Below the pieces are notes generated by a model. It was given only the letters and a program-made list of their open reading frames with translations. It was not told the DNA's origin and searched no databases. From a virus, in IMG/VR virus record IMGVR_UViG_3300008459_000049, positions 1 through 58,780 of that record: DNA of 58,780 bases. One strand, written 5' to 3'. Positions 1 to 58,780 of the stretch are shown in pieces (position 1 is the stretch's first letter; every line of letters starts with the position of its first letter). Made by a program: the position numbers and the translations under genes.

Positions 1-1074
1 ATTATAATATAAATTTATTTTTTCTTTTGACTGTTTTATACTTAAATTAATTTGATCTTTTAATTGTTTTAATATTTCATTAGTTTTGTCAGAGAAATTA
101 ATTTCTACCCCATATTGATAATAGCAATTATTTGATACATTAAAATCTGTGGCAATAAAAGTTTTATAATTTGTGTATATTGATTCTTCTGAGATATTTT
201 CTTGTAAAACAGTATAAGCTTTTGCATCTTCAAAACCATTATTCTTTTTTTGTTTTTGTTTTCTTAGCAGTTTTTTATTTTGTATTGTGACTATACCAGA
301 AATAAGCTGAGAAGAACTTCCTCTTATAAATTTTTTATATAAAGAATTATCATATATAAGCTGATCATAATTTAAGTTAAAAAATAATCTTATATATCCA
401 TTGTGTTTTGAAGTATAAAGATTAGAAAAATAACTACTTTTTAATTTTTCCAATGGATTTACACGAAAAGAAAATTTTTGACTTAGTGCGCTTCGCAGTT
501 CACTTGAGACAGATACTGATTTACCTATCTGCCTATAATCAAATATTTTATTTTTATCAAAATATCTATCTTGTATAATTCCATTTTGATCTATAATTGT
601 ATATTTGACAAGATTGCCACAAAAATCTTCATCGCTAACAAAATCTGAATCTATGTTCAGATTTCTTATATATTCATCTTTATCTATATAAAAAACCGCT
701 CCAATAGAAAGAAATTTATTTTCTTTTAAAGTATTTTTATCTATAAAATTATATCTAAATTTTGTTTTATATAATAATTTATCTGATTCTTCAAAAAGAT
801 CGCAATTATCATCTGAGATTATAAAATTGTTAGCTTCTATAACAGAATTAATTTTTTTGATAGTATATAATTGAGCAAGATCTTCTTCCATACCATATGA
901 ATTTATTAAAAATAATTTTAATTTTATTTTGTTGTCTTTTATTATATTTTTAAAGCTTAAAGGAGTTGAAAAGCTAACTTTTATTAAAACATCAGTCGCT
1001 GATGAATCAAGTGTTACATTTTCAAGTTGCACACTTGGAAAAGTTTCTACAGGTAAAGGTGGCAATAAATACAT
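1..1074 (-). CDS. Virion structural protein, partial (C-terminus beyond window)
   Basis: Reading leftward from an ATG at 1074, the frame stays open to the window edge, giving about 358 residues without a stop. The protein begins MYLLPPLPVETFPSVQLENV and is rich in Asn, Lys, Ile and Ser with alternating hydrophobic residues, as in beta-rich tail proteins. It has no catalytic motif or signal peptide that I recognise. It follows the 320-residue gene by 30 bases and lies at the end of a run of tail and baseplate genes, so a tail or appendage role is inferred from context only. Confidence 0.75.
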   Translation of the reverse strand, partial: MYLLPPLPVETFPSVQLENVTLDSSATDVLIKVSFSTPLSFKNIIKDNKIKLKLFLINSYGMEEDLAQLYTIKKINSVIEANNFIISDDNCDLFEESDKLLYKTKFRYNFIDKNTLKENKFLSIGAVFYIDKDEYIRNLNIDSDFVSDEDFCGNLVKYTIIDQNGIIQDRYFDKNKIFDYRQIGKSVSVSSELRSALSQKFSFRVNPLEKLKSSYFSNLYTSKHNGYIRLFFNLNYDQLIYDNSLYKKFIRGSSSQLISGIVTIQNKKLLRKQKQKKNNGFEDAKAYTVLQENISEESIYTNYKTFIATDFNVSNNCYYQYGVEINFSDKTNEILKQLKDQINLSIKQSKEKINLYYN

Positions 1075-1104
1075 TAACAATATTCTCCGAGTAATTTATG
1101 CTGT

Positions 1105-2067
1105 TTATGGTTCACAATCTTCTTTGGTATCTTCTGTGGTGACACCTGCAACGCTGTCTACTGCACCCGCTACTCCATATACCACTCCATCTTTCTTTAA
1201 TCTAACGCTGGCTGGTAGCATTTCATCATCAACAAATATGTCAAAAAACCATTCTGCGTTTATTGGTATTGGAAATTGATTAAAATTTTCACTATTCAAA
1301 TAGTCATCTAATAATATATTATTTTTAATGTTTGTTGGTTTTTTATCGAAATAAAGCTGATTCCATATTTTATACTTTTTTTCATCTGCTGTCCCGGCAA
1401 ACATTGTTTTTTCTTGTTCTTCAAAAATTTCTATTTCAAAATCATGATTTAAATTTTGGGAATTTTTTTCTTCTATGTTAAAATAATAATATAGGCTTTC
1501 TGGATCTGCTTCTAAAAAGAATTGTTTATCATTATCATCTATAAAACTCTTAAAAAGAGTACCAACAGGCTCTTCTGTTATAAAAATTCTATAATAATTT
1601 GATTTCATATTTATTTGTGGAATATTGATTTTTGTTCCGTTTTCTATATTTCCCTCAAATAATTTTACATTATCTATAGCTCCACTGAGTACAGAAATAT
1701 TCCATGCAGGATAATAGGAGGAATCTACTTGAGAAGTTCCTAGCGGAAAAACATTACTCATGTTTGTTTCTCTGTTAGCAAAACTATGAATAAAATTATT
1801 TTTAATTTTTTGATCGTTTTGTTCTTTAATTAAATTTTCAACTGTACTAAAAAAACCTTGCGGCTTATTAGACGGTGTATTGTTTAAAATTCTTTCTTGA
1901 GATGAATTTTGACTCTCCGAGATATTTGCGTATCTTGAATCGTATAATATATCATCATCGTAAAAAGCATAATATTGTGGAGCAAATTTACCTTTTGAAA
2001 GTAAATGCTTTCCGTATTCAGTTAACTCTATTTTTAATACTTCTTGCTTATCGTCAAAAAAAGACAT
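1105..2067 (-). CDS. Putative virion structural protein (320 aa)
   Basis: ATG start with an AAAGGA ribosome site nine bases upstream, seven bases after the end of the giant tail gene. The N-terminus (MSFFDDKQEVLKIELTEYGK) opens a protein dominated by beta-type sequence with many aromatic and acidic residues. The last ~40 residues are a small-residue stretch (VYGVAGAVDSVAGVTTEDTK). No known domain is visible. Position between two structural genes and co-directional tight packing support a virion component; the exact role is unknown. Confidence 0.75.
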   Translation of the reverse strand: MSFFDDKQEVLKIELTEYGKHLLSKGKFAPQYYAFYDDDILYDSRYANISESQNSSQERILNNTPSNKPQGFFSTVENLIKEQNDQKIKNNFIHSFANRETNMSNVFPLGTSQVDSSYYPAWNISVLSGAIDNVKLFEGNIENGTKINIPQINMKSNYYRIFITEEPVGTLFKSFIDDNDKQFFLEADPESLYYYFNIEEKNSQNLNHDFEIEIFEEQEKTMFAGTADEKKYKIWNQLYFDKKPTNIKNNILLDDYLNSENFNQFPIPINAEWFFDIFVDDEMLPASVRLKKDGVVYGVAGAVDSVAGVTTEDTKEDCEP

Positions 2068-2074
2068 TAACTAT

Positions 2075-5000
2075 TTATCCTTTTTTAAATTTACTAATAG
2101 AAATTCCAGCTTCAACATTAACTAGTTCAACAAGAGAAAAGAAATCATAAGGCCAGTTATAAGAATATTCAGGTCTTTGTGCTTGTGAAGAGTTACCAAA
2201 CTTGAAAACAAATTTTTTGTCATCTGCATTTGTTTCTGTTAAATCATAATAGCTAATATTAGCATTTTGTTTTACTTTAAACATCTTTAATCTAACATCA
2301 TCTGGTAAATTTTTACCATGGAACATTTCGTCTTTTGATAAATCGTGGTCAATAGTAACAGTATCTTCTTCCACATTATATGAACATTTTGGCATCAATC
2401 CTTGCCATATATCACTTAAATCTTCTGTATCAAGTGTTTGTTTAAATTCAAAAATATACATAACAAACGGATCAATGCTTTTATTTTTTAACCAATTTAA
2501 ATGAGGAGGAATGACATATTTTGTCATAGATCTCATTAATTTTATAATACTGTTGTTTTCATCAACCGAATCAGAATATAATCTTCTTTTTATATCTTCA
2601 TAAGAGGTATTTGAAAACGCATCAAAATCTAGACCACCAAGAACTTTTTTGATAATTTTTCTGTCTATTCTGAAATAATAACCACTAGTTGGTTTTAAAG
2701 AATTATTATCTCTTGTATTAATAAAGTCTTTTAGATTTTCTCCTCTTATGTATGGTACTGTTTCTGCTGTTGTTCCATTTGGTTTTAAATGGTTTTCTAC
2801 ATCAGTATACGGAATTATTACAACAGCTTCTGATATAACTTTATTGTCTCCAAGTGCTCCTATTTGCTTAGGAGTGCTAATTTCAAATCCACAAAGATTA
2901 GCTAAAGATTGTACATTAGCACCAGAAGGAGACTCTGCCAGACGTAAAGTTATACCAGTATCTTGTGTTGCTGGTTTTCCGTATGTTGTCCAAAGACCTT
3001 TAAATTTATATGTATACGCTCCGTCAGCATTATTAGTAACTAATGATTTTAATCCAATGTTGTCATCTAATTGTGAATCTGCAAAATTTATACTTGGTGT
3101 TTCAAACTTGGTTTGAATTACCCACGCATCTCCCATTTCCCCAGCAGACACAGTATTAACTTCATATGTATTTCCTTTAAACGTTGGTATATATTTTGTA
3201 GTTGTTTCAAAAAGATTTACGCTAGAATTTATAGTCATCATATTTTTATATGCAGGAGATGAGCTATAGTTATCAGAAATATTATTTAAATTTTTTGATC
3301 TTGATCTAAAAAGTAATTCTGCTTTTATATTTTTATATTCTACAGAACACGCTTCAATTATTTCTTTTATAGAATATTCTCTTGTGTCATTAGCGGTAAA
3401 AGAAATTCTTGCAATAGAATCTCCATAGTAATATGGAGGAACGTATGGTGCATACGCTGGAGTGTCTATAAATTTAAAATACAGATTATATGGAGATTTA
3501 GAAAATAAACTTGTAGCAGTCGCACTGTTTATTGTATTCCAATATCTGGATGGCGGGCCATATAATGAATCTACGGATGGTAATAATAAAGTTCCATTAG
3601 AAAAATTATTATTTATTGTTTTTAAATTTTCATAATACGGATCAGCTATAAAAGATTTATATCCGCTATCTTTTTCTAGAACTACATCCATTTTATATGT
3701 AATTCCTTTTTGTGCATAAACTTTTGTTTTATTTGAAACAAATTTATTTAATCCATTTTTTAAGAAAAAAGATGGAACTTCTGCTAAGAAGTTATGCATA
3801 GCTAATTGATAATTTGAATCTAAAAACTTAAATTTCTTTAATGATCCAGAGCCCATATTATATGATGGATAACTTAAGGAATCGTAATCAGAGCCGGTAA
3901 GAATATCCGATGTATAATGAGTTGGATTTAAGTAATATAGATTATTTTCATCTTGCTTTAAATTATCTGGAATAATTGAATCAAATTCAATAAGAGATTC
4001 AAAAGGTAATCTAAAATTAGGATCTTGTTCAAGATAATTTACTGGCTTATATTTATAGAATAATGTTCCCCACGACGCAGGATCAAAAGCTGAATTTGTT
4101 ATAAGCTCACTGTTTGAAGATGAATAAAACGCTGGTGGAATTACACCATCATATAAAACACTGCTGGTTATAAATACAGGCCAGTCAACAGCAATTGATG
4201 ATTTTATTGTATTTAATAAAATGCCTGGTGCGAATAGTGGCTGCAAAAGAGTTAAAATTTGTCCTTGTATTGGAGTATTATTTGATAATATATACTGAAA
4301 TTGATCATTTATATTAATTGAAGAAGTTATATCAGCATTTTTTAATATAAATGAATTTATAAAGTATTTACTTAATGTTGTTACTCTCTCGCTTGGATAA
4401 AAATCTTTCTTTGGCAAGAATTTCTTTAATCCAGAAACTTTTAATTTTAAGTGTTTAACTGAAACTTCGTTTTGATCATACTTTAAATTATTATCTGATA
4501 TAATATTAAAATTTAAAATATTTGTATTATTTTGGAACAATCCACCATCTATTTTTAAATAATTTGGTGTTACGATAGAATTAAAAGTGTTTGGTTTTTT
4601 AATATAATCTTTTATATAATCACTTATTGTAAATTCTGGAATTATAGAGTACTTTTGAGAAGTTTGCTTTAATCCTTCAAAGTATTCTTCGTATGAATTA
4701 AAAAATGGTTTTTTATTTGAAAGAGTATTTACTTCGTAAGTATATCCATCATTTATGATATAGGTTCCATTACTTTTCGTAAATATTGTTACAAGTGGAG
4801 TTTTATTTGAATATTTTACATCAAAAATTTTCATAGAACCACTAAAAGGAGGTATGAAATTATTAAATGTTAATTGAGGGTGAGGTATTAAAATATCTTT
4901 ATAAGATTTATAGCCCTCTACTAGATTTGGATATATATTTTTTTGGTCTTTAAGAGTTGGACCGTTTCTATGATTACGCAAATAACCAGAAAAAATAATA

Positions 5001-8000
5001 TATTTATCACTGTTTATAATGCTATTTATACCTTCAAATCTATTATAAGAAGCCCCGCTCCTTTTTTGAGATTTTCCAATATATGACCAACTAGTTCCAT
5101 CCCATCTGCCCATTCCATTCAAATCAACACCATCATTAGTGGCCTGAAATCCTCCGCCGGCATATATACCATCTGATCTAGAAAATAATGTACTGATTCC
5201 GTTATCTATACCCGTGCCGACACTTTGAATAGTTGCCCCATTCCATCTCTTAATATGCCCATACCATTGATCCCCTCCAATATAAACACCATCAGAAGCG
5301 CTTAATATGGTATATCCATAGGTTGCACTAATAATACCACCACCAGAACCTGTAAATTGAAGAATTCTAAAATCACTATCCGAGCCAGCTGGATATATCT
5401 GCACTGATCCTAAAAGTTGCCAAGTCGAAACAGAAGGATTAGATAAGCTACCCGTAAATTTTCTTAAAGGCGTTTCATTACCAGCTATACATGCAGCATA
5501 TAATCCATCAGAACCACTGATAATGCTATGGCAAGTAGCTCCATTTACTCCAACAGTACCAATGTTACTCCAACTTGATCCATTCCATAAGCGAAACTGG
5601 GATGTTGTTAGGTAATTAGGTGTCATACCACCTACTATTATACCACTCGAAGAAGATACAATAGTATTAGCTCCCCAATAAGTAATAAAATCGTCTGCTG
5701 GGAATAAGGAACCAGTTATATATTTCCAGGAAGATCCATTCCAGCGAGCAACAGAGCCAGAAAATGTGCCAACAGCGTATAAACCATCAGAGCAACTAAT
5801 CATTGATTTTACAAATATTTTTGGTGTTGAACCACTCATTGAGGCACTTAACGCTGTAGAAAGTGGTGAAAATTTTGATCCATTCCACAAAGTAATACTT
5901 GATCCAACAGAACTTGAAACAAAATCACCAGCAAAATAAATTCCTTCAGAACAGCTCAGTGAGCAAACTACCAAAGAAGATGTATTAAAAATACTAAGAG
6001 GTTCAATATTACCACTTATATTATAAAAATTATTGTTTTCAACATCATATAAAATAATATTATCAACTGGATATTCTATTTGATTTAAGATATTTGTTTT
6101 TTCTTCTACGAGTGAATTCTTATATAAATTACCTCTTATATAATCATTATAATTTATTGTATAAGAATATTGTGATGGCATAGAGGAACTTATGCTGCCA
6201 CTATATGATGTTTTTGCATCTGTTGAAAAAATAGACTCACGTGCAGAAGATCCTGAGTTTATAACTATACTACTAGTATAGTTTAAATTATATTCAGAAC
6301 CACCTCTATTATAAATATAAGCTTTAAAGTCTGGAACAGATGAAAAACTATTATTACCCATTTCAAATAAATCAATAGAGCTAGTTGATCTTGCTCTATT
6401 GGAAATATCATCTTTCCAATAAGTTCTTATATTACTAACAGATTGTTTTGATCCAAGATCATCGTAATTTGGTTTAAATCTTGTTTCTTTTAAGCCAACT
6501 TTTTCTTTTCTTGGAAATACCATTTCTTTATATTCTATATATTTTAGTAATGGTTTTTGAATAATATCGCTATTTTGTGCTTTTAAAATAAGATCATGAA
6601 ATTGCTCTGATGTTTTTGCAGACGTATTTAATGCTATTGATAAATTTTTATTTGCAAATTTATTTTTATTATTATCATACGAAGAAACTGCTTTTATAAG
6701 TTCCTCAGAGCCTAACATAGAGATATCATGATTCATTGGAATATTATATTCTATAGGTGGCTCTATGTGTTGTTTAAGAACACTAGTTGATCTTTTAATA
6801 AACTTTTGTGGTCTGCCAAAAATATCATAGAATGTTTGTGGCTCAGTTTCATGAGTGACTACTTTATTGGTTTTTCTGAAAGCATATACAAATTTATTAT
6901 CTTGATTTCTTATTTGTCTCCAGCTTGCACCTTGATAAGGACCATTCATATTTAATAAATAATTATTTAAATTAGTTACAGTAACGTTCATCTGATTAGA
7001 TGAAAAATCATAGTCTTTAATGACAGATGAAGTTAAGTTTAGTCCACTAAAATCTAAGTTACTAGCTGTATAGAATGAAGAAGATCCGTAAAATTCTAAA
7101 TTAGGAAATGTCGTTCCTATGTATCCACTTGCTTTTGGCTTATTTGTTAATGAATGGGTTATCCATAGGTATTGAGAATCGCTTCTTGGAATTTGATGAC
7201 TAATAAACCAGTTATCATAATCAGCTGATTGTGAACCATTTGTATCTATTTTATATCCAACATTTTTATTTATTTTATGATATGAAGGGTTCTCTTTATC
7301 TAAGCTAGAAGATTCACTTAGCCATCTGTTATATTGTCGTCTAACAATTAAATTTCTATTGTTTAATGAGTTATAAACAGAAAATTCTTCTGCTTCTGCA
7401 TCAAGAGCGCCACGGCTGTTTACTTCTGGGCCACCTGGAGCAGAAAATCTTTCAACAAATATTGTTTTTATAACTGGTCTTACTGGTAATGTACGATCCG
7501 CACTATTACTTGAAGTAATATTTAGGGAGGATAGAATTTCTGGTAAGCCTTTGTTATTGTTTGTACGACCAGAAGTTTGAAAATATTCGTATGTATTTAA
7601 ATAATTTCCTAATACTTTTGGCTTTTTATAAATTTGACCAGAGCCGGTAACTTCATCAAAAGCAAACTTAAATGTTGAATTTATTTTATTATTTGAAATT
7701 TTAACTGGAGATATAGAATCTACTGGATTTTGTAATAATTCAACTTTTAGATCATTAACCTTAGAAAAACCTCTGACAAAATCACTTGCATATTCATACG
7801 GCTTCCCAGACTTATAATCATAGGAAAGTGGTACTGAATTTAAATTTTTTGCTGTCTTTACTTTTCTTATTGTTTCTCTTGCTGTATCGACTTCTACAAC
7901 ACCAGAAGCTATTTTTGAGCCATCTTGTAGGGTAATTGTATCATTGCGTTGCAATCTATCTCTTAGCCACTTTAAGCCAGCTGAAACAGATCCATGTTGT

Positions 8001-11000
8001 GCTCTTTGATCCTCATATTTATATGAATTAAATGAAGAAAATGTTGCAACTGGGTCACTTCTTCTTGAAATTATTGGAAGTCTATTTTCATACTTATTTC
8101 TCTCTAACATATGACTTTCAATAATATTATTGAATCTAGAAGAAACCTCGGCAGATGCTGGGAATAGCTGCGAAACCATTATAAGAATAGAATTGTCAAT
8201 CCATTTAAAGAATTGAAGGAACTTTTCAAAATCAGGAGTATTTCCTACTCTCTCAAAGAAAAGATTTCTTAACCTTTCAAGGCTTTTATATTCTTTTCTA
8301 TATCTTTCTAGAGGTTCTCCTATTAAATTATTAAAAGAATTTATGGTTCCAAGCCAATTTAAAATTTGTGTATCAATAATTTGATACATGCTTTTTTCTA
8401 GAGAATAGAAATAGTTTATTGGTCGTGTTTCTTTAGTATAATTTACATCATCGCCAGTTCTTATTTGTATTAAATCGCTTCCATCTAGAGTTTCCCAATT
8501 CTTTTGTGATGCGTTATTAAAAAACTCATTATTTGCTATTGTTTTATCGCTTGGATAGAAATTAATACCGTAACCAGTGTGTCTATAATTTGCAATTTTT
8601 CCTATCCATCCATATGAATTATTTACTTTTTCATAACTTCCACTTGAGGCATCTTCTACAAATAATTCACCTGAGGAATTGGAAGATGAGATTTGATTAA
8701 AATCCCAGTTAAGCGTCAGCATGGACTGCTTAGAAACACCAATGTTATTTATTGCTGAGTTTTGTATATGTGCATTTCTTTCTGGATGCGCTGTACCAAA
8801 ATTATTTATATCATAAGCATGAGCTAATAATTCTTCGTCGGTAACATAATCAAGCCAATATCTTATAGAGCTTAATTTTATATTTGTTTTTGCAATATTT
8901 GTTTGAGCTTTATCATAATTTGTAAAATGAGCACCAGCAAATATTCTTTTGTTAACAGAGAGTGCGTTCTTTCCATATTGAACTGGGACAGAAGCTGATA
9001 TAGCGAACTTGTTTTGCACATAATCCGTTAATGTATTTATACCAACAAGCTCAATTATGTAAGTTCCATTATTGCCAACAGATGTATTATAGCTTGGATA
9101 ACTGTAGTGTTTTATTCTTACTGCAAGGTTCCATTTTTCATTTTCATATACATCAGTAAAATAACTAGAGGTCGCTGAAAATGGATATACGTTGAGAGAT
9201 GAATCTTTAAAAGATCCAGAAAGTTTGAAATAAACATCTTTGCTGTTATTATCTCTCTTCTGGGCAGTTACAGCGAAATTAAATTCATCATTCCCCCAAG
9301 AATAAATAGATTCATTGTTGTTGGCTGTATGTGCTCCAAAGAGAGAAACAGTTGAAAAATCCTCTAAAACATAGTTTGGATCATCATATTCTAGTTTCTT
9401 TGGAAAAATAATTTCTGCTTCTACAGTTATTGGAACAAAATCTAATTTTCCTTCAAGATTTCCACTTATAAAACCACTTGTACCAACATCCCCAGAGACA
9501 GTTTTCTGTATTATAAACCCATTATTATTGTCAACATTGCTAAAATCTAAAGTCTTTTTATTAACAACTGAATAGGAATATTTATTTTTTATTTCATATT
9601 CTGAGTTATTAGAGTAGATATTTAATTTGATTAACTCATCGTCTATTCCATAGCATCTCAATAGATTTCTAATAGACTTTTCCGTTCCTTTTGATTTATA
9701 GATATAAACTAAATTATTGTATATATTTTGATAAATTGCATTTTTTATATCATTAATTTTTTTATCATATTCCGTTGTTTCGTTTCTAGAAAGAAGAGTT
9801 TCTAGAAGGCTTGCATCATTAAATATTTCAAAATTTTCAAAATTATATGAAGAAAGTATCTTATCTATAAAAACATTTGGTTTTGTTGATTCTTTATAAT
9901 AATTAACGTCTTTTATTCTTGGTAGATTCTCAATTTGTAAATGTAAAGTGTCAAAATAACTTGACATTATTTGCAATAAATTCTCTAATTCTTCACTTTT
10001 GCTCTCTTCTTGTTCTTCCATAATCCAAGAAGGAATACTGTTATAAATGCTCGCATTATTATATTCATCCCACAGAGAGCCACTCTTAGAAGTATTTTCT
10101 AAAACGTCTATAACAAGTGGGCTACTTGAGTAAATAATTGGATCACTGACCTCTGAAAAATCAGAAGAATATGAATTTATAGCAGATCCAGTATTTCTTG
10201 ATGTCGATGAATAATTTTTTATTGTACCGTTAGAAATTCTTCCAGAATAGTCTAATACTTTAGCATCTATTGAGCTATTACCTGTTATACCTTCATTGAA
10301 TTTAAAATAAACACCAAGCTCAGTATTGGAATCATCTCTATTTGATCCACCGTCAACATTAGTAAACCAATATCTACCAATATCTCTTGAAAGCCGCTGC
10401 TCCTTCCAGAATCTAAATTCATCAAATGAGCCCGAGGGAGTTCCTAAACCAGCATATCCAGATGAGATGCCGCTTTCGTCTGCTTGCCTTGCACCAATCG
10501 AAGCTTTAAGTTTTGCATTGTTTGCTAAATTTATCTTTCCAACAGATGGAATAGTTTTTGTTACTTTAAGCTGTCCATCAATATATATTGATACATCTAA
10601 GCTTGAAGTTGTTATTGAGTTATTTTTAAAAGAAAATGCATAGTGATGCCATTGATTTGGCGTTGGAATATCGCAAGCTATTGCATAATTTGAAATACCA
10701 GAAGACCCAGATCTATAATCAAAATAAAAACTATTTTCTTTATTTAATCTGTTTATTGCTAATCTTGTATAATTTACACTAGAGGATAATTCACCGTTCC
10801 ATAAATCAAATAATGTATAAAAAGAATGGAAAATGGATGGAGAAACGCTAGAACTTGGAACATTATCCTTGAACCAAAACTCTACAGTATTTCCCTTATC
10901 TGTGATACCTAAATTTGATTCTCTGTTTTTACTAATATCATATATGTTAGAAGAATCAAAAGCATCTTTTATGCTGGAATATCCATTTAAAGAACTATTA

Positions 11001-11422
11001 GGGCCGCCAAATACTTCAACGTTTTGAATAACTGACGATGTACGATGATCGATTACGCCAGTCTTAATTCCAAGGTTTACAGCTTGAAGATTTATATAGC
11101 CAGTTGTTTTTGGATAAATATTGTCATAGACGTATAGGTCAATTTGTGTTGACTTATTTCTCCACTCTTGCTTCTCTTTTTTAGATCCATCATATGGATA
11201 TCTTTGATAGATGTTTTTAATTGCATCAACATAATATTTCTCTGCTGATCCATATCTAGCAAAATTAGAAGCAGTAGAAAAATCTACTTCTGGTAGATAT
11301 CTTCCAGAATCTTCTGATGATTTTTCTAAAAACTCTTCGGACTCAAATTCATCATAAATTTCTTTTGCTATTTGGGAGTTTACTACTTTTGTTGTTTTAT
11401 CAAAAAGATCTTTTAAAGACAT
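2075..11422 (-). CDS. Giant tail/appendage protein with LamG-like domain and WNG repeats
   Basis: About 3115 residues, one of the largest genes here. I start it at the ATG at 11422; the frame opens three codons earlier with TTG. Residues ~175-385 look like a concanavalin/LamG fold (NTVEFWFKDN, NQWHHYAFSF, VSIYIDGQL, GSFDEFRFW), a common carbohydrate-binding module. Residues ~1810-2150 carry six or seven repeats of the form DGLYAVGxF...RWNGSSWxxIG, a beta-propeller-like signature. The rest is Ser/Asn/Tyr-rich beta sequence. It lies downstream of gp6-like and gp25-like baseplate genes, so a receptor-binding or baseplate-peripheral role is likely. The domains are seen in the sequence; the function is inferred. 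Confidence 0.8.
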   Translation of the reverse strand: MSLKDLFDKTTKVVNSQIAKEIYDEFESEEFLEKSSEDSGRYLPEVDFSTASNFARYGSAEKYYVDAIKNIYQRYPYDGSKKEKQEWRNKSTQIDLYVYDNIYPKTTGYINLQAVNLGIKTGVIDHRTSSVIQNVEVFGGPNSSLNGYSSIKDAFDSSNIYDISKNRESNLGITDKGNTVEFWFKDNVPSSSVSPSIFHSFYTLFDLWNGELSSSVNYTRLAINRLNKENSFYFDYRSGSSGISNYAIACDIPTPNQWHHYAFSFKNNSITTSSLDVSIYIDGQLKVTKTIPSVGKINLANNAKLKASIGARQADESGISSGYAGLGTPSGSFDEFRFWKEQRLSRDIGRYWFTNVDGGSNRDDSNTELGVYFKFNEGITGNSSIDAKVLDYSGRISNGTIKNYSSTSRNTGSAINSYSSDFSEVSDPIIYSSSPLVIDVLENTSKSGSLWDEYNNASIYNSIPSWIMEEQEESKSEELENLLQIMSSYFDTLHLQIENLPRIKDVNYYKESTKPNVFIDKILSSYNFENFEIFNDASLLETLLSRNETTEYDKKINDIKNAIYQNIYNNLVYIYKSKGTEKSIRNLLRCYGIDDELIKLNIYSNNSEYEIKNKYSYSVVNKKTLDFSNVDNNNGFIIQKTVSGDVGTSGFISGNLEGKLDFVPITVEAEIIFPKKLEYDDPNYVLEDFSTVSLFGAHTANNNESIYSWGNDEFNFAVTAQKRDNNSKDVYFKLSGSFKDSSLNVYPFSATSSYFTDVYENEKWNLAVRIKHYSYPSYNTSVGNNGTYIIELVGINTLTDYVQNKFAISASVPVQYGKNALSVNKRIFAGAHFTNYDKAQTNIAKTNIKLSSIRYWLDYVTDEELLAHAYDINNFGTAHPERNAHIQNSAINNIGVSKQSMLTLNWDFNQISSSNSSGELFVEDASSGSYEKVNNSYGWIGKIANYRHTGYGINFYPSDKTIANNEFFNNASQKNWETLDGSDLIQIRTGDDVNYTKETRPINYFYSLEKSMYQIIDTQILNWLGTINSFNNLIGEPLERYRKEYKSLERLRNLFFERVGNTPDFEKFLQFFKWIDNSILIMVSQLFPASAEVSSRFNNIIESHMLERNKYENRLPIISRRSDPVATFSSFNSYKYEDQRAQHGSVSAGLKWLRDRLQRNDTITLQDGSKIASGVVEVDTARETIRKVKTAKNLNSVPLSYDYKSGKPYEYASDFVRGFSKVNDLKVELLQNPVDSISPVKISNNKINSTFKFAFDEVTGSGQIYKKPKVLGNYLNTYEYFQTSGRTNNNKGLPEILSSLNITSSNSADRTLPVRPVIKTIFVERFSAPGGPEVNSRGALDAEAEEFSVYNSLNNRNLIVRRQYNRWLSESSSLDKENPSYHKINKNVGYKIDTNGSQSADYDNWFISHQIPRSDSQYLWITHSLTNKPKASGYIGTTFPNLEFYGSSSFYTASNLDFSGLNLTSSVIKDYDFSSNQMNVTVTNLNNYLLNMNGPYQGASWRQIRNQDNKFVYAFRKTNKVVTHETEPQTFYDIFGRPQKFIKRSTSVLKQHIEPPIEYNIPMNHDISMLGSEELIKAVSSYDNNKNKFANKNLSIALNTSAKTSEQFHDLILKAQNSDIIQKPLLKYIEYKEMVFPRKEKVGLKETRFKPNYDDLGSKQSVSNIRTYWKDDISNRARSTSSIDLFEMGNNSFSSVPDFKAYIYNRGGSEYNLNYTSSIVINSGSSARESIFSTDAKTSYSGSISSSMPSQYSYTINYNDYIRGNLYKNSLVEEKTNILNQIEYPVDNIILYDVENNNFYNISGNIEPLSIFNTSSLVVCSLSCSEGIYFAGDFVSSSVGSSITLWNGSKFSPLSTALSASMSGSTPKIFVKSMISCSDGLYAVGTFSGSVARWNGSSWKYITGSLFPADDFITYWGANTIVSSSSGIIVGGMTPNYLTTSQFRLWNGSSWSNIGTVGVNGATCHSIISGSDGLYAACIAGNETPLRKFTGSLSNPSVSTWQLLGSVQIYPAGSDSDFRILQFTGSGGGIISATYGYTILSASDGVYIGGDQWYGHIKRWNGATIQSVGTGIDNGISTLFSRSDGIYAGGGFQATNDGVDLNGMGRWDGTSWSYIGKSQKRSGASYNRFEGINSIINSDKYIIFSGYLRNHRNGPTLKDQKNIYPNLVEGYKSYKDILIPHPQLTFNNFIPPFSGSMKIFDVKYSNKTPLVTIFTKSNGTYIINDGYTYEVNTLSNKKPFFNSYEEYFEGLKQTSQKYSIIPEFTISDYIKDYIKKPNTFNSIVTPNYLKIDGGLFQNNTNILNFNIISDNNLKYDQNEVSVKHLKLKVSGLKKFLPKKDFYPSERVTTLSKYFINSFILKNADITSSININDQFQYILSNNTPIQGQILTLLQPLFAPGILLNTIKSSIAVDWPVFITSSVLYDGVIPPAFYSSSNSELITNSAFDPASWGTLFYKYKPVNYLEQDPNFRLPFESLIEFDSIIPDNLKQDENNLYYLNPTHYTSDILTGSDYDSLSYPSYNMGSGSLKKFKFLDSNYQLAMHNFLAEVPSFFLKNGLNKFVSNKTKVYAQKGITYKMDVVLEKDSGYKSFIADPYYENLKTINNNFSNGTLLLPSVDSLYGPPSRYWNTINSATATSLFSKSPYNLYFKFIDTPAYAPYVPPYYYGDSIARISFTANDTREYSIKEIIEACSVEYKNIKAELLFRSRSKNLNNISDNYSSSPAYKNMMTINSSVNLFETTTKYIPTFKGNTYEVNTVSAGEMGDAWVIQTKFETPSINFADSQLDDNIGLKSLVTNNADGAYTYKFKGLWTTYGKPATQDTGITLRLAESPSGANVQSLANLCGFEISTPKQIGALGDNKVISEAVVIIPYTDVENHLKPNGTTAETVPYIRGENLKDFINTRDNNSLKPTSGYYFRIDRKIIKKVLGGLDFDAFSNTSYEDIKRRLYSDSVDENNSIIKLMRSMTKYVIPPHLNWLKNKSIDPFVMYIFEFKQTLDTEDLSDIWQGLMPKCSYNVEEDTVTIDHDLSKDEMFHGKNLPDDVRLKMFKVKQNANISYYDLTETNADDKKFVFKFGNSSQAQRPEYSYNWPYDFFSLVELVNVEAGISISKFKKG

Positions 11423-11423
11423 T

Positions 11424-12848
11424 TTATCCAACCTTAAACTTAAATGTGTCTGGGAATTCTATTAAATTTATTCCGTCGTATCTAGCTAGTTTTATTCCAT
11501 AAGTATATTGTTCTTCTAGTAAGGACATATCTAAATCAAAATAATTTCCCGTTGAATCATAGGAAGTTTTTGTGTAAGCTAATGATCCAGTAGAATAATC
11601 TACGACAACATAATTATCGCTCAATCTAAAAATTTTGTAATATAAATCTTGTAAACATGTATTTTCTATTGTATTATATGCTTTTGTATATATTGTTGGT
11701 TGCCAATCAGTCTGTCTTGCAAAAATATTAAATCTCATAACTTCAGAATTAGTATAAGAGCCTTTATTATTTATTATATTAACTACATATTCATCTAGTG
11801 AATTTGTGTCACTATTTGTTCTCTGTAAAACATCTATAGAGCTATAAAAATAATTTCCGGCAGTACTAAACCATTGATCATATAAAACACTTGCAGTTGT
11901 ATCAACAATAATCTCAGCTTTATAAACTCCAGCAGAAGGGTTAGTTACTTGAACAAAATCTGGTGTTATTTCGTTTGTTCTTGCTTCGTTGGTGAATAAA
12001 CTTATTTCTACTGTTGGATTTCCTACAATATTTTTTAATCTTCCGTTTACTTTATTGTAGAAATAAATACACATTGTGTTATCGGAATCCGATAAGGCAT
12101 CACTTTTAGCATAAAAGTTGCCTCTATCATCAGTATTTATTGCTTCCCATCTTGCCTCTAGCGCTGGTCTACGAAAAAAGAATTCACTGCTTCTTGCTGA
12201 GAATTTTTTTGTATAAAAACTTCTTTTTAGAGTACCATCCTCAAAAGAGCCAGAGAGTTTTATTAAAAAACCATTATTTGGAAGCGTACCAGAGATCCAC
12301 TCTTCAACAAGATCAGTAACGTCTAGATCTATATCTTCTATTCCTGTATCAAAATTATATTCTAAATTATATTCGCTATTTGTATAAGAGCCTGGTGTTT
12401 GCCATAATGATCCACTTTGTGCATATTGCCAAGTAGCACCGTTTCCATTGTCTACTGTTGACTTCCATCCTAGATCAGTGTAGTTTTCCATATCTAATCC
12501 ATAACCTTCATCCCAACTTTTTGTTACATTTGAAATATGTACTTTATAATTTTTTGGTAGAGTATATGGATGCTTTACGTTAAACATTCTTAAAAAGAAC
12601 TTCATACTTCCAGATTGTGGAACTTTTGAAATTGCTCTATCTGATATAATATTTTCTATTGGAAACTGTATAAGAATTCTACTTTTTTCTGGCTCAAGAG
12701 TAGCATTACTTAGTCTGTTGTATACAGAAAAAATCTCAAGCGAGTCTGCTGCGCCTATATTTGCGTCTTCAGCTCTTTCTATTAAATTATTTCTAAAGGC
12801 ATTTGTTATTGTAGTGTCTTTATTTGCTATATATCTTTTAATTGACAT
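11424..12848 (-). CDS. DNRLRE-like domain structural protein (474 aa)
   Basis: Residues ~10-240 fit the DNRLRE/disaggregatase-related pattern: an opening with conserved Asn/Leu spacing, RILIQFPIENI, then KSWDEGYG, DLDVTDLVEEW, NNGFLIKLSG, and a C-terminal FSARSSEFFFRRPALEARW. This fold is a beta-sandwich often found in surface and carbohydrate-associated proteins. The remaining half is beta-rich with no recognised motif. The stop lies just left of the preceding gene's start and the ATG overlaps the gp6-like stop, so it is translationally linked to the baseplate genes. A tail or appendage attachment role is inferred. Confidence 0.75.
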   Translation of the reverse strand: MSIKRYIANKDTTITNAFRNNLIERAEDANIGAADSLEIFSVYNRLSNATLEPEKSRILIQFPIENIISDRAISKVPQSGSMKFFLRMFNVKHPYTLPKNYKVHISNVTKSWDEGYGLDMENYTDLGWKSTVDNGNGATWQYAQSGSLWQTPGSYTNSEYNLEYNFDTGIEDIDLDVTDLVEEWISGTLPNNGFLIKLSGSFEDGTLKRSFYTKKFSARSSEFFFRRPALEARWEAINTDDRGNFYAKSDALSDSDNTMCIYFYNKVNGRLKNIVGNPTVEISLFTNEARTNEITPDFVQVTNPSAGVYKAEIIVDTTASVLYDQWFSTAGNYFYSSIDVLQRTNSDTNSLDEYVVNIINNKGSYTNSEVMRFNIFARQTDWQPTIYTKAYNTIENTCLQDLYYKIFRLSDNYVVVDYSTGSLAYTKTSYDSTGNYFDLDMSLLEEQYTYGIKLARYDGINLIEFPDTFKFKVG

Positions 12849-14647
12849 TATAATATTGTTCCTTTAATATCAGATACTGGAAACTTTAATTCCATAACTG
12901 CGTTTAATGGAACCTTTACGTATCTCTTGTCAGCTGTTAAATTTTCTTCTATATTAAAATTACTGAGAGAATAGTTTCCTCCGTTTTTTGAAGTTATTCT
13001 TACGCTAACAACATCAAGTATCGATGGGACTTTTTTCAAAGCAAGTAAAATATTGTTTACCATAAACGGTTCGCCAAACTCTGGTAATATAGAAAAATCT
13101 TTTCTTAATTGTTCTAAAGCATCTGATAAAGTATCATATTTAGACTTATCTGGTGATCCAATAGCTATAAATTCTATACCATAATTTATAATTTTACCAT
13201 CAAGTATATCTATTGTATCATTTAACATTTTACTCTTTTCTATCCAATGTTTTAAATTATTTTTAACAATTTGGTTTGAAGAAGTTAAAAGACCATCAGA
13301 ATCTTCCGATAAGACATATAAATTTAAATTTCTTTTAAGTGAATTTTCGTCTTTAATGACTGAAACTCTTTTTATAGATCCAAATTTTGCTGGCATAGCA
13401 TAGGATAATGCTTTATAGTCACTCTCTGTTACTGCTCTATTTTGCATAGAGAAAGAGTTTTTTATTCTTATTTTTAATTCCTCTGTATTAAAATCAGAGA
13501 CATCTCCAAGTATTGGAGATTCATTTGTTACTTCTACACTTTTTTTAACAACTTCTACCATATCTTTATTTAAGTTTTGTTCATCTTTAAATGAAAAATC
13601 ATAATAAAGAACCGTATTTAATGCATCTGTTCCAAAATTAACAGATTTAGTAGAATCATTTTTTCTGTAAACTATTGTTAAAATAGTATTAGATGGAGCG
13701 ATACCCAACTTATCATTGTTTAATAGTCTAGAGGGGTCAAAGGAATCGCTTGAAATATAATCTTTTCCATGAAGCTGTAAAATTGCTTTTGAGGGATCAG
13801 CGAAAAAATTATTATTTTCGATTTCAACTTCTGCACTTGCTCCAAACTGGAGGTATGTTTTACCGAGCAAAGTTTCGCTAGTAAACCTTCTTGGAACAAG
13901 GTATGGTTTTAGAATTTCTTTGGCTGTTTTTGAAGTTTCTGTATCTTTATTTGTAACTGATTTAAAGATAACATTTTGCGAGAGATAATCTACTTCATAA
14001 TAATCATTACCTTCAGAATCAGTTACGGTTAAAATTTCAACAATATTTGGATCAGAAAGCTCTATTTTTAGAAATTTTTGATATTCACCAATAGTTATTC
14101 TTTCTGTTTTAATATCACCAGAAACAACTCTTCCATATGCTTTTATACCATAATAGGTTGTTGAGCCGTTTCCATCATCTTTTATGGCTCTTTTTTCATT
14201 TCTTACATCATCAAACCTAACATCCTCATTTAAAATAAATCTTGTTCTATCGGAAGTTCCTAAAATTGTACCCTTTTTTAATATTGGAGCATAATTTAAA
14301 TCTGGACCAAGCCCGACTGAAACAGCTGGAACTGTTATATAAAAAGAAGCAATACCAGAAGAAGTATAACCATTGTTATACTTAAATCCCATTTGTTTTG
14401 CAATTTTTAATATATTAGAAAATTCTGAGGCTGTTTCTAAAAATGATTCATTCGCTTGATAATCCAAATAAAAAGATAATATGTCTCCAACATATGCTAC
14501 AGTGTCTAGCATTAAGGAGCCAAAACCACCCTCGTTAAAGTCTTTGTATGTATTAGGATAATATCTTTTAGCGTGCTCTATTAGATCGTTTTTTATTTTT
14601 TCAAAATCACGACTTGTATATTTTATTGGAATTATTTTTTTTGCCAT
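12848..14647 (-). CDS. Baseplate wedge protein, gp6/baseplate-J-like
   Basis: 599 residues. The N-terminus has the typical gp6-like layout: IKYTSRDFEKIKNDLIEHAK, then FNEGGFGSLMLDTVAYVGD, LSFYLDYQANESFLETA, and AKQMGFKYN. The C-terminal half contains NRAVTESDYKAL and a beta-rich segment, as in baseplate J-family proteins. In T4, gp6 dimers form the inner wedge ring that clamps the baseplate and transmits the sheath-contraction signal. It is directly downstream of the gp25-like gene, the usual arrangement for contractile-tail baseplates. Confidence 0.9.
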   Translation of the reverse strand: MAKKIIPIKYTSRDFEKIKNDLIEHAKRYYPNTYKDFNEGGFGSLMLDTVAYVGDILSFYLDYQANESFLETASEFSNILKIAKQMGFKYNNGYTSSGIASFYITVPAVSVGLGPDLNYAPILKKGTILGTSDRTRFILNEDVRFDDVRNEKRAIKDDGNGSTTYYGIKAYGRVVSGDIKTERITIGEYQKFLKIELSDPNIVEILTVTDSEGNDYYEVDYLSQNVIFKSVTNKDTETSKTAKEILKPYLVPRRFTSETLLGKTYLQFGASAEVEIENNNFFADPSKAILQLHGKDYISSDSFDPSRLLNNDKLGIAPSNTILTIVYRKNDSTKSVNFGTDALNTVLYYDFSFKDEQNLNKDMVEVVKKSVEVTNESPILGDVSDFNTEELKIRIKNSFSMQNRAVTESDYKALSYAMPAKFGSIKRVSVIKDENSLKRNLNLYVLSEDSDGLLTSSNQIVKNNLKHWIEKSKMLNDTIDILDGKIINYGIEFIAIGSPDKSKYDTLSDALEQLRKDFSILPEFGEPFMVNNILLALKKVPSILDVVSVRITSKNGGNYSLSNFNIEENLTADKRYVKVPLNAVMELKFPVSDIKGTIL

Positions 14648-14665
14648 ATGTCTTCCCTCTAGACA

Positions 14666-15046
14666 TTAATTAGGCATAAGTAATAAATTTATCTGATCTT
14701 CGTTTTGGAAATTGTTTATATAATAACTTATTTTTAAGTTTATTCCAACTTCGCTATTAGCCATTTCTGATATTTCTATATTTGTAATTTTTAAAAATTT
14801 CATATAGTTAGCAACTTGACTGTTAATTCTTGAAATAATTTGTGTATTAACTTCTTTTACTTTTTGTTCAAAAAGATATTTTTTTATTCCAACACCATAA
14901 TCAGGCAGCATCATCCTTTCGCCTGGATTGGTTAATAAAAGCATTTTAAAATCCTGCTTTATTGATTCAAGAGCTGTTTTGTTCATCGTGAACAAACCAT
15001 CTTGAGAATCTTTTATTAGTGGCAATTTTGGTGAGTATCCCTGCAT
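14666..15046 (-). CDS. Baseplate wedge protein gp25-like
   Basis: 126 residues, the normal size of the gp25/gpW-like wedge family. The diagnostic segment LLTNPGERMMLPDYGVGIKK followed by YLFEQ is near residue 35-60, and the C-terminus holds a predicted beta strand pair. In contractile tails this protein initiates sheath assembly on the wedge. It lies 12 bases downstream of the 1986-residue gene and 18 bases before gp6-like, so it belongs to the same baseplate operon. Confidence 0.92.
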   Translation of the reverse strand: MQGYSPKLPLIKDSQDGLFTMNKTALESIKQDFKMLLLTNPGERMMLPDYGVGIKKYLFEQKVKEVNTQIISRINSQVANYMKFLKITNIEISEMANSEVGINLKISYYINNFQNEDQINLLLMPN

Positions 15047-15057
15047 TTTATTTTTCC

Positions 15058-18000
15058 TTACCAGTCATTTGAATAATAATTTGGAGTAAAATCATCTTTT
15101 ATTATTTTTATTTGTGGTGCTGGTTGAGCTGGTGGATCTGTCCAATCAGCAGATTCTCGACCTTGAGGCTGTGGTCCTTCTTCTGGCATATAAAGTTGCT
15201 GCTGTGGAGGTGGTTCTGCTAAATATTCATCTAGAGAAGCCGCTCCAGCAGGTTGTGAAAGCGGACCAGCTGAAGTTATAACTTGCGTAATTGGACCATC
15301 TGAAAATATTTGTCTTTCTATCATTGGACCAGTTCTTCTAGATTCAACATTATTTATATAATAATTATTTTTATCTAAAATTAATTTATCTTCATTTTTT
15401 ACGTCAGAACATTCTGTATTACTATCATTTTCAGCTACTTGCTCAAGTTCTTTATTTTTCTCTTTATCGCTTTCATCTTGATACCACAAACCAGAAAGAT
15501 AATAAATAGTATTTAATGGATTAAAGCAAAATACTGGATTGGCTGTTGCTGTAGCAATAGTTGCCATAGGTAATCCTATACCTGGTATCGTTATGGAAGA
15601 AATATCAGGAATAATTGTTTTAAGAGCCTTATAAGTACCAGAGCTTATGGCAACGTTTGGATCTGATCCTTCTATAAATCCTTTTACTATATCAAAAGGA
15701 GTTTTAATTAAAGATTGTAAAATAAATGTTCCAACAATTGAAAATGGATTTGAGTTTTCTATCTCTTGTTGATTATTTGGGTCTGGTATAATTGGTTGCC
15801 CACCAGATGTAACAATTTTAGCTGTCTGAGTTGATAGTTTTTTAGTGCCGGTAAAAGCCACCATTGTTTCTGGTTTTGTCATCCCAGAAAAAACATTTGC
15901 CATAAATAAAATTGATATATATTTTTTTATTGGAAAAATATGCTCAAATACTAATCTAAAGATTGGATTGCCGTCATTAAAATCATTAATATCGCCTTCG
16001 AAAATTAATAATTTTTTATTTTTAATAAAAGGAGTTTCTGATGCAAATTCTTCAAAGGCATTATTTTGTACATATGACTGCGGGGCCGTCTGTATGCCTT
16101 CGTATGTAGCTATTAAAAATAATTGTTTAGTTTCATCACTATATTCAAAAATATTATTAAAGTTTATAATATTTGATAATTCTTTATAAGAATTCCATCT
16201 TTTTAGACCTATTTGGATATCCGCGTATGGAGGAGAGTTTTTCATCTCTCCTAATTTATTATTTGTATCCTCTAAAATTCTTTTTGCTAATTTTGGAAAT
16301 GAGTGAACAGTTAATTCATTTAAAATAAAATTTTTAAATAATTGTTTTTTCTCTTCTTTGCTTAAATCTCTTTTTTCTAAATCTTGTTTTGTATAAATTC
16401 TTTCAAGATAAGACATGAGAATGTCGTAATATGTTTTATCATGCAATTTTAATTCTATTTCAACCAAAGAAGATATAAAATCTAAAGTTAAATTATCATC
16501 TCTTAATACTTGAGGATCAAAATATCCAAAAACACCAAGTCCTCTTAGCATAATATCATCTATAAACATTCGTATAGTTAATTTATGCAAAGAAGATAAA
16601 ATAATATTTTGATTATCGTCAGTTTCAAGATTTTTTAATTCAGAAGATGAAATAGATTTATTCTTAGTAATATGTTCAGACATAACTATATCACTACAAG
16701 AAGATTTTTTCTTGCCGTCAATAGCTTCGTTTTTTAAATCATCTATATCAAGATAATTTGGTCTGACTTTACAAGCAATCTGTTTATCAGTCTGTTTTAA
16801 TTTTATTTGAAAAAAATCTGTATATGGAACAACTATTGGTTTTGGTGGACTTTCTTTGCTTTCTTTATTTTTTGCATCTTTTAAGATTACTTCATTTAAT
16901 TTTATAGTATCTAAAAATATATTTTCTCGCAAAACAGAGTCTGCAATAGATGTACGTATTTTTCTAGTTACATTTTCATACTGCTTGTCTATTTCGTATA
17001 ACTGAAAATTGTCGTTTAGTTCTATATTCTTACTTATAAGAAATTTTTCAAAAACCTCTTTTAAAATTATAAAATTATTATTTACCCCAGCACCTTTAAC
17101 AATTTTTTCAACTTCAGAGTCAAGCACGGAATAATCTTCTATCTGGATAAAGCTTTTTAAATTATTTTGTATATTTAAGCTCCAAAAGCTTTTCATTCTT
17201 CCGTCATCCGGAAAATCACCAGTTATTATATCTTTATATAATATATTAAAATCTGGGTATTTTATTGTTGATTTAAATGCAACTCTATAATAACCTTCCA
17301 CTTTATCATAATGGCTTATAGTTTCGTTTAATTTTATAATTAATTCATCAGAAAGCGCCGTAGAAGTTTTACTTGCTACGACTTTATTCATTTCTCTTAT
17401 AAATGATTCAAAGTTAGTTCTTTCGTCTTTTATAAATTTTGCGACAGATAGATAAGTAGAAACTCCATTTTTTTCTAAATAATCAACATCGATAGAATTT
17501 GGACTGTCGATTGCTTTTAGGAAGTCATCTATTTTTGATTCAACTTTTCTATTATCTTTAATTCTTGCAAAGTCATCTAGTTTTGCTAATTTTTTAAATA
17601 TAGCATTCCAATTTGAGGCTGGGTCTTCCGCATATTTCATGACTATATCGGTTGCAGTATATAATAAATAAATATCAAATAATCCAAAAAAGCCAGATAA
17701 GAATAATTTTAAGTTTTCATTAGCTATATTAACATTTTCTCTTAAAATGCCATCAATTAAATTAATATCAAGTTGTTCTTGTAATTTTCCACTTATAGAT
17801 ACTTTGTGATTTAAACTGATATCTTCATAAATTTGATATTCTGTATCTTGCTCTGCTATTTCTCTATTTGTTATTTTATTTAAAATATTTTTAAATATAT
17901 AGTGAGGCAATATTTCTGATTCTTGGGCAAGCTCGTTGTCTTGCTTTAAATCATCTTGAGTTGGTTTTTTAGCTTGAATTTGTAGATCTTTGAATTCTAA

Positions 18001-21000
18001 TAAGGTAGGGCTTTTTTTTCTAACAGAATAAAGAGTCTTTTTCCAAGTGTTTGAATCTGAGTCAAAAGATTCATAGATATCATCTACTACTGAGTTCATC
18101 ATAGACTTAAAAGAATCAACCCTAATAGTTGGATCTATTGCCCCAGGTGTATAAGTTCCATCATCATTTTTTTTACACAAAGCACTTGGAAAATTAGAAA
18201 CATCAAAAGGAGTGTCTGAATCTAAAAATTTTAATATTTCTTCTACATCTTTTTTTTCTTTTTCTTTTAAATCGTTTAAAATAGCTTCAACTACTTCAGA
18301 TGGTAAACCTTTATTGCTTGCTATTATCTCTCTCGCCTTTTGTTTTGTACCGTCGTCGCATTTATTTTCTGGATTATTGTTCTCTACTTGCTGATCTGGG
18401 CAAATACTTTTTAGTTGAGTTTCTCCTAAAATTGTAGCTATTTTAGAAAAAAATAATTTAATATCATCATGTGAAGTTAATTTTTTAGAAATATCAGGGT
18501 TTTTAATTCTTATTACATTTAGTATTTCATCATAGACATCAGCATTTGCATTTTTACCATTTAATAATTGACAAATCTCTCCAGTTGTTAATAAACAAAG
18601 AAGATTAGAAACAAGATCTTTTATTTTATCTCTAGCTTGTTTTTTATCTTTTTCATCTATATCTCCAAATATATCTTTTAATAGACTATCAGCGTTTTCG
18701 TTTTCAAAATTAGGAGAATTACTTAATCCATCTAAAAGTGCATTATTCGGTAAACCATTTTGCGCCTCTTCTTCATTTTTTTGATCTAAACAATTTTTTA
18801 TTGCTAATTTAATTAATGCTTCTGAAGTCTTATTTAATATATCTATAATTAATTTTACAAAATATTTTTCTAAATCGGAAATAAGGTCAGCATTTGGATC
18901 ATAAATAGGAATTTCTGGTAGTTTTAATTCATTAAACTTTTTTAATACTTGTGTAACAAATGGATTACAAACAGAAGAATAAATAAAATCTTCTAGGGCA
19001 CTTTTTGCTTTATTGTATTTATTTAATAAATCACTTAATGTTTGTGCATCTACGTTTTTTGTAGTACAAGCAAGACCAGCAGCAAGAAGGCCAACTATAT
19101 TTGCCTCCTTTCCAGCGTCTATATAAAAATTTGCATATTGAACAGGTGAAGCGTCCGCTGGTGGCTTTTCAAAGCCAAATATTTTACTCCAAGGGCTACC
19201 TAAATCTACAGACATATTAACCAATGCTTTAGATATTTCTGACCCTTCGAATTTAATTTGTGCTTTTTTATCTTGTTTTATTAAATTATTCCATGTATCG
19301 TAAGCAGAAACTATATCGCTTCCAAAATATTCATGAATTTTTTTACCTTGTTCTATTGTAGGATTAATATTTTGCTCTATGCATCTTCCAACATCTAAAG
19401 GCAATGCTGTTATAGAAGTTATTTTAGGATAGTGATTAGTTTCTACCCAGTTAGAAAAAGTAATTTCAACCCCTGCTTTTTTTATATCTTTACCATCAAA
19501 AACACTACCAAAATTTACAGCAGAAGAATAAAGATCAGTTAATTGATTTGATATAGGAGAAAAAAATTGATCTTGCGGAATAGAATTTTTATTAATACTT
19601 TTTATCCACTCACTAATTTCTTTATCATTATAAAGAGTTTGATTAAACTGTGTCAGCGAAAATATTTTTTTATCTACATTTGGTCTATATTCGCCATTTT
19701 TTTCTTTTAATTCATCATAAAAATTTCCAATAGATTGGATTTCTGATAGATATTGCTCTACATATTTTTGTTTAAATTTGCTAATATATCTCTGATAAAT
19801 ATAATTCGTTAATGTTTTTGCTTTTACACACTGTTCTTCAAAAAATGAAAAAAGACCATTTGAAAGCCTAATTTTTTTACCATTAACATCATAAAACTCA
19901 ACTAAAGAAAGATTTTTTTCTTCATCAAATTTAAGAATTAATTTTCCATTCCAATGAGGCATTCTATCAAAATAATTTGAAAACCCTGAGCCACTCAGCA
20001 GATTCCAATAATTTACCCATCTTTCATTCGAACGATCTTTTATTTTTTGTGATTTAAAAAAAGATAAGTCAACTAAATTTGTTGTTTCTTTAAATTGCTT
20101 TATTCTAATATTAGAAAATATTAATTTATTTATCGCTTCATTGAATTCGTCTACTTGCTTTTTACTTTTCAATGGATCAAAGCTGACTTCTGATGGTTCT
20201 ACTCTCCATGTTCGGCTATTATATATTATACTTGTGGCATCTAATATAAGTTTTATATCGTTACAAAGAGTGTTGAATTCTTCATAAGAGCGAAAAACTA
20301 TTTCTTCAAATTTTGGTTCCGGCGGTGGTGTTTCATCGCCATCATCACCTTCATTAGATTCCGCAGTTTGCTCTTGTACCCCATTAGATTCAACGTATCT
20401 CATAGGAACAGATACAACAATTCTTATTGTTGAACACCCTCTCATTGGGACAACAATTTTTTCTGCTACTGCAAAAATATAATATTTATCTTGAAGAGAC
20501 TTCACATATTCTTTTGAAGATTGTTTGCCGTTTTCTTCAAATATAAGCGATAAGCCACCAATAATAGCTTCTTCCATTATTGAATCAAATTGACTATTAT
20601 CTATTTTTTCTTTTTGTGTATCATATAAAACTGCATATGTTCCATTTTTTTGATCTATAATAGGAACATTTATTTTTTGTGAATACCAATCTATTTCATC
20701 AGCAGATTTATTTTTTGCATATACTTCACTATCATTTACTGGGCAAGATTCCCTTGTTTCTTTATAGAGTGGTACAATCTTTTCAGTCTGTACATACCCA
20801 ATTTCTCCAGTATTAGCTTTTTTTACCTTATCCCAAGAAAAATTGAACCCAACTCTTTCTTCTAATACAACAAGAGGAGAGTTTATATCCAAAGGTTCAG
20901 CCAAAACATTATCTTTATCTGGTTCTACATCTGATGGAAAAAAATAAGCACCCTCAACTGACACGTGTTGTGCAACAGCTGGGATTAGTGGTCTTCTTAC

Positions 21001-21018
21001 GTTATCGTAATTGCTCAT
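15058..21018 (-). CDS. Very large virion structural protein (1986 aa)
   Basis: ATG start near a GAGAAGATAA ribosome site, 10 bases after the previous gene. The first ~230 residues are beta-rich. Residues ~300-1500 are mostly charged, helix-forming sequence with many Lys/Asp/Glu. A hydrophobic stretch near residues ~1750-1870 contains IPGIGLPMATIATATANP and could bury into a membrane or hub. The last ~80 residues are a Pro/Gln-rich tail (EPPPQQQLYMPEEGPQPQG). No catalytic domain is recognised. Its place between spike-like and wedge genes makes a baseplate or tail-tube-associated role likely, and a TATAAATAG element lies just upstream at 21051-21059. Confidence 0.8.
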   Translation of the reverse strand: MSNYDNVRRPLIPAVAQHVSVEGAYFFPSDVEPDKDNVLAEPLDINSPLVVLEERVGFNFSWDKVKKANTGEIGYVQTEKIVPLYKETRESCPVNDSEVYAKNKSADEIDWYSQKINVPIIDQKNGTYAVLYDTQKEKIDNSQFDSIMEEAIIGGLSLIFEENGKQSSKEYVKSLQDKYYIFAVAEKIVVPMRGCSTIRIVVSVPMRYVESNGVQEQTAESNEGDDGDETPPPEPKFEEIVFRSYEEFNTLCNDIKLILDATSIIYNSRTWRVEPSEVSFDPLKSKKQVDEFNEAINKLIFSNIRIKQFKETTNLVDLSFFKSQKIKDRSNERWVNYWNLLSGSGFSNYFDRMPHWNGKLILKFDEEKNLSLVEFYDVNGKKIRLSNGLFSFFEEQCVKAKTLTNYIYQRYISKFKQKYVEQYLSEIQSIGNFYDELKEKNGEYRPNVDKKIFSLTQFNQTLYNDKEISEWIKSINKNSIPQDQFFSPISNQLTDLYSSAVNFGSVFDGKDIKKAGVEITFSNWVETNHYPKITSITALPLDVGRCIEQNINPTIEQGKKIHEYFGSDIVSAYDTWNNLIKQDKKAQIKFEGSEISKALVNMSVDLGSPWSKIFGFEKPPADASPVQYANFYIDAGKEANIVGLLAAGLACTTKNVDAQTLSDLLNKYNKAKSALEDFIYSSVCNPFVTQVLKKFNELKLPEIPIYDPNADLISDLEKYFVKLIIDILNKTSEALIKLAIKNCLDQKNEEEAQNGLPNNALLDGLSNSPNFENENADSLLKDIFGDIDEKDKKQARDKIKDLVSNLLCLLTTGEICQLLNGKNANADVYDEILNVIRIKNPDISKKLTSHDDIKLFFSKIATILGETQLKSICPDQQVENNNPENKCDDGTKQKAREIIASNKGLPSEVVEAILNDLKEKEKKDVEEILKFLDSDTPFDVSNFPSALCKKNDDGTYTPGAIDPTIRVDSFKSMMNSVVDDIYESFDSDSNTWKKTLYSVRKKSPTLLEFKDLQIQAKKPTQDDLKQDNELAQESEILPHYIFKNILNKITNREIAEQDTEYQIYEDISLNHKVSISGKLQEQLDINLIDGILRENVNIANENLKLFLSGFFGLFDIYLLYTATDIVMKYAEDPASNWNAIFKKLAKLDDFARIKDNRKVESKIDDFLKAIDSPNSIDVDYLEKNGVSTYLSVAKFIKDERTNFESFIREMNKVVASKTSTALSDELIIKLNETISHYDKVEGYYRVAFKSTIKYPDFNILYKDIITGDFPDDGRMKSFWSLNIQNNLKSFIQIEDYSVLDSEVEKIVKGAGVNNNFIILKEVFEKFLISKNIELNDNFQLYEIDKQYENVTRKIRTSIADSVLRENIFLDTIKLNEVILKDAKNKESKESPPKPIVVPYTDFFQIKLKQTDKQIACKVRPNYLDIDDLKNEAIDGKKKSSCSDIVMSEHITKNKSISSSELKNLETDDNQNIILSSLHKLTIRMFIDDIMLRGLGVFGYFDPQVLRDDNLTLDFISSLVEIELKLHDKTYYDILMSYLERIYTKQDLEKRDLSKEEKKQLFKNFILNELTVHSFPKLAKRILEDTNNKLGEMKNSPPYADIQIGLKRWNSYKELSNIINFNNIFEYSDETKQLFLIATYEGIQTAPQSYVQNNAFEEFASETPFIKNKKLLIFEGDINDFNDGNPIFRLVFEHIFPIKKYISILFMANVFSGMTKPETMVAFTGTKKLSTQTAKIVTSGGQPIIPDPNNQQEIENSNPFSIVGTFILQSLIKTPFDIVKGFIEGSDPNVAISSGTYKALKTIIPDISSITIPGIGLPMATIATATANPVFCFNPLNTIYYLSGLWYQDESDKEKNKELEQVAENDSNTECSDVKNEDKLILDKNNYYINNVESRRTGPMIERQIFSDGPITQVITSAGPLSQPAGAASLDEYLAEPPPQQQLYMPEEGPQPQGRESADWTDPPAQPAPQIKIIKDDFTPNYYSNDW

Positions 21019-21028
21019 TTATCTTCTC

Positions 21029-21925
21029 TTAATTCAGGAAATGGAAAGTACTATTTATATAGCTTCCGCCAGTAGAAAGTAAATATTTTAATTTATGATT
21101 AATCATTCTAAAGTTATGCGCCGTGATCGCTTGATCGACTTTAAAATTTAATCCAAGTTCATTTGTTTTACCAGATAATATTAACTGCGGAGATAAAAAT
21201 GTTGGTTGTCCATAGAAAGGCGTTGGATGTGTATGCTTTGCTATTTCTCTATTAAAATCTCTTTGAACTTCCATAAAAGCCTTAACTATACCAGACAATT
21301 TGTTAATTTGATTTACTAAATCCGTTAATTCATCTACTAGAAATTTTCCTTTTGGGATAGGCTGAAGTTCTTGCTCTCCAGCGCTTGATATTAACTGTAC
21401 ACCATAATTTGCATCAGGTCTTTCATTATTTGATAAAATAGCGTCAGTTGTTGTTACTAATTTCATAGAGTTTCTTGATATAATTCTTATATCATCAGAT
21501 TTTAATACAATAGCAGCTCTAGCTCTTGAAGTGCCACTTTTACCTGGTGGAAGATTAAAGTTTGAATCTGCATCTGTTTTTTGACTAATATATACTCTTG
21601 ACGCATCAGAAAAAGGATTTGGATTTATTTTATTAGTTATAGTTCTTGCGTCTATTGCTGATAGTCTCCCAACGACTATATCGATCATAGAATCTTTACT
21701 ATGACCTCTTCCTCCATATCCAGAACCTAAGTCTCCCGGCCTATCTCTTCCTAATACAATATAAGAATTATTTTGACCTCTAAAAACAGTTTCGCAGTCT
21801 GCTTTATTGAACGTTGGATTATTCCAAGGTTCACTTAAAACAGTACATGAAACACCTATTTCAGCATTATAATCATAGGTTCCATTTATATTTTCTTCTA
21901 AAGGGGGTCTTAAGATAGCTACCAT
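21029..21925 (-). CDS. Putative baseplate/spike-associated structural protein (298 aa)
   Basis: The N-terminal ~100 residues contain a Gly-rich loop (RDRPGDLGSGYGGRGHSK). The middle is beta-rich with SGTSRARAAIVLKSDDI and RISRNSMKLVTT-type strands. Around residue 235 is a KHTHPTPF motif; an HxH motif sits at the iron-binding tip of some phage spikes (known for P2 gpV), but here it is only a resemblance. It sits between the OB-fold/peptidase protein and the 1986-residue protein, consistent with the central hub or spike region. No firm family assignment. Confidence 0.72.
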   Translation of the reverse strand: MVAILRPPLEENINGTYDYNAEIGVSCTVLSEPWNNPTFNKADCETVFRGQNNSYIVLGRDRPGDLGSGYGGRGHSKDSMIDIVVGRLSAIDARTITNKINPNPFSDASRVYISQKTDADSNFNLPPGKSGTSRARAAIVLKSDDIRIISRNSMKLVTTTDAILSNNERPDANYGVQLISSAGEQELQPIPKGKFLVDELTDLVNQINKLSGIVKAFMEVQRDFNREIAKHTHPTPFYGQPTFLSPQLILSGKTNELGLNFKVDQAITAHNFRMINHKLKYLLSTGGSYINSTFHFLN

Positions 21926-21928
21926 GCC

Positions 21929-23164
21929 TTAAACATCCTCAATTGGAAAGTCAGGTTTTGTTGCTGCGTCTGGCTTATAGTTATAATGCCATGGTTCATT
22001 TACATTTGCTGATCTGCCGTTGTTTGCATCAAATCCAAATTTATATGAATTTTGGGATAGCCATTTATAACCTGGTGATTTCCACGCTATACCTAATTCA
22101 GCCGGTTTACCGCGCTTTTTATTATCGATATAATCGGCAATCTTAGGAAGTCTAGCATTATCACTTTGATCTGGTCCGCTTACGACATCAATCGCAGCAT
22201 CATTCTCATGCGGGCTTTTTCCAGGTAAAGCTGCTGCTGGTCCTTTCGGACTTTTTTTAACCCATGCAGAGGATTCTTGTCCTTTTGGAGAATTTTTTTC
22301 ATCTACTAATGATGGAGAAATTTTTGACGATGGATTAAAATAGTCATTATGAATAGATTTTTGTTTATATATATCTCTTGTCATTGAAGACCAAAATGGA
22401 ATATTTGCATTATGTATTTTTGCTGCCACTATGGCATCCTTAAGAGGAACAAACGCATCATATACTTTCTGGGAGGCCCACATATCATCACCTTTACCAT
22501 TTTGTCCCAATTTAATTATTTCAATATCTGGCTGTGGATCAAATTTAATATGTGGCGTAATCATTCTTTTTTGCATACCACTTATATCTTGTGTTGCGGG
22601 TTTTTTACCAGAAAAATTAGATGTATCAGGTAAACCACTTGTGCCGCCGGTTCCTCCTCCACCTGGATTACTACCATTTCCAGTAGGCGCTGCACCAACT
22701 TTATTTAAAACTTTACCGTCTTTATAGGTTACAAGATTACCAAATGTAACGTTTACAATATCGCCAACCGCTGCTTTTTCTTCAAAAAAGCCTTGTGGTT
22801 CATAGACAAAATCTGGATATGTGTCTATTATTTTTTGATCTTCTGCTGTTGCTTCATTTCCAATTTTATTTGGTATAGGTAAATATGGGAATACTTCTGG
22901 TATTCTTACCTTATATGTTACCTTTGTATTACCAAAAAATTGAGACAAGAAAGAACCAGATGGATTAGTTTCCTCTGTTATTCTTAACACTTGTCCTTTA
23001 AAAAACTTAATGCCTTCTAGGCAGTCATTTTTAAAAATATTGCTTGCTATTTGAGCTACAACGCCATTTAAAGTGGTTGTTTTTCTGTCTAAAGTTGGAC
23101 CTAATTTGTCCATAGTAACAGAATTGACTTGAGAAGTTTCAAATTGGTAAAGATTAATAGCCAT
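21929..23164 (-). CDS. Spike-type protein: OB-fold-like domain plus M15 (VanY-type) peptidase
   Basis: 411 residues in two parts. Residues ~15-150 resemble a gp5/VgrG-type OB fold: GQVLRITEET, KVRIPEVFPYLPIP, then GDIVNVTFGNL. A Gly-rich linker (~155-185) follows. The C-terminal ~210 residues carry the zinc peptidase M15 signatures: SPHENDAAIDV (the SxHxxxxAxD zinc ligands) and EPWHYNY (catalytic Glu and third ligand His). M15 enzymes cut peptide cross-links of peptidoglycan, so this is probably a tail-tip lysin used during entry. The OB-like half is repeated in the lysin at 42604-44499. Confidence 0.85.
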   Translation of the reverse strand: MAINLYQFETSQVNSVTMDKLGPTLDRKTTTLNGVVAQIASNIFKNDCLEGIKFFKGQVLRITEETNPSGSFLSQFFGNTKVTYKVRIPEVFPYLPIPNKIGNEATAEDQKIIDTYPDFVYEPQGFFEEKAAVGDIVNVTFGNLVTYKDGKVLNKVGAAPTGNGSNPGGGGTGGTSGLPDTSNFSGKKPATQDISGMQKRMITPHIKFDPQPDIEIIKLGQNGKGDDMWASQKVYDAFVPLKDAIVAAKIHNANIPFWSSMTRDIYKQKSIHNDYFNPSSKISPSLVDEKNSPKGQESSAWVKKSPKGPAAALPGKSPHENDAAIDVVSGPDQSDNARLPKIADYIDNKKRGKPAELGIAWKSPGYKWLSQNSYKFGFDANNGRSANVNEPWHYNYKPDAATKPDFPIEDV

Positions 23165-23167
23165 TAA

Positions 23168-23467
23168 CTATTTTTCCTTGATCATGTCAAAAATATCATC
23201 CCTTTCTCTTGATGATAGGGTATCTTGGATGCCCTCTTTTTTCTGAATTATTCCGGCAATTTTAACTAATTGTTCGTTACTTCTTTGTAGCGTTTCAAGA
23301 TATTTAGTAGCTATTTCACCAAAATCTTTATGTTTATATTTATCATTTGAAACAGACATTTCATTGACAAGTTCTAGCAATAATTTATTTGCTACTGCTC
23401 TATCGTTCTCTATGTTTTTTGTTGCGTCTGATAAATACGCTTCTAGAGATTTAGATTCTTCGCTCAT
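23168..23467 (-). CDS. Conserved-type small phage protein, unknown function (99 aa)
   Basis: Charged, mostly helical protein (MSEESKSLEAYLSDATKNIE... ) ending in DIFDMIKEK. No signal peptide, membrane segment or catalytic motif. It overlaps the end of the sigma-factor gene by four bases and ends three bases before the spike gene, so it is co-transcribed with both. A chaperone or assembly role would fit the position but is not shown by the sequence. Confidence 0.7.
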   Translation of the reverse strand: MSEESKSLEAYLSDATKNIENDRAVANKLLLELVNEMSVSNDKYKHKDFGEIATKYLETLQRSNEQLVKIAGIIQKKEGIQDTLSSRERDDIFDMIKEK

Positions 23468-24147
23468 ATGTTTCCACTATCCCATTCTTTTTTAAAAGCT
23501 TCGTATTTAATTCTAAATTTCTTTAGATTGCTAACGACTTGCTTTGTGTTAAGTCCAGTTATTTCTCTAATATATAAATAAATAGCTTTTTTATTAAAAA
23601 TTTCTATATTTGGACTGTCTTTAAAAAGTATGATTATGGATTTATAGATTTTTTCTTCATTTTCTTTCATCTTTTTTGAGTCCCAGACTGTCACTTCTCT
23701 CTCAAATGCAGCCCAAAACTCCTCTTTTTCTCTTGACGATATATATGTATCTTCATAAACTAAATTTTCTTCATCTTTTGAATTTAAGATATCTTCAAGA
23801 TAAACTTCTCTACGATTATTATTTTTCTTAACTTTATGTATAAACCAATTCTTTGTAATAACAGAAAAATAAGAAAAGGCTTTAGACCCTTTAGACGTAT
23901 CAAACTTGTCTAAAATTGTCGTAAGCCAGACCTTACATTCGTTTTTTAAATCTTCTATGTTTGGTAAACTATTAAACTTATATGTAAATACAATTTTATC
24001 AACCATTTCGTTAAAAACTGGTTGTATGTATTCTCTATATAAGAAATTTTTTCTATTATAATCTATAATAGAAGCATATTCTAATATTGCTTCTTCATGA
24101 ACCTTTGTAAAATATTGCTTATCCTTCTCTTTGGGAATCTGTGTCAT
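23464..24147 (-). CDS. Late-transcription sigma factor, gp55-like
   Basis: 227 residues. Around residues 75-120 the sequence LDKFDTSKGSKAFSYFSVIT followed by KNWFIHKVKK matches the region-2-like segment of T4 gp55 and related phage sigma factors. An upstream helix (EDLKNECKVWL) and a C-terminal helix-turn-helix-like part (ITGLNTKQVVSNLKKFRIKY) complete the pattern. gp55 replaces the host sigma and directs RNA polymerase to TATAAATA late promoters. A gene for it amid structural genes suggests a T4-like late programme. Possible target sites are listed at 21051, 41967, 50649 and 52154. Confidence 0.82.
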   Translation of the reverse strand: MTQIPKEKDKQYFTKVHEEAILEYASIIDYNRKNFLYREYIQPVFNEMVDKIVFTYKFNSLPNIEDLKNECKVWLTTILDKFDTSKGSKAFSYFSVITKNWFIHKVKKNNNRREVYLEDILNSKDEENLVYEDTYISSREKEEFWAAFEREVTVWDSKKMKENEEKIYKSIIILFKDSPNIEIFNKKAIYLYIREITGLNTKQVVSNLKKFRIKYEAFKKEWDSGNI

Positions 24148-24436
24148 ATTCTCTGCTCATTTGTTCCTCTTTAACCATAATTGTTTTCTTATAACCACGG
24201 CAAAGATCAATAACCATTTTTGTATTATTAACTGTCGCTATCATTGTTTCGTCGCCGTAATACATTTCCATTTCTAGCATACTTTGTAGGTTTTTACTAT
24301 ATTCCTCAAGTAGCTCTTGAAGTTGATCAACATTATTGACGCCATAATTTAATTTTTCAATAAGCTTGCGAACATACCAAAAAAGTATACAATTTATAGT
24401 TAAGGATAATATTAATAATAAAATTAAAAAAATCAT
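24119..24436 (-). CDS. Small membrane-anchored protein (105 aa)
   Basis: The first ~24 residues (MIFLILLLILSLTINCILFW) form one clear transmembrane segment, followed by a basic residue and a coiled-coil-like helix. The rest is soluble and acidic. Its 3' end overlaps the start of the sigma-factor gene by 29 bases and its ATG overlaps the zinc-ribbon gene. No family is recognised; the layout is N-in or N-out anchored with a ~80-residue cytoplasmic or periplasmic tail. Confidence 0.75.
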   Translation of the reverse strand: MIFLILLLILSLTINCILFWYVRKLIEKLNYGVNNVDQLQELLEEYSKNLQSMLEMEMYYGDETMIATVNNTKMVIDLCRGYKKTIMVKEEQMSREYDTDSQREG

Positions 24437-24687
24437 TTATATTCTCTATTGATTGATTGCTTTTGATCTAATAATAACTTTCTATTATCTTCTATTGCTT
24501 TACGAACTCTTTCTCCAGCAAGATCACGTTCATTTTTTTGTTTGCTATAAGCTGTCAATAGTTGCGGGACTCTTTTTAGAGAGTTTTCATTGTTACATTT
24601 ATCACAATTATGTAATTCTTCTGTTATACTATGAAAAGTATCGAATTCATTTTCACATACTTCGCATTTGTAGGTATAAGCAGGCAT
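24433..24687 (-). CDS. FmdB-like zinc-ribbon protein (84 aa)
   Basis: Starts MPAYTYKCEVCENEFDTFHS and has a second pair CDKCNN, giving CxxC...CxxC. This is the FmdB/CxxC-CxxC-SSSS regulatory-protein pattern, short zinc ribbons found widely in bacteria and phages. The C-terminal half is a charged helix. It overlaps both neighbours by a few bases, so translation is coupled. Function in phages is unknown. Confidence 0.78.
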   Translation of the reverse strand: MPAYTYKCEVCENEFDTFHSITEELHNCDKCNNENSLKRVPQLLTAYSKQKNERDLAGERVRKAIEDNRKLLLDQKQSINREYK

Positions 24688-24854
24688 TATTCATCCTTTA
24701 AAAAGATTTGTTGTGGTGGGTTTTCTACGTATAGTTGCCCATCTTCTACATAAAACTTCATATCTCTAAATGTTGGAACAATATCACTTTCTTCCATGAG
24801 ACTTTTTTGTAGTGCTACCATTACACAACTAATTGCTTGATCTGATAATGTCAT
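24687..24854 (-). CDS. Small hypothetical protein (55 aa)
   Basis: An ATG at 24854 opens a 55-residue frame beginning MTLSDQAISCVMVALQKSLM and ending QQIFLKDE. The stop TAA shares its last A with the ATG of the zinc-ribbon gene (TAATG), a typical coupled junction, and the ribosome site GAGGAAAATAA precedes the start. It fills the gap between the zinc-ribbon and epimerase genes. No similarity recognised. Confidence 0.68.
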   Translation of the reverse strand: MTLSDQAISCVMVALQKSLMEESDIVPTFRDMKFYVEDGQLYVENPPQQIFLKDE

Positions 24855-24855
24855 T

Positions 24856-25803
24856 TTATTTTCCTCTTATGTTCGGATATGTTTGCTTAAACCAATTACA
24901 AGTTATTTCTAATCCATCTTCTAAAGACGTATACCACTCTTCTTTCCATCCTAAGTCTAGAAATTTTTTATTAGAGGTTGGTTTACGTACTTGGCCTTTT
25001 GGTTTTGAGATGTCGTATTTAATTTCTCCATTATACTCTAATTTTTTACAAATTAAAGCTATAACATCTTTTAATTTATATTCTTTAGTGCATCCAATGT
25101 TAATTGCGTTACCTTTGTAGTTAATATCTAATAAAAATTTAATAGCTTTAGCAATATCTTCTGAAAAGGTAAATTCACGATAAACTTCTCCATCGCCCCA
25201 TACTTCAAATGATGATTTATTATTTATCTTAGCTTCCCAAACTTTACGAATTAATGATGGTATAACATGTCCATCATTAAGATCAAAATTATCATATGGC
25301 CCATACATATTATTTGGTATTACTGATATATATTCTGTATGAAATTGTTGATTTGCTGCTCTTAATTGGACATCAACCATTCGCTTTGCATAAGCATAAC
25401 CAAAATTAGAATCATGCGGAGGTCCATTGTGTAATTGGTCTTCCGTTAATGGATAAGTTACATACTTTTGATCTGGGTATATGCACGTTGATAAACAACA
25501 AACTAATTTTGGAACATTTGCACCAATGCAAGAAGAGATAACATTATTGTTTATTTCAGAATTTTCATGATAAAATTCTGCAACGTATTGCGTATTGGAA
25601 TTAACTCCTCCAACTTTTCCCGCAAGATGTATTACTGTATCAATTTTTGATACATTTTGTTTTTCTTCAAAAGAATTAAAATATTTAATTGTTTCTATCT
25701 TATTTTTTAAATTAACTTCTTTTTTTGTAGGGTATATAGAATTTGGTAATATTTTTTTAAAAGCATTACCTAAAAGACCAGAACCGCCAGTTATTAAAAT
25801 CAT
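24856..25803 (-). CDS. fcl: GDP-L-fucose synthase-like epimerase/reductase
   Basis: 315 residues, extended short-chain dehydrogenase fold. The NADP-binding loop is TGGSGLLG at residue 5-12; the catalytic Tyr/Lys lie in YAYAKRMVDVQ. CLSTCIYP, HNGPPHDSNFGY, NMYGPYDNF and HVIPSLIRK are GDP-fucose-synthase hallmarks, and resemble the TSTA3/GER branch more than E. coli WcaG. The family converts GDP-4-keto-6-deoxymannose to GDP-L-fucose by epimerising C3 and C5 and reducing C4. Because a ColD-like dehydratase is in the same cluster, the alternative role is ColC (GDP-L-colitose synthase, same fold). It is the first enzyme of a ten-gene sugar cluster. Confidence 0.85.
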   Translation of the reverse strand: MILITGGSGLLGNAFKKILPNSIYPTKKEVNLKNKIETIKYFNSFEEKQNVSKIDTVIHLAGKVGGVNSNTQYVAEFYHENSEINNNVISSCIGANVPKLVCCLSTCIYPDQKYVTYPLTEDQLHNGPPHDSNFGYAYAKRMVDVQLRAANQQFHTEYISVIPNNMYGPYDNFDLNDGHVIPSLIRKVWEAKINNKSSFEVWGDGEVYREFTFSEDIAKAIKFLLDINYKGNAINIGCTKEYKLKDVIALICKKLEYNGEIKYDISKPKGQVRKPTSNKKFLDLGWKEEWYTSLEDGLEITCNWFKQTYPNIRGK

Positions 25804-25815
25804 TTTATTTCCTTT

Positions 25816-26646
25816 TTAAAAATATACTACATGATTATCATAAAATTTATAATTTAAGTGATTACATAAAAATAAAGCAATTTGTGAAACGTTGCTATTA
25901 ACTAATAACAAGCGATTACATTTAGATAATATACATGTTTCCAAAATCATATTTTTTAAATGTAAATTTTTTTGTTCAATATTAAAATTAGCAGATAAGT
26001 AATGTATTCCTTCGCTATTATTTGGGAATGTTTCTTTCTTATCATAAAATAAAAATTTATTTTTATATTTTTTTATAAAATGATCATAAATTTCTGTTTC
26101 ATCACTTGTTAGAAATACATAATCATAATCATCTATTTCTTGATCTACTACGCTATAAATATATTCTAAATTTAATTTATAAGATTGATTTGCGCCATGG
26201 CCACTAGCACCTAATTGATCACGACCTCTTCTATGTATTCCTAAAATTTTTTTTCCCTCAAAGTTTTTTAAGAAAGTATTTAATTCTTTTTTTATATCCG
26301 ACTTAAGAGTAAAAAATTTATTATAAATGTATTGGTATTCTTTAATGTGCTGGTTGTCTCTTAGCTTTTCTAAAGCAATTTGCATATTAGGATACTCCCA
26401 GCACCCCAATTCAAAAGGATTTGTTTTTATTATATAATTTTTATCAATAGAATCAATATTATTAATAAATGGCTGTTCTAATACTAAATCCCATATATTT
26501 TGATCGTAATTACCATATAAAATATTTTTAATATCAATATAACATTGCATATTATTTTTAATACAATGTTTTATCATAGAGAAAGCAACAGTAACATTAG
26601 AGCCAAATCCAACATTTCTTTCTTCTAGAAGATGAATTACGTTCAT
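25816..26646 (-). CDS. Fucosyltransferase-like enzyme (GT11/GT23 type)
   Basis: 276 residues. The segment ILGIHRRGRDQLG near residue 133 fits the HxRRxD GDP-fucose-binding motif of alpha-1,2- and alpha-1,6-fucosyltransferases. The C-terminal half has a GT-B style nucleotide-binding domain (YVFLTSDETEIYDHF, LLVNSNVSQIALFL). No signal peptide. It directly follows the GDP-fucose-synthase-like gene, so it is the likely consumer of the GDP-sugar made here. A colitosyltransferase, which shares the same motif family, is an equally good reading. Confidence 0.72.
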   Translation of the reverse strand: MNVIHLLEERNVGFGSNVTVAFSMIKHCIKNNMQCYIDIKNILYGNYDQNIWDLVLEQPFINNIDSIDKNYIIKTNPFELGCWEYPNMQIALEKLRDNQHIKEYQYIYNKFFTLKSDIKKELNTFLKNFEGKKILGIHRRGRDQLGASGHGANQSYKLNLEYIYSVVDQEIDDYDYVFLTSDETEIYDHFIKKYKNKFLFYDKKETFPNNSEGIHYLSANFNIEQKNLHLKNMILETCILSKCNRLLLVNSNVSQIALFLCNHLNYKFYDNHVVYF

Positions 26647-27548
26647 ATTTTATACCTTTTATCTATTTGTTGTGATATTACGGAATAAACATGCTGATCT
26701 GAAATAAATGGACTTCCAGAAATTTCTGCTTTTATAAATAAATCACGATTTTTATCTACCCAAAAAGCATTTGTAATCGTATTATCAAAACATATAAATA
26801 TTTTTTTATCATTTAAATAATTTTCTTCAGTTTGACAATAACAATATACGCCAGAAGATCTACCAACTATTATATCACAATATGTACTTAAAAAAGAATT
26901 TTCATTCATATCATTTTCATTGATATTTATAATATCAGTAGTAAAAAATATATTTTTTTTATTTAAAGAAATTAAATAATCAGTTTTTTTTGTTACAAAA
27001 AAATTAATATTTTTATACTTTTGAGAAAGTAAATATATTATTGGATCAAAATTAAAATTTTGTACTTGTCCTGAATGAACATCTTGGTTTACAATTAAAA
27101 TATTATTTTTATGTATATTCATAATATTTCGAATACCATCAATATTTTCATAATATTTGTAGTTAATTTTTGGTAAATAAAAATTTTTTTCTTCATACAT
27201 ATGTTCTATTTCTAAAAACTTATAAATATCAGAAAATAAATTATAGTATGCATCAAAAGTGCAACCGCCGTAATTGGTCACATAATGCATGTTATTTTGT
27301 CCAATCCACGTATTAATATAAATATCGCCATCGTTCTTGAGTATTGCTTCATTTATTCCTATTCCATAAGGAAATAAAGTAGATTTTTTAAATGTAATAT
27401 TTGATAAATCTTTTAATAATTTGCTAGAATTATGGTGTTCATAATAATATTCTACATTTTTTATTTTATTTACAATATCACTTACAAAAGATCTACCTAA
27501 GTGTATATCACCATTATGAAATGAATTAAAAAATATTATTTTATTCAT
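26643..27548 (-). CDS. Putative glycosyltransferase, unclassified
   Basis: Start chosen at the ATG at 27548, one base after the stop of the preceding gene; an earlier in-frame start lies inside that gene. The protein begins MNKIIFFNSFHNGDIHLGRS, resembling the first strand and loop of GT-B heptosyltransferase-like enzymes. C-terminal features (CDIIVGRSSGVYCYC, KIFICFDNTI) fit a nucleotide-sugar domain. Family not certain; the location in the sugar cluster supports a transferase. Confidence 0.55.
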   Translation of the reverse strand: MNKIIFFNSFHNGDIHLGRSFVSDIVNKIKNVEYYYEHHNSSKLLKDLSNITFKKSTLFPYGIGINEAILKNDGDIYINTWIGQNNMHYVTNYGGCTFDAYYNLFSDIYKFLEIEHMYEEKNFYLPKINYKYYENIDGIRNIMNIHKNNILIVNQDVHSGQVQNFNFDPIIYLLSQKYKNINFFVTKKTDYLISLNKKNIFFTTDIININENDMNENSFLSTYCDIIVGRSSGVYCYCQTEENYLNDKKIFICFDNTITNAFWVDKNRDLFIKAEISGSPFISDQHVYSVISQQIDKRYKI

Positions 27549-27549
27549 A

Positions 27550-27897
27550 TTATTTATCTTTATGTCCTTCATATAGCTTAACTGATTCTTCTAATAGGCT
27601 TTTGTTGTTTTTTATAGCATCGTCTAACATAATATTAATCGCTTGAACAAATTTTGGTCTTTTTTGTTTAAAACAAATGTCTATTTTTCTTTTTATGTTA
27701 GCTATTTCAGAATCAAGTTTACTTAAAGCGCATTTATCTTCAAGCATCCACATTCTTATGTGTAAAATAACTAATTTTTCTATTACTTCGCCAATATTAT
27801 CAGTATATACTAAATCTTGTATTTCTGGTATGCTTTTATTTTGTAAAACATTATTTACTTGTTCTTTTATGCATTCTTCTATTTTTTGTCCTACCAT
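27550..27897 (-). CDS. DUF4254-like small protein (115 aa)
   Basis: An all-helical protein. The pattern LHIRMWMLEDKCALSKLDSE followed by IKRKIDICFKQKRPKFVQAI resembles DUF4254 (usually ...NxxxWxxED...KxxIDxxNxxR...ID). DUF4254 genes are found in sugar and cell-wall clusters but have no established function. A GAGGA ribosome site lies before the ATG. The assignment is a weak resemblance, not a firm match. Confidence 0.55.
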   Translation of the reverse strand: MVGQKIEECIKEQVNNVLQNKSIPEIQDLVYTDNIGEVIEKLVILHIRMWMLEDKCALSKLDSEIANIKRKIDICFKQKRPKFVQAINIMLDDAIKNNKSLLEESVKLYEGHKDK

Positions 27898-27900
27898 TTT

Positions 27901-29055
27901 TTATTCCTCATATTTATTTAATATGTCAGTTACTGTTAATATATCTTCTTCTGACATGTGTGGATTATTTGGTAAATAAATTGCATTATTGTTTATAATA
28001 TCTGCATTTACTAAATTAGTAATTCCGTAATCTTTTATCCAAAAAGGCTGCTTACCCATTGAACCACATATTAATGGTCTTGTTTCTATTCCATTATTTA
28101 ATAAATCTTCAATAACTAAATTTATATTTTTTGAAATAAAAGGAAATGCAAAATTAGAAACAAATTCATGTTTATCATCTAAAATCCATTTCTTTTTACT
28201 ATATTTGTTATACAAATTAAAATTATTTCTTCTTGTAGAACAAATTTCATTAAGTTTAAATAATTGAATGTTTCCTAATTTTGCTTGCAAATCGGTAGCA
28301 CGAAAATTAAATCCTGGATAATAAAAAGTATATAAAGCTTTAAAATCCGAGACATTAAACTCTTTTCTTAAGTTTTCTTTTTTATTTTGTGATAAATCTC
28401 TATCCCATCCATGAGATCTTAGGGAAACAATTAGACTATTTAACTCTTCATCATTTGTACAAACCATTCCACCTTCTATAGTAGACATATGATGTCCAAA
28501 ATAAAAAGAAAAAGTACTTATATCGCCAAAATTACCGGTTTTTTTACCATTATATATAGTACCTATACTTTCACAGGAGTCCTCCAGAAGAAGACAGCTG
28601 TTTTCTTTACATATTTTGTGTATTTCTTCATAGTCATTACTAAAACCTAAAACATTTACTGTCACTATTAGTCCCGGGTCGTGTTGTGTAACTAATTCTT
28701 TTAGGTGTTTGATATCCAAACCAAGATTATTTAAATTACAATCACACATTATAGGCTCATAGCCTAATTGAATAGCAGGTGCTATAGTTGTCGCCCATGA
28801 AACAGCAGGTACTATAACTTTTTTATTTTTTAACTTACCAGAAACCATTAATGCATAATATGCTAATAAATTAGCAGAAGATCCAGAATTAACATAAGTA
28901 GAAAATTTTATATTATTCCATTCACTCCAAGATTTTTCAAATATTATAGTTTCTGGTCCTTTAGTGAGTTGTGGGTTATCTTTTAACCATTCTATTAATA
29001 AATTAATATCTGCTTTATCAATAGTATCTTTTACGAGTGGTATTTTATAAATCAT
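27901..29055 (-). CDS. colD: ColD-like GDP-4-keto-6-deoxy-D-mannose 3-dehydratase
   Basis: 384 residues, DegT/DnrJ aminotransferase fold: NSGSSANLL, IVPAVSWATT, CLLLEDSCES and PGFNFRATDLQAKLGNIQL. The PLP-lysine site of the family is replaced by histidine: FSFYFGHHMSTIEGG, where true aminotransferases have Lys. This Lys-to-His change is the known signature of ColD, which removes the C3 hydroxyl of GDP-4-keto-6-deoxymannose. The same change in RfbH-type enzymes comes with a cysteine cluster, which is absent here. Length (ColD is ~388 aa) also fits. The substrate would come from the GMD gene at 33727-34707. Confidence 0.85.
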   Translation of the reverse strand: MIYKIPLVKDTIDKADINLLIEWLKDNPQLTKGPETIIFEKSWSEWNNIKFSTYVNSGSSANLLAYYALMVSGKLKNKKVIVPAVSWATTIAPAIQLGYEPIMCDCNLNNLGLDIKHLKELVTQHDPGLIVTVNVLGFSNDYEEIHKICKENSCLLLEDSCESIGTIYNGKKTGNFGDISTFSFYFGHHMSTIEGGMVCTNDEELNSLIVSLRSHGWDRDLSQNKKENLRKEFNVSDFKALYTFYYPGFNFRATDLQAKLGNIQLFKLNEICSTRRNNFNLYNKYSKKKWILDDKHEFVSNFAFPFISKNINLVIEDLLNNGIETRPLICGSMGKQPFWIKDYGITNLVNADIINNNAIYLPNNPHMSEEDILTVTDILNKYEE

Positions 29056-29803
29056 TTAAATAATCCTTAAGAAGAACATCGTAAGTATAGCATGTTTTAT
29101 TATCTAAGAAAAAAATATTTTTATTATATTCATATTCTTTAAATTCTACTAGCTCATTAAAATTTAAATTTTTTTGATTATAAATGTCAATAATAAAATT
29201 TTTAATATCTACCGTATATCCTGATCCTATTATACGACTTTCTGTTGTTTTTTTTAATTCATTTGCTACATAATTTGCATGCAATAATTCTCTTTTTATA
29301 TTTAAATTTCCTAATTTTATTTTTTCATTATTTTTTATAGAATAAAAAATTTTTCCAAAAAGAAAGTCTTTACTTCTATATGAAGAATTAAAATTAAAAG
29401 GATAAATTATTTTTACGTTTTCTTTTTTTTGCAGCTCTAGAGTAATTTTTTTTTTAGAATCTGTATAGTAATTTTCTTCATAATTCCACGGAGTATTAAT
29501 ATTTATAGAACCATTACACTTGTTCCATAATTCCGTTGTAGACAGATAAAGTATTTCATTAGCATTAATTTTATTAATTATATCTAATGTTAGATTATAA
29601 TTAATATCATAAAAATTTTCTTTATATAGTATATTATTTGCAAATATTGTTCTTTGTTCAGCAAATAGTATAAATACTTTATTCCATCTATAATTAAAAA
29701 TTTCACTAGAAATATTTCTAGCACTTATCCTAATATAATCTTTAGGCAGATAATAGCTTATTTGAGAAGTATCTCCAATTATTAAATTATTAATAATATT
29801 CAT
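29045..29803 (-). CDS. Divergent NAD-dependent epimerase/dehydratase
   Basis: 252 residues. Strand and loop order resembles an extended SDR: LIIGDTSQISYYL (a degenerate GxxGxxG), EILYLSTTELW, YYTDSKKK (a YxxxK pair), IYPFNFNSSYRSKD and IIGSGYTVDIKNFI. The degenerate glycine loop means nucleotide binding may be altered. It overlaps the ColD-like gene start by 11 bases. Possible roles are ketoreduction or epimerisation of a sugar intermediate; this is inferred from the family and the neighbours. Confidence 0.6.
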   Translation of the reverse strand: MNIINNLIIGDTSQISYYLPKDYIRISARNISSEIFNYRWNKVFILFAEQRTIFANNILYKENFYDINYNLTLDIINKINANEILYLSTTELWNKCNGSININTPWNYEENYYTDSKKKITLELQKKENVKIIYPFNFNSSYRSKDFLFGKIFYSIKNNEKIKLGNLNIKRELLHANYVANELKKTTESRIIGSGYTVDIKNFIIDIYNQKNLNFNELVEFKEYEYNKNIFFLDNKTCYTYDVLLKDYLNDL

Positions 29804-29824
29804 CTTTTAGCCAATCTATTATAT

Positions 29825-30505
29825 TTATTGTTTTGGATTAAAATTTATTTTTTTTCGTTCTTGAAATAATTTTTCATCATGTGATAATTTATCTGGTGTT
29901 TCATTTTCTGCGTAAAGTTTATCATATGTTATTGATCTATTGAATGATGGTAATTCATGTTTAATAATACAGTAATCAATATATTTTAATTTATTAATAG
30001 ACGAACAGTATTCAGTATGCTCATTATCGCACCACCATGATTTATATTTTGGATAATAAATATATCCAATTGAATCATAGTATTTTTTACCAATTATAGA
30101 TTGAGTATTTAAGTCTTTTCTATAGCCATCATAAAACCACAAACAACCGTCTAGATCTGGGAAATATTTTTCCATTTCTTCTTGAATTTTTAAATCGTAG
30201 TCTTTAACGATTGGTATCATATCGTCAGCTGCGGATATTAATACATCCCAATTAAAATTAATTTTATTAATATCTCTGTTAATGGCATCTATTTTTGTTG
30301 TTCTCTTAGAAAAATAGATTTTTAGATTATCTATTTCAGATAATTTCTTTATTGTTTCTTGATTATTCATAGAAATATCATCAAAATCACAAGATATTAA
30401 AAACAAATATTCATTGTTGCCAGATAATAAATTAATATATTTTTCTAAAGTAGAAAAAAATTGCTGTTGTCTACTTCTTGTAGGAAACTTTATTAAAAAT
30501 TTCAT
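29825..30505 (-). CDS. GT-A (family 2-like) glycosyltransferase
   Basis: 226 residues beginning MKFLIKFPTRSRQQQFFSTL, a GT-A nucleotide-binding start, followed by YLFLISCDFDD and DVLISAADDMIPI, the DxD-like metal site of GT2 enzymes. Shorter than many GT2 proteins, so only the nucleotide-binding half is clear. The acceptor is unknown; its position places it in the phage sugar cluster. Confidence 0.62.
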   Translation of the reverse strand: MKFLIKFPTRSRQQQFFSTLEKYINLLSGNNEYLFLISCDFDDISMNNQETIKKLSEIDNLKIYFSKRTTKIDAINRDINKINFNWDVLISAADDMIPIVKDYDLKIQEEMEKYFPDLDGCLWFYDGYRKDLNTQSIIGKKYYDSIGYIYYPKYKSWWCDNEHTEYCSSINKLKYIDYCIIKHELPSFNRSITYDKLYAENETPDKLSHDEKLFQERKKINFNPKQ

Positions 30506-30508
30506 ATT

Positions 30509-32491
30509 TTATCCTTGTAAAGTTTTAATTAAGTTCTTAAACTCTTCATCTTCATCTGGGAAGATTGCTAGTCCTAATTTTTCTCTTAAAGTTTGCTTTT
30601 TTTGAATTTGCTGTAAATTTTTTACAGGAAACTCTGTATAAGAGTCGTCGTTGTGCCAGACTAAACTATTTTTATTAAAATGAATTTGATAATTACCTTT
30701 TATTAAGTCTAGTGAATATTGTACATCTTCAGGTATTCCGCCTTCTTTATCAGAAAATACTAATTTTGTTTCGTCCCACTTTACTTTATCAAAAACATCT
30801 TTACGTACCATAAAAAATGCAGACGATTGATATAACGATCTATCTGCCGCATCGTGATCATATTCAACTAATGTATGTGGAGTTAAAGTTGCTCTATCCC
30901 AATATCTTGTTCCGTCTGGAGATAGAACTCTATTCCCTAAGACTTCCCAAGAATTATTAAGACTGTGCTTTATGGTACTATCTAACCAATCTTCCGATAA
31001 AATCACATCATCATCGCAAAATACAATATTTTCATATTGTGCTTTTTCTGCTGCTGCATTTCTTAGAGCAGCAACTTTTCTTGAATGTGCCTCTTGTTTT
31101 TTGTCTAATATTGATATTCCTTCAATATTTTTAAAATTATCAACATCACCAGTAATTATAATTTCGTATGGAATACTATACCATTTCTGTTTTTGTATGC
31201 TCTTAATAGTTAATAATGTTTTTTGTATTCTTTTACCATTAGTTGGTATACAAAAGCTTAAACCAGTTATAGGTTTTATTTCTAGTGTTTTTGGTTTAGA
31301 ATAAAAACCCAAAGAATAGAAAAATTTATCACAAACTTTTTCTACAGTAAACTCATTTCTTATCCAAACATTTAATTTCTTTGCCCAACTTTTAAATCGT
31401 GGATAGTCTTTATATACTTCACGCATACGTGATTTTAATGAACTTGACAGAGGATATGCCCAAGAGGTTCCCTCTTCAAGAACACCCTTCCACGAATGTT
31501 CTTTTGCAATTGGCTTTAGTTCATAATCGATTTTTCCAAACATTTTTTTATCTTTACCATTTTCATCTTTCATGGTAAGGAAATCAAGATGACCACTCCA
31601 ATCAGTTGCAATTACTGGTATTTCACTATATGCCGCCTCAAACATTGGGAAACCAAATCCTTCACCGTGAGTTGAAGAAACAAAAGCTTTGATTTGAGGA
31701 TGATTATACAGAGAATTAATTTCATCCTCTGACATATATCCATGTAGAAGAGTAACTGTACATTTGCGATCAGATGGAAGAGTAGACATTAGCATAGATA
31801 TATTTTTTTCAACAGTATCTCTATCCATAATTGAATCGTTTGTAATATTAATTTTTAACACTAAACCAACTTCTTCGTTTTTAAACTCTTCTACGAAGTT
31901 AGTAATAGTTTGTTCGAGATTTTTTCTTGGACCCCATTGACATATAGCTAGAAAATTAAAGTCATGTTTTAGATTTAATTTAAGATCAATTATTTTTCTA
32001 TCCTTAACTGGAAAATGACAAACTTCTATTGGAGTAGTAACTTTAAATTGATTATTATTTTTATCTCCAAATACTGTATTGATAAATGAAGATTTTGCGT
32101 GTTCACTTATTACAATAATTTTATCCATCTGTTGGCTTGGTTCTAGCCAAGATGGAGAAATAAAGTTTGTTTCAATTCCGGCAGTATATCCAATATTTGT
32201 AACTGCCATTTTTTTCCATTCATTTGGAATTGTAATCTGTAATGAAATATCAAAATTAGGATTATTACCAGTTTGCTGTAAATACGCTTGTGTTTTTGCG
32301 GATAGTTGGCTAACATATTGTACTTCTTCTTGCTGATCCACAATCCAGCCAGTATTTCCCCAATTCGTTCCAAGAAGAAATATATCAAATTTATCTTCAT
32401 GGTTTCGAAGAGATCTTAGTGCAAAACGGCACATTTCTCCATAACCACTTCTGCTTAAAATTGGTCCAGATATAACTATTTTTTTCTTCAT
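30509..32491 (-). CDS. Two-domain glycosyltransferase (GT4 plus GT2)
   Basis: 660 residues with two fused transferases. Residues 1-385 form a GT-B GT4 domain: SGYGEMCRFALRSL, ISEHAKSSFINTVFG, AICQWGPRKNLEQ, and the donor-binding FVSSTHGEGFGFPMFEAAYS followed by EIPVIATDWSGHLDFL. Residues ~410-650 form a GT-A family-2-like domain with LSFCIPTNGKRIQKTLLT, IVFCDDDVILSEDWL and a C-terminal WHNDDSY. Fusions of this sort can build a two-sugar unit or act sequentially. It ends two bases before the next gene's end, so it is in the operon. Confidence 0.8.
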   Translation of the reverse strand: MKKKIVISGPILSRSGYGEMCRFALRSLRNHEDKFDIFLLGTNWGNTGWIVDQQEEVQYVSQLSAKTQAYLQQTGNNPNFDISLQITIPNEWKKMAVTNIGYTAGIETNFISPSWLEPSQQMDKIIVISEHAKSSFINTVFGDKNNNQFKVTTPIEVCHFPVKDRKIIDLKLNLKHDFNFLAICQWGPRKNLEQTITNFVEEFKNEEVGLVLKINITNDSIMDRDTVEKNISMLMSTLPSDRKCTVTLLHGYMSEDEINSLYNHPQIKAFVSSTHGEGFGFPMFEAAYSEIPVIATDWSGHLDFLTMKDENGKDKKMFGKIDYELKPIAKEHSWKGVLEEGTSWAYPLSSSLKSRMREVYKDYPRFKSWAKKLNVWIRNEFTVEKVCDKFFYSLGFYSKPKTLEIKPITGLSFCIPTNGKRIQKTLLTIKSIQKQKWYSIPYEIIITGDVDNFKNIEGISILDKKQEAHSRKVAALRNAAAEKAQYENIVFCDDDVILSEDWLDSTIKHSLNNSWEVLGNRVLSPDGTRYWDRATLTPHTLVEYDHDAADRSLYQSSAFFMVRKDVFDKVKWDETKLVFSDKEGGIPEDVQYSLDLIKGNYQIHFNKNSLVWHNDDSYTEFPVKNLQQIQKKQTLREKLGLAIFPDEDEEFKNLIKTLQG

Positions 32492-32492
32492 A

Positions 32493-33737
32493 TTAAAATT
32501 CCTTTACAGTCCAAGATGTATAATTTTTTCTAGTGTCCCACGATCCATGTTTTTCATGAACTTCTTTCATTATTCTATCCCAGTTTTTGCAGAAGTTATC
32601 AAAGCTAAAATTCTTATTTACGAACTCACAACCTTTTTTACCAAGTTCTTTTCTTTCTTGTCTACTCATATTATGAATATACATCATCGCATCAACAACA
32701 TCTTTGTTGGACACTCTGTCTTCATAAATATATGGAACATCTTGGCTGCCAATAACAGCCTTTGATGCTGGTTCTATAAGAACTCCAAATTGTGTTTCTC
32801 CGTCAGTTAATTGATCCTGTATACCGCCAGTTTTATTTCCTATAACTGGCGTTCCGCACGACAATGATTCAAGAACAGAAAGACCAAATCCCTCTGCATC
32901 ACTTATGTTTATTGTGCAATCTGCTGCGTTGTAGAATTGTGCCATTACTTGCTGTGGTACTTTTCCAGTAGAAAGACCAAAATTTTCTTTTGTAAGACCT
33001 AACTCTTGAGCTATTGCTTGTAAATCTTGTCCGTTTGGATCTTTTGGATCAGTGTGCATTAATAGATATGCCTTATCATGCCCAACTTTATCTAGGAATT
33101 CTTTATACCACCATACAACGCTTCCACTCATTTTTCTGCGTGCATTTCTATTTGTCCAAAAAAATAAAGTTTTATTTGTGTGCATAAATTGCTTGTAATC
33201 TTCTACTGGAAGTGGTCTAAAAATTTCTGGATCTACTGCATGTGGAAGATATTCTTCTTCTACTTCTGGCGCTACAGTTCTAACGATATCACTAGTTAAT
33301 TTACTAATTGTAACAATTTTATCATTTGATAGATAAAATTTACGATTAAATTTTGGATATGGATAGTTGTCCCATACGTGATAATAAACAATAGGAACAT
33401 TACAACGAATCTCTTGCTCAAAATTCCATAGCCAAGTCCAAAATCTTGGATCTGTCATAATCCACATAATATCTGGCTTAAAATCTCTTATAAAATTTCT
33501 AATCATGTCTGGGGTTCCGTAGCCATCTACAGGAATTAAAGTTAAATCTTCTCCCCATTGTTGAAATCTTGTTGGTCTATAATCATTATGTTTAATAGCC
33601 CCACCAATATATAGAATTTGATAATCGCCAGTTTTTAAGAGAGAATCAACCATAAATTTACTTTGACCACCAACTCCAGAAGATGAAAGATAATGATCAG
33701 AAATAACAATAACTTTTATTTTTTTCTTATCTGACAT
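32493..33737 (-). CDS. GT4 glycosyltransferase
   Basis: 414 residues, GT-B fold. N-terminal SDHYLSSSGVGGQSKFMVDS is the typical glycine-rich acceptor loop; IVTISKLTSDIV, LFFWTNRNARRKMSGSVVWW and the C-terminal donor motif NISDAEGFGLSVLESLSCGT followed by PVIGNKTGGIQDQL identify GT4. It follows GMD by a short overlap. Donor and acceptor are not determinable. Confidence 0.82.
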   Translation of the reverse strand: MSDKKKIKVIVISDHYLSSSGVGGQSKFMVDSLLKTGDYQILYIGGAIKHNDYRPTRFQQWGEDLTLIPVDGYGTPDMIRNFIRDFKPDIMWIMTDPRFWTWLWNFEQEIRCNVPIVYYHVWDNYPYPKFNRKFYLSNDKIVTISKLTSDIVRTVAPEVEEEYLPHAVDPEIFRPLPVEDYKQFMHTNKTLFFWTNRNARRKMSGSVVWWYKEFLDKVGHDKAYLLMHTDPKDPNGQDLQAIAQELGLTKENFGLSTGKVPQQVMAQFYNAADCTINISDAEGFGLSVLESLSCGTPVIGNKTGGIQDQLTDGETQFGVLIEPASKAVIGSQDVPYIYEDRVSNKDVVDAMMYIHNMSRQERKELGKKGCEFVNKNFSFDNFCKNWDRIMKEVHEKHGSWDTRKNYTSWTVKEF

Positions 33738-34707
33738 TTATAATTTCCTTTTTTAGGTCATTATCATACATTATTTTTGCCAATTCTTTAATTGTAGTTT
33801 TTGGTTTCCAGCCAAGTATTCTTTCTGCTTTACTTCTATCGCCTTGTAATAGCGGAACTTCACTTGGGCGCTTGTATTGTTCATCAATAACAATATATTG
33901 CATTAAGTCATACCCAGCAATTTCAGAAACGCAAGATATAAATTCATTGATTGTATAAGTTTCTCCGGTTGCAAGAACATAATCATCTGCAACATCGTGT
34001 TGCAGCATCATCCACATTCCTTCAACATATTCTTTTGCATATCCCCAGTCTCTACGCGCATCAAGATTACCAAGTCTTAATTCTTTTTGTAGTCCTAGTT
34101 TTATTCTTGCAGCTGCTTTTGTAATCTTGCGAGTTACAAACTGTTCACCGCGACGTTCGCTTTCATGATTAAAAAGAATACCAGAGCAAGCAAAAAGCCC
34201 ATAAGCCTTACGATAATTAATCACAAGATTATGAGCAGCTACTTTTGCACAAGCATATGGGGAAACTGGTGATAATGGTGTTAGCTCTCCTTGTGGTACA
34301 GCACTATTATCTCCAAACATCTCACTGGTGCTGGCTTGATAAAATCTTGTCGATGGAGATATATTTCTTATGGCTTCAAGACAATTTAATGTTCCATTAG
34401 CATTAATATCAAAAGTGCTTTCTGGAGAAGTAAATGAAACGCCTACGTGGCTTTGCGCTGCTAGATTATAGAATTCATCTGGTCTATATTTTGCTATAAT
34501 TCTCCATATCGAAGATGTATCAGAAATGTCTCCATTTTCCAATATTACATTTTTATTGTCTAATAAATGTTCTATATTAAAAAATTTTTTATCCTCCATA
34601 GAAGATCGCCTTACAACACCAACAACTAGGTAACCTTTTTCTAACAAAAATTCTGTTAAAAAGCTTCCATCTTGTCCATTTATTCCAGTTATAACAGCAG
34701 TTTTCAT
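33727..34707 (-). CDS. gmd: GDP-mannose 4,6-dehydratase
   Basis: 326 residues from the ATG at 34707, preceded by AAGGAAC; a frame opening earlier uses TTG and overlaps the previous gene, so I prefer this start. Key features: VITGINGQDGSFLTEFLLE, NLAAQSHVGVSF, YQASTSEMFG, SPVSPYACAKVAAH (catalytic Tyr/Lys), NHESERRGEQFVTRKI and ATGETYTINEFI. GMD turns GDP-D-mannose into GDP-4-keto-6-deoxymannose, the precursor for both the fucose and the colitose branches. It is the committing step of this cluster. Confidence 0.93.
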   Translation of the reverse strand: MKTAVITGINGQDGSFLTEFLLEKGYLVVGVVRRSSMEDKKFFNIEHLLDNKNVILENGDISDTSSIWRIIAKYRPDEFYNLAAQSHVGVSFTSPESTFDINANGTLNCLEAIRNISPSTRFYQASTSEMFGDNSAVPQGELTPLSPVSPYACAKVAAHNLVINYRKAYGLFACSGILFNHESERRGEQFVTRKITKAAARIKLGLQKELRLGNLDARRDWGYAKEYVEGMWMMLQHDVADDYVLATGETYTINEFISCVSEIAGYDLMQYIVIDEQYKRPSEVPLLQGDRSKAERILGWKPKTTIKELAKIMYDNDLKKEIINVR

Positions 34708-34718
34708 ATTTTTGTTCC

Positions 34719-35492
34719 TTATGGGCAATGCACTGTATTTTTATACTCACAATATGTGCAATTAAGTTTATTTTTTGGATAATTCTTTTTGTTAATATTA
34801 TATAAAGCTTTATTTAGAAAGTTAAGAGCATTTTGGATTTTTTTAGGACCACTTGTAACTCTAAAGATTTCAACTTGATTTTTTTTAGCAGTTCTTTTAA
34901 GAAGAGCAAAATATGTTTCTATGTTCTTTACATCTACGCCATGCTTTTGTGCATAGAAATGTTTATAGAACGTTAATTGATAAGTAGTAATCTTATCACT
35001 TTTTTTCTTTGCATCCCATCCCCAAGCACAAGATTTCCAATCAATAATATGGATTTTCTCATCTTCAGTTTGAATAATAAGATCTATGAAGCCTTTAAAA
35101 TTATAACCAAGATCTGGATCTTGTTTAATAGACTCATAGATGTCCTCTTCTGCTGCGAGAACTTTAAATTGTCCAAATTTTTGTTTAAGAGAAGGAATTA
35201 CTTTTGTAGATAAAGTTTTTCCTTGTTCAATCATATCAATGATTAATTTTTCATCAACCTTTTGATTGTTTTCTTTTAGAATCTTTATCTCTTCATTAAA
35301 TTTATTTAAGAAGATTTCTTGTTCATTAATATTATCATCTTGTACTTTTAGTTCTGCGGCTTCATGTAAAGCTGTACCAAAAGCAGTATATTCAGATCCA
35401 GAATATACATTCACTCTATCTTCATATGATAATTTATATTTAAACGGACACTCGTTCCAAACTTTAAGCGCTGAAAAAGATACATGCGACAT
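34719..35492 (-). CDS. PD-(D/E)XK nuclease, Cas4/RecB-like with likely Fe-S cluster
   Basis: 257 residues. GxxLHE (FGTALHEAAELK), GFIDLIIQ, HIIDWKSCAW and YQLTFYKHF give the nuclease core motifs in order. The single early cysteine (NECPFKY) and C-terminal CTYCEYKNTVHC fit the four-cysteine iron-sulphur layout of Cas4/AddB enzymes. Such phage exonucleases act in recombination or DNA end processing. A perfect sigma70 promoter lies at 35513-35541. Confidence 0.85.
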   Translation of the reverse strand: MSHVSFSALKVWNECPFKYKLSYEDRVNVYSGSEYTAFGTALHEAAELKVQDDNINEQEIFLNKFNEEIKILKENNQKVDEKLIIDMIEQGKTLSTKVIPSLKQKFGQFKVLAAEEDIYESIKQDPDLGYNFKGFIDLIIQTEDEKIHIIDWKSCAWGWDAKKKSDKITTYQLTFYKHFYAQKHGVDVKNIETYFALLKRTAKKNQVEIFRVTSGPKKIQNALNFLNKALYNINKKNYPKNKLNCTYCEYKNTVHCP

Positions 35493-35520
35493 AGTTACTC
35501 TCCATGGTGAAGATTATAAC

Positions 35521-36204
35521 TTATGCCGCCTTTTTTGTCAACTTAGAAATTTTACTAAATAATTTAGGGCTTATTTTACTTAAATACTCTCTATCGCCAT
35601 TATAGAAATATTCAAAACCATTTGCATAATATTCTCTTAATGATGTAGTTCCATATGCTGATGGGAATAGACCTGTGCATATTTGATTTAATCTATCGTA
35701 TCCAACTACATTATATAAAAAATTATCAAATTGCGGATTATATTCTAATCTAATAAAAGCCATTGGATCTTCGTATTCAAGCTCTTGAGCTTTTAAAATA
35801 GACCTAAGCTTTTTTCGTTTTCCAACGAATTCTGCTGCTAGTTCGCTATCTCCATAAATTGATTCTCTATACATCTCTTCTGTAGAGTGTCCTAATTCAT
35901 GAATTATTGCTTCATATAAGCTTTCTTCTGTTAGATTTTGGCTAGATATATAGATCGCACCTCTTAGGTATGCAGACTGTACTTGTCTTAAGTCTAATTC
36001 TTCAAACTTGCCAACATAAATGTAGTCTAAATCTTTAAATAGCTTTTTTGGTATATTTTTTTCTATTCTTCTACAAACATTATGTATGTCTACAGGTTGT
36101 TCAATATTATGTTGTAATAATAAAAGTATGTCTTTAAAAAGAAAATATTCTTTTTTATTTTTTTTTGCTTGTTTGTTTGAATTTGCTATTGCATTAATAT
36201 TCAT
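35521..36204 (-). CDS. Putative zinc metalloprotease (zincin, 227 aa)
   Basis: Residues ~120-130 contain IIHELGHSTEE, an HExxH zincin site in a helical context; a downstream acidic residue could be the third ligand. No signal peptide or membrane segment. Size is small for a protease, and the family is unassigned. It overlaps the 96-residue gene by four bases and may be expressed with the nuclease. Confidence 0.65.
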   Translation of the reverse strand: MNINAIANSNKQAKKNKKEYFLFKDILLLLQHNIEQPVDIHNVCRRIEKNIPKKLFKDLDYIYVGKFEELDLRQVQSAYLRGAIYISSQNLTEESLYEAIIHELGHSTEEMYRESIYGDSELAAEFVGKRKKLRSILKAQELEYEDPMAFIRLEYNPQFDNFLYNVVGYDRLNQICTGLFPSAYGTTSLREYYANGFEYFYNGDREYLSKISPKLFSKISKLTKKAA

Positions 36205-36491
36205 GATTTCTTTCTTTGTGATTTTTTAGGTCTATCAGATTCTTCTTCAAAATCAGCAACAGCTTGCTCATATCCACGAATAAAATTTTCTTCTGCTACA
36301 GCCATAAGGAACTCTGGAAACTCCTCTGCAAGAACATCAACAATCATTTCTACGGTTATATTTCCATCATTAGATTTTACTTTATTTCCCACATAATTTA
36401 CCAGCATTTGTTTTAGTGGATTTTCTTTTTGAACAAAAGATTTTAAATCTTCATTTAGAAATTGCTCTTGTTGTACTTGTTTCGCGTTCAT
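36201..36491 (-). CDS. Hypothetical protein (96 aa)
   Basis: Charged helical protein, start MNAKQVQQEQFLNEDLKSFV, ending in a basic tail (RPKKSQRKKS). The middle contains VEMIVDVLAEEFPEFLMAVAEE. No known domain. It overlaps the zincin's start by four bases and follows PhoH2 by nine bases. Confidence 0.65.
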   Translation of the reverse strand: MNAKQVQQEQFLNEDLKSFVQKENPLKQMLVNYVGNKVKSNDGNITVEMIVDVLAEEFPEFLMAVAEENFIRGYEQAVADFEEESDRPKKSQRKKS

Positions 36492-36500
36492 TTTTTCCTC

Positions 36501-37835
36501 TTATAAAACTTCAGCAGCTAGGCTTGCAACTGCGCTTCTTTCACCACGTTGTAGCGTTATATGACCAGCTAATTCAAATGGCTTAAATTTTTCAACTGCA
36601 TAAGTTAAACCGTTGTTTGTTGCGTCTAGAAAACTTGCGTCAATTTGTTGAATATCACCAGTTAAAATAATCTTTGTATCTTCACCAACTCTTGTAATTA
36701 TAGTTTTTAATTCGTGCATAGTTAAGTTTTGTGCTTCATCAATAATAATGAAAGCTTTTGAAATTGAACGACCGCGAATAAATGTAAGAGCCTCTACTTC
36801 GATTGTTCCATTCTCAAATAGCATTTCAAGATTACGTTTTTCTGGCATTAAGAATTCTAGGTTATCTTTAATTGGAGCAACCCAAGGAGCCATTTTTTCC
36901 TCTAGAGTTCCAGGTAGGAAACCGATATCGCGTCCCATTGGTTCTACTGGTCTTGAAACAACAATCTTGCTGTATAGCTCGCCTTCTATAGTTTGTTGTA
37001 GAGCGGCTGCAAGGGCAATTAGAGTTTTACCACAGCCAGCACTTCCAACTAGAGAAACAATTTTGACATCTGGGTCCATAAGAAGATCAATAGCAAATTG
37101 TTGTTCTTTGTTTTTAGCATGAATACCCCAAATTCCTCCATCGTTCTTTTTTACTTTTGATAATGGATGGTTGTAGTTTTTAAATTTGCATAGAGCAGTT
37201 TTTTTCTCATTTGCATTAGACACAAGCATTATGTATTGATTTGGAAATAGACAAATATTTTTTTCCTCTAGATAGATTTTTTCTCCAGAATAAAAACGAT
37301 CAATAATTTCATCATCAACAAGATGAGAAGTAAAACCAGTATAGATCTCTTCTACTTTTTGTACTATTTGATTTGTAGTATAATCTTGAGCTTGAATACC
37401 TAATGCATCAGCTTTAACGCGCATGTTAATATCTTGAGATACAAGATAAACTTGCTTTGATACATCGCTTTTTTGTTCTTCTGCTCGCATTACTGCTTTA
37501 ACTGTTGCAAGAATTTGATTATCTGGGTCTTGAATTGACATCTCTGGAGGTAGAGTATTTTGACCATAATCCATTACTGTTAGTAGACCTTTACGTCCAC
37601 CAATTTTAACACCTTTATCAAGCTGACCTTTCTCTCTTAGAGAATCAAAAATACGGATAACTTGACGAGCATTTGCACCTACACCATCTTGACGTTTTTT
37701 GTGCTTATCAATCTCTTCAAGAACCTTGAGCGGGACAACAATGTCATTGTCCTGAAAAGCATATACAGCATTAAAATCACTTAAAAAAACATTTGTGTCA
37801 ATTACATAAATTTTCTTGTTTTTAGCTTTTGCCAT
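36501..37835 (-). CDS. phoH: PhoH2 (PIN-PhoH) RNA-processing ATPase
   Basis: 444 residues. Residues 8-150 are a PIN ribonuclease domain (IYVIDTNVFLSDF, IQDPDNQILATV). Residues ~235-440 are a PhoH ATPase: VGSAGCGKT (Walker A), FIRGRSISKAFIIIDEAQNL (Walker B) and ILTGDIQQIDAS. PIN-PhoH proteins are sequence-specific RNA helicase/ribonucleases. phoH genes are very common in marine T4-like phages, but their role there is not settled. An AAGGATC ribosome site precedes the ATG, and a terminator separates it from the SpoU gene upstream. Confidence 0.92.
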   Translation of the reverse strand: MAKAKNKKIYVIDTNVFLSDFNAVYAFQDNDIVVPLKVLEEIDKHKKRQDGVGANARQVIRIFDSLREKGQLDKGVKIGGRKGLLTVMDYGQNTLPPEMSIQDPDNQILATVKAVMRAEEQKSDVSKQVYLVSQDINMRVKADALGIQAQDYTTNQIVQKVEEIYTGFTSHLVDDEIIDRFYSGEKIYLEEKNICLFPNQYIMLVSNANEKKTALCKFKNYNHPLSKVKKNDGGIWGIHAKNKEQQFAIDLLMDPDVKIVSLVGSAGCGKTLIALAAALQQTIEGELYSKIVVSRPVEPMGRDIGFLPGTLEEKMAPWVAPIKDNLEFLMPEKRNLEMLFENGTIEVEALTFIRGRSISKAFIIIDEAQNLTMHELKTIITRVGEDTKIILTGDIQQIDASFLDATNNGLTYAVEKFKPFELAGHITLQRGERSAVASLAAEVL

Positions 37836-37855
37836 TTTTGATCCTTATAAAAAAA

Positions 37856-37879
37856 GGCACCGATGAAATTACCGGTGCC
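37856..37879 (-). terminator. Intrinsic terminator between SpoU and phoH
   Basis: A seven-base-pair GGCACCG/CGGTGCC stem with a ten-base loop is followed on the minus strand by seven T. It ends the transcript starting at the SpoU promoter before phoH. Confidence 0.82.
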
Positions 37880-37907
37880 TTCATCTTACTATATTTAGTC
37901 TGAAAGT

Positions 37908-38459
37908 TTAATTTGTAGCATTATATTTAATAACAAAATCGTTCATAATTATAGAACCAGCCACAGCAGCATTGAGGCTTCTGACAGAACCATACTGCTC
38001 AATATAAACAAACTTATCACATATCTCCAATGTTTCGGGCGTAATTCCGATACCTTCTTCGCCCAATATAAACAGGACAGGCTTATCATATTTAGCATTA
38101 TCCAAAGTAATAGCAGACGGCACAGTATTCTCAATAGCCACAAGCTCGTAGTCCTCTTTTAGCTTGAGCAATTGGTCGCGTGTTGATAGATGGATCACAT
38201 CAGTATAATTGTGTGTTCCAACTGTGCCACGACGATCATAATGCTTACGTCCTAAATAGTATACGGCCCGTGCATTAAACGCATTAGCTGATCGAATTAC
38301 TGTACCAATATTAAAATCCCCAGCAAAGTTTTCCATACACACTGCATAAGGAAAAGACTTCGACTGGAGATCTTTTTTAATTAATTCAGTTGTCCAGGAT
38401 GTAAAGCGGTCGTTCTTATACTTATCAAGAATGTTTCTGTTGTCTGTGGTGTGCATCAT
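37908..38459 (-). CDS. SpoU/TrmH-family RNA 2'-O-methyltransferase
   Basis: 183 residues with the SPOUT signatures: GDFNIGTVIRSANAFN (motif 1), VLFILGEEGIGITPE (motif 2) and YGSVRSLNAAVAGSI (motif 3). The family methylates ribose of tRNA or rRNA; the knot fold binds S-adenosylmethionine. A phage-encoded SpoU enzyme is uncommon. Which RNA it targets is unknown, though a phage tRNA gene lies nearby. The promoter at 38466-38494 places the transcription start at the ATG itself, so translation may be leaderless. Confidence 0.85.
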   Translation of the reverse strand: MMHTTDNRNILDKYKNDRFTSWTTELIKKDLQSKSFPYAVCMENFAGDFNIGTVIRSANAFNARAVYYLGRKHYDRRGTVGTHNYTDVIHLSTRDQLLKLKEDYELVAIENTVPSAITLDNAKYDKPVLFILGEEGIGITPETLEICDKFVYIEQYGSVRSLNAAVAGSIIMNDFVIKYNATN

Positions 38460-38465
38460 GCAGCT

Positions 38466-38494
38466 ACACTACCATGCTATTTTTTTCGCGTCAA
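38466..38494 (-). promoter_or_regulatory. Sigma70-type promoter of the SpoU gene
   Basis: Minus strand TTGACG, 17 bases, TAGTGT. The -10 box ends six bases before the ATG at 38459, so the transcript would start at or next to the start codon. The upstream 50-residue ORF ends inside it. Confidence 0.6.
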
Positions 38495-38629
38495 GAGAAT
38501 ATAAAGGTCTTCTAGTAAATCTTGAATATAGCGACTAATATTTAAAAAGATTTCTATCAATATTCCTGCTGTCATTACACCAAGAGTAATACCAACAGAA
38601 GCAGCACCAGCTAATAATATTAAGTTCAT
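38477..38629 (-). CDS. Small membrane protein (50 aa)
   Basis: Minus-strand frame MNLILLAGAASVGITLGVMT with a single hydrophobic segment (~residues 2-28) and a charged C-terminus ending RKK. It uses an ATG at 38629 and stops within the SpoU promoter. No homologue recognised; the composition is that of a small phage membrane protein. Confidence 0.6.
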   Translation of the reverse strand: MNLILLAGAASVGITLGVMTAGILIEIFLNISRYIQDLLEDLYILLTRKK

Positions 38630-38636
38630 TTTATAA

Positions 38637-38843
38637 TTATCTTTTTATATGATCAGTAAATGATTTAACAGCATTTAGAACAAAATTTTCAAAATGTTCT
38701 TGTGACCACTCTTTTAATTCAAAGGCTTCTAAATACAAATCTTTAAATTTATCTGTTGCTTCAAAAATTATTTCTGCTGATCCATCTTCATTTTCTTTAA
38801 TCTCTAAACATTTTATTTCTTTTAAAAAATCATGCTCTGTCAT
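38637..38843 (-). CDS. Hypothetical protein (68 aa)
   Basis: Acidic helical protein (MTEHDFLKEIKCLEIKENED...) with no motif recognised. Overlaps the stop of the 62-residue gene by four bases. Confidence 0.6.
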   Translation of the reverse strand: MTEHDFLKEIKCLEIKENEDGSAEIIFEATDKFKDLYLEAFELKEWSQEHFENFVLNAVKSFTDHIKR

Positions 38844-39028
38844 TTTCTACCCGCTGTTATATTTTTTGTGACTCTTATTTCTTTATTAGAATATGTCCAG
38901 ATCTCGCCATTATGTAAAACACATACAAAATAAAGATCAGATTCTAAACCATAATCAATAAGAATCTCCGCGTAGCCTTTGCCACGCGGAGACTCAATTT
39001 CTAATGGTGGATTTAATTGCAACATCAT
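38840..39028 (-). CDS. Hypothetical protein (62 aa)
   Basis: Begins MMLQLNPPLEIESPRGKGYA; beta-rich with VCVLHNGEIWTYSNKEI near the C-terminus. The pattern is seen in small phage proteins but I cannot name a family. Just upstream on the minus strand are the 18-base-pair inverted repeat and the tRNA-like element. Confidence 0.6.
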   Translation of the reverse strand: MMLQLNPPLEIESPRGKGYAEILIDYGLESDLYFVCVLHNGEIWTYSNKEIRVTKNITAGRK

Positions 39029-39054
39029 TTTGTTTTATTTGATGTTCTGTATTG

Positions 39055-39095
39055 GTGGAGAAGAGTAAATTTGGTGCAAATTTACTCTTCTCCAC
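39055..39095. repeat. Perfect 18-bp inverted repeat, five-base loop
   Basis: Positions 39055-39072 pair fully with 39078-39095. No T run follows on either strand, so it is not a standard terminator. It lies between the 62-residue gene and the tRNA-like element. Confidence 0.9.
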
Positions 39096-39105
39096 TATTT
39101 ATTAG

Positions 39106-39184
39106 TGGTGGACCATTTCGGTAACGCTCCGAACTGAATTTCTGCGTGCAAGGCAGACGACCACACTATGCAGTCCCATGGCCC
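39106..39184 (-). tRNA. tRNA-Ala(UGC)-like cloverleaf, non-canonical
   Basis: Reading the minus strand, a 7-bp acceptor (GGGCCAT with ATGGTCC), a short D-like arm, an anticodon arm (TCTGC-CTTGCAC-GCAGA) and a T-like arm (TTCGG-AGCGTTA-CCGAA) fold as a cloverleaf ending ACCA. The anticodon arm closely resembles that of bacterial tRNA-Ala(UGC). The D and T loops lack the usual GG and TTCG consensus, so it may be degenerate, or the leader of the adjacent plus-strand HNH gene. Confidence 0.4.
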
Positions 39185-39199
39185 AATAAAGGAATAATT

Positions 39200-39739
39200 A
39201 TGAAAACTATAACACAAACTTGTAAAGAATGTAAAGAAATTTTTCAAGCTCAATTACGTGAAGTAAATAGGGGCAATGGAAAATATTGTTCCTTAAAATG
39301 TTCAAGAATTGGCGTTGCTAAAACTCACTTAGCGCGTACTGCTGAAATTAATAAACCTAATGTTGAATGTGCTCACTGCCATAAAATGTTTTATAAAAAG
39401 GTATCTAATAGAAACAAATCTAAGTCTGGATTGTATTTTTGTTGTAGAGAGCATAAAGATATCTCTCAAAGAATAGGAGGTATAAAAGAAATACAGCCGC
39501 CTCATTATTCTTTAGGTAAACATTGTTACCGCGATATTGCATTTCGTAATTATCAACATCAATGTGCAAAATGTTTTTACTCAAAAATTCCAGAAATTTT
39601 AGAAGTTCATCACGTTGATAGAAACAGAGAAAATAATTCTATTGAAAATTTAATAATTCTATGCTCTAGATGTCATGATGAAGAACATTTTTTAACTAAA
39701 ACTGGTAAATGGGGTCAGAAAGAAACATTTACCAGTTGA
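39200..39739 (+). CDS. HNH homing-type endonuclease
   Basis: One of two plus-strand genes in the window. Start chosen at the ATG at 39200 with AAAGG seven bases upstream; an earlier in-frame ATG overlaps the tRNA-like element. Two Cys pairs (CKEC, CAHCHKMF) precede the HNH core LEVHHVDRNRENNSIENLI followed by ILCSRCHDEEH. The coding end overlaps the antisense tRNA half at 39726-39750. Flanked by tRNA sequence on both sides, it looks like a mobile gene inserted in a tRNA locus. Confidence 0.85.
   Translation: MKTITQTCKECKEIFQAQLREVNRGNGKYCSLKCSRIGVAKTHLARTAEINKPNVECAHCHKMFYKKVSNRNKSKSGLYFCCREHKDISQRIGGIKEIQPPHYSLGKHCYRDIAFRNYQHQCAKCFYSKIPEILEVHHVDRNRENNSIENLIILCSRCHDEEHFLTKTGKWGQKETFTS
39701..39736. 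repeat. 11-bp inverted repeat at HNH 3' end
   Basis: ACTGGTAAATG at 39701 pairs with CATTTACCAGT at 39726; 14-base loop. It includes the D-arm of the tRNA fragment and the end of the HNH gene. Confidence 0.8.
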
Positions 39740-39750
39740 GCTATATCCCC
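39726..39750 (-). pseudogene. Orphan tRNA 5' half, tRNA-Ala-like
   Basis: Minus strand begins GGGGATATAGCTCAACTGGT, which matches the acceptor and D-arm start of tRNA-Ala genes. No matching acceptor 3' strand is found nearby: the adjacent cloverleaf at 39106 ends in ATGGTCC, not the required TATCCCC. The fragment overlaps the stop of the plus-strand HNH gene, so it appears truncated by the HNH insertion. Confidence reflects the fragment, not function. Confidence 0.55.
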
Positions 39751-39757
39751 ATATTTT

Positions 39758-39973
39758 TTATTTAGTCAAACATTGTACTGCAAATATATCTTCGTCTGGA
39801 TTTGCTGCAAGAACCTTACAGACATAATTGTTTATTATGTTCTTTTCTACGTATTCTACTTTTTTAGAGTTAGCATAAGCTGCTGATCCAGCTAGCAAAC
39901 AAGCAACTAAAATAACTACTGTCCATAACTTTTTTTTTGATTTTGGTTCTTGAGCCGTTTTATTTTTTACCAT
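39758..39973 (-). CDS. Small membrane protein (71 aa)
   Basis: A cytoplasmic basic start (MVKNKTAQEPKSKKK) is followed by one hydrophobic helix (LWTVVILVACLLAGSAAYA), then a soluble segment. The start codon and ribosome site AAGGAG are enclosed in a hairpin at 39971-40002 (nine-base-pair stem, SD in the loop), so initiation may be regulated. Confidence 0.65.
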   Translation of the reverse strand: MVKNKTAQEPKSKKKLWTVVILVACLLAGSAAYANSKKVEYVEKNIINNYVCKVLAANPDEDIFAVQCLTK

Positions 39974-40002
39974 GACTACTCTCCTTAAATTAAGTAGTCA
40001 TG
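39971..40002 (-). promoter_or_regulatory. Start-codon hairpin of the 71-aa gene
   Basis: CATGACTAC (39971) and GTAGTCATG (39994) form a perfect nine-bp stem with a 14-base loop containing AAGGAG. The start codon lies in the stem. The hairpin could gate translation, or allow coupling when ribosomes finish the previous gene at 40003. Confidence 0.6.
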
Positions 40003-40188
40003 TTAATTTGGTAAAGCAGGTAAATTTGGTAAATCAGGTAATTTGCTATTTTCTTGTTTTTGACAATTTTTTTCTACACCAACAACCCTCTGAGAGATAA
40101 TTTTATATGTTCCGTCTGGCTTGTATTCAACTTCATTGCAGACATTTAAACAATTTATTATTAAACAGATGATTGTTGTAGTTGGCAC
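40003..40188 (-). CDS. Hypothetical protein (61 aa), Pro-rich tail
   Basis: Uses a GTG at 40188 (the frame also runs upstream without a stop). Contains several cysteines near the N-terminus (TIICLIINCLNVC) and a proline-rich end (LPDLPNLPALPN). A secreted or lipoprotein-like character is possible but not proved. It begins 14 bases after the terminator at 40210, so it needs read-through or its own promoter. Confidence 0.45.
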   Translation of the reverse strand: MPTTTIICLIINCLNVCNEVEYKPDGTYKIISQRVVGVEKNCQKQENSKLPDLPNLPALPN

Positions 40189-40209
40189 TTCATTTCTTTC
40201 ACAAAAAAA

Positions 40210-40232
40210 ACACGTTTTTATTAGGAACGTGT
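40210..40232 (-). terminator. Intrinsic terminator after tRNA-Gly and structured element
   Basis: ACACGTT/AACGTGT seven-bp stem (40210-40216 with 40226-40232) followed on the minus strand by eight T. It lies on the left of the structured region at 40231-40295. Confidence 0.85.
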
Positions 40233-40295
40233 AAACCTACTGTTATCGTACGTCTAACAGCAAATATCATTATTTGGTAAATGACCAAGGTTAAC
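40231..40295 (-). ncRNA. Candidate structured RNA, three-hairpin closed element
   Basis: GTTAACCT at the 5' end pairs with AGGTTTAC (one mismatch) at the 3' end. Inside are hairpins TGGT/ACCA, AATA/TATT and CTGTTA/TAACAG. It lies between tRNA-Gly and a terminator and would be part of the same transcript. This pairing was found by inspection; it matches no named family. Confidence 0.4.
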
Positions 40296-40306
40296 GACAG
40301 ACCTTT

Positions 40307-40381
40307 TGGAGCGGGTGATCGGATTTGAACCGACAACAAACAGTTTGGAAAACTGTGACTCTACCGTTGAGCTACACCCGC
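40307..40381 (-). tRNA. tRNA-Gly(UCC)
   Basis: Complete cloverleaf: acceptor GCGGGTG/CACCCGC, D-arm GCTC...GAGT, anticodon arm ACAGT-TTTCCAA-ACTGT giving UCC, T arm GTCGG-TTCAAAT-CCGAT, and an encoded CCA end. The only canonical tRNA found in the window. Confidence 0.95.
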
Positions 40382-40387
40382 ATTTTA

Positions 40388-40633
40388 TTACTTAGCGTTT
40401 TTCCAAATTTCTTCTATTTCACGAAGAATTTGCTTATTAAATGAAACACTAGTTACAGTACCTGTACTGGTTGATACGTCAGTTGACGTTTCAGTTTGAT
40501 CTTCTACAACCACTTCGCTTCCTGTTTCTGTTGAAGTTTCAGTCATGGTTGTTTGATCAACAGTTGGATCGTTCACGCAACCAGCAAAAAACGCTAGAGC
40601 ACTTGCTACTGCAATTACAATTACACTTCTCAT
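40388..40633 (-). CDS. Phage lipoprotein (81 aa)
   Basis: Starts MRSVIVIAVASALAFFAGCV, a signal sequence ending in a lipobox-like cysteine (FAGC), then a Thr/Ser-rich stretch of TETSTETGSE-type repeats, and a short C-terminal helix. Length and layout match small phage outer-membrane lipoproteins, and an o-spanin role is one possible reading near lysis genes. It follows the tRNA by seven bases. Confidence 0.65.
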   Translation of the reverse strand: MRSVIVIAVASALAFFAGCVNDPTVDQTTMTETSTETGSEVVVEDQTETSTDVSTSTGTVTSVSFNKQILREIEEIWKNAK

Positions 40634-40651
40634 TACATTTATCCTTTGTCG

Positions 40652-40840
40652 TTATTCGACAGCTATAATGTCCTCAGTTTTCATAAGGACTTTTAGTACG
40701 TCATCCAATGACGGCGAGGATGTTTCTTCTACAGACACGGTTGATTCACAATAATTTATCTCTTCGTTTTGATCGCTGTTATTGAAGTTACTAACACAAG
40801 CCGTACAAATTACTGACAATACAAAAATAATATTTTTCAT
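40652..40840 (-). CDS. Phage lipoprotein (62 aa)
   Basis: Starts MKNIIFVLSVICTACVSNFN with a signal peptide and lipobox-like ICTAC; then an acidic tail. A second small lipoprotein next to that at 40388, before the ClpP-like gene. Both may be membrane-anchored partners in lysis or superinfection control; inferred. Confidence 0.6.
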   Translation of the reverse strand: MKNIIFVLSVICTACVSNFNNSDQNEEINYCESTVSVEETSSPSLDDVLKVLMKTEDIIAVE

Positions 40841-40843
40841 AGT

Positions 40844-41446
40844 TTACTCGATAATTTTATCTACAAGACCATACTTCAAACAAGTTTTTGAATCTAGATA
40901 TATATCTCGTTTTAAAATTTCTTTCAAAATATTTTTTGGAATTTTTGTATATTTTGTATAAATTTCATTTATTGCATCCATCATAATATTACAATTATGC
41001 ATATCATCTTTCATTTCTTCAAACTTACCCCACATACCACCAGACAATTGATGAATTAGCATAAAAGAATGTTTTGTTATAAACCTTTGTTTAGCAACAA
41101 CACTCATTAGTGTAGCTGCACTTGCAGCTGAACCTTCTACTATTGAATAGACTGGAAATTGTTCTTTGCTTAAGAGATCAAGTGTTGCAAAACAATCAAG
41201 TAGACTACCGCCATTACTATTAATATGTAAATTAATATTTGGATTAAAGTCTGGATAATTATATCCGCATTTGATTACTTGAAATTCTGATCTAAGTGAA
41301 TGAATTTTTTTATTTAAATCTAAAATAGATTTTTTAGAAACTGATGTGTAAAAAAAGATATCATTACTGTTTTCTTCTAGATCATTTGATTCGTCACTTT
41401 CTTCGTCTAATTTAATTGGTTGCACATTTAATTGAAATTTATTCAT
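40844..41446 (-). CDS. ClpP-like serine protease
   Basis: 200 residues. The nucleophile-containing motif is VEGSAASAATLMSV (residue ~105), the His motif HSFMLIHQLSGG and the Asp region KYGLVDKIIE follow in ClpP order. N-terminus is longer than usual. ClpP-fold proteases usually need an ATPase partner; none is visible here, so it may use host ClpA/X or act alone, for example on the head or host proteins. The role is not established. Confidence 0.85.
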   Translation of the reverse strand: MNKFQLNVQPIKLDEESDESNDLEENSNDIFFYTSVSKKSILDLNKKIHSLRSEFQVIKCGYNYPDFNPNINLHINSNGGSLLDCFATLDLLSKEQFPVYSIVEGSAASAATLMSVVAKQRFITKHSFMLIHQLSGGMWGKFEEMKDDMHNCNIMMDAINEIYTKYTKIPKNILKEILKRDIYLDSKTCLKYGLVDKIIE

Positions 41447-41455
41447 GTGTCACCA

Positions 41456-41689
41456 TTATTTCTTAGTTTTCTTTGAATTAGTTTTTTGTTTTTCTTTTGG
41501 TGAATCATCAGCTACAACTAGCCTACTTTTTACAACATACAGCGTGCCACCGGCACCGCAACGCTTAACTTTGACTTGTAGAGTACCAGAAGAATCACCC
41601 AGCAGCAAGGCTTTTTTTAGGGAGGATGCCTCTTCGTAAGAAGAAAAATAACGTTCGTTTTTCCATGGATTACCAGTTAGTTGGTGCAT
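41456..41689 (-). CDS. Hypothetical protein (77 aa)
   Basis: Begins MHQLTGNPWKNERYFSSYEE and ends in a Lys-rich tail (KQKTNSKKTKK). A short beta-like core (GTLQVKVKRCGAGGTLYVVK) is visible. Has its own promoter at 41717. No family recognised. Confidence 0.65.
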   Translation of the reverse strand: MHQLTGNPWKNERYFSSYEEASSLKKALLLGDSSGTLQVKVKRCGAGGTLYVVKSRLVVADDSPKEKQKTNSKKTKK

Positions 41690-41716
41690 GTTGTCTCCTT
41701 TGACGCTCTAGAAACA

Positions 41717-41745
41717 TTTATACATCAAATTTTATTCTTTGTCAA
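41717..41745 (-). promoter_or_regulatory. Sigma70 promoter (TTGACA-17-TATAAA)
   Basis: Minus strand TTGACA, 17 bases, TATAAA; drives the 77-residue gene and probably ClpP. It overlaps the end of the 72-residue gene, so it is embedded in the upstream coding region. Confidence 0.8.
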
Positions 41746-41950
41746 GCTCAATATTTTCTGTTGGCTCTGTTTGACATATACAATAATTTCTAGAAAGCTC
41801 TTCAACTAATTTCCTAGGATAACATTTTTGCCTACAATCTGTTAAATGTTGCTGTATTTTATCTGAGTCTTTTTTAATTATAAAAGCTATTCCAGTAAAA
41901 ACTAGAATAGCTAATAATATAACAATTGTATTTTTTATTCGGTCACTCAT
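41732..41950 (-). CDS. Small membrane protein (72 aa)
   Basis: MSDRIKNTIVILLAILVFTG contains one transmembrane helix at residues ~7-24, followed by a soluble tail with several cysteines (CRQKCYP, CICQ). A holin or signal-anchor role is possible beside lysins, but not shown. Its start is 17 bases from a TATAAATAG element at 41967. Confidence 0.62.
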   Translation of the reverse strand: MSDRIKNTIVILLAILVFTGIAFIIKKDSDKIQQHLTDCRQKCYPRKLVEELSRNYCICQTEPTENIELDKE

Positions 41951-42007
41951 GCCCTTTCCACCTCAATATAAATAGTCAGATTAGCGAAAAGGAACAGAGC
42001 AAGAAAA

Positions 42008-42595
42008 TTAAGCAACCGGAAGTGATTGTTCTAATAATTTTTTAGCAACTTCAGAATATGCCATACGTTGTTCTAAGTGTAGTTTTGCTTCGCCATTAAC
42101 TCGACGTGTTATTTCACTTAAATTCCAAGCGTCAGCTAGAGGTAACAGTCCACGGTCTTTAAAATATTGACAAGCAACTTTAACTGCTACTTCTGGTGTA
42201 GCTGCTAGTTCTGGGTTGGCTATTAAATCAATTCCAAGTTTTTTACTATAATCTGCATAATTTGCACGACCAGTTAATTGTAAAATTCCACGTCCAATAA
42301 ATTTTGGACCATCACCTTTTTGGTTATTTCCTAAATTTTTTCTACCTTCATATAGTGTTCCAGTAGGTTCATTTGGATCTTTTACATTTCTTTTATTCCA
42401 TTTACTTGGTAATTCTACATCATATTTTAATTCACCAGATTCAACTGCTACTTGTCCAAGAAAAGCAGCCATTCTTTTTGGTGTATCAATAGAATATTGT
42501 GGCCATACTTCATTAAATGCTTTAGTATAAAGTTTAATTTTATCTGGTTTGCAGTTTTTAAATATTTTTTTTAATTGTTCTTCTGTTATAAGCAT
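42008..42595 (-). CDS. GH19 endolysin (chitinase-like)
   Basis: 195 residues, GH19 fold: AAFLGQVAVESGELKYDVEL gives the first catalytic Glu region, then GDGPKFIGRGILQLTGRANY and ADAWNLSEITRRVNG. GH19 enzymes cleave peptidoglycan glycan chains, and phage versions act as endolysins. It is a paralogue of the C-terminal domain of the next gene. No signal peptide; export would need a holin, or it works from outside. Confidence 0.9.
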   Translation of the reverse strand: MLITEEQLKKIFKNCKPDKIKLYTKAFNEVWPQYSIDTPKRMAAFLGQVAVESGELKYDVELPSKWNKRNVKDPNEPTGTLYEGRKNLGNNQKGDGPKFIGRGILQLTGRANYADYSKKLGIDLIANPELAATPEVAVKVACQYFKDRGLLPLADAWNLSEITRRVNGEAKLHLEQRMAYSEVAKKLLEQSLPVA

Positions 42596-42603
42596 TTTTT
42601 CTC

Positions 42604-44499
42604 CTATACTCCCGTTGCACCAGTAAGTATGCTTTTTGCTAAATTAGATAATTCTATTCTTTCCTTCAATGCACGTTCTCCACCATTAATTGCTATTGAT
42701 ATAGAAACTATATCCCAATTATCTGCGTATGTTAGCATTTTTTGAGATCTTCCGTTGAGTCCCCAAACTTCACACGAAGCAAGAATTGAAACTCTTAAAT
42801 CACTTGCTACTAGATCTGGGTTAGTTACTATGTCTATGTTTTTATCAATTTTTTGCAAAAGATTATTTACTTTTGTATAATTATCCCTTCCAGTTATTTG
42901 AAGTAATCCTCTGCCTTTATATTTAGGGCCATCACCAGGTTCTGTATTTCCTAGTCCTTTTTCTCTACCTTCATATAAAGTTCCAACTGGTTCGCTTGGG
43001 TCATTTATATTTTTTTTATTATATTTACTTGGCAACTCTGTAAGATATTTAAATCTAGATTCTGCGCCAGCTTGTCCTATAAACGCTGCAACCCTAAATG
43101 GGGTATTTATACCATATAGTGGTAAAATTGCATTTAAAGACTCAGTATAAAAACTTATTGTTTGTGAAGATAATTCTGGAAACATTTTTTTAAATTGTTT
43201 TTCTGTTATTAATTTATTATTGTTTGCTGACGCTGATTTAAATATCGCATCAATACCAGCTCCCAAAAAAGCTCTAGCAGTATTAACCGCACCAACAACA
43301 CCAGAAAGAGTCTGGCTCATAGGATTAGCTTGTTGACCAACAACATTTAAAATTCTTCCACCAGTAAAATTTGATAAGTTTTCAAAAGTAACTTCTACTA
43401 TTGCTCCTACTTGTATATCTTGAAAAGCTGGAAACAATGGATCATATACAAAATCTGGATATATGTCTATTATTTTTACATCATTTTCATTAGTATCAAA
43501 ACTTGAAGGTATTGGAAGTGTTAAATGAACTTCTGGTATTCTAACTTTACATTTAATAACATCGTTACCTAATAACCTTCCAAGAAAAGATACTGAGTCT
43601 GTGCTTTCTTTATCGGCAGTAATTTTTTGCACCCTTAATACTTGTCCTTTAAAATTATCTATACCTTCTAATGTATTATTTTTATATAATATATTTTGAG
43701 CTGCGTATGCAATAACTCCATTAATTGTTGTTGTTTTTCTATCTAATGTTGGCCCTAATTTATCTATAGATGAATAATTTTGTCTTCTTTCAAAATCACC
43801 AATAGGTATTGGTTTAGGAGGTATAATTGGAACAGAAGAAATAGGTGGATTTCCAAACTGAGGCTGTACGCCAGGACTTATCACTGATGTAGCTTGAATT
43901 GTATTTTTTTTTGGATCATCAACTGGTTTAGCAATTTCCGCTTCAAATAATTGTAAAAATTTTGCTGGTGCTTCAATGTGAATCCAATCAGTTAATTCAG
44001 CTTTTCCTCCTTTTTCAATAACTTGCTTTCCGAAGACTGGTTGGTTTTCGCCTAATTTTTTATTTTTTCCTCCCCATTGTGAGGGATTATATGTCATTCT
44101 TATTCTTGATGCTACACTTTCAAAACGTTCAAGATTAGGATGTACAGATGGATCAATTAAACCAATATATGAATATTCGTCTGATATTTCATCTCTTATA
44201 TCTTGTCCTCCTCCTGAAAAACCAAGGACTTTTATATCGGATATTTCTATATTATATTGTTTTGCTGTATTTTGTCCTATAGAGATACATTCCTTAATTG
44301 AAGGAGTCATTCCATGATTTTTATAAATTATTATAACTTTTTGTTTTAAAGAAGCTGGTGTGAATTTTTCCATTCCAACTTTATCAGCGTTAGCGACAGA
44401 AGTGACACCACTAACAAAAATAACAAGTGGTATTTTTGAAAATGTATTTTCTGGAAATGTAATTATTACATTATTTTTTATTTCTTTTTTAAATGCCAT
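42604..44499 (-). CDS. Modular lysin: serine-hydrolase-like, OB-fold-like and GH19 domains
   Basis: 631 residues in three parts. Residues 1-190 look like an alpha/beta-hydrolase with the nucleophile elbow GFSGGG and a later HIEAPAKFLQ; substrate unknown. Residues ~240-400 match the OB-like domain of the M15 protein at 21929 (LGPTLDRKTTTINGVIAY, KVRIPEVHLTLPIP, VGAIVEVTFENL). Residues ~430-631 are a GH19 domain with FIGQAGAESRFKYLTELPSK and YKGRGLLQITGRDNY. It sits next to the lone GH19 lysin. A virion-associated lysin is likely. Confidence 0.82.
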   Translation of the reverse strand: MAFKKEIKNNVIITFPENTFSKIPLVIFVSGVTSVANADKVGMEKFTPASLKQKVIIIYKNHGMTPSIKECISIGQNTAKQYNIEISDIKVLGFSGGGQDIRDEISDEYSYIGLIDPSVHPNLERFESVASRIRMTYNPSQWGGKNKKLGENQPVFGKQVIEKGGKAELTDWIHIEAPAKFLQLFEAEIAKPVDDPKKNTIQATSVISPGVQPQFGNPPISSVPIIPPKPIPIGDFERRQNYSSIDKLGPTLDRKTTTINGVIAYAAQNILYKNNTLEGIDNFKGQVLRVQKITADKESTDSVSFLGRLLGNDVIKCKVRIPEVHLTLPIPSSFDTNENDVKIIDIYPDFVYDPLFPAFQDIQVGAIVEVTFENLSNFTGGRILNVVGQQANPMSQTLSGVVGAVNTARAFLGAGIDAIFKSASANNNKLITEKQFKKMFPELSSQTISFYTESLNAILPLYGINTPFRVAAFIGQAGAESRFKYLTELPSKYNKKNINDPSEPVGTLYEGREKGLGNTEPGDGPKYKGRGLLQITGRDNYTKVNNLLQKIDKNIDIVTNPDLVASDLRVSILASCEVWGLNGRSQKMLTYADNWDIVSISIAINGGERALKERIELSNLAKSILTGATGV

Positions 44500-44851
44500 C
44501 TTCTTGTTTTTTACTTATAAGATTTTCTACTGTTTTATATTTTCTTGATAAAATAAAAGCTCTTGACATATCAATTCCAAGAAATCTACTAAGCTCTCCT
44601 TGGTCTTCTGATATAGATACTCCAAATTTTAGTACTGATTCTTTAATAATATTGTCTAACATTCTCCAAATGGGAAACCCAGAAACAACTGTTCCAAGGG
44701 ATCTATATGCAACTTCTAATTTAAGAGCAATAATATCTTCTAATGATATTTGACCTAATAATAGTTCAAAATAATCATTACTTTTATTTTCTTCTCTTAA
44801 TTTTTTAGAGATAGAATATGGTTTAAATTTTTTATATTTTCTTCGTGTCAT
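44489..44851 (-). CDS. Hypothetical protein (120 aa)
   Basis: Begins MTRRKYKKFKPYSISKKLRE and includes a helical region EDIIALKLEVAYRSLGTVVS. Basic N-terminus, no known motif. Overlaps the start of the lysin gene by 11 bases. Confidence 0.62.
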   Translation of the reverse strand: MTRRKYKKFKPYSISKKLREENKSNDYFELLLGQISLEDIIALKLEVAYRSLGTVVSGFPIWRMLDNIIKESVLKFGVSISEDQGELSRFLGIDMSRAFILSRKYKTVENLISKKQEDGI

Positions 44852-45119
44852 TATAGATTCCTAGTAGTGCATACCCAGCAATATCTTTCCAAGGGCTTTC
44901 TCCAAAGGCATCTTTTTTTGTAGCTATACGAAATAATTTATCAATTACTCTAATAATAGCAAGAGCGTCCGTATACTGTTCTGGTTTAATACCTTCAGGA
45001 TATAGGACGCTCAAGATTTTATGACATTCTGAAAAAGAATTGCCATATGCAGCATTTTTTTCGTCTACTAATTTACCAATTTCTTTAGCTAATTTTTCAT
45101 ATTTGTTTGAATTTTCCAT
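44832..45119 (-). CDS. DUF1599/MazG-like nucleotide-associated protein (95 aa)
   Basis: LVDEKNAAYGNSFSECHKIL, then ALAIIRVIDKLFRIATKKDA and ESPWKDIAGYALLGIYN, match the spacing of the phage nucleotide-modification domain 1 (DUF1599) with a conserved acidic/Lys pattern. These proteins resemble MazG pyrophosphohydrolases and are thought to act on nucleotides. Overlaps the next gene by 20 bases. Confidence 0.7.
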   Translation of the reverse strand: MENSNKYEKLAKEIGKLVDEKNAAYGNSFSECHKILSVLYPEGIKPEQYTDALAIIRVIDKLFRIATKKDAFGESPWKDIAGYALLGIYNDTKKI

Positions 45120-45149
45120 GGTCAGACTATAGCATGGACTCTATATTTT

Positions 45150-45398
45150 TTAAACCTGCTTCTTTTTTTTACTGGCCTTAACTTCGTCTTGAACTTCTTG
45201 TACTGTGTCTTCAACTACATCTTCTTGTTTTTGTTCTACAGTTTCTTCTTTTATTACTATTGGTTCTTCTTTTACTATTAACTTTTTTTGAACTTCTTGC
45301 TTTACTTCTACTGGTTTTTCAGTAACTGCTACTGGTTCGGCAATTAGTTTATTAAGCATTTCTATTCTTGCAAATTTTTTACGTTTATGAGCGTTCAT
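45150..45398 (-). CDS. Acidic low-complexity protein (82 aa)
   Basis: Sequence is largely Glu/Lys/Val (EPVAVTEKPVEVKQEV..., VEDTVQEVQDEV) and disordered. Begins MNAHKRKKFARIEMLN. No function recognised; it could be a scaffold-type or head-internal protein, by position only. Confidence 0.6.
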   Translation of the reverse strand: MNAHKRKKFARIEMLNKLIAEPVAVTEKPVEVKQEVQKKLIVKEEPIVIKEETVEQKQEDVVEDTVQEVQDEVKASKKKKQV

Positions 45399-45417
45399 AT
45401 GATATTCCTTTCTTATT

Positions 45418-46311
45418 TTATAATTCCGGAGCTGGTTCTTCTAATGAGCCTTCTTCGCCACCAGCAGTTGGTTCTTCAGCTGGAACCCCAGCTGCTGCTT
45501 CTCCGGAAGAAGCATTTAATTCGCCTTCTTTTCTGCTCTTTTCATCTTCGTATTCGGCAGTTGTTGGCTCAGGAACAGAAATTTGAAGTTCGTCTTCAAA
45601 CTTGTCAAAATATAATTTAAGGTTCGTTATAAGATAATCGTAAAATAAATTACGGTCTTCTTCGTTGGCTAATAATGAATATGCTTCACGAATTTGTTTT
45701 TCTACACGTTTAAATGATTGTAGAGCAATATTACGACCAGTTTCATCTTCGCCTTCAATTGGTACGAATTTTTCTTCTGGCTTTTCTGATTTTACTTCTT
45801 TCTCTTTTGATACTTCTTCTTTTTCTTTACGATCAGCTTTAAGAGGGATAAATTGTGGATCTTTCTCGGCATCACTAATTTTTACATTTACGCCTTCTTC
45901 ATCTCCTTCCTCTTTTAATTCAACTGGAGCGGAAGTTGGTTCTTCGGCAGATTGCTGTTCTGGCTTACCAGCAAAACCACCGGCTTTAAACATAAGAGCA
46001 ACAGGAGAAAGTAAGTTTTGAACGCTTTTTATAATATGCGCCCTAAATGATTTTCTTTGTTGGACATCAGTTCCTAATTTTTTATAATATGATTTTAATA
46101 TAGGAACAACTGTTTCTAATAGATCAGCAAGGACGTTGATGCCGGTAGACTCATGAGAAATAACATCATCAGATTCTTTAATAATTTGACGAATCATTTT
46201 TCTTAGTTTATATTCATTTAAAAAATTTTCTTTTAATTCTTGTTTTTGTTTTTTCTTTTCTAATCTAAGAAAATTTTTTATGTGTTCTCTTAATAAATTA
46301 ATTTCGTTCAT
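45418..46311 (-). CDS. Putative virion-internal protein (297 aa)
   Basis: N-terminal helix rich in Lys/Glu (LREHIKNFLRLEKKKQKQEL), middle helical domain (GINVLADLLETVVPILKSYY), then an acidic disordered stretch, and a C-terminal helix with LFYDYLITNLKLYFDKFEDE. The acid-rich C-terminus ends in EEPAPEL. Resembles scaffold or internal head proteins in composition. The assignment is by composition and position only. Confidence 0.55.
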   Translation of the reverse strand: MNEINLLREHIKNFLRLEKKKQKQELKENFLNEYKLRKMIRQIIKESDDVISHESTGINVLADLLETVVPILKSYYKKLGTDVQQRKSFRAHIIKSVQNLLSPVALMFKAGGFAGKPEQQSAEEPTSAPVELKEEGDEEGVNVKISDAEKDPQFIPLKADRKEKEEVSKEKEVKSEKPEEKFVPIEGEDETGRNIALQSFKRVEKQIREAYSLLANEEDRNLFYDYLITNLKLYFDKFEDELQISVPEPTTAEYEDEKSRKEGELNASSGEAAAGVPAEEPTAGGEEGSLEEPAPEL

Positions 46312-46565
46312 TTTTTTTCCTCTTGTTTTTTCTTAATTAGTGGTCCACTATATCCAACGGCACTAGCTGCTACACTCATCTCTTCTAGTTCTTCTTCTTT
46401 TACATGTTTAAAATATTGTACTTGTTTCTCTCGTTTTTTTGCACCGCTTCTGCTGCGGTAACATCCTAAATTTCTACCGCTTTTAGCGACCAGACAAAAT
46501 TTATTACCACGTTTTTTTATTGTTTCTTGTAATATTTCTGTTATAATATTATCTATGCTGTTCAT
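46308..46565 (-). CDS. Small basic phage protein (85 aa)
   Basis: MNSIDNIITEILQETIKKRG precedes a compact basic segment, NKFCLVAKSGRNLGCYRSRS followed by GAKKREKQVQYFKH. The C-terminus is MSVAASAVGYSGPLIKKKQ. Similar segments occur in phage structural proteins, but no name can be given. It overlaps both neighbours by four bases. Confidence 0.58.
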   Translation of the reverse strand: MNSIDNIITEILQETIKKRGNKFCLVAKSGRNLGCYRSRSGAKKREKQVQYFKHVKEEELEEMSVAASAVGYSGPLIKKKQEEKK

Positions 46566-46696
46566 TTTTTTGTATCAACATATACCGTATAAGGTTTATT
46601 AGATGGAATAGACAACGGACCAGGAATAGTTACAATTTTTATTTTATTGTTTACTGTGGTGGATTGATTAGTATCAACTATAAATTCTCTTGGCAT
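46562..46696 (-). CDS. Small hypothetical protein (44 aa)
   Basis: ATG at 46696, protein MPREFIVDTNQSTTVNNKIK ... PYTVYVDTKK. The stop overlaps the next ATG (ATGA). Short beta-type protein; real by position and codon use, function unknown. Confidence 0.5.
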   Translation of the reverse strand: MPREFIVDTNQSTTVNNKIKIVTIPGPLSIPSNKPYTVYVDTKK

Positions 46697-46701
46697 TTAC
46701 T

Positions 46702-47322
46702 TTATCCTTGGGTAAATCTTTTTAGTAATTCTTCATAAACTTCAGTTTCGTGTTGATTCATTCTATCTTTTAATAATCTATCTTTTTTTTGAAATAATTG
46801 TTCATAAGGCATAGAATCTTCTTTTTTTGTTTCTTCTTTTGTATCTTTAACAACAACTTTTTTTGATTCGCTCATAACAATTTTATCCTTTTCTTTTGTT
46901 CTTTCTAATTTTTTGCCATCACACCAATCACGGAAAATCATATTTCCTCGCTCAAAAGCTTCACGTTCCATTTCACGAAGTCCTTCGTCATGCGAAGCAT
47001 AAGCTGGATCGCTAGCTGTCTTACTTAAATCTAACCGCTCTGTATCACCTCTACAGTTTTGTTCATGATGAACAAGCTCATGCGCTAACGATCTTAAAAC
47101 ATCCTTTGGGTGTCTCTCTGCTGTATACAAAAATATTTGTTCAGAATGTGGATCATAAAATCCTGTTTTCCCAAATATATCATCAGCATTTTCTAAATCT
47201 TCTTTTAAAAATATTTTTGGTTTTCTATCTATCTTGCGGAGATGCTCACAAGCATAATTATATAATTCTTTTATATATTTTTTTAGCTCATCTTTAGATA
47301 TTTGTTCTGTTAACAAAAACAT
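46702..47322 (-). CDS. Putative zinc metalloprotease (HELVHHEQ)
   Basis: Start is uncertain: the frame opens with TTG at 47334, and I use ATG at 47322. Residues ~80-90 contain LAHELVHHEQNCRG, a HExxH site; a Glu downstream in a helical region could complete the zinc site. SprT-like in size. The C-terminal third is a charged helix. A terminator lies just upstream at 47341. The role in the phage is unknown. Confidence 0.65.
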   Translation of the reverse strand: MFLLTEQISKDELKKYIKELYNYACEHLRKIDRKPKIFLKEDLENADDIFGKTGFYDPHSEQIFLYTAERHPKDVLRSLAHELVHHEQNCRGDTERLDLSKTASDPAYASHDEGLREMEREAFERGNMIFRDWCDGKKLERTKEKDKIVMSESKKVVVKDTKEETKKEDSMPYEQLFQKKDRLLKDRMNQHETEVYEELLKRFTQG

Positions 47323-47340
47323 ATATTTTTCCAATAAAAA

Positions 47341-47370
47341 AACTACTTATACCTTTTAGCATAAGTAGTT
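47341..47370 (-). terminator. Intrinsic terminator
   Basis: Perfect 10-bp stem AACTACTTAT/ATAAGTAGTT with a ten-base loop, followed on the minus strand by T7. It closes the transcript from the 45-residue gene before the zincin gene. Confidence 0.85.
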
Positions 47371-47393
47371 TCAAAAAATATTAAATGTAAATT

Positions 47394-47531
47394 TTAATAA
47401 ATATCTATTATTAGAACTGTTTCATCTTCTTTTTTTATTTCTTGCTGTTTTTGCAGCCAAAGCTGATATTCATAGCTGTTGTCTGGTAGTTCTAATTGGA
47501 TTTCTGCTAACTCTGAATCTTTATTTTTCAT
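47394..47531 (-). CDS. Small hypothetical protein (45 aa)
   Basis: ATG at 47531 with GGAGG nine bases upstream; a longer frame starts inside the terminator at 47553 and is rejected. Protein MKNKDSELAEIQLELPDNSY ... ETVLIIDIY. Acidic, no motif. Confidence 0.6.
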   Translation of the reverse strand: MKNKDSELAEIQLELPDNSYEYQLWLQKQQEIKKEDETVLIIDIY

Positions 47532-47552
47532 GTTAATTCCTCCAAAAAAATA

Positions 47553-47573
47553 CCGCCTATAATATCTAGGCGG
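47553..47573 (-). terminator. Intrinsic terminator
   Basis: CCGCCTA/TAGGCGG seven-bp stem, seven-base loop, then T7 on the minus strand (47550-47544). It lies directly before the GGAGG site of the next gene. Confidence 0.85.
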
Positions 47574-47590
47574 CAAAAAAATGAAAGGAA

Positions 47591-47776
47591 TTAAGCTCTC
47601 GGCATAATAGAGTAAAATTTATCTATTCCAAATTTTTCTATAAATTCTTCAAACTGATCAGGATAATCTTTAAGAATATATAATATAACTTGCAATTGCT
47701 TTTGTTTGCTTGCTTTATGCATTAGATATGGAATACTATCCATAAAATTTTGTGATAACGGTGGTTTTTGAGACAT
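47591..47776 (-). CDS. Hypothetical protein (61 aa)
   Basis: Helical, basic start MSQKPPLSQNFMDSIPYLMH, a motif YPDQFEEFIEKFGIDKFYSI. No family. Lies between the exonuclease gene and a terminator. Confidence 0.62.
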   Translation of the reverse strand: MSQKPPLSQNFMDSIPYLMHKASKQKQLQVILYILKDYPDQFEEFIEKFGIDKFYSIMPRA

Positions 47777-47787
47777 ATCTATCCGAT

Positions 47788-48351
47788 TTAAAAAGTATAA
47801 AATTGAAAGTCTATTTTTTCATCAACAAGCCGTTGCCAAACTTTTAATGTTCTATGACAATCAACCAGAGCGGTATGTGTTCTTCCATCAGAAGAAATTT
47901 TATAATGTTCACACAATTTATCCATTGAAGTGCTTTTTATAACTTTTCTTTCAACAAGAGTTTGTGCCATTCTTTTTGTATCTATGTAATTTGGAAATTT
48001 TGGCGGAAGATAATTTAGATTAACAAATGATTGTTTTATAAACCTTAAATCAAAATTAAGATTCTGACCAAGCATTAGATCACAGCTTTCAATAGCAAGA
48101 CGTATTTGTGATACACACTTAGAAAACGGCACAGAACCACGCCATTTATCTTTTGTATATCCATTTATACGCAACGCTTCAGGGCTAGCAGATTCAATTC
48201 TTTGAGGAGCGATAAGAAATTCACGCTCTTCAAGAATTTTTATTGAATTATCTGCTTCGCTTAAATTAACGATTATATATCCTAATTGAATTATTTCATG
48301 TTTTAGGATATCAAGCCCTGTTGTCTCTGTGTCTAATACTATTATTTTCAT
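47788..48351 (-). CDS. DEDDh 3'-5' exonuclease (DnaQ-like)
   Basis: 187 residues: KIIVLDTETTGLDIL (first acidic pair), LGQNLNFDLRF, and HTALVDCHRTLKVW (His and Asp) give the complete DEDDh site. Family acts as proofreading or RNA/DNA-end exonuclease (RNase T / DnaQ type). It overlaps the HNH gene by four bases; role in phage DNA metabolism. Confidence 0.9.
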   Translation of the reverse strand: MKIIVLDTETTGLDILKHEIIQLGYIIVNLSEADNSIKILEEREFLIAPQRIESASPEALRINGYTKDKWRGSVPFSKCVSQIRLAIESCDLMLGQNLNFDLRFIKQSFVNLNYLPPKFPNYIDTKRMAQTLVERKVIKSTSMDKLCEHYKISSDGRTHTALVDCHRTLKVWQRLVDEKIDFQFYTF

Positions 48352-48860
48352 CTATTTAACCAAAATTTCCAACTTGGATGTAAGTAGTTTTCATTATAAA
48401 AACCCTTTATTTCATTTACAAAAGGCAGACTATGCGGCTTTTTTGGCTGCTTTAGCAGCTTAAAACCAACATCCTTAAGAGTCTTGTCAGCCTTTTTTTG
48501 ATTACAAGATTCGCAACAAACTACAACATTATCCCATGTTGTTTTACCGCCATAAACTTTTGGATTGATATGATCAAGGGTAAAATTATTTATATTAATC
48601 TGCTTTGCACAATATTGACAAGTACCCTCATCACGCAACCAAACATTTTTTCTTGAGAATCTAACAGAGTTAATTTTTTTACCTCTTGTTGTTTTCATAA
48701 CAACAACAGATGGAATCTTTAATGAAAAAGATGTAGAATGAACTTCTGTATCATACTCCTCAAGAGGGATGATTTTATTTAAGAACAATAGACTAATTGC
48801 CTTCTGCCATGAAATAGTGCCAATCGGCTCATAATTAGAGCCTAAAGTTAAGACCCGCAT
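48348..48860 (-). CDS. HNH endonuclease, McrA-like
   Basis: Start chosen at the ATG at 48860 with AAGGAG upstream; an earlier start adds eight residues that look like promoter sequence. MRVLTLGSNYEPIGTISWQK is typical of a phage HNH family. The core CQYCAKQI, FTLDHINPKVYGGKTTWDNV followed by VVCCESCNQKKADKTL gives the zinc-bound HNH. Strong promoter at 48880. Confidence 0.88.
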   Translation of the reverse strand: MRVLTLGSNYEPIGTISWQKAISLLFLNKIIPLEEYDTEVHSTSFSLKIPSVVVMKTTRGKKINSVRFSRKNVWLRDEGTCQYCAKQININNFTLDHINPKVYGGKTTWDNVVVCCESCNQKKADKTLKDVGFKLLKQPKKPHSLPFVNEIKGFYNENYLHPSWKFWLNR

Positions 48861-48879
48861 ATTCAACTCCTTGCCAATT

Positions 48880-48908
48880 ATCATAGCATCAGCGATCCTC
48901 TACGTCAA
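48880..48908 (-). promoter_or_regulatory. Sigma70 promoter (TTGACG-17-TATGAT)
   Basis: Minus strand TTGACG, 17 bases, TATGAT, just upstream of the HNH gene; then ATTGGC and AAGGAG. Confidence 0.8.
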
Positions 48909-48912
48909 CAGC

Positions 48913-49143
48913 TTATTCACTAACTTTGGGTATAAACTCTTCATTAACATGTCCACATTTGGCGCAGCCAAAAGTTTGGACGGGAAAATTAACTTCACGA
49001 CCATTAGGTGACATAAGAGCAGAAACTTTTTTTAGCATAAAAACGGGGCTAAAAAATAAATTACCGCAACCATCACATTTGTAATCAGTTGCGGAAGCAA
49101 CCGCTTGCTTAGAAAGTCTTGGGGGTGAATCAGATAAATCCAT
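48913..49143 (-). CDS. Zinc-ribbon protein (76 aa)
   Basis: Contains CDGCGNLFFSP and FGCAKCGHVNEEF, CxxC pairs of a small zinc ribbon; otherwise MDLSDSPPRLSKQAVASATD. Similar ribbons occur in many T4-like phages, function unknown. An AAAGGAG ribosome site precedes the start. Confidence 0.7.
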   Translation of the reverse strand: MDLSDSPPRLSKQAVASATDYKCDGCGNLFFSPVFMLKKVSALMSPNGREVNFPVQTFGCAKCGHVNEEFIPKVSE

Positions 49144-49258
49144 ATTAAAACTCCTTTGTTTTATCTATATTAGAACAATTTAGTACAAAATTTAAGGATT
49201 TTTAAATTTAACAACAAAATATTCATAATATATAGTCGGCAACAAGGGAGACAACCAT

Positions 49259-49816
49259 ATGCCAACAAAAATTTGCACAGCATGTAATATAGAAAAAAGT
49301 ATAGAAGAATTTCATAGAGTAGAAAAAGGTTCAGAAAAAAGAAGAGCGCAATGCGTTGAATGCAAGAGCAGCAAGTGGAAAACATATTACAGCAACGAAG
49401 AAAATAAAATTCATCACCTAAAAACAAAAAAAAGTTATCGGGAAAAAACCCGAAACTCAGAAACGCATATAATTATGCGTCTTATTGACCAGTCAAAAAA
49501 ACGTGCAAAGGAAAAAGGATTCCAGCATACAATAACACAAACAGATATCCAGTTACCAAAACACTGCCCAGTATTAGGCTTAAAATTAGTCGCAAACAAG
49601 GGCGAAGTATCCAGCAATTCATATTCGCTTGATCGCGTCAGATCAGATGGCGGATACACACCAGATAATATACAGGTTCTATCTTTTAGAGCAAACTCCC
49701 TAAAAGGCGATGGAACATGCGAAGAGCATCTAAAGATAGCAAGTTATATAAATAAGGAAGAAAACCCGTTTAAACGGCTCGTAAACGCGTTTAAAGCGTT
49801 TATCTTGATGCTCTAG
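49259..49816 (+). CDS. HNH-type endonuclease, plus strand
   Basis: Second plus-strand gene. Begins MPTKICTACNIEKSIEEFHR with a zinc knuckle; the core SLDRVRSDGGYTPDNIQVLS followed by FRANSLKGD resembles the SxDRI...GYxxxN...AN pattern of phage homing endonucleases. Ribosome site AAGGGAG. It ends two bases from the converging 275-residue gene. As the only plus gene in the area, it is likely a mobile insertion. Confidence 0.8.
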   Translation: MPTKICTACNIEKSIEEFHRVEKGSEKRRAQCVECKSSKWKTYYSNEENKIHHLKTKKSYREKTRNSETHIIMRLIDQSKKRAKEKGFQHTITQTDIQLPKHCPVLGLKLVANKGEVSSNSYSLDRVRSDGGYTPDNIQVLSFRANSLKGDGTCEEHLKIASYINKEENPFKRLVNAFKAFILML

Positions 49817-49818
49817 GG

Positions 49819-50646
49819 TCAATCACCTAATACGCGATTAAAAAGGGTGTCAGCTTCTTTACGCAAGATTTTATAGATCTTGTCGGTGGATTCAAAATTA
49901 TCCTCCATGAATTTGTCACCCTTTCCCTTCATGCTCTTAAAAGTAGGAACAAGCTCTTTGCTATAATAAGCTTTGTTAACCGAATCACCAACTTCGGGAT
50001 GACCAACAGGAACATCGCAATCATCCACTTTTGTTGCTGTCCGATGATCAGGAGGAAGATCCATTTGCGTTACAATATTTGGATCGTTTCCCTTCATATC
50101 CTCTGCGGAAGGTTTTTCAAAGGTTGGTGTTCCATCTTTGTTAAAATGGGTTGTCACCTTGCCCTTCTCTTTTGAATCAAAGCTTTTCCACATACCAGCC
50201 GCCGAATTGGAGACAGAGAAGCGATCTGGCATAACAGGACGACCTTTTAGAGAAGCATATGCAAGACCTAATTTATACAGCAATTTACCATAACCACGTC
50301 CAACATACTTTTCATGCATAGCAGATGATGACATGTTGATTGCATTAAAACAGGGTTGCTTAACCCAGCTATCTTCAGAAAGAGTTATTGCACCAGCAAG
50401 AAGTGGTTGTGGATAATTTGCAGCATTCACAAACCGCATCTCGTCACCAACGATAATACGGTTTGGAATCTTGCCACCCGGTGGTATTTTAAAGTAGCCG
50501 CGTTTCTTATCTAAGATAGCGGAAAAAGTATTTAAATCGACAAGAAAGAAGCGACTCTCATCACTTGTATCAACAAGAAGCGCAAGATTCTCTGTTTGAA
50601 CAGGTTTTTTCTTGGCTTCGTTTAATTTTATCCTAATTTTGATCAT
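49819..50646 (-). CDS. GNAT-fold-like protein (275 aa)
   Basis: ATG at 50646 (MIKIRIKLNEAKKKPVQTEN). The segment MHEKYVGRGYGKLLYKLGLA resembles the acetyl-CoA loop of GNAT acetyltransferases (R/QxxGxG). The C-terminal half is charged and helical. No clear substrate. The N-terminal basic/helical 'LNEA' beginning resembles capsid-targeting starts of phage internal proteins, which would be interesting but needs testing. A hairpin-rich leader lies at 50656-50740. Confidence 0.6.
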   Translation of the reverse strand: MIKIRIKLNEAKKKPVQTENLALLVDTSDESRFFLVDLNTFSAILDKKRGYFKIPPGGKIPNRIIVGDEMRFVNAANYPQPLLAGAITLSEDSWVKQPCFNAINMSSSAMHEKYVGRGYGKLLYKLGLAYASLKGRPVMPDRFSVSNSAAGMWKSFDSKEKGKVTTHFNKDGTPTFEKPSAEDMKGNDPNIVTQMDLPPDHRTATKVDDCDVPVGHPEVGDSVNKAYYSKELVPTFKSMKGKGDKFMEDNFESTDKIYKILRKEADTLFNRVLGD

Positions 50647-50655
50647 GCTATAAAT

Positions 50656-50740
50656 AGAACAACACCACAAGAAACTCCAGAAATTTTATCCGGAAATTTT
50701 TGTGGGGTTGTATATTTTGGGGAAGGGTGGGTGTTGTTCT
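50656..50740 (-). promoter_or_regulatory. Leader with two competing hairpins
   Basis: Segment AGAACAACACC at 50656 can pair perfectly with GGTGTTGTTCT at 50730, or its neighbour ACAACaCCACAA can pair with TTGTGGgGTTGT at 50700, so the two stems compete. It sits directly upstream of the 275-residue gene. Function is unproved. Confidence 0.5.
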
Positions 50741-50741
50741 A

Positions 50742-51095
50742 TTATTCTTCGTTAACGGTATCAGAATCACCAGCACTTTTTGAATGAGCGCTGCTTAGAT
50801 ATTTATATATACTTTCTAGTTGATCAGATAATTCTTTTATTTTTGCTAATGTGTCTTTTTTAGCTCTTTCGTTTTTTACATATACTTCAATTACCGAACC
50901 AATTTCTGCTCGTAGATCCGCAGCAACATTTGCAATATTAAATATTGTTTGTGTAAAGCGTGGTAATGGACCTGGTGCATACCTTCTAGTATCTTGATCA
51001 TAATTTGTGTAACCACCACCCATGAATTTGACATCATGCACTTCTTCTAGCTGTTCTACGATTAACTTGCGTAGGTATTCTTTTGTTATTTTCAT
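50742..51095 (-). CDS. Hypothetical protein (117 aa)
   Basis: ATG at 51095, one base from the previous stop, with AAAGGG upstream. MKITKEYLRKLIVEQLEEVH is a basic helical start; the rest is mostly helical with a Ser/Asp-rich end. Similar starts occur in neighbours (45418, 51097, 46702), suggesting a common targeting element. No function recognised. Confidence 0.6.
   Translation of the reverse strand: MKITKEYLRKLIVEQLEEVHDVKFMGGGYTNYDQDTRRYAPGPLPRFTQTIFNIANVAADLRAEIGSVIEVYVKNERAKKDTLAKIKELSDQLESIYKYLSSAHSKSAGDSDTVNEE
51051..51051. other. No separate feature
   Basis: Placeholder for the short junction between 50742-51095 and 51097: no intergenic sequence beyond one base. Confidence 0.1.
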
Positions 51096-51096
51096 G

Positions 51097-52131
51097 TTAT
51101 AATCCCTTTTGTAAAATTCTTTTAACTGCACCTGTTACAAGATCAACTCCTCCATCATTTGCTTGTATCTTTTTTGTAACCTTTATCAAAACTCGCGCAA
51201 TGGATTCTGGGTCATTTTTATGAGCAGCATCAAGATGTTTCATTGCGTCACGAACGTCATCCGCTGTTAAATTTTTTGCTAATTCGGGTGCTGATTTAAC
51301 CGCACCAGCAACAGATGTAACTGCATTAGAAACTTGTCCAGCTGCATCGCTAGCAGCATTAACAGCAGAATGGAACACATCAGCAAATGGATTACCAGCC
51401 ATTGTTGCTTTGCCTTTTGCAACAGAAATAGCATCAGATAGAACTCGATTTACCAATTCACTTGTTGTGGCATCTAGTTTTTTATTAGTTGTAATCATGT
51501 CAACAAGTTTGTTTGCAATGTTTGCATCAATACCGCTTGTTTGTTGGAATGAGGTATCTTTTAATACATCTATAACCGCTTTTGCATCACCTGTTAAATT
51601 TGCAACATCGCCACCAACTTGACGAACGGCAACCTCTGCATGGGCAGATGAAATACCGTATTTCCAGACAAGATAGGCAAACGCAGCAACCGATATAATT
51701 TTTAGTAAATCTTTTATTAAACCGTATGCAGTTGGGTGACTCTTTTTAAAAGCGGAGATAAATGAGTCAATCTTCTTGCAGAATTCAATTGCTTTACGAC
51801 CAGCGGATTTAGCTAGTGAAAGAGCTTTTGAGAGCATCCCTTTTACTTTTTCTACAACTGCACCTTTTATTTTTGAGAAGGTTCCCGATATGCCACCAAG
51901 TGCTTCATTAAGAACTTCTGGTGATTGGGATTCAAGCCATCTTAGGTCGTTGTTAATTGACTCAGAGAGGACTTGAACGTATTCCCTAGTTGATATATTT
52001 TTTGCGTTGTGTTCGGTGATCAGTTGTGATAGGGTAACTGTGCTGCCTTCTGAAAGTGGGATTTTTGTTGTATCTGTTTCTTTTATGAAAGTTCTCCACT
52101 CTTTCATAATTTTTTTCATGTTTGTTGACAT
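51097..52131 (-). CDS. Putative virion-internal membrane-type protein (344 aa)
   Basis: MSTNMKKIMKEWRTFIKETD is a helical, basic start. Residues ~80-130 are Ala/Lys-rich helices; a strong hydrophobic segment (LLKIISVAAFAYLVWKYGIS) follows at about residue 155. The remainder is Ala/Val/Asp-rich helical sequence. A membrane-active or injected protein is one reading. SD AAAGGAG. It is the last gene of the AT-rich segment. Confidence 0.6.
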   Translation of the reverse strand: MSTNMKKIMKEWRTFIKETDTTKIPLSEGSTVTLSQLITEHNAKNISTREYVQVLSESINNDLRWLESQSPEVLNEALGGISGTFSKIKGAVVEKVKGMLSKALSLAKSAGRKAIEFCKKIDSFISAFKKSHPTAYGLIKDLLKIISVAAFAYLVWKYGISSAHAEVAVRQVGGDVANLTGDAKAVIDVLKDTSFQQTSGIDANIANKLVDMITTNKKLDATTSELVNRVLSDAISVAKGKATMAGNPFADVFHSAVNAASDAAGQVSNAVTSVAGAVKSAPELAKNLTADDVRDAMKHLDAAHKNDPESIARVLIKVTKKIQANDGGVDLVTGAVKRILQKGL

Positions 52132-52153
52132 TTATATAGCTCCTTTGTGTTTC

Positions 52154-52162
52154 TATAAATAG
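52154..52162 (+). promoter_or_regulatory. TATAAATAG late-promoter-like element
   Basis: One of four TATAAATAG sites (also 41967 and 50649 on plus; 21051-21059 on minus). T4-type late promoters have a TATAAATA core used by gp55. Here it points rightward into the gene-free junction, so use is uncertain. Confidence 0.3.
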
Positions 52163-52408
52163 TATCTCGTAAATAAGAAATCTAGAAAAATGGCCCGTAG
52201 TTTAAAAATGCCCTAGCTCTTGTTTTTGAAAAAAATCTTTTTATCAAGCGAATAGTTTTCCGGTATTTTTTTATTCTATATTGACAAGGGGGGAAGGGGG
52301 AGGAGGGGGTGGCAGCTTTCAAACTTTTTTGAAAGTTCAAAAACAAAAAACAAAAACAAACAAAAACTTTTGTTCCAGCCGAAAACTTTTTAGTTTGACA
52401 AAAGAAAA

Positions 52409-52427
52409 AACCCGCGCTAGGCGGGTT
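52409..52427 (-). terminator. Intrinsic terminator after the 86-aa gene
   Basis: AACCCGC/GCGGGTT seven-bp stem, five-base loop, followed on the minus strand by six T. It ends the operon 53142-52434. Confidence 0.85.
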
Positions 52428-52433
52428 CCTTCC

Positions 52434-52694
52434 TTAGAGGTTAGCTGTTGGATCAACGCGAGGCGGTCGATCCCCGCGTGACGGTCCCCATTCCATTCGT
52501 TCCTTTATCTTTGATAGGTCTTCATTCCTCTTGTCTGCAATCGCTTGTAGGTTCTCCCGCTTGTATCCCCAACAAACAACCCCGTCCACCTTATCTCCCA
52601 CCATACTGATTAGTGCATATTGATTATACTCACCATCAGTCTTGAAACCAAGGGTGCCTGCCTCTTGCCTATCTACTACATTATAACGTGCCAT
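52434..52694 (-). CDS. Hypothetical early protein (86 aa)
   Basis: ATG at 52694 with GGAGG eight bases upstream; an earlier start is inside the SD and is rejected. MARYNVVDRQEAGTLGFKTD ... GVVCWGYKRENLQAIADKRN ... RPPRVDPTANL. Last gene of a four-gene early operon with 38-aa, 38-aa and 75-aa partners. No domain recognised. Confidence 0.68.
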   Translation of the reverse strand: MARYNVVDRQEAGTLGFKTDGEYNQYALISMVGDKVDGVVCWGYKRENLQAIADKRNEDLSKIKERMEWGPSRGDRPPRVDPTANL

Positions 52695-52695
52695 G

Positions 52696-52812
52696 TTAAC
52701 CTCCAAAGGTAAGAATGAATGCGGTGATAACGGAACCGCTCAAAGCTCCAAGTGCAAGGGAATAAAGAACAAGCTGGCGAACTTCCCGATCATTGTGCGT
52801 ATAGGTGATCAT
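52696..52812 (-). CDS. Tiny membrane protein (38 aa)
   Basis: MITYTHNDREVRQLVLYSLA has a hydrophobic C-terminal half (LGALSGSVITAFILTF). SD GGAGGGAAC. Its ATG overlaps the stop of the 38-residue basic protein (ACATGATC) and its stop is followed by GGAGG for the next gene. Too short for standard gene callers, but spacing argues it is real. Confidence 0.6.
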   Translation of the reverse strand: MITYTHNDREVRQLVLYSLALGALSGSVITAFILTFGG

Positions 52813-52925
52813 GTTCCCTCCAAGATCATCCGACGTGCAGTTAGACGAACCCGCTTGACAGCAACCCGCTTGCTGAACCGCTTCATCTTTCGGGATGAAT
52901 CACACCAGAAGAACTTACCAGTCAT
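52809..52925 (-). CDS. Tiny basic protein (38 aa)
   Basis: MTGKFFWCDSSRKMKRFSKR ... RRMILEGT. Highly basic, so nucleic-acid or membrane binding is possible. The ATG lies inside the end of the 75-residue gene. No homologue recognised. Confidence 0.5.
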   Translation of the reverse strand: MTGKFFWCDSSRKMKRFSKRVAVKRVRLTARRMILEGT

Positions 52926-53142
52926 AATCGGCCTCCGCACGAATGTCGTCAGCATAATCCTTACGCAGCTTCACCGCAATTTCGTAGTGTTCAAAAACCT
53001 GATGCCAATCAGCCAGTTCGTGGTTCTTCACTTCGGTCATAAAGTCACCAAACTCCTCACACTCAACAATCCAATCCCATCCCTTGGTGTAGTTCTTGCG
53101 AGCGTGCTGCTGGAGGGCATCAAACATTTCCTGATGGGTCAT
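52915..53142 (-). CDS. Early protein with YxxGWDxxVE motif (75 aa)
   Basis: MTHQEMFDALQQHARKNYTK GWDWIVECEEF. The NYTKGWDWIVE segment resembles YNEGWDELVES of the gene at 56123, so the two may be distant relatives. Acidic, helical. It starts the four-gene operon driven by the minus-strand promoter at 53306. Confidence 0.68.
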   Translation of the reverse strand: MTHQEMFDALQQHARKNYTKGWDWIVECEEFGDFMTEVKNHELADWHQVFEHYEIAVKLRKDYADDIRAEADYDW

Positions 53143-53248
53143 CTTGTCTCTCGCTTGTTGGTGTCGGTCAGTTCCGACTCAACGGTTATCTCATGGATGG
53201 CTGCGGAGTGCAACAAAAAAAGAGCAGGTCGATTGTTGTTTTTTTCTC

Positions 53249-53277
53249 TTGACACCGGGAAAAGGAGATGATATACT
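53249..53277 (+). promoter_or_regulatory. Sigma70-type promoter, rightward (module A)
   Basis: TTGACA, 17 bases, TATACT on the plus strand, facing the leftward promoter at 53306. A TTTTTTT run lies just upstream. Confidence 0.75.
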
Positions 53278-53283
53278 GAACGA

Positions 53284-53302
53284 GCCGCCGCAGCGCGGCG
53301 GC
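53284..53302. repeat. GC-rich hairpin between facing promoters (module A)
   Basis: GCCGCCGC/GCGGCGGC eight-bp stem, loop AGC, between the two -10 boxes. Confidence 0.9.
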
Positions 53303-53305
53303 CAG

Positions 53306-53334
53306 ATTTTACCACAAGCGGTTTCTGCTGTCAA
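53306..53334 (-). promoter_or_regulatory. Sigma70 promoter, leftward (module A)
   Basis: TTGACA, 17 bases, TAAAAT on the minus strand; drives the 53142-52434 operon. Confidence 0.82.
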
Positions 53335-53343
53335 GAGAAAAAA

Positions 53344-53370
53344 GCATCAAGGGTTGGCGATGTTTGACGC
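53344..53370 (-). terminator. Terminator of the 121-aa gene
   Basis: GCGTCAA pairs with TTGATGC (one G-T), 13-base loop, then six T, directly before the -35 box at 53334. Confidence 0.72.
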
Positions 53371-53374
53371 AGTG

Positions 53375-53418
53375 CAATGGGGATTGCAAGCCATTGTTCC
53401 GACCTACAATCCCCATTG
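53375..53418. repeat. 12-bp inverted repeat downstream of the 121-aa gene
   Basis: CAATGGGGATTG and CAATCCCCATTG, 20-base spacer; just after the stop of the 121-residue gene. Confidence 0.9.
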
Positions 53419-53428
53419 TTGCAATATG

Positions 53429-53794
53429 TTACTCCTTACGGCGATTGGCGTTCATCGCCTCACGACGCTCCCACAGATCACGCGCAAGCTCGCGGTCCAC
53501 ATCATGCCCACGCGAGAACGCGAGGATCATGTCAAACGCCTGAGAGGTAACAGAATCGCCACCTTCGGTCTTAGGAGCGGGCATCGAACCAGCGGGCCAG
53601 CTTCCACCATCACGACCCTTGCGAGTCTCCAGAACGCCCGTATCATGGGCGAACTTGATAAGGGAAGCGTTGTACTTCCCAACGTGCTGCATCACACCGC
53701 GAGGACAACCGCTGTTGTTGGCGGTGTTATACTGGCGAACGAACTCCACCAGAGCGTCGATCTGAGCCACGTCGATCTGCACCTTGTCACCCAT
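53429..53794 (-). CDS. Early protein, paralogue of the 120-aa gene
   Basis: ATG at 53794 with AAAGGTGG eight bases upstream (an in-frame GTG four codons earlier is rejected). The C-terminal half, AFDMILAFSRGHDVDRELARDLWERREAMNANRRK, is closely repeated in the gene at 55221. The middle has a GGSWPAGSMPAPK stretch. Helical, basic C-terminus. DNA- or protein-binding is plausible, not shown. The leader is about 280 bases and contains the large inverted repeat at 53913. Confidence 0.72.
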   Translation of the reverse strand: MGDKVQIDVAQIDALVEFVRQYNTANNSGCPRGVMQHVGKYNASLIKFAHDTGVLETRKGRDGGSWPAGSMPAPKTEGGDSVTSQAFDMILAFSRGHDVDRELARDLWERREAMNANRRKE

Positions 53795-53912
53795 AACAGC
53801 ATCCACCTTTCATGGAGGCGATCCATTCGCCTCACCGCAGCAGCATCACCGGCTGCCGACTCACCTTTTATCTCACACCAGCAGGAAGAGTGCAACCTTT
53901 TTTTTGCTCTAT

Positions 53913-54009
53913 CGGCAGAGTGCAGTTGCAATCCAGTTGCACTTGCAAGGCGATTGTAGTTGTCACCAGGTCCCAAGTGCAACTGGATTGCAACTGCACT
54001 TCTCTGCCG
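53913..54009. repeat. Large near-perfect inverted repeat (33 bp)
   Basis: Left arm CGGCAGAGTGCAGTTGCAAT (53913 on) and its matching right arm ending at 54009; three-base bulge, 28-base spacer. It lies in the leader of the 121-residue gene and precedes a T7 run. Confidence 0.9.
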
Positions 54010-54027
54010 GTGCGTGTTCTTTTTTTG

Positions 54028-54056
54028 TTGACACCGGGAAACAGGTGTGGTATACT
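54028..54056 (+). promoter_or_regulatory. Sigma70-type promoter, rightward (module B)
   Basis: TTGACA, 17 bases, TATACT, plus strand; faces the promoter at 54088. Confidence 0.78.
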
Positions 54057-54062
54057 GAACGC

Positions 54063-54081
54063 GCCGCCGCGCTGCGGCGGC
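54063..54081. repeat. GC-rich hairpin (module B)
   Basis: GCCGCCGC/GCGGCGGC eight-bp stem, loop GCT, between the two -10 boxes. Confidence 0.9.
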
Positions 54082-54087
54082 TCGGGC

Positions 54088-54116
54088 ATTATAGCATATG
54101 CCCGAAACCGCGTCAA
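54088..54116 (-). promoter_or_regulatory. Sigma70 promoter, leftward (module B)
   Basis: TTGACG, 17 bases, TATAAT; near-consensus. Drives the 121-residue gene through a long leader. Confidence 0.88.
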
Positions 54117-54125
54117 GCGTTTTTT

Positions 54126-54311
54126 TCAATCCTCGTAGTTGTCCCAATACTCGGTGCGAGTAAGTGGCGCACCGTTTGCATATTCGTCCTCCATCTCCGC
54201 GATCCGCTGTTGCTCCCATTCGTCGCAGTCGATGCAGAGGTTCAAAACGTTGTTGGACTGATAACCCTTGTGGAGTTCAGACTTGCAGCTTTCGCACTCG
54301 AAGGTTTCCAT
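54126..54311 (-). CDS. Cys-pair small protein (61 aa)
   Basis: METFECESCKSELHKGYQSN ... NLCIDCDEWEQ gives two CxxC-type pairs, a probable zinc site. Acidic. SD GGGAGAACAAG. Promoter at 54346. Confidence 0.65.
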   Translation of the reverse strand: METFECESCKSELHKGYQSNNVLNLCIDCDEWEQQRIAEMEDEYANGAPLTRTEYWDNYED

Positions 54312-54345
54312 CTTGTTCTCCCTTTCGGCACCGTGCCGATGATCC

Positions 54346-54374
54346 TTTGTATCGCAGAGCGGATCGCTTGTCCA
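54346..54374 (-). promoter_or_regulatory. Promoter of the 61-aa gene, with start hairpin
   Basis: TGGACA, 17 bases, TACAAA. Downstream, CGGCA-CCG-TGCCG forms a hairpin at 54325-54339 near the transcription start, similar to the one at 55116. Confidence 0.6.
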
Positions 54375-54383
54375 GCTTTTTTT

Positions 54384-54488
54384 CTAGAACGGACCAACAA
54401 TATCTTTGATCGCAGAGTAGACAACAGCACCTGCAAGGCCGATTGCCGTCATGCCACCAACAAACAGAACGCAGTAGATGATCGTCAT
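54384..54488 (-). CDS. Tiny membrane protein (34 aa)
   Basis: MTIIYCVLFVGGMTAIGLAG AVVYSAIKDIVGPF is nearly all hydrophobic; it follows the 28-residue gene by seven bases with SD GAGGAAAC. Membrane-peptide type. Confidence 0.6.
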   Translation of the reverse strand: MTIIYCVLFVGGMTAIGLAGAVVYSAIKDIVGPF

Positions 54489-54495
54489 TGTTTCC

Positions 54496-54582
54496 TCAGT
54501 GGTCAAGAGTATACAGCGCGGCAGCAGTGATTGCAACAACAATGATGGTGGAGAAAAGGATATTCAGGATTCGGTCGCTCAT
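54496..54582 (-). CDS. Tiny membrane protein (28 aa)
   Basis: MSDRILNILFSTIIVVAITA AALYTLDH, one transmembrane segment. GGAGGCC ribosome site. Drives with its neighbour from the promoter at 54609. Below usual gene-calling length. Confidence 0.6.
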   Translation of the reverse strand: MSDRILNILFSTIIVVAITAAALYTLDH

Positions 54583-54608
54583 GTGTGGCCTCCGTTGTTG
54601 ATGATGTA

Positions 54609-54637
54609 GTTATACACGACGGGGTTGGAGCGGTCAA
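54609..54637 (-). promoter_or_regulatory. Sigma70 promoter (TTGACC-17-TATAAC)
   Basis: Minus strand; start expected about 20 bases before the GGAGG of the 28-residue gene. Confidence 0.8.
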
Positions 54638-54720
54638 CTTTTTCTTTTGTTCTATCCGCAGGATTGACGCGCTGCGTCTGGTGGAACAGGAAAAGGTGGT
54701 GGTGGTTGTTCTTTTTTTGT

Positions 54721-54749
54721 TGACACCGCTTGCTGGTTATGGTATACTG
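54721..54749 (+). promoter_or_regulatory. Sigma70-type promoter, rightward (module C)
   Basis: TTGACA, 17 bases, TATACT; faces the promoter at 54790. Preceded by T7. Confidence 0.78.
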
Positions 54750-54765
54750 GGCAAGCCGCCAGCCA

Positions 54766-54787
54766 GCCGCCCGCTTGCGGGCGGCTC
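54766..54787. repeat. GC-rich hairpin (module C)
   Basis: AGCCGCCCGC/GCGGGCGGCT ten-bp stem, two-base loop, between the two -10 boxes. Confidence 0.9.
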
Positions 54788-54789
54788 GA

Positions 54790-54818
54790 TTATAGCATAA
54801 TCGAGAAACCCTGTCAAC
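54790..54818 (-). promoter_or_regulatory. Consensus sigma70 promoter, leftward (module C)
   Basis: TTGACA, 17 bases, TATAAT: a perfect consensus. Its transcript crosses the hairpin and reads through the rightward promoter. Confidence 0.92.
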
Positions 54819-54833
54819 ATGAAAAAGAGCGTG

Positions 54834-54855
54834 AGCGTTTTTTTCTGGAACGCTC
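54834..54855 (-). terminator. Likely weak terminator after the 76-aa gene
   Basis: GAGCGTT/AACGCTC seven-bp stem; T5 follows six bases later on the minus strand. Confidence 0.5.
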
Positions 54856-54868
54856 AAAACCAGATACT

Positions 54869-55099
54869 CTAGCGTGCGAGAGTATGCGTCACATTCCTGA
54901 CATGAGCGTCAACCATTCGCATCATTCGACCGCTGCGGATCGTACCCTCGGAGCCGTTGTCGTTGACATAAACATAAACCTTTTTCTGGCGCTTCGCCCA
55001 TTCGCGGATTGCCTTGACGGTCTGAAACTCATACAGCTTGCCACTCTTTTGAGCGGCGGTGGAACCCTTCGAACGGATAATGCGTTGTGCGATAATCAT
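54869..55099 (-). CDS. Hypothetical basic early protein (76 aa)
   Basis: MIIAQRIIRSKGSTAAQKSG ... AIREWAKRQKKVYVYVNDNG SEGTIRSGRMMRMVDAHV. Positive charge suggests nucleic-acid contact. Promoter at 55145, hairpin at its transcript start. Confidence 0.62.
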   Translation of the reverse strand: MIIAQRIIRSKGSTAAQKSGKLYEFQTVKAIREWAKRQKKVYVYVNDNGSEGTIRSGRMMRMVDAHVRNVTHTLAR

Positions 55100-55115
55100 C
55101 TTTTCCTCTTTTCTG

Positions 55116-55134
55116 TCGGCGCACCGTGCGCCGA
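55116..55134. repeat. Hairpin at the start of the 76-aa transcript
   Basis: TCGGCGCA/TGCGCCGA eight-bp stem, loop CCG. Resembles the smaller hairpin at 54325. Confidence 0.85.
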
Positions 55135-55144
55135 AACTTTGTAT

Positions 55145-55173
55145 ACACTACAGGTTTTTTTGTGGAGAGTCAA
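55145..55173 (-). promoter_or_regulatory. Promoter of the 76-aa gene (TTGACT-17-TAGTGT)
   Basis: Minus strand; weak -10 box, shared with the SpoU promoter. Abuts the hairpin at 55174. Confidence 0.5.
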
Positions 55174-55220
55174 GCGAAAGAGCGGGGGTTTTTTCTTGGG
55201 AACCCCCGAAACCCTTTCGC
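55174..55220 (-). terminator. Nested-stem terminator-like structure
   Basis: GCGAAAG/CTTTCGC outer stem, GGGGGTT/AACCCCC inner stem, right after the 120-residue gene. No clean T run; may be a rho-independent stop with weak tail. Confidence 0.6.
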
Positions 55221-55583
55221 CTACTCGCCCTTACGACGATTGGCGTTAAGGGCTTCCCGCTCATCCCAAAGGTCGCGGGCAAGCGAAGGGTCGATATTCT
55301 CACCGCGACTGAAGGCAAGGATCATATCGAAAGCGCGAGCGGTTACACTAGGCGTGGAATCCTCAGTCTGGGGAACCTCACCGAACGGGAAAACGCCCCC
55401 CGTCTTTCCCTTCGTCTTTTCGACCATGCGGGTTTCCACCGAATAAGCCAGCTCTGCGGGAGTGAACCCAAGAGCATGAACAATATGCCCAGAGGGGCAA
55501 CCGCGACCATTCACCTTGACGTACTCCCGAACTGCAAGAGAAAGAGCCACAACGCGATCACCGTTCACAGTAGCCTTCGCCAT
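55221..55583 (-). CDS. Early protein, paralogue of the 121-aa gene
   Basis: MAKATVNGDRVVALSLAVRE ... ARAFDMILAFSRGENIDPSL ... DLWDEREALNANRRKGE. The C-terminal ~40 residues nearly repeat those of the gene at 53429. Each copy has its own promoter and terminator, so it looks like a duplicated module. Function unknown; small basic C-terminus. SD AAAGG. Confidence 0.72.
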   Translation of the reverse strand: MAKATVNGDRVVALSLAVREYVKVNGRGCPSGHIVHALGFTPAELAYSVETRMVEKTKGKTGGVFPFGEVPQTEDSTPSVTARAFDMILAFSRGENIDPSLARDLWDEREALNANRRKGE

Positions 55584-55630
55584 TCGCCTATCCTACCTTT
55601 CGCGCTTTCGCGCCTTTCGTTTTGTGGCTT

Positions 55631-55647
55631 GCGGGAACCATTCCCGC
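55631..55647. repeat. Hairpin near transcript start of the 120-aa gene
   Basis: GCGGGAA/TTCCCGC seven-bp stem, loop CCA; follows the -10 box by about 20 bases. Confidence 0.85.
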
Positions 55648-55665
55648 TCACCGTCTTACCCACTC

Positions 55666-55695
55666 TTTATACCGTGGAACCCGTCCCGCTGTCCA
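55666..55695 (-). promoter_or_regulatory. Sigma70 promoter of the 120-aa gene
   Basis: TGGACA, 18 bases, TATAAA, minus strand. The 247-base stretch 55584-55830 has no gene. Confidence 0.7.
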
Positions 55696-55830
55696 GTCTT
55701 TTTTTCGACCCCTTGCTTTTTTCCTACCGTGCCGCGTCACCCGTTCACCGCGTCACCATTGTCTTTTCTCATATCCCGCCGGGGATTGCAAGCGGTTTTT
55801 TTTGGGCAGATCCAGGAATCGCTTTCTGCC

Positions 55831-56079
55831 TTATTCCCAATCCCATTCGGCGGCTGGCAAAATGCCATTTAGATCATCGCCATAAACATATTTGAGCAAA
55901 TGGGGCTGAATCTCATTCACCGAAACCGATCCGATCTCATTCTCGAAACCGTTTACAAGTGCTGTCCGAATATCGCTTCGGTGCTTATTGTCAATAAAAT
56001 AATATTCCCATCCATTCTTTAGAATGGCATATCCGTGGACAGTTATCCGCTGATTGCCATTCCGCATAATGCGAGACAT
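55831..56079 (-). CDS. Hypothetical protein (82 aa)
   Basis: MSRIMRNGNQRITVHGYAIL KNGWEYYFIDNKHRSDIRTA and a C-terminus ending PAAEWDWE. AAGGAG ribosome site. Shares an operon with the 78-residue gene. Confidence 0.65.
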   Translation of the reverse strand: MSRIMRNGNQRITVHGYAILKNGWEYYFIDNKHRSDIRTALVNGFENEIGSVSVNEIQPHLLKYVYGDDLNGILPAAEWDWE

Positions 56080-56122
56080 ATCTCTACTCCTTTGTGGATA
56101 TTCTTTTTTTGTTTCTCTCTTG

Positions 56123-56359
56123 CTAGTTTATAGCAGACTGTCCATGATGATCTGGATTGAATCGGTTATTGAAAAAGACGATTGCGTCATCCAGCTTTGT
56201 GATATGATTGAAGAATAGGGTATTGAATATATCATCTGACGTATAACTTTCAACCAGTTCATCCCATCCTTCATTGTAGAATAAGCGCCCATATTCCATT
56301 AGTGCAGGAATCAAATCCTCTATCTCTATTTCCATTCTGTACTTATCGTCAATCTCCAT
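56123..56359 (-). CDS. Early protein with YNEGWDELVE motif (78 aa)
   Basis: ATG at 56359 with AGGAAT upstream; the longer frame begins in sequence upstream of the SD. Contains LFYNEGWDELVESYTSDDIF and DDAIVFFNNRF. Resembles the 75-residue gene at 52915. Function unknown. Confidence 0.68.
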   Translation of the reverse strand: MEIDDKYRMEIEIEDLIPALMEYGRLFYNEGWDELVESYTSDDIFNTLFFNHITKLDDAIVFFNNRFNPDHHGQSAIN

Positions 56360-56392
56360 TATTATTCCTCGCTGTTCTTTCCAGGAATATGG

Positions 56393-56421
56393 AGCATACC
56401 ATACCACCGATACCCGCGCAA
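56393..56421 (-). promoter_or_regulatory. Candidate promoter (TTGCGC-17-TATGCT)
   Basis: Minus strand; weak -35. Next to the large palindrome at 56460. Confidence 0.45.
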
Positions 56422-56459
56422 TGGTTTATTATAGGTATATTGAATATATCGGCATATCC

Positions 56460-56539
56460 AGCCGCCCTTTTAACCTATTATACCCGTACTAATATAGTAG
56501 GGTACTACTATATAGGTATAATAGGTTAAAAGGGCGGCT
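56460..56539. repeat. Nested palindrome (25-bp arms, inner 9-bp stem)
   Basis: AGCCGCCCTTTTAACCTATT and its complement; the inner loop folds again as ATATAGTAG/CTACTATAT with a four-base loop. Perfect pairing over all 25 bases. Confidence 0.95.
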
Positions 56540-56620
56540 AGGTTAACCTATTATACCTTATGTAATACATTGTTTGAGCACCCCCCACCCCGGTATTATA
56601 TTACCCACGATGGGGGGATT
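56540..56620. repeat. ACATTGTTT/C-rich element, copy 1
   Basis: After GGCGGCTAGGTTA comes ACATTGTTTGAGCACCCCCC, then ACCCC and an A/T-rich part; copy 2 is at 58645-58735. Confidence 0.75.
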
Positions 56621-56629
56621 AGGTTACCG

Positions 56630-56691
56630 CTTATCCCCTAATGGTGTTCCCGATCCCAACACCATTGGCAGAAAGGGGGATGGGGGATAAG
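56630..56691. repeat. Nested hairpin CTTATCCCC...GGGGATAAG
   Basis: Outer nine-bp arms and an inner AATGGTGTT/AACACCATT stem with a nine-base loop. Confidence 0.88.
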
Positions 56692-56742
56692 TGGATCTGC
56701 CCTATCACCGCAGATCACACAACGCTTTATATTATCCACTGT

Positions 56743-57417
56743 TTACTCCTTATGGGAGAAATACTTTTTCTGCCCTTCGGTCAAAGCCTTATTACCATGG
56801 TAAGTTAACCCAATCTTGATTGTTCCCTCGATAGCATTAACGTCAGTTTCTGAACCGTTTTCATACCCCGCACGGATACGATCATCATCCGTTGTGAAGA
56901 TACGGGAATGGGGCATATTAAGGTTTACAAGGTTATCGTGCTTTCCACCAAGGGACTGAGTGATACGGAAGTTTTCGGGCTTATTCCCAAACAGATCCAT
57001 ATTCACAGTCTTGGTATATGCATAAAAGATCATATGGGGAAGTGCCTTAGCGATATCACACCACTTGCGGTAATACTCCATATTGTAGAAATCACCTGAA
57101 TCATGGATACGGACAGTATTCACTTTCCGCATACGCTTCAAATCAGCGATTGCATTATCCACGAAATCGCTTTGGAGGGACATGGTGAGATTAAAGATAC
57201 GGGCATTAACCACATTAGAGAAACGGTACATACCCTGTTTCGCATAACAAGGATCACGACAAGCGAGAGCAGCGGGACAAGTATTATACTTTTTGCCATC
57301 CACCTGGAAATCATAATCAGCGGGGATACCGAAACCAACAATAGTGTAAACACCACCATTGTCCTTATTCAGCTTCTCATTACCGTTAGTCCACTTGAGG
57401 TAGAAAGGCTTTGCCAT
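56743..57417 (-). CDS. GP88-family phage protein
   Basis: 224 residues. CPAALACRDPCYAKQGMYRF, then NARIFNLTMSL, VRIHDSGDFYN and IFYAYTKTVN, are the Cys-rich and SGDF features of the gene-88 family, found across phages and of unknown function. The Cys pattern suggests a metal or iron-sulphur centre. Promoter at 57447. The family name is from recognition of the motifs. Confidence 0.78.
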   Translation of the reverse strand: MAKPFYLKWTNGNEKLNKDNGGVYTIVGFGIPADYDFQVDGKKYNTCPAALACRDPCYAKQGMYRFSNVVNARIFNLTMSLQSDFVDNAIADLKRMRKVNTVRIHDSGDFYNMEYYRKWCDIAKALPHMIFYAYTKTVNMDLFGNKPENFRITQSLGGKHDNLVNLNMPHSRIFTTDDDRIRAGYENGSETDVNAIEGTIKIGLTYHGNKALTEGQKKYFSHKE

Positions 57418-57446
57418 TATCGTTTCCTCCGTTGCGGTGATGGTCG

Positions 57447-57475
57447 CTTATACCCCGGCACGCTTCCGTTGTCAC
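57447..57475 (-). promoter_or_regulatory. Promoter of the GP88-like gene
   Basis: GTGACA, 17 bases, TATAAG, minus strand; ends the gap between 57417 and 57489. Confidence 0.65.
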
Positions 57476-57488
57476 GCCTTTTTTTAAG

Positions 57489-57752
57489 CTAAACGGGCAA
57501 ACCGCATTCCACAAAACGGTAGCCACGCTCTTGGAGGATAACACGCAAACTGTTTTGGTGGTTACTGGTAGTACAGGAATACCTATTCACATTCAAACGA
57601 TAGGGATCTCCGATATTATCAGGAGTAACAAGGATGATAGTATTATAGGAATAGATGTGAACACCGTCAGTCCAGATGGACTTATTCTTTTCCTTGTTAT
57701 CCCGAATGTTATTACGCCATGCCGTGAAAACCCGAATAGTGTTCTTCCGCAT
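57489..57752 (-). CDS. Hypothetical protein (87 aa)
   Basis: ATG at 57752 with GGAGGG upstream; the longer frame starts at an earlier non-SD codon. Begins MRKNTIRVFTAWRNNIRDNK. Has SIWTDGVHIYSYNTIILVTP and ends RGYRFVECGLPV. Beta-rich, unknown. Confidence 0.65.
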   Translation of the reverse strand: MRKNTIRVFTAWRNNIRDNKEKNKSIWTDGVHIYSYNTIILVTPDNIGDPYRLNVNRYSCTTSNHQNSLRVILQERGYRFVECGLPV

Positions 57753-57791
57753 AACGATACCCTCCGTTGTGTGCCGTTGTTCGATGGTGTG

Positions 57792-57820
57792 AATATACAC
57801 GACCGCACGCCCGCTGTCCA
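57792..57820 (-). promoter_or_regulatory. Promoter of the 87-aa gene (TGGACA-17-TATATT)
   Basis: Minus strand, lies in the 57753-57918 gap. Confidence 0.75.
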
Positions 57821-57918
57821 CCCCATATTTAGGGCAAATGCAGGAACGGTGATAGGGATAAAGTTAAATGCTTTTGGGGCGGCTGGAAAACCCTTTATAG
57901 AAGCTCTTTAGGTGGTGC

Positions 57919-58113
57919 CTAATCTACTGGAGTTACGTTGCATACATCAACCCAACAATCATCCAGTTTCTCTAATGGCAGAAACCGCATATAGGCAATA
58001 CCTGTTTTATTTCTCAATCTAAGAATAATCCCATATGCATATCTGTCATTCTTATCTGCACTCCAAGCACGAATACGGGTTCTTGCCATCTGCCCAATCT
58101 TTAATGTGCTCAT
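57919..58113 (-). CDS. Hypothetical protein (64 aa)
   Basis: MSTLKIGQMARTRIRAWSAD ... YAYGIILRLRNKTGIAYMRF. Beta-type core; four-base overlap with the next gene. Unknown. Confidence 0.65.
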   Translation of the reverse strand: MSTLKIGQMARTRIRAWSADKNDRYAYGIILRLRNKTGIAYMRFLPLEKLDDCWVDVCNVTPVD

Positions 58114-58319
58114 GAGTGTATCCTAAAATCCCATGTACGATTGTTAAATGCAGCAGAGGGATATGTAACGTTATTACTTAGATTCCATAAATCATATCTT
58201 TCATCTGTTACACTATCACCGGGATGTACCTTTAGTATAAACAGGTAATATATTTCATTCTTTCGATTAACATCTTTTGGATGCCCAATGATAATCTGTC
58301 CAGCTACTGGCTTTATCAT
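58110..58319 (-). CDS. Hypothetical protein (69 aa)
   Basis: MIKPVAGQIIIGHPKDVNRK ... SAAFNNRTWDFRIHS. Beta-type. Its promoter (58325) leaves little or no leader, though AGGA inside the -10 region could act as a ribosome site. Confidence 0.65.
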   Translation of the reverse strand: MIKPVAGQIIIGHPKDVNRKNEIYYLFILKVHPGDSVTDERYDLWNLSNNVTYPSAAFNNRTWDFRIHS

Positions 58320-58324
58320 AGCTT

Positions 58325-58353
58325 ATCCTAGCATATATCCAACTTGGAGTCAA
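58325..58353 (-). promoter_or_regulatory. Promoter (TTGACT-17-TAGGAT) with almost no leader
   Basis: Minus strand; -10 ends five bases before the ATG at 58319. Confidence 0.7.
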
Positions 58354-58367
58354 GTAGATATTAGGAA

Positions 58368-58421
58368 CATATAGGGAAAGGGGATTGCTATTATATCCCT
58401 ATTCTCCCCAATCCCTATATG
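58368..58421. repeat. Stepped inverted repeat
   Basis: CATATAGGGA/TCCCTATATG ten-bp stem, an A-A internal mismatch step, then GGGGA/TCCCC inside. It sits between the 30-residue gene and the promoter at 58325. Confidence 0.85.
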
Positions 58422-58434
58422 CTTATAACCCCTA

Positions 58435-58527
58435 TTAACCCTTACGGTTTAGACGCCTCGCTCTACGCTTTTTACTTCCTAACTTCCTTCGACCTTTACG
58501 TGGGCGGTTCTTATGTGGATGTGGCAT
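58435..58527 (-). CDS. Tiny very basic protein (30 aa)
   Basis: MPHPHKNRPRKGRRKLGSKK RRARRLNRKG; about half the residues are Arg or Lys. A near-perfect ribosome site (GGAGGTGAT) lies seven bases upstream. No family recognised; a nucleic-acid-binding peptide is plausible. Confidence 0.6.
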   Translation of the reverse strand: MPHPHKNRPRKGRRKLGSKKRRARRLNRKG

Positions 58528-58575
58528 ACGGGTATCACCTCCCTTCTATACTGGTATATAGGTATTGGGCATATT

Positions 58576-58735
58576 GCCAGCCGCCCGTAGGGCGGTAAAC
58601 CAATTATACCGTTATCCTTAACCTTTTTTCCGCCCCAAAGGGGCGGCTGGTTACTTGTAAAACATTGTTTAGACCCCCCCTACCCTACTGGAATATTGGG
58701 GCTTATACTACATATGGTATAGGGTCTGGATTGAA
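58576..58735. repeat. GC-rich hairpins and C-rich element, copy 2
   Basis: CCAGCCGCCC...GGGGCGGCTGG arms with an inner CCGCCC/GGGCGG hairpin, followed by ACATTGTTTAGACCCCCCC, matching the unit at 56540. No ORF credible in 58528-58780. Confidence 0.75.
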
Positions 58736-58780
58736 CATAGGGTTTAGGCTAATACCCCCACTACATATAGTGGACTACCC

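Follow-up and report, generated by a model that had tools for sequence, protein, structure and literature searches.

The convergent promoters of the temperate phages 186 (pR-pL) and P2 belong to single-copy lysogeny switches with repressor sites, and the spacing in 186 is about 62 bp. PeSL cassettes consist of one strong early promoter, which reads in the direction of the genes and is paired with a terminator stem-loop. Such cassettes are described for the T4-type phages RB49 and phi1 (PMC4503421). In Bacillus subtilis, a convergent pair of sense and antisense promoters is located upstream of helD and of pps and provides a rifampicin alarm (PMC12802891); the stronger antisense promoter, in the leader, suppresses the sense promoter until rifampicin partly blocks initiation. 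The helD antisense RNA is about 90 nt long and ends near the upstream gene, and the published search motif for helD-type systems has 45–55 nt between the -10 boxes. The face-to-face promoters of phage 186 are named in the same paper (PMC12802891). The locus described here lies in a viral sequence of 58,780 nt (IMG/VR record IMGVR_UViG_3300008459_000049), the whole of which is called the window, and carries three predicted convergent promoter pairs, each around a GC-rich hairpin.

Promoter pairs and hairpins of the window

The pairs are located at 53249–53334, 54028–54116 and 54720–54817 (Table 1). Sequence and promoter scoring place all three where the original prediction had them, except that its 54721 is one base off and should read 54720. 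The predicted T7 run precedes the rightward promoter at all three pairs (directly 5′ of the -35 boxes at 54028 and 54720 as well), and the GC-rich hairpin expected between the start points is present each time with a stem of 8–9 bp. The genes around the pairs all run leftward, and the leftward promoter is therefore the sense promoter (P_B) and the rightward one the antisense promoter (P_A). In all three cassettes the order is P_B, P_A, gene Y. The stop codon of gene X is 10–95 nt from the cassette on the P_B side, the start of gene Y is 107–222 nt away on the P_A side, and a candidate gene-proximal sense promoter sits between P_A and gene Y at each pair.

Table 1. Positions of the predicted promoters, hairpins and flanking genes of the three pairs
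Feature	Position	Strand	Description
Pair 1 T7 run	53241–53247	+	5′ of P_A
Pair 1 P_A	53249–53277	+	antisense promoter TTGACA-17-TATACT, extended -10
Pair 1 hairpin	53284–53302		8 bp stem GCCGCCGC/GCGGCGGC, loop AGC
Pair 1 P_B	53306–53334	-	sense promoter TTGACA-17-TAAAAT, extended -10
Pair 1 gene-proximal promoter	53185–53213	-	weak candidate TTGCAC-17-GATAAC, 7/12, 5′ of gene 52915–53142
Pair 1 gene Y	52915–53142	-	75 aa, no family match
Pair 1 gene X = pair 2 gene Y	53429–53806	-	125 aa, no family match
Pair 2 P_A	54028–54056	+	antisense promoter TTGACA-17-TATACT
Pair 2 hairpin	54063–54081		8 bp stem GCCGCCGC/GCGGCGGC, loop GCT
Pair 2 P_B	54088–54116	-	sense promoter TTGACG-17-TATAAT
Pair 2 gene-proximal promoter	53867–53895		weak candidate TTGCAC-17-GATAAA, similar to pair 1 site
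Pair 2 gene X	54126–54311	-	61 aa, stop codon about 10 nt from cassette
Pair 3 P_A	54720–54748	+	antisense promoter TTGACA-17-TATACT
Pair 3 hairpin	54765–54786		9 bp stem AGCCGCCCG/CGGGCGGCT, loop CTTG
Pair 3 P_B	54789–54817	-	sense promoter TTGACA-17-TATAAT, 12/12
Pair 3 gene-proximal promoter	54609–54637		candidate TTGACC-17-TATAAC, 10/12
Pair 3 gene(s) Y	54384–54582	-	two short membrane peptides, about 28 and 34 aa
Pair 3 gene X	54869–55099	-	76 aa

All six promoters match 11–12 of the 12 consensus positions with a 17-nt spacer and have the TG of an extended -10; from these boxes they are predicted to be of the sigma70 type. They account for six of the seven top-scoring promoter sites across 45.0–58.8 kb, and P_A and P_B are about equally near consensus. 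TTGACA-17-TATACT has three exact matches in the window against 0.02 expected from shuffles, and no shuffled window contained three. Scores of 11/12 or more are reached by 11 sites in the whole window; at gaps of 5–60 nt these give three pairs, all convergent and none divergent or tandem, where random placement would give about 0.03 convergent pairs (estimated from the site counts of the window). The -10 boxes are separated by 28, 31 and 40 nt. With starts placed 7 nt beyond each -10, the predicted start sites are 53284/53299, 54063/54081 and 54755/54782, which are 15, 18 and 27 bp apart.

The stretch between the -10 boxes folds at -17 to -23 kcal/mol, and in pairs 2 and 3 the -10 of P_B lies inside a second inverted repeat (CGGGCAT...ATGCCCG and CTCGATTAT...ATAATCGAG, respectively). 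No U-tract or adequate T-run follows the stems at the three pairs in either direction and the hairpins are absent from the terminator scan list, which rules them out as intrinsic terminators; no clear terminator was found 3′ of P_A in the window either. A search of Rfam gave no known RNA family for the hairpins, only generic hairpins below threshold. Pairs 1 and 2 share a promoter–hairpin repeat of 62 nt with 81% identity, and the 125-aa gene at 53429–53806 is a paralogue of 55221–55583. Its single match (L123) was spurious, lying in another frame of a large structural gene, and the predicted structure of the protein (pLDDT 41) was unusable.

Other repeats occur in the same region. A perfect 27-bp inverted repeat with a 28-nt loop (53919–54000) lies between pair 2 and the 125-aa gene, with no T-run close behind in either direction. 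AGCCGCC has 13 copies in the window (1.3 expected), and 11 lie within 53200–58700. Four copies of GGTATAATAGGTTAA, one imperfect, lie within 56460–56558 and 58596–58610; copies form a perfect 16-bp inverted repeat at 56514–56558, adjoining AGCCGCC/GGCGGCT hairpin arms, in which two extended -10 boxes without -35 boxes face each other across 27 nt. The GGTATAATAGGTTAA sites are possibly another promoter class.

The window phage, with 33% baseplate identity to a Microcystis phage, is assigned by sequence to a T4-like myovirus lineage. No lysogeny gene was recognised among the proteins scanned. GC content is about 30% at 1–49 kb, 50–57% at 52400–56000 and about 42% thereafter; the GC-rich block is either a foreign island of early genes or a chimeric join.

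Units of the same layout in other phages

IMG/VR, scanned by pattern for near-consensus promoters in convergent pairs, yielded at least 119 stretches, and the reversed-pattern control gave no match in 33 records. The sorted matches fall into several classes, of which the biggest GC-hairpin class among those listed has 36–38 nt between the -10 boxes. It is carried by large gut phages with a YonF-type terminase (contigs of 12–176 kb): among the matches listed, more than 20 related contigs plus the named phage Phass-1. The terminase of the one member compared (G006) has its kin in Enterococcus H1, Geobacillus E3 and Phass-1, and the group is unrelated to the T4-like myovirus of the window. In Phass-1 a single unit separates two small genes that run in the same direction, and the annotated genes show the window polarity. 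The three-part unit sought in related phages was thus found outside the lineage of the window; in the two closest-relative fragments (16 and 104 kb; 51% and 45% identity) there was no convergent pair. The likeness of the window units to those of the gut phages reflects either parallel evolution or exchange. No convergent unit was found in Enterococcus H1, EF1, VRE9_4, Geobacillus E3, the Microcystis phage or RB49, the PeSL archetype, whose 150 kb hold 68 sites scoring 11/12 or better and not one convergent pair. In 257 Gb of bacterial genomes, searched with a stricter pattern, the hairpin type was confined to contigs, possibly of phage origin, from two MAGs.

Other convergent pairs were set aside as different. 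Pairs of the AGAAAATAT type and of the AAGTTCG type have operator-like repeats; in six contigs (L065, L100, L038, L116, L033 and L070) a AGAAAATAT-like repeat occupies the promoter spacers and the middle, and the pairs of these contigs are probably repressor-controlled. Another class has an 18-nt gap at a conserved gene start. In a freshwater class (contigs G020 and G021), many promoters carry GGCGCC directly after the -10; this is probably an operator.

Among the matches listed, 33 non-redundant gut-phage units were used for covariation. The stems are shifted from unit to unit, so RNAalifold on a plain MAFFT alignment detected no structure; pairs were therefore counted in fixed registers. In the fixed columns the arms are 82.6% Watson–Crick paired (0.9% G-U). 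Exchanging arms among units gives 64.1% (sd 2.5, max 70.6), and sliding the register gives 46–54%. The stem arms of the gut phages covary. Paired changes are seen between the units of L049 and L175, whose Y genes are 88% identical. What is conserved is the architecture, and not the sequence of stem or loop.

The order in these units is the stop of gene X, sense P_B, hairpin, antisense P_A, a third sense promoter and gene Y. In 18 of the 22 complete contexts, with genes called by a simple rule of open reading frame plus ribosome site, both neighbouring genes are leftward when P_A is rightward. The third promoter stands back to back with P_A at 58–59 nt in 16 of the 33 units and at 45–48 nt in seven. 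P_A has the full 12/12 consensus in 30 of the 33 units and P_B in 19, both being near consensus by the requirement of the search pattern; P_A is the nearer to consensus in 13 units and P_B in two (p = 0.007). The consensus score thus suggests a stronger antisense promoter in the gut group. In several units gene X has its own terminator before the cassette. Some variants with P_B only end in a hairpin plus T5 (G006:2274, G006:4443 and G001:56473), and there the hairpin resembles a terminator. Contigs such as L049 carry TTTGTGCAA and TTCCCGAAA motifs in the interval from P_A to the next promoter; these motifs could be operators. Gene Y recurrently encodes a protein of about 120 aa with a winged-helix-like model (3′ of the cassettes in L049, L175, L171, L169, L023, L096, L047 and L181); fold matches to the model were weak, with none at E ≤ 0.001.

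G006 (175.6 kb) also carries dozens of promoters with 11–12/12 consensus at 165.5–175.6 and 0–7.7 kb. Most are directly 5′ of a small gene with a strong ribosome site and many are preceded by a terminator-like hairpin, a layout that reads as a PeSL-like array outside the T4-type phages.

Proposed action of the cassette and alternatives

We propose that the cassette is an early-gene control element at the boundary of two small leftward genes, acting by mutual exclusion and by transcriptional interference on the leader of gene Y, and we give this mechanism somewhat less than an even chance. The predicted sense and antisense promoters face each other around the palindromic GC stem. An open complex spans roughly -55 to +20. 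With starts 15–27 bp apart, the two promoters would therefore not be filled together; a single polymerase would fit at once and P_A and P_B would compete. As the original prediction held, the anatomy of the pairs makes each transcript traverse the opposing promoter. P_A, lying in the leader of gene Y, would interfere with transcription from P_B into gene Y, and the palindrome would give both RNAs an identical 5′ stem-loop. We infer activity of both promoters, occupancy by one polymerase at a time and, as the purpose, tuning of gene Y, which may follow the polymerase state as it does at helD and pps. The three copies, far above chance, and the polarity common to window and gut units argue for interference, as do the covarying stems and the more consensus-like P_A of the gut units, the order shared with helD and the empty reversed-pattern control. 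Against it, the two fragments of the closest relatives have no pair, P_A and P_B of the window are about equally near consensus, the window spacing of 28–40 nt is outside the range of helD-type systems, and gene Y has a nearer candidate promoter of its own (a good match at pair 3, weak at pairs 1 and 2), so P_B may not be the main source of gene Y transcription.

A wider reading, which we regard as rather unlikely, is that these cassettes form a phage class, spread over two or more unrelated lineages, that is a counterpart of the helD alarm: convergent promoters that exclude one another across a palindromic stem would register the condition of the host RNA polymerase (altered, for example, by phage proteins that modify or inhibit it) and switch early genes accordingly. 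If both promoters fire, a compact, multi-copy element of two promoters would set early output without a regulator protein, and the recently described polymerase-sensing convergent promoters would extend to phages. The recurrence in unrelated gut phages suggests that phages have a previously undescribed means of setting the output of early genes, and the search motif finds such cassettes in raw sequence.

The cassettes could instead be PeSL-like boundaries that insulate neighbouring early genes and offer repeated homology for gene shuffling, the second promoter being incidental; we consider this a real but minor possibility. They sit between small orphan genes, two of them share the 62-nt repeat, a flanking gene has a paralogue nearby, and the single-promoter variants of the gut phages end in a hairpin plus T5. 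However, the window hairpins are not terminators by the scan, the terminator of gene X already precedes the cassette in several gut-phage units, RB49 has no convergent pair, and both promoters are near consensus in the 33 units, as the search pattern required.

It is improbable that P_A and P_B each yield a short stable RNA that acts in trans through the shared 5′ stem-loop. P_B does run straight into the hairpin plus T5 in the single-promoter forms, the P_A RNA of the gut-phage units would reach the terminator of gene X within about 100 nt, and helD yields an antisense RNA of about 90 nt (PMC12802891). However, stem and loop are conserved in architecture only, Rfam holds no such family, and P_A of the window has no clear terminator behind it. 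That the pairs arose by chance, or are decayed copies of a single promoter that do nothing together, is very unlikely: two of the three window units share a duplication and pairs are absent from the fragments of relatives, but three such pairs are very improbable and the layout and polarity recur independently in another phage group. A role as a replication-priming site, or as a promoter in hairpin or single-strand form (of the N4, F-plasmid Frpo or filamentous-phage origin type), is barely credible: the boxes are arranged as an inverted repeat around the hairpin, but the left and right spacers of the gut-phage units are not complementary beyond chance (4.85 matches within units against 4.93 between units), on which a Frpo/N4-type promoter formed by arm pairing fails, and each side has a complete double-strand promoter with an extended -10.

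Comparison with known convergent promoters and PeSL cassettes

With 186 and P2 the cassette has in common convergent promoters and, as proposed here, mutual transcriptional interference; it differs in being multi-copy and closer spaced, with a hairpin between the starts. The suggested likeness to PeSL cassettes holds only in general terms: in both, a strong sigma70-like early promoter and a stem-loop recur many times among small variable genes. In PeSL the stem-loop is a terminator, whereas the window hairpin is located between two start sites and has no U-tract, and the window has two convergent promoters in place of a single one. The cassette is not a PeSL because these two defining features fail.

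The helD/pps pairs differ from the phage units in their spacing (45–55 nt against 28, 31 and 40 nt in the window and mostly 36–38 nt in the gut phages). In the phage units the start sites flank a palindromic GC stem, copies recur in a single genome, another promoter lies closer to the gene, and there is no link to rifampicin. In both, the sense promoter is farther from the gene and the antisense promoter is in the leader, an order found in three of three window and 18 of 22 gut contexts. The antisense RNA is, or in the phage units would be, directed towards the end of the upstream gene, and the antisense promoter is nearer consensus in the gut-phage units, whereas the window scores are nearly equal. 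Judged by topology, the helD/pps pair is a better match than PeSL; by analogy, the cassette would act in the manner of a helD-type pair, with a closer spacing and an extra stem.
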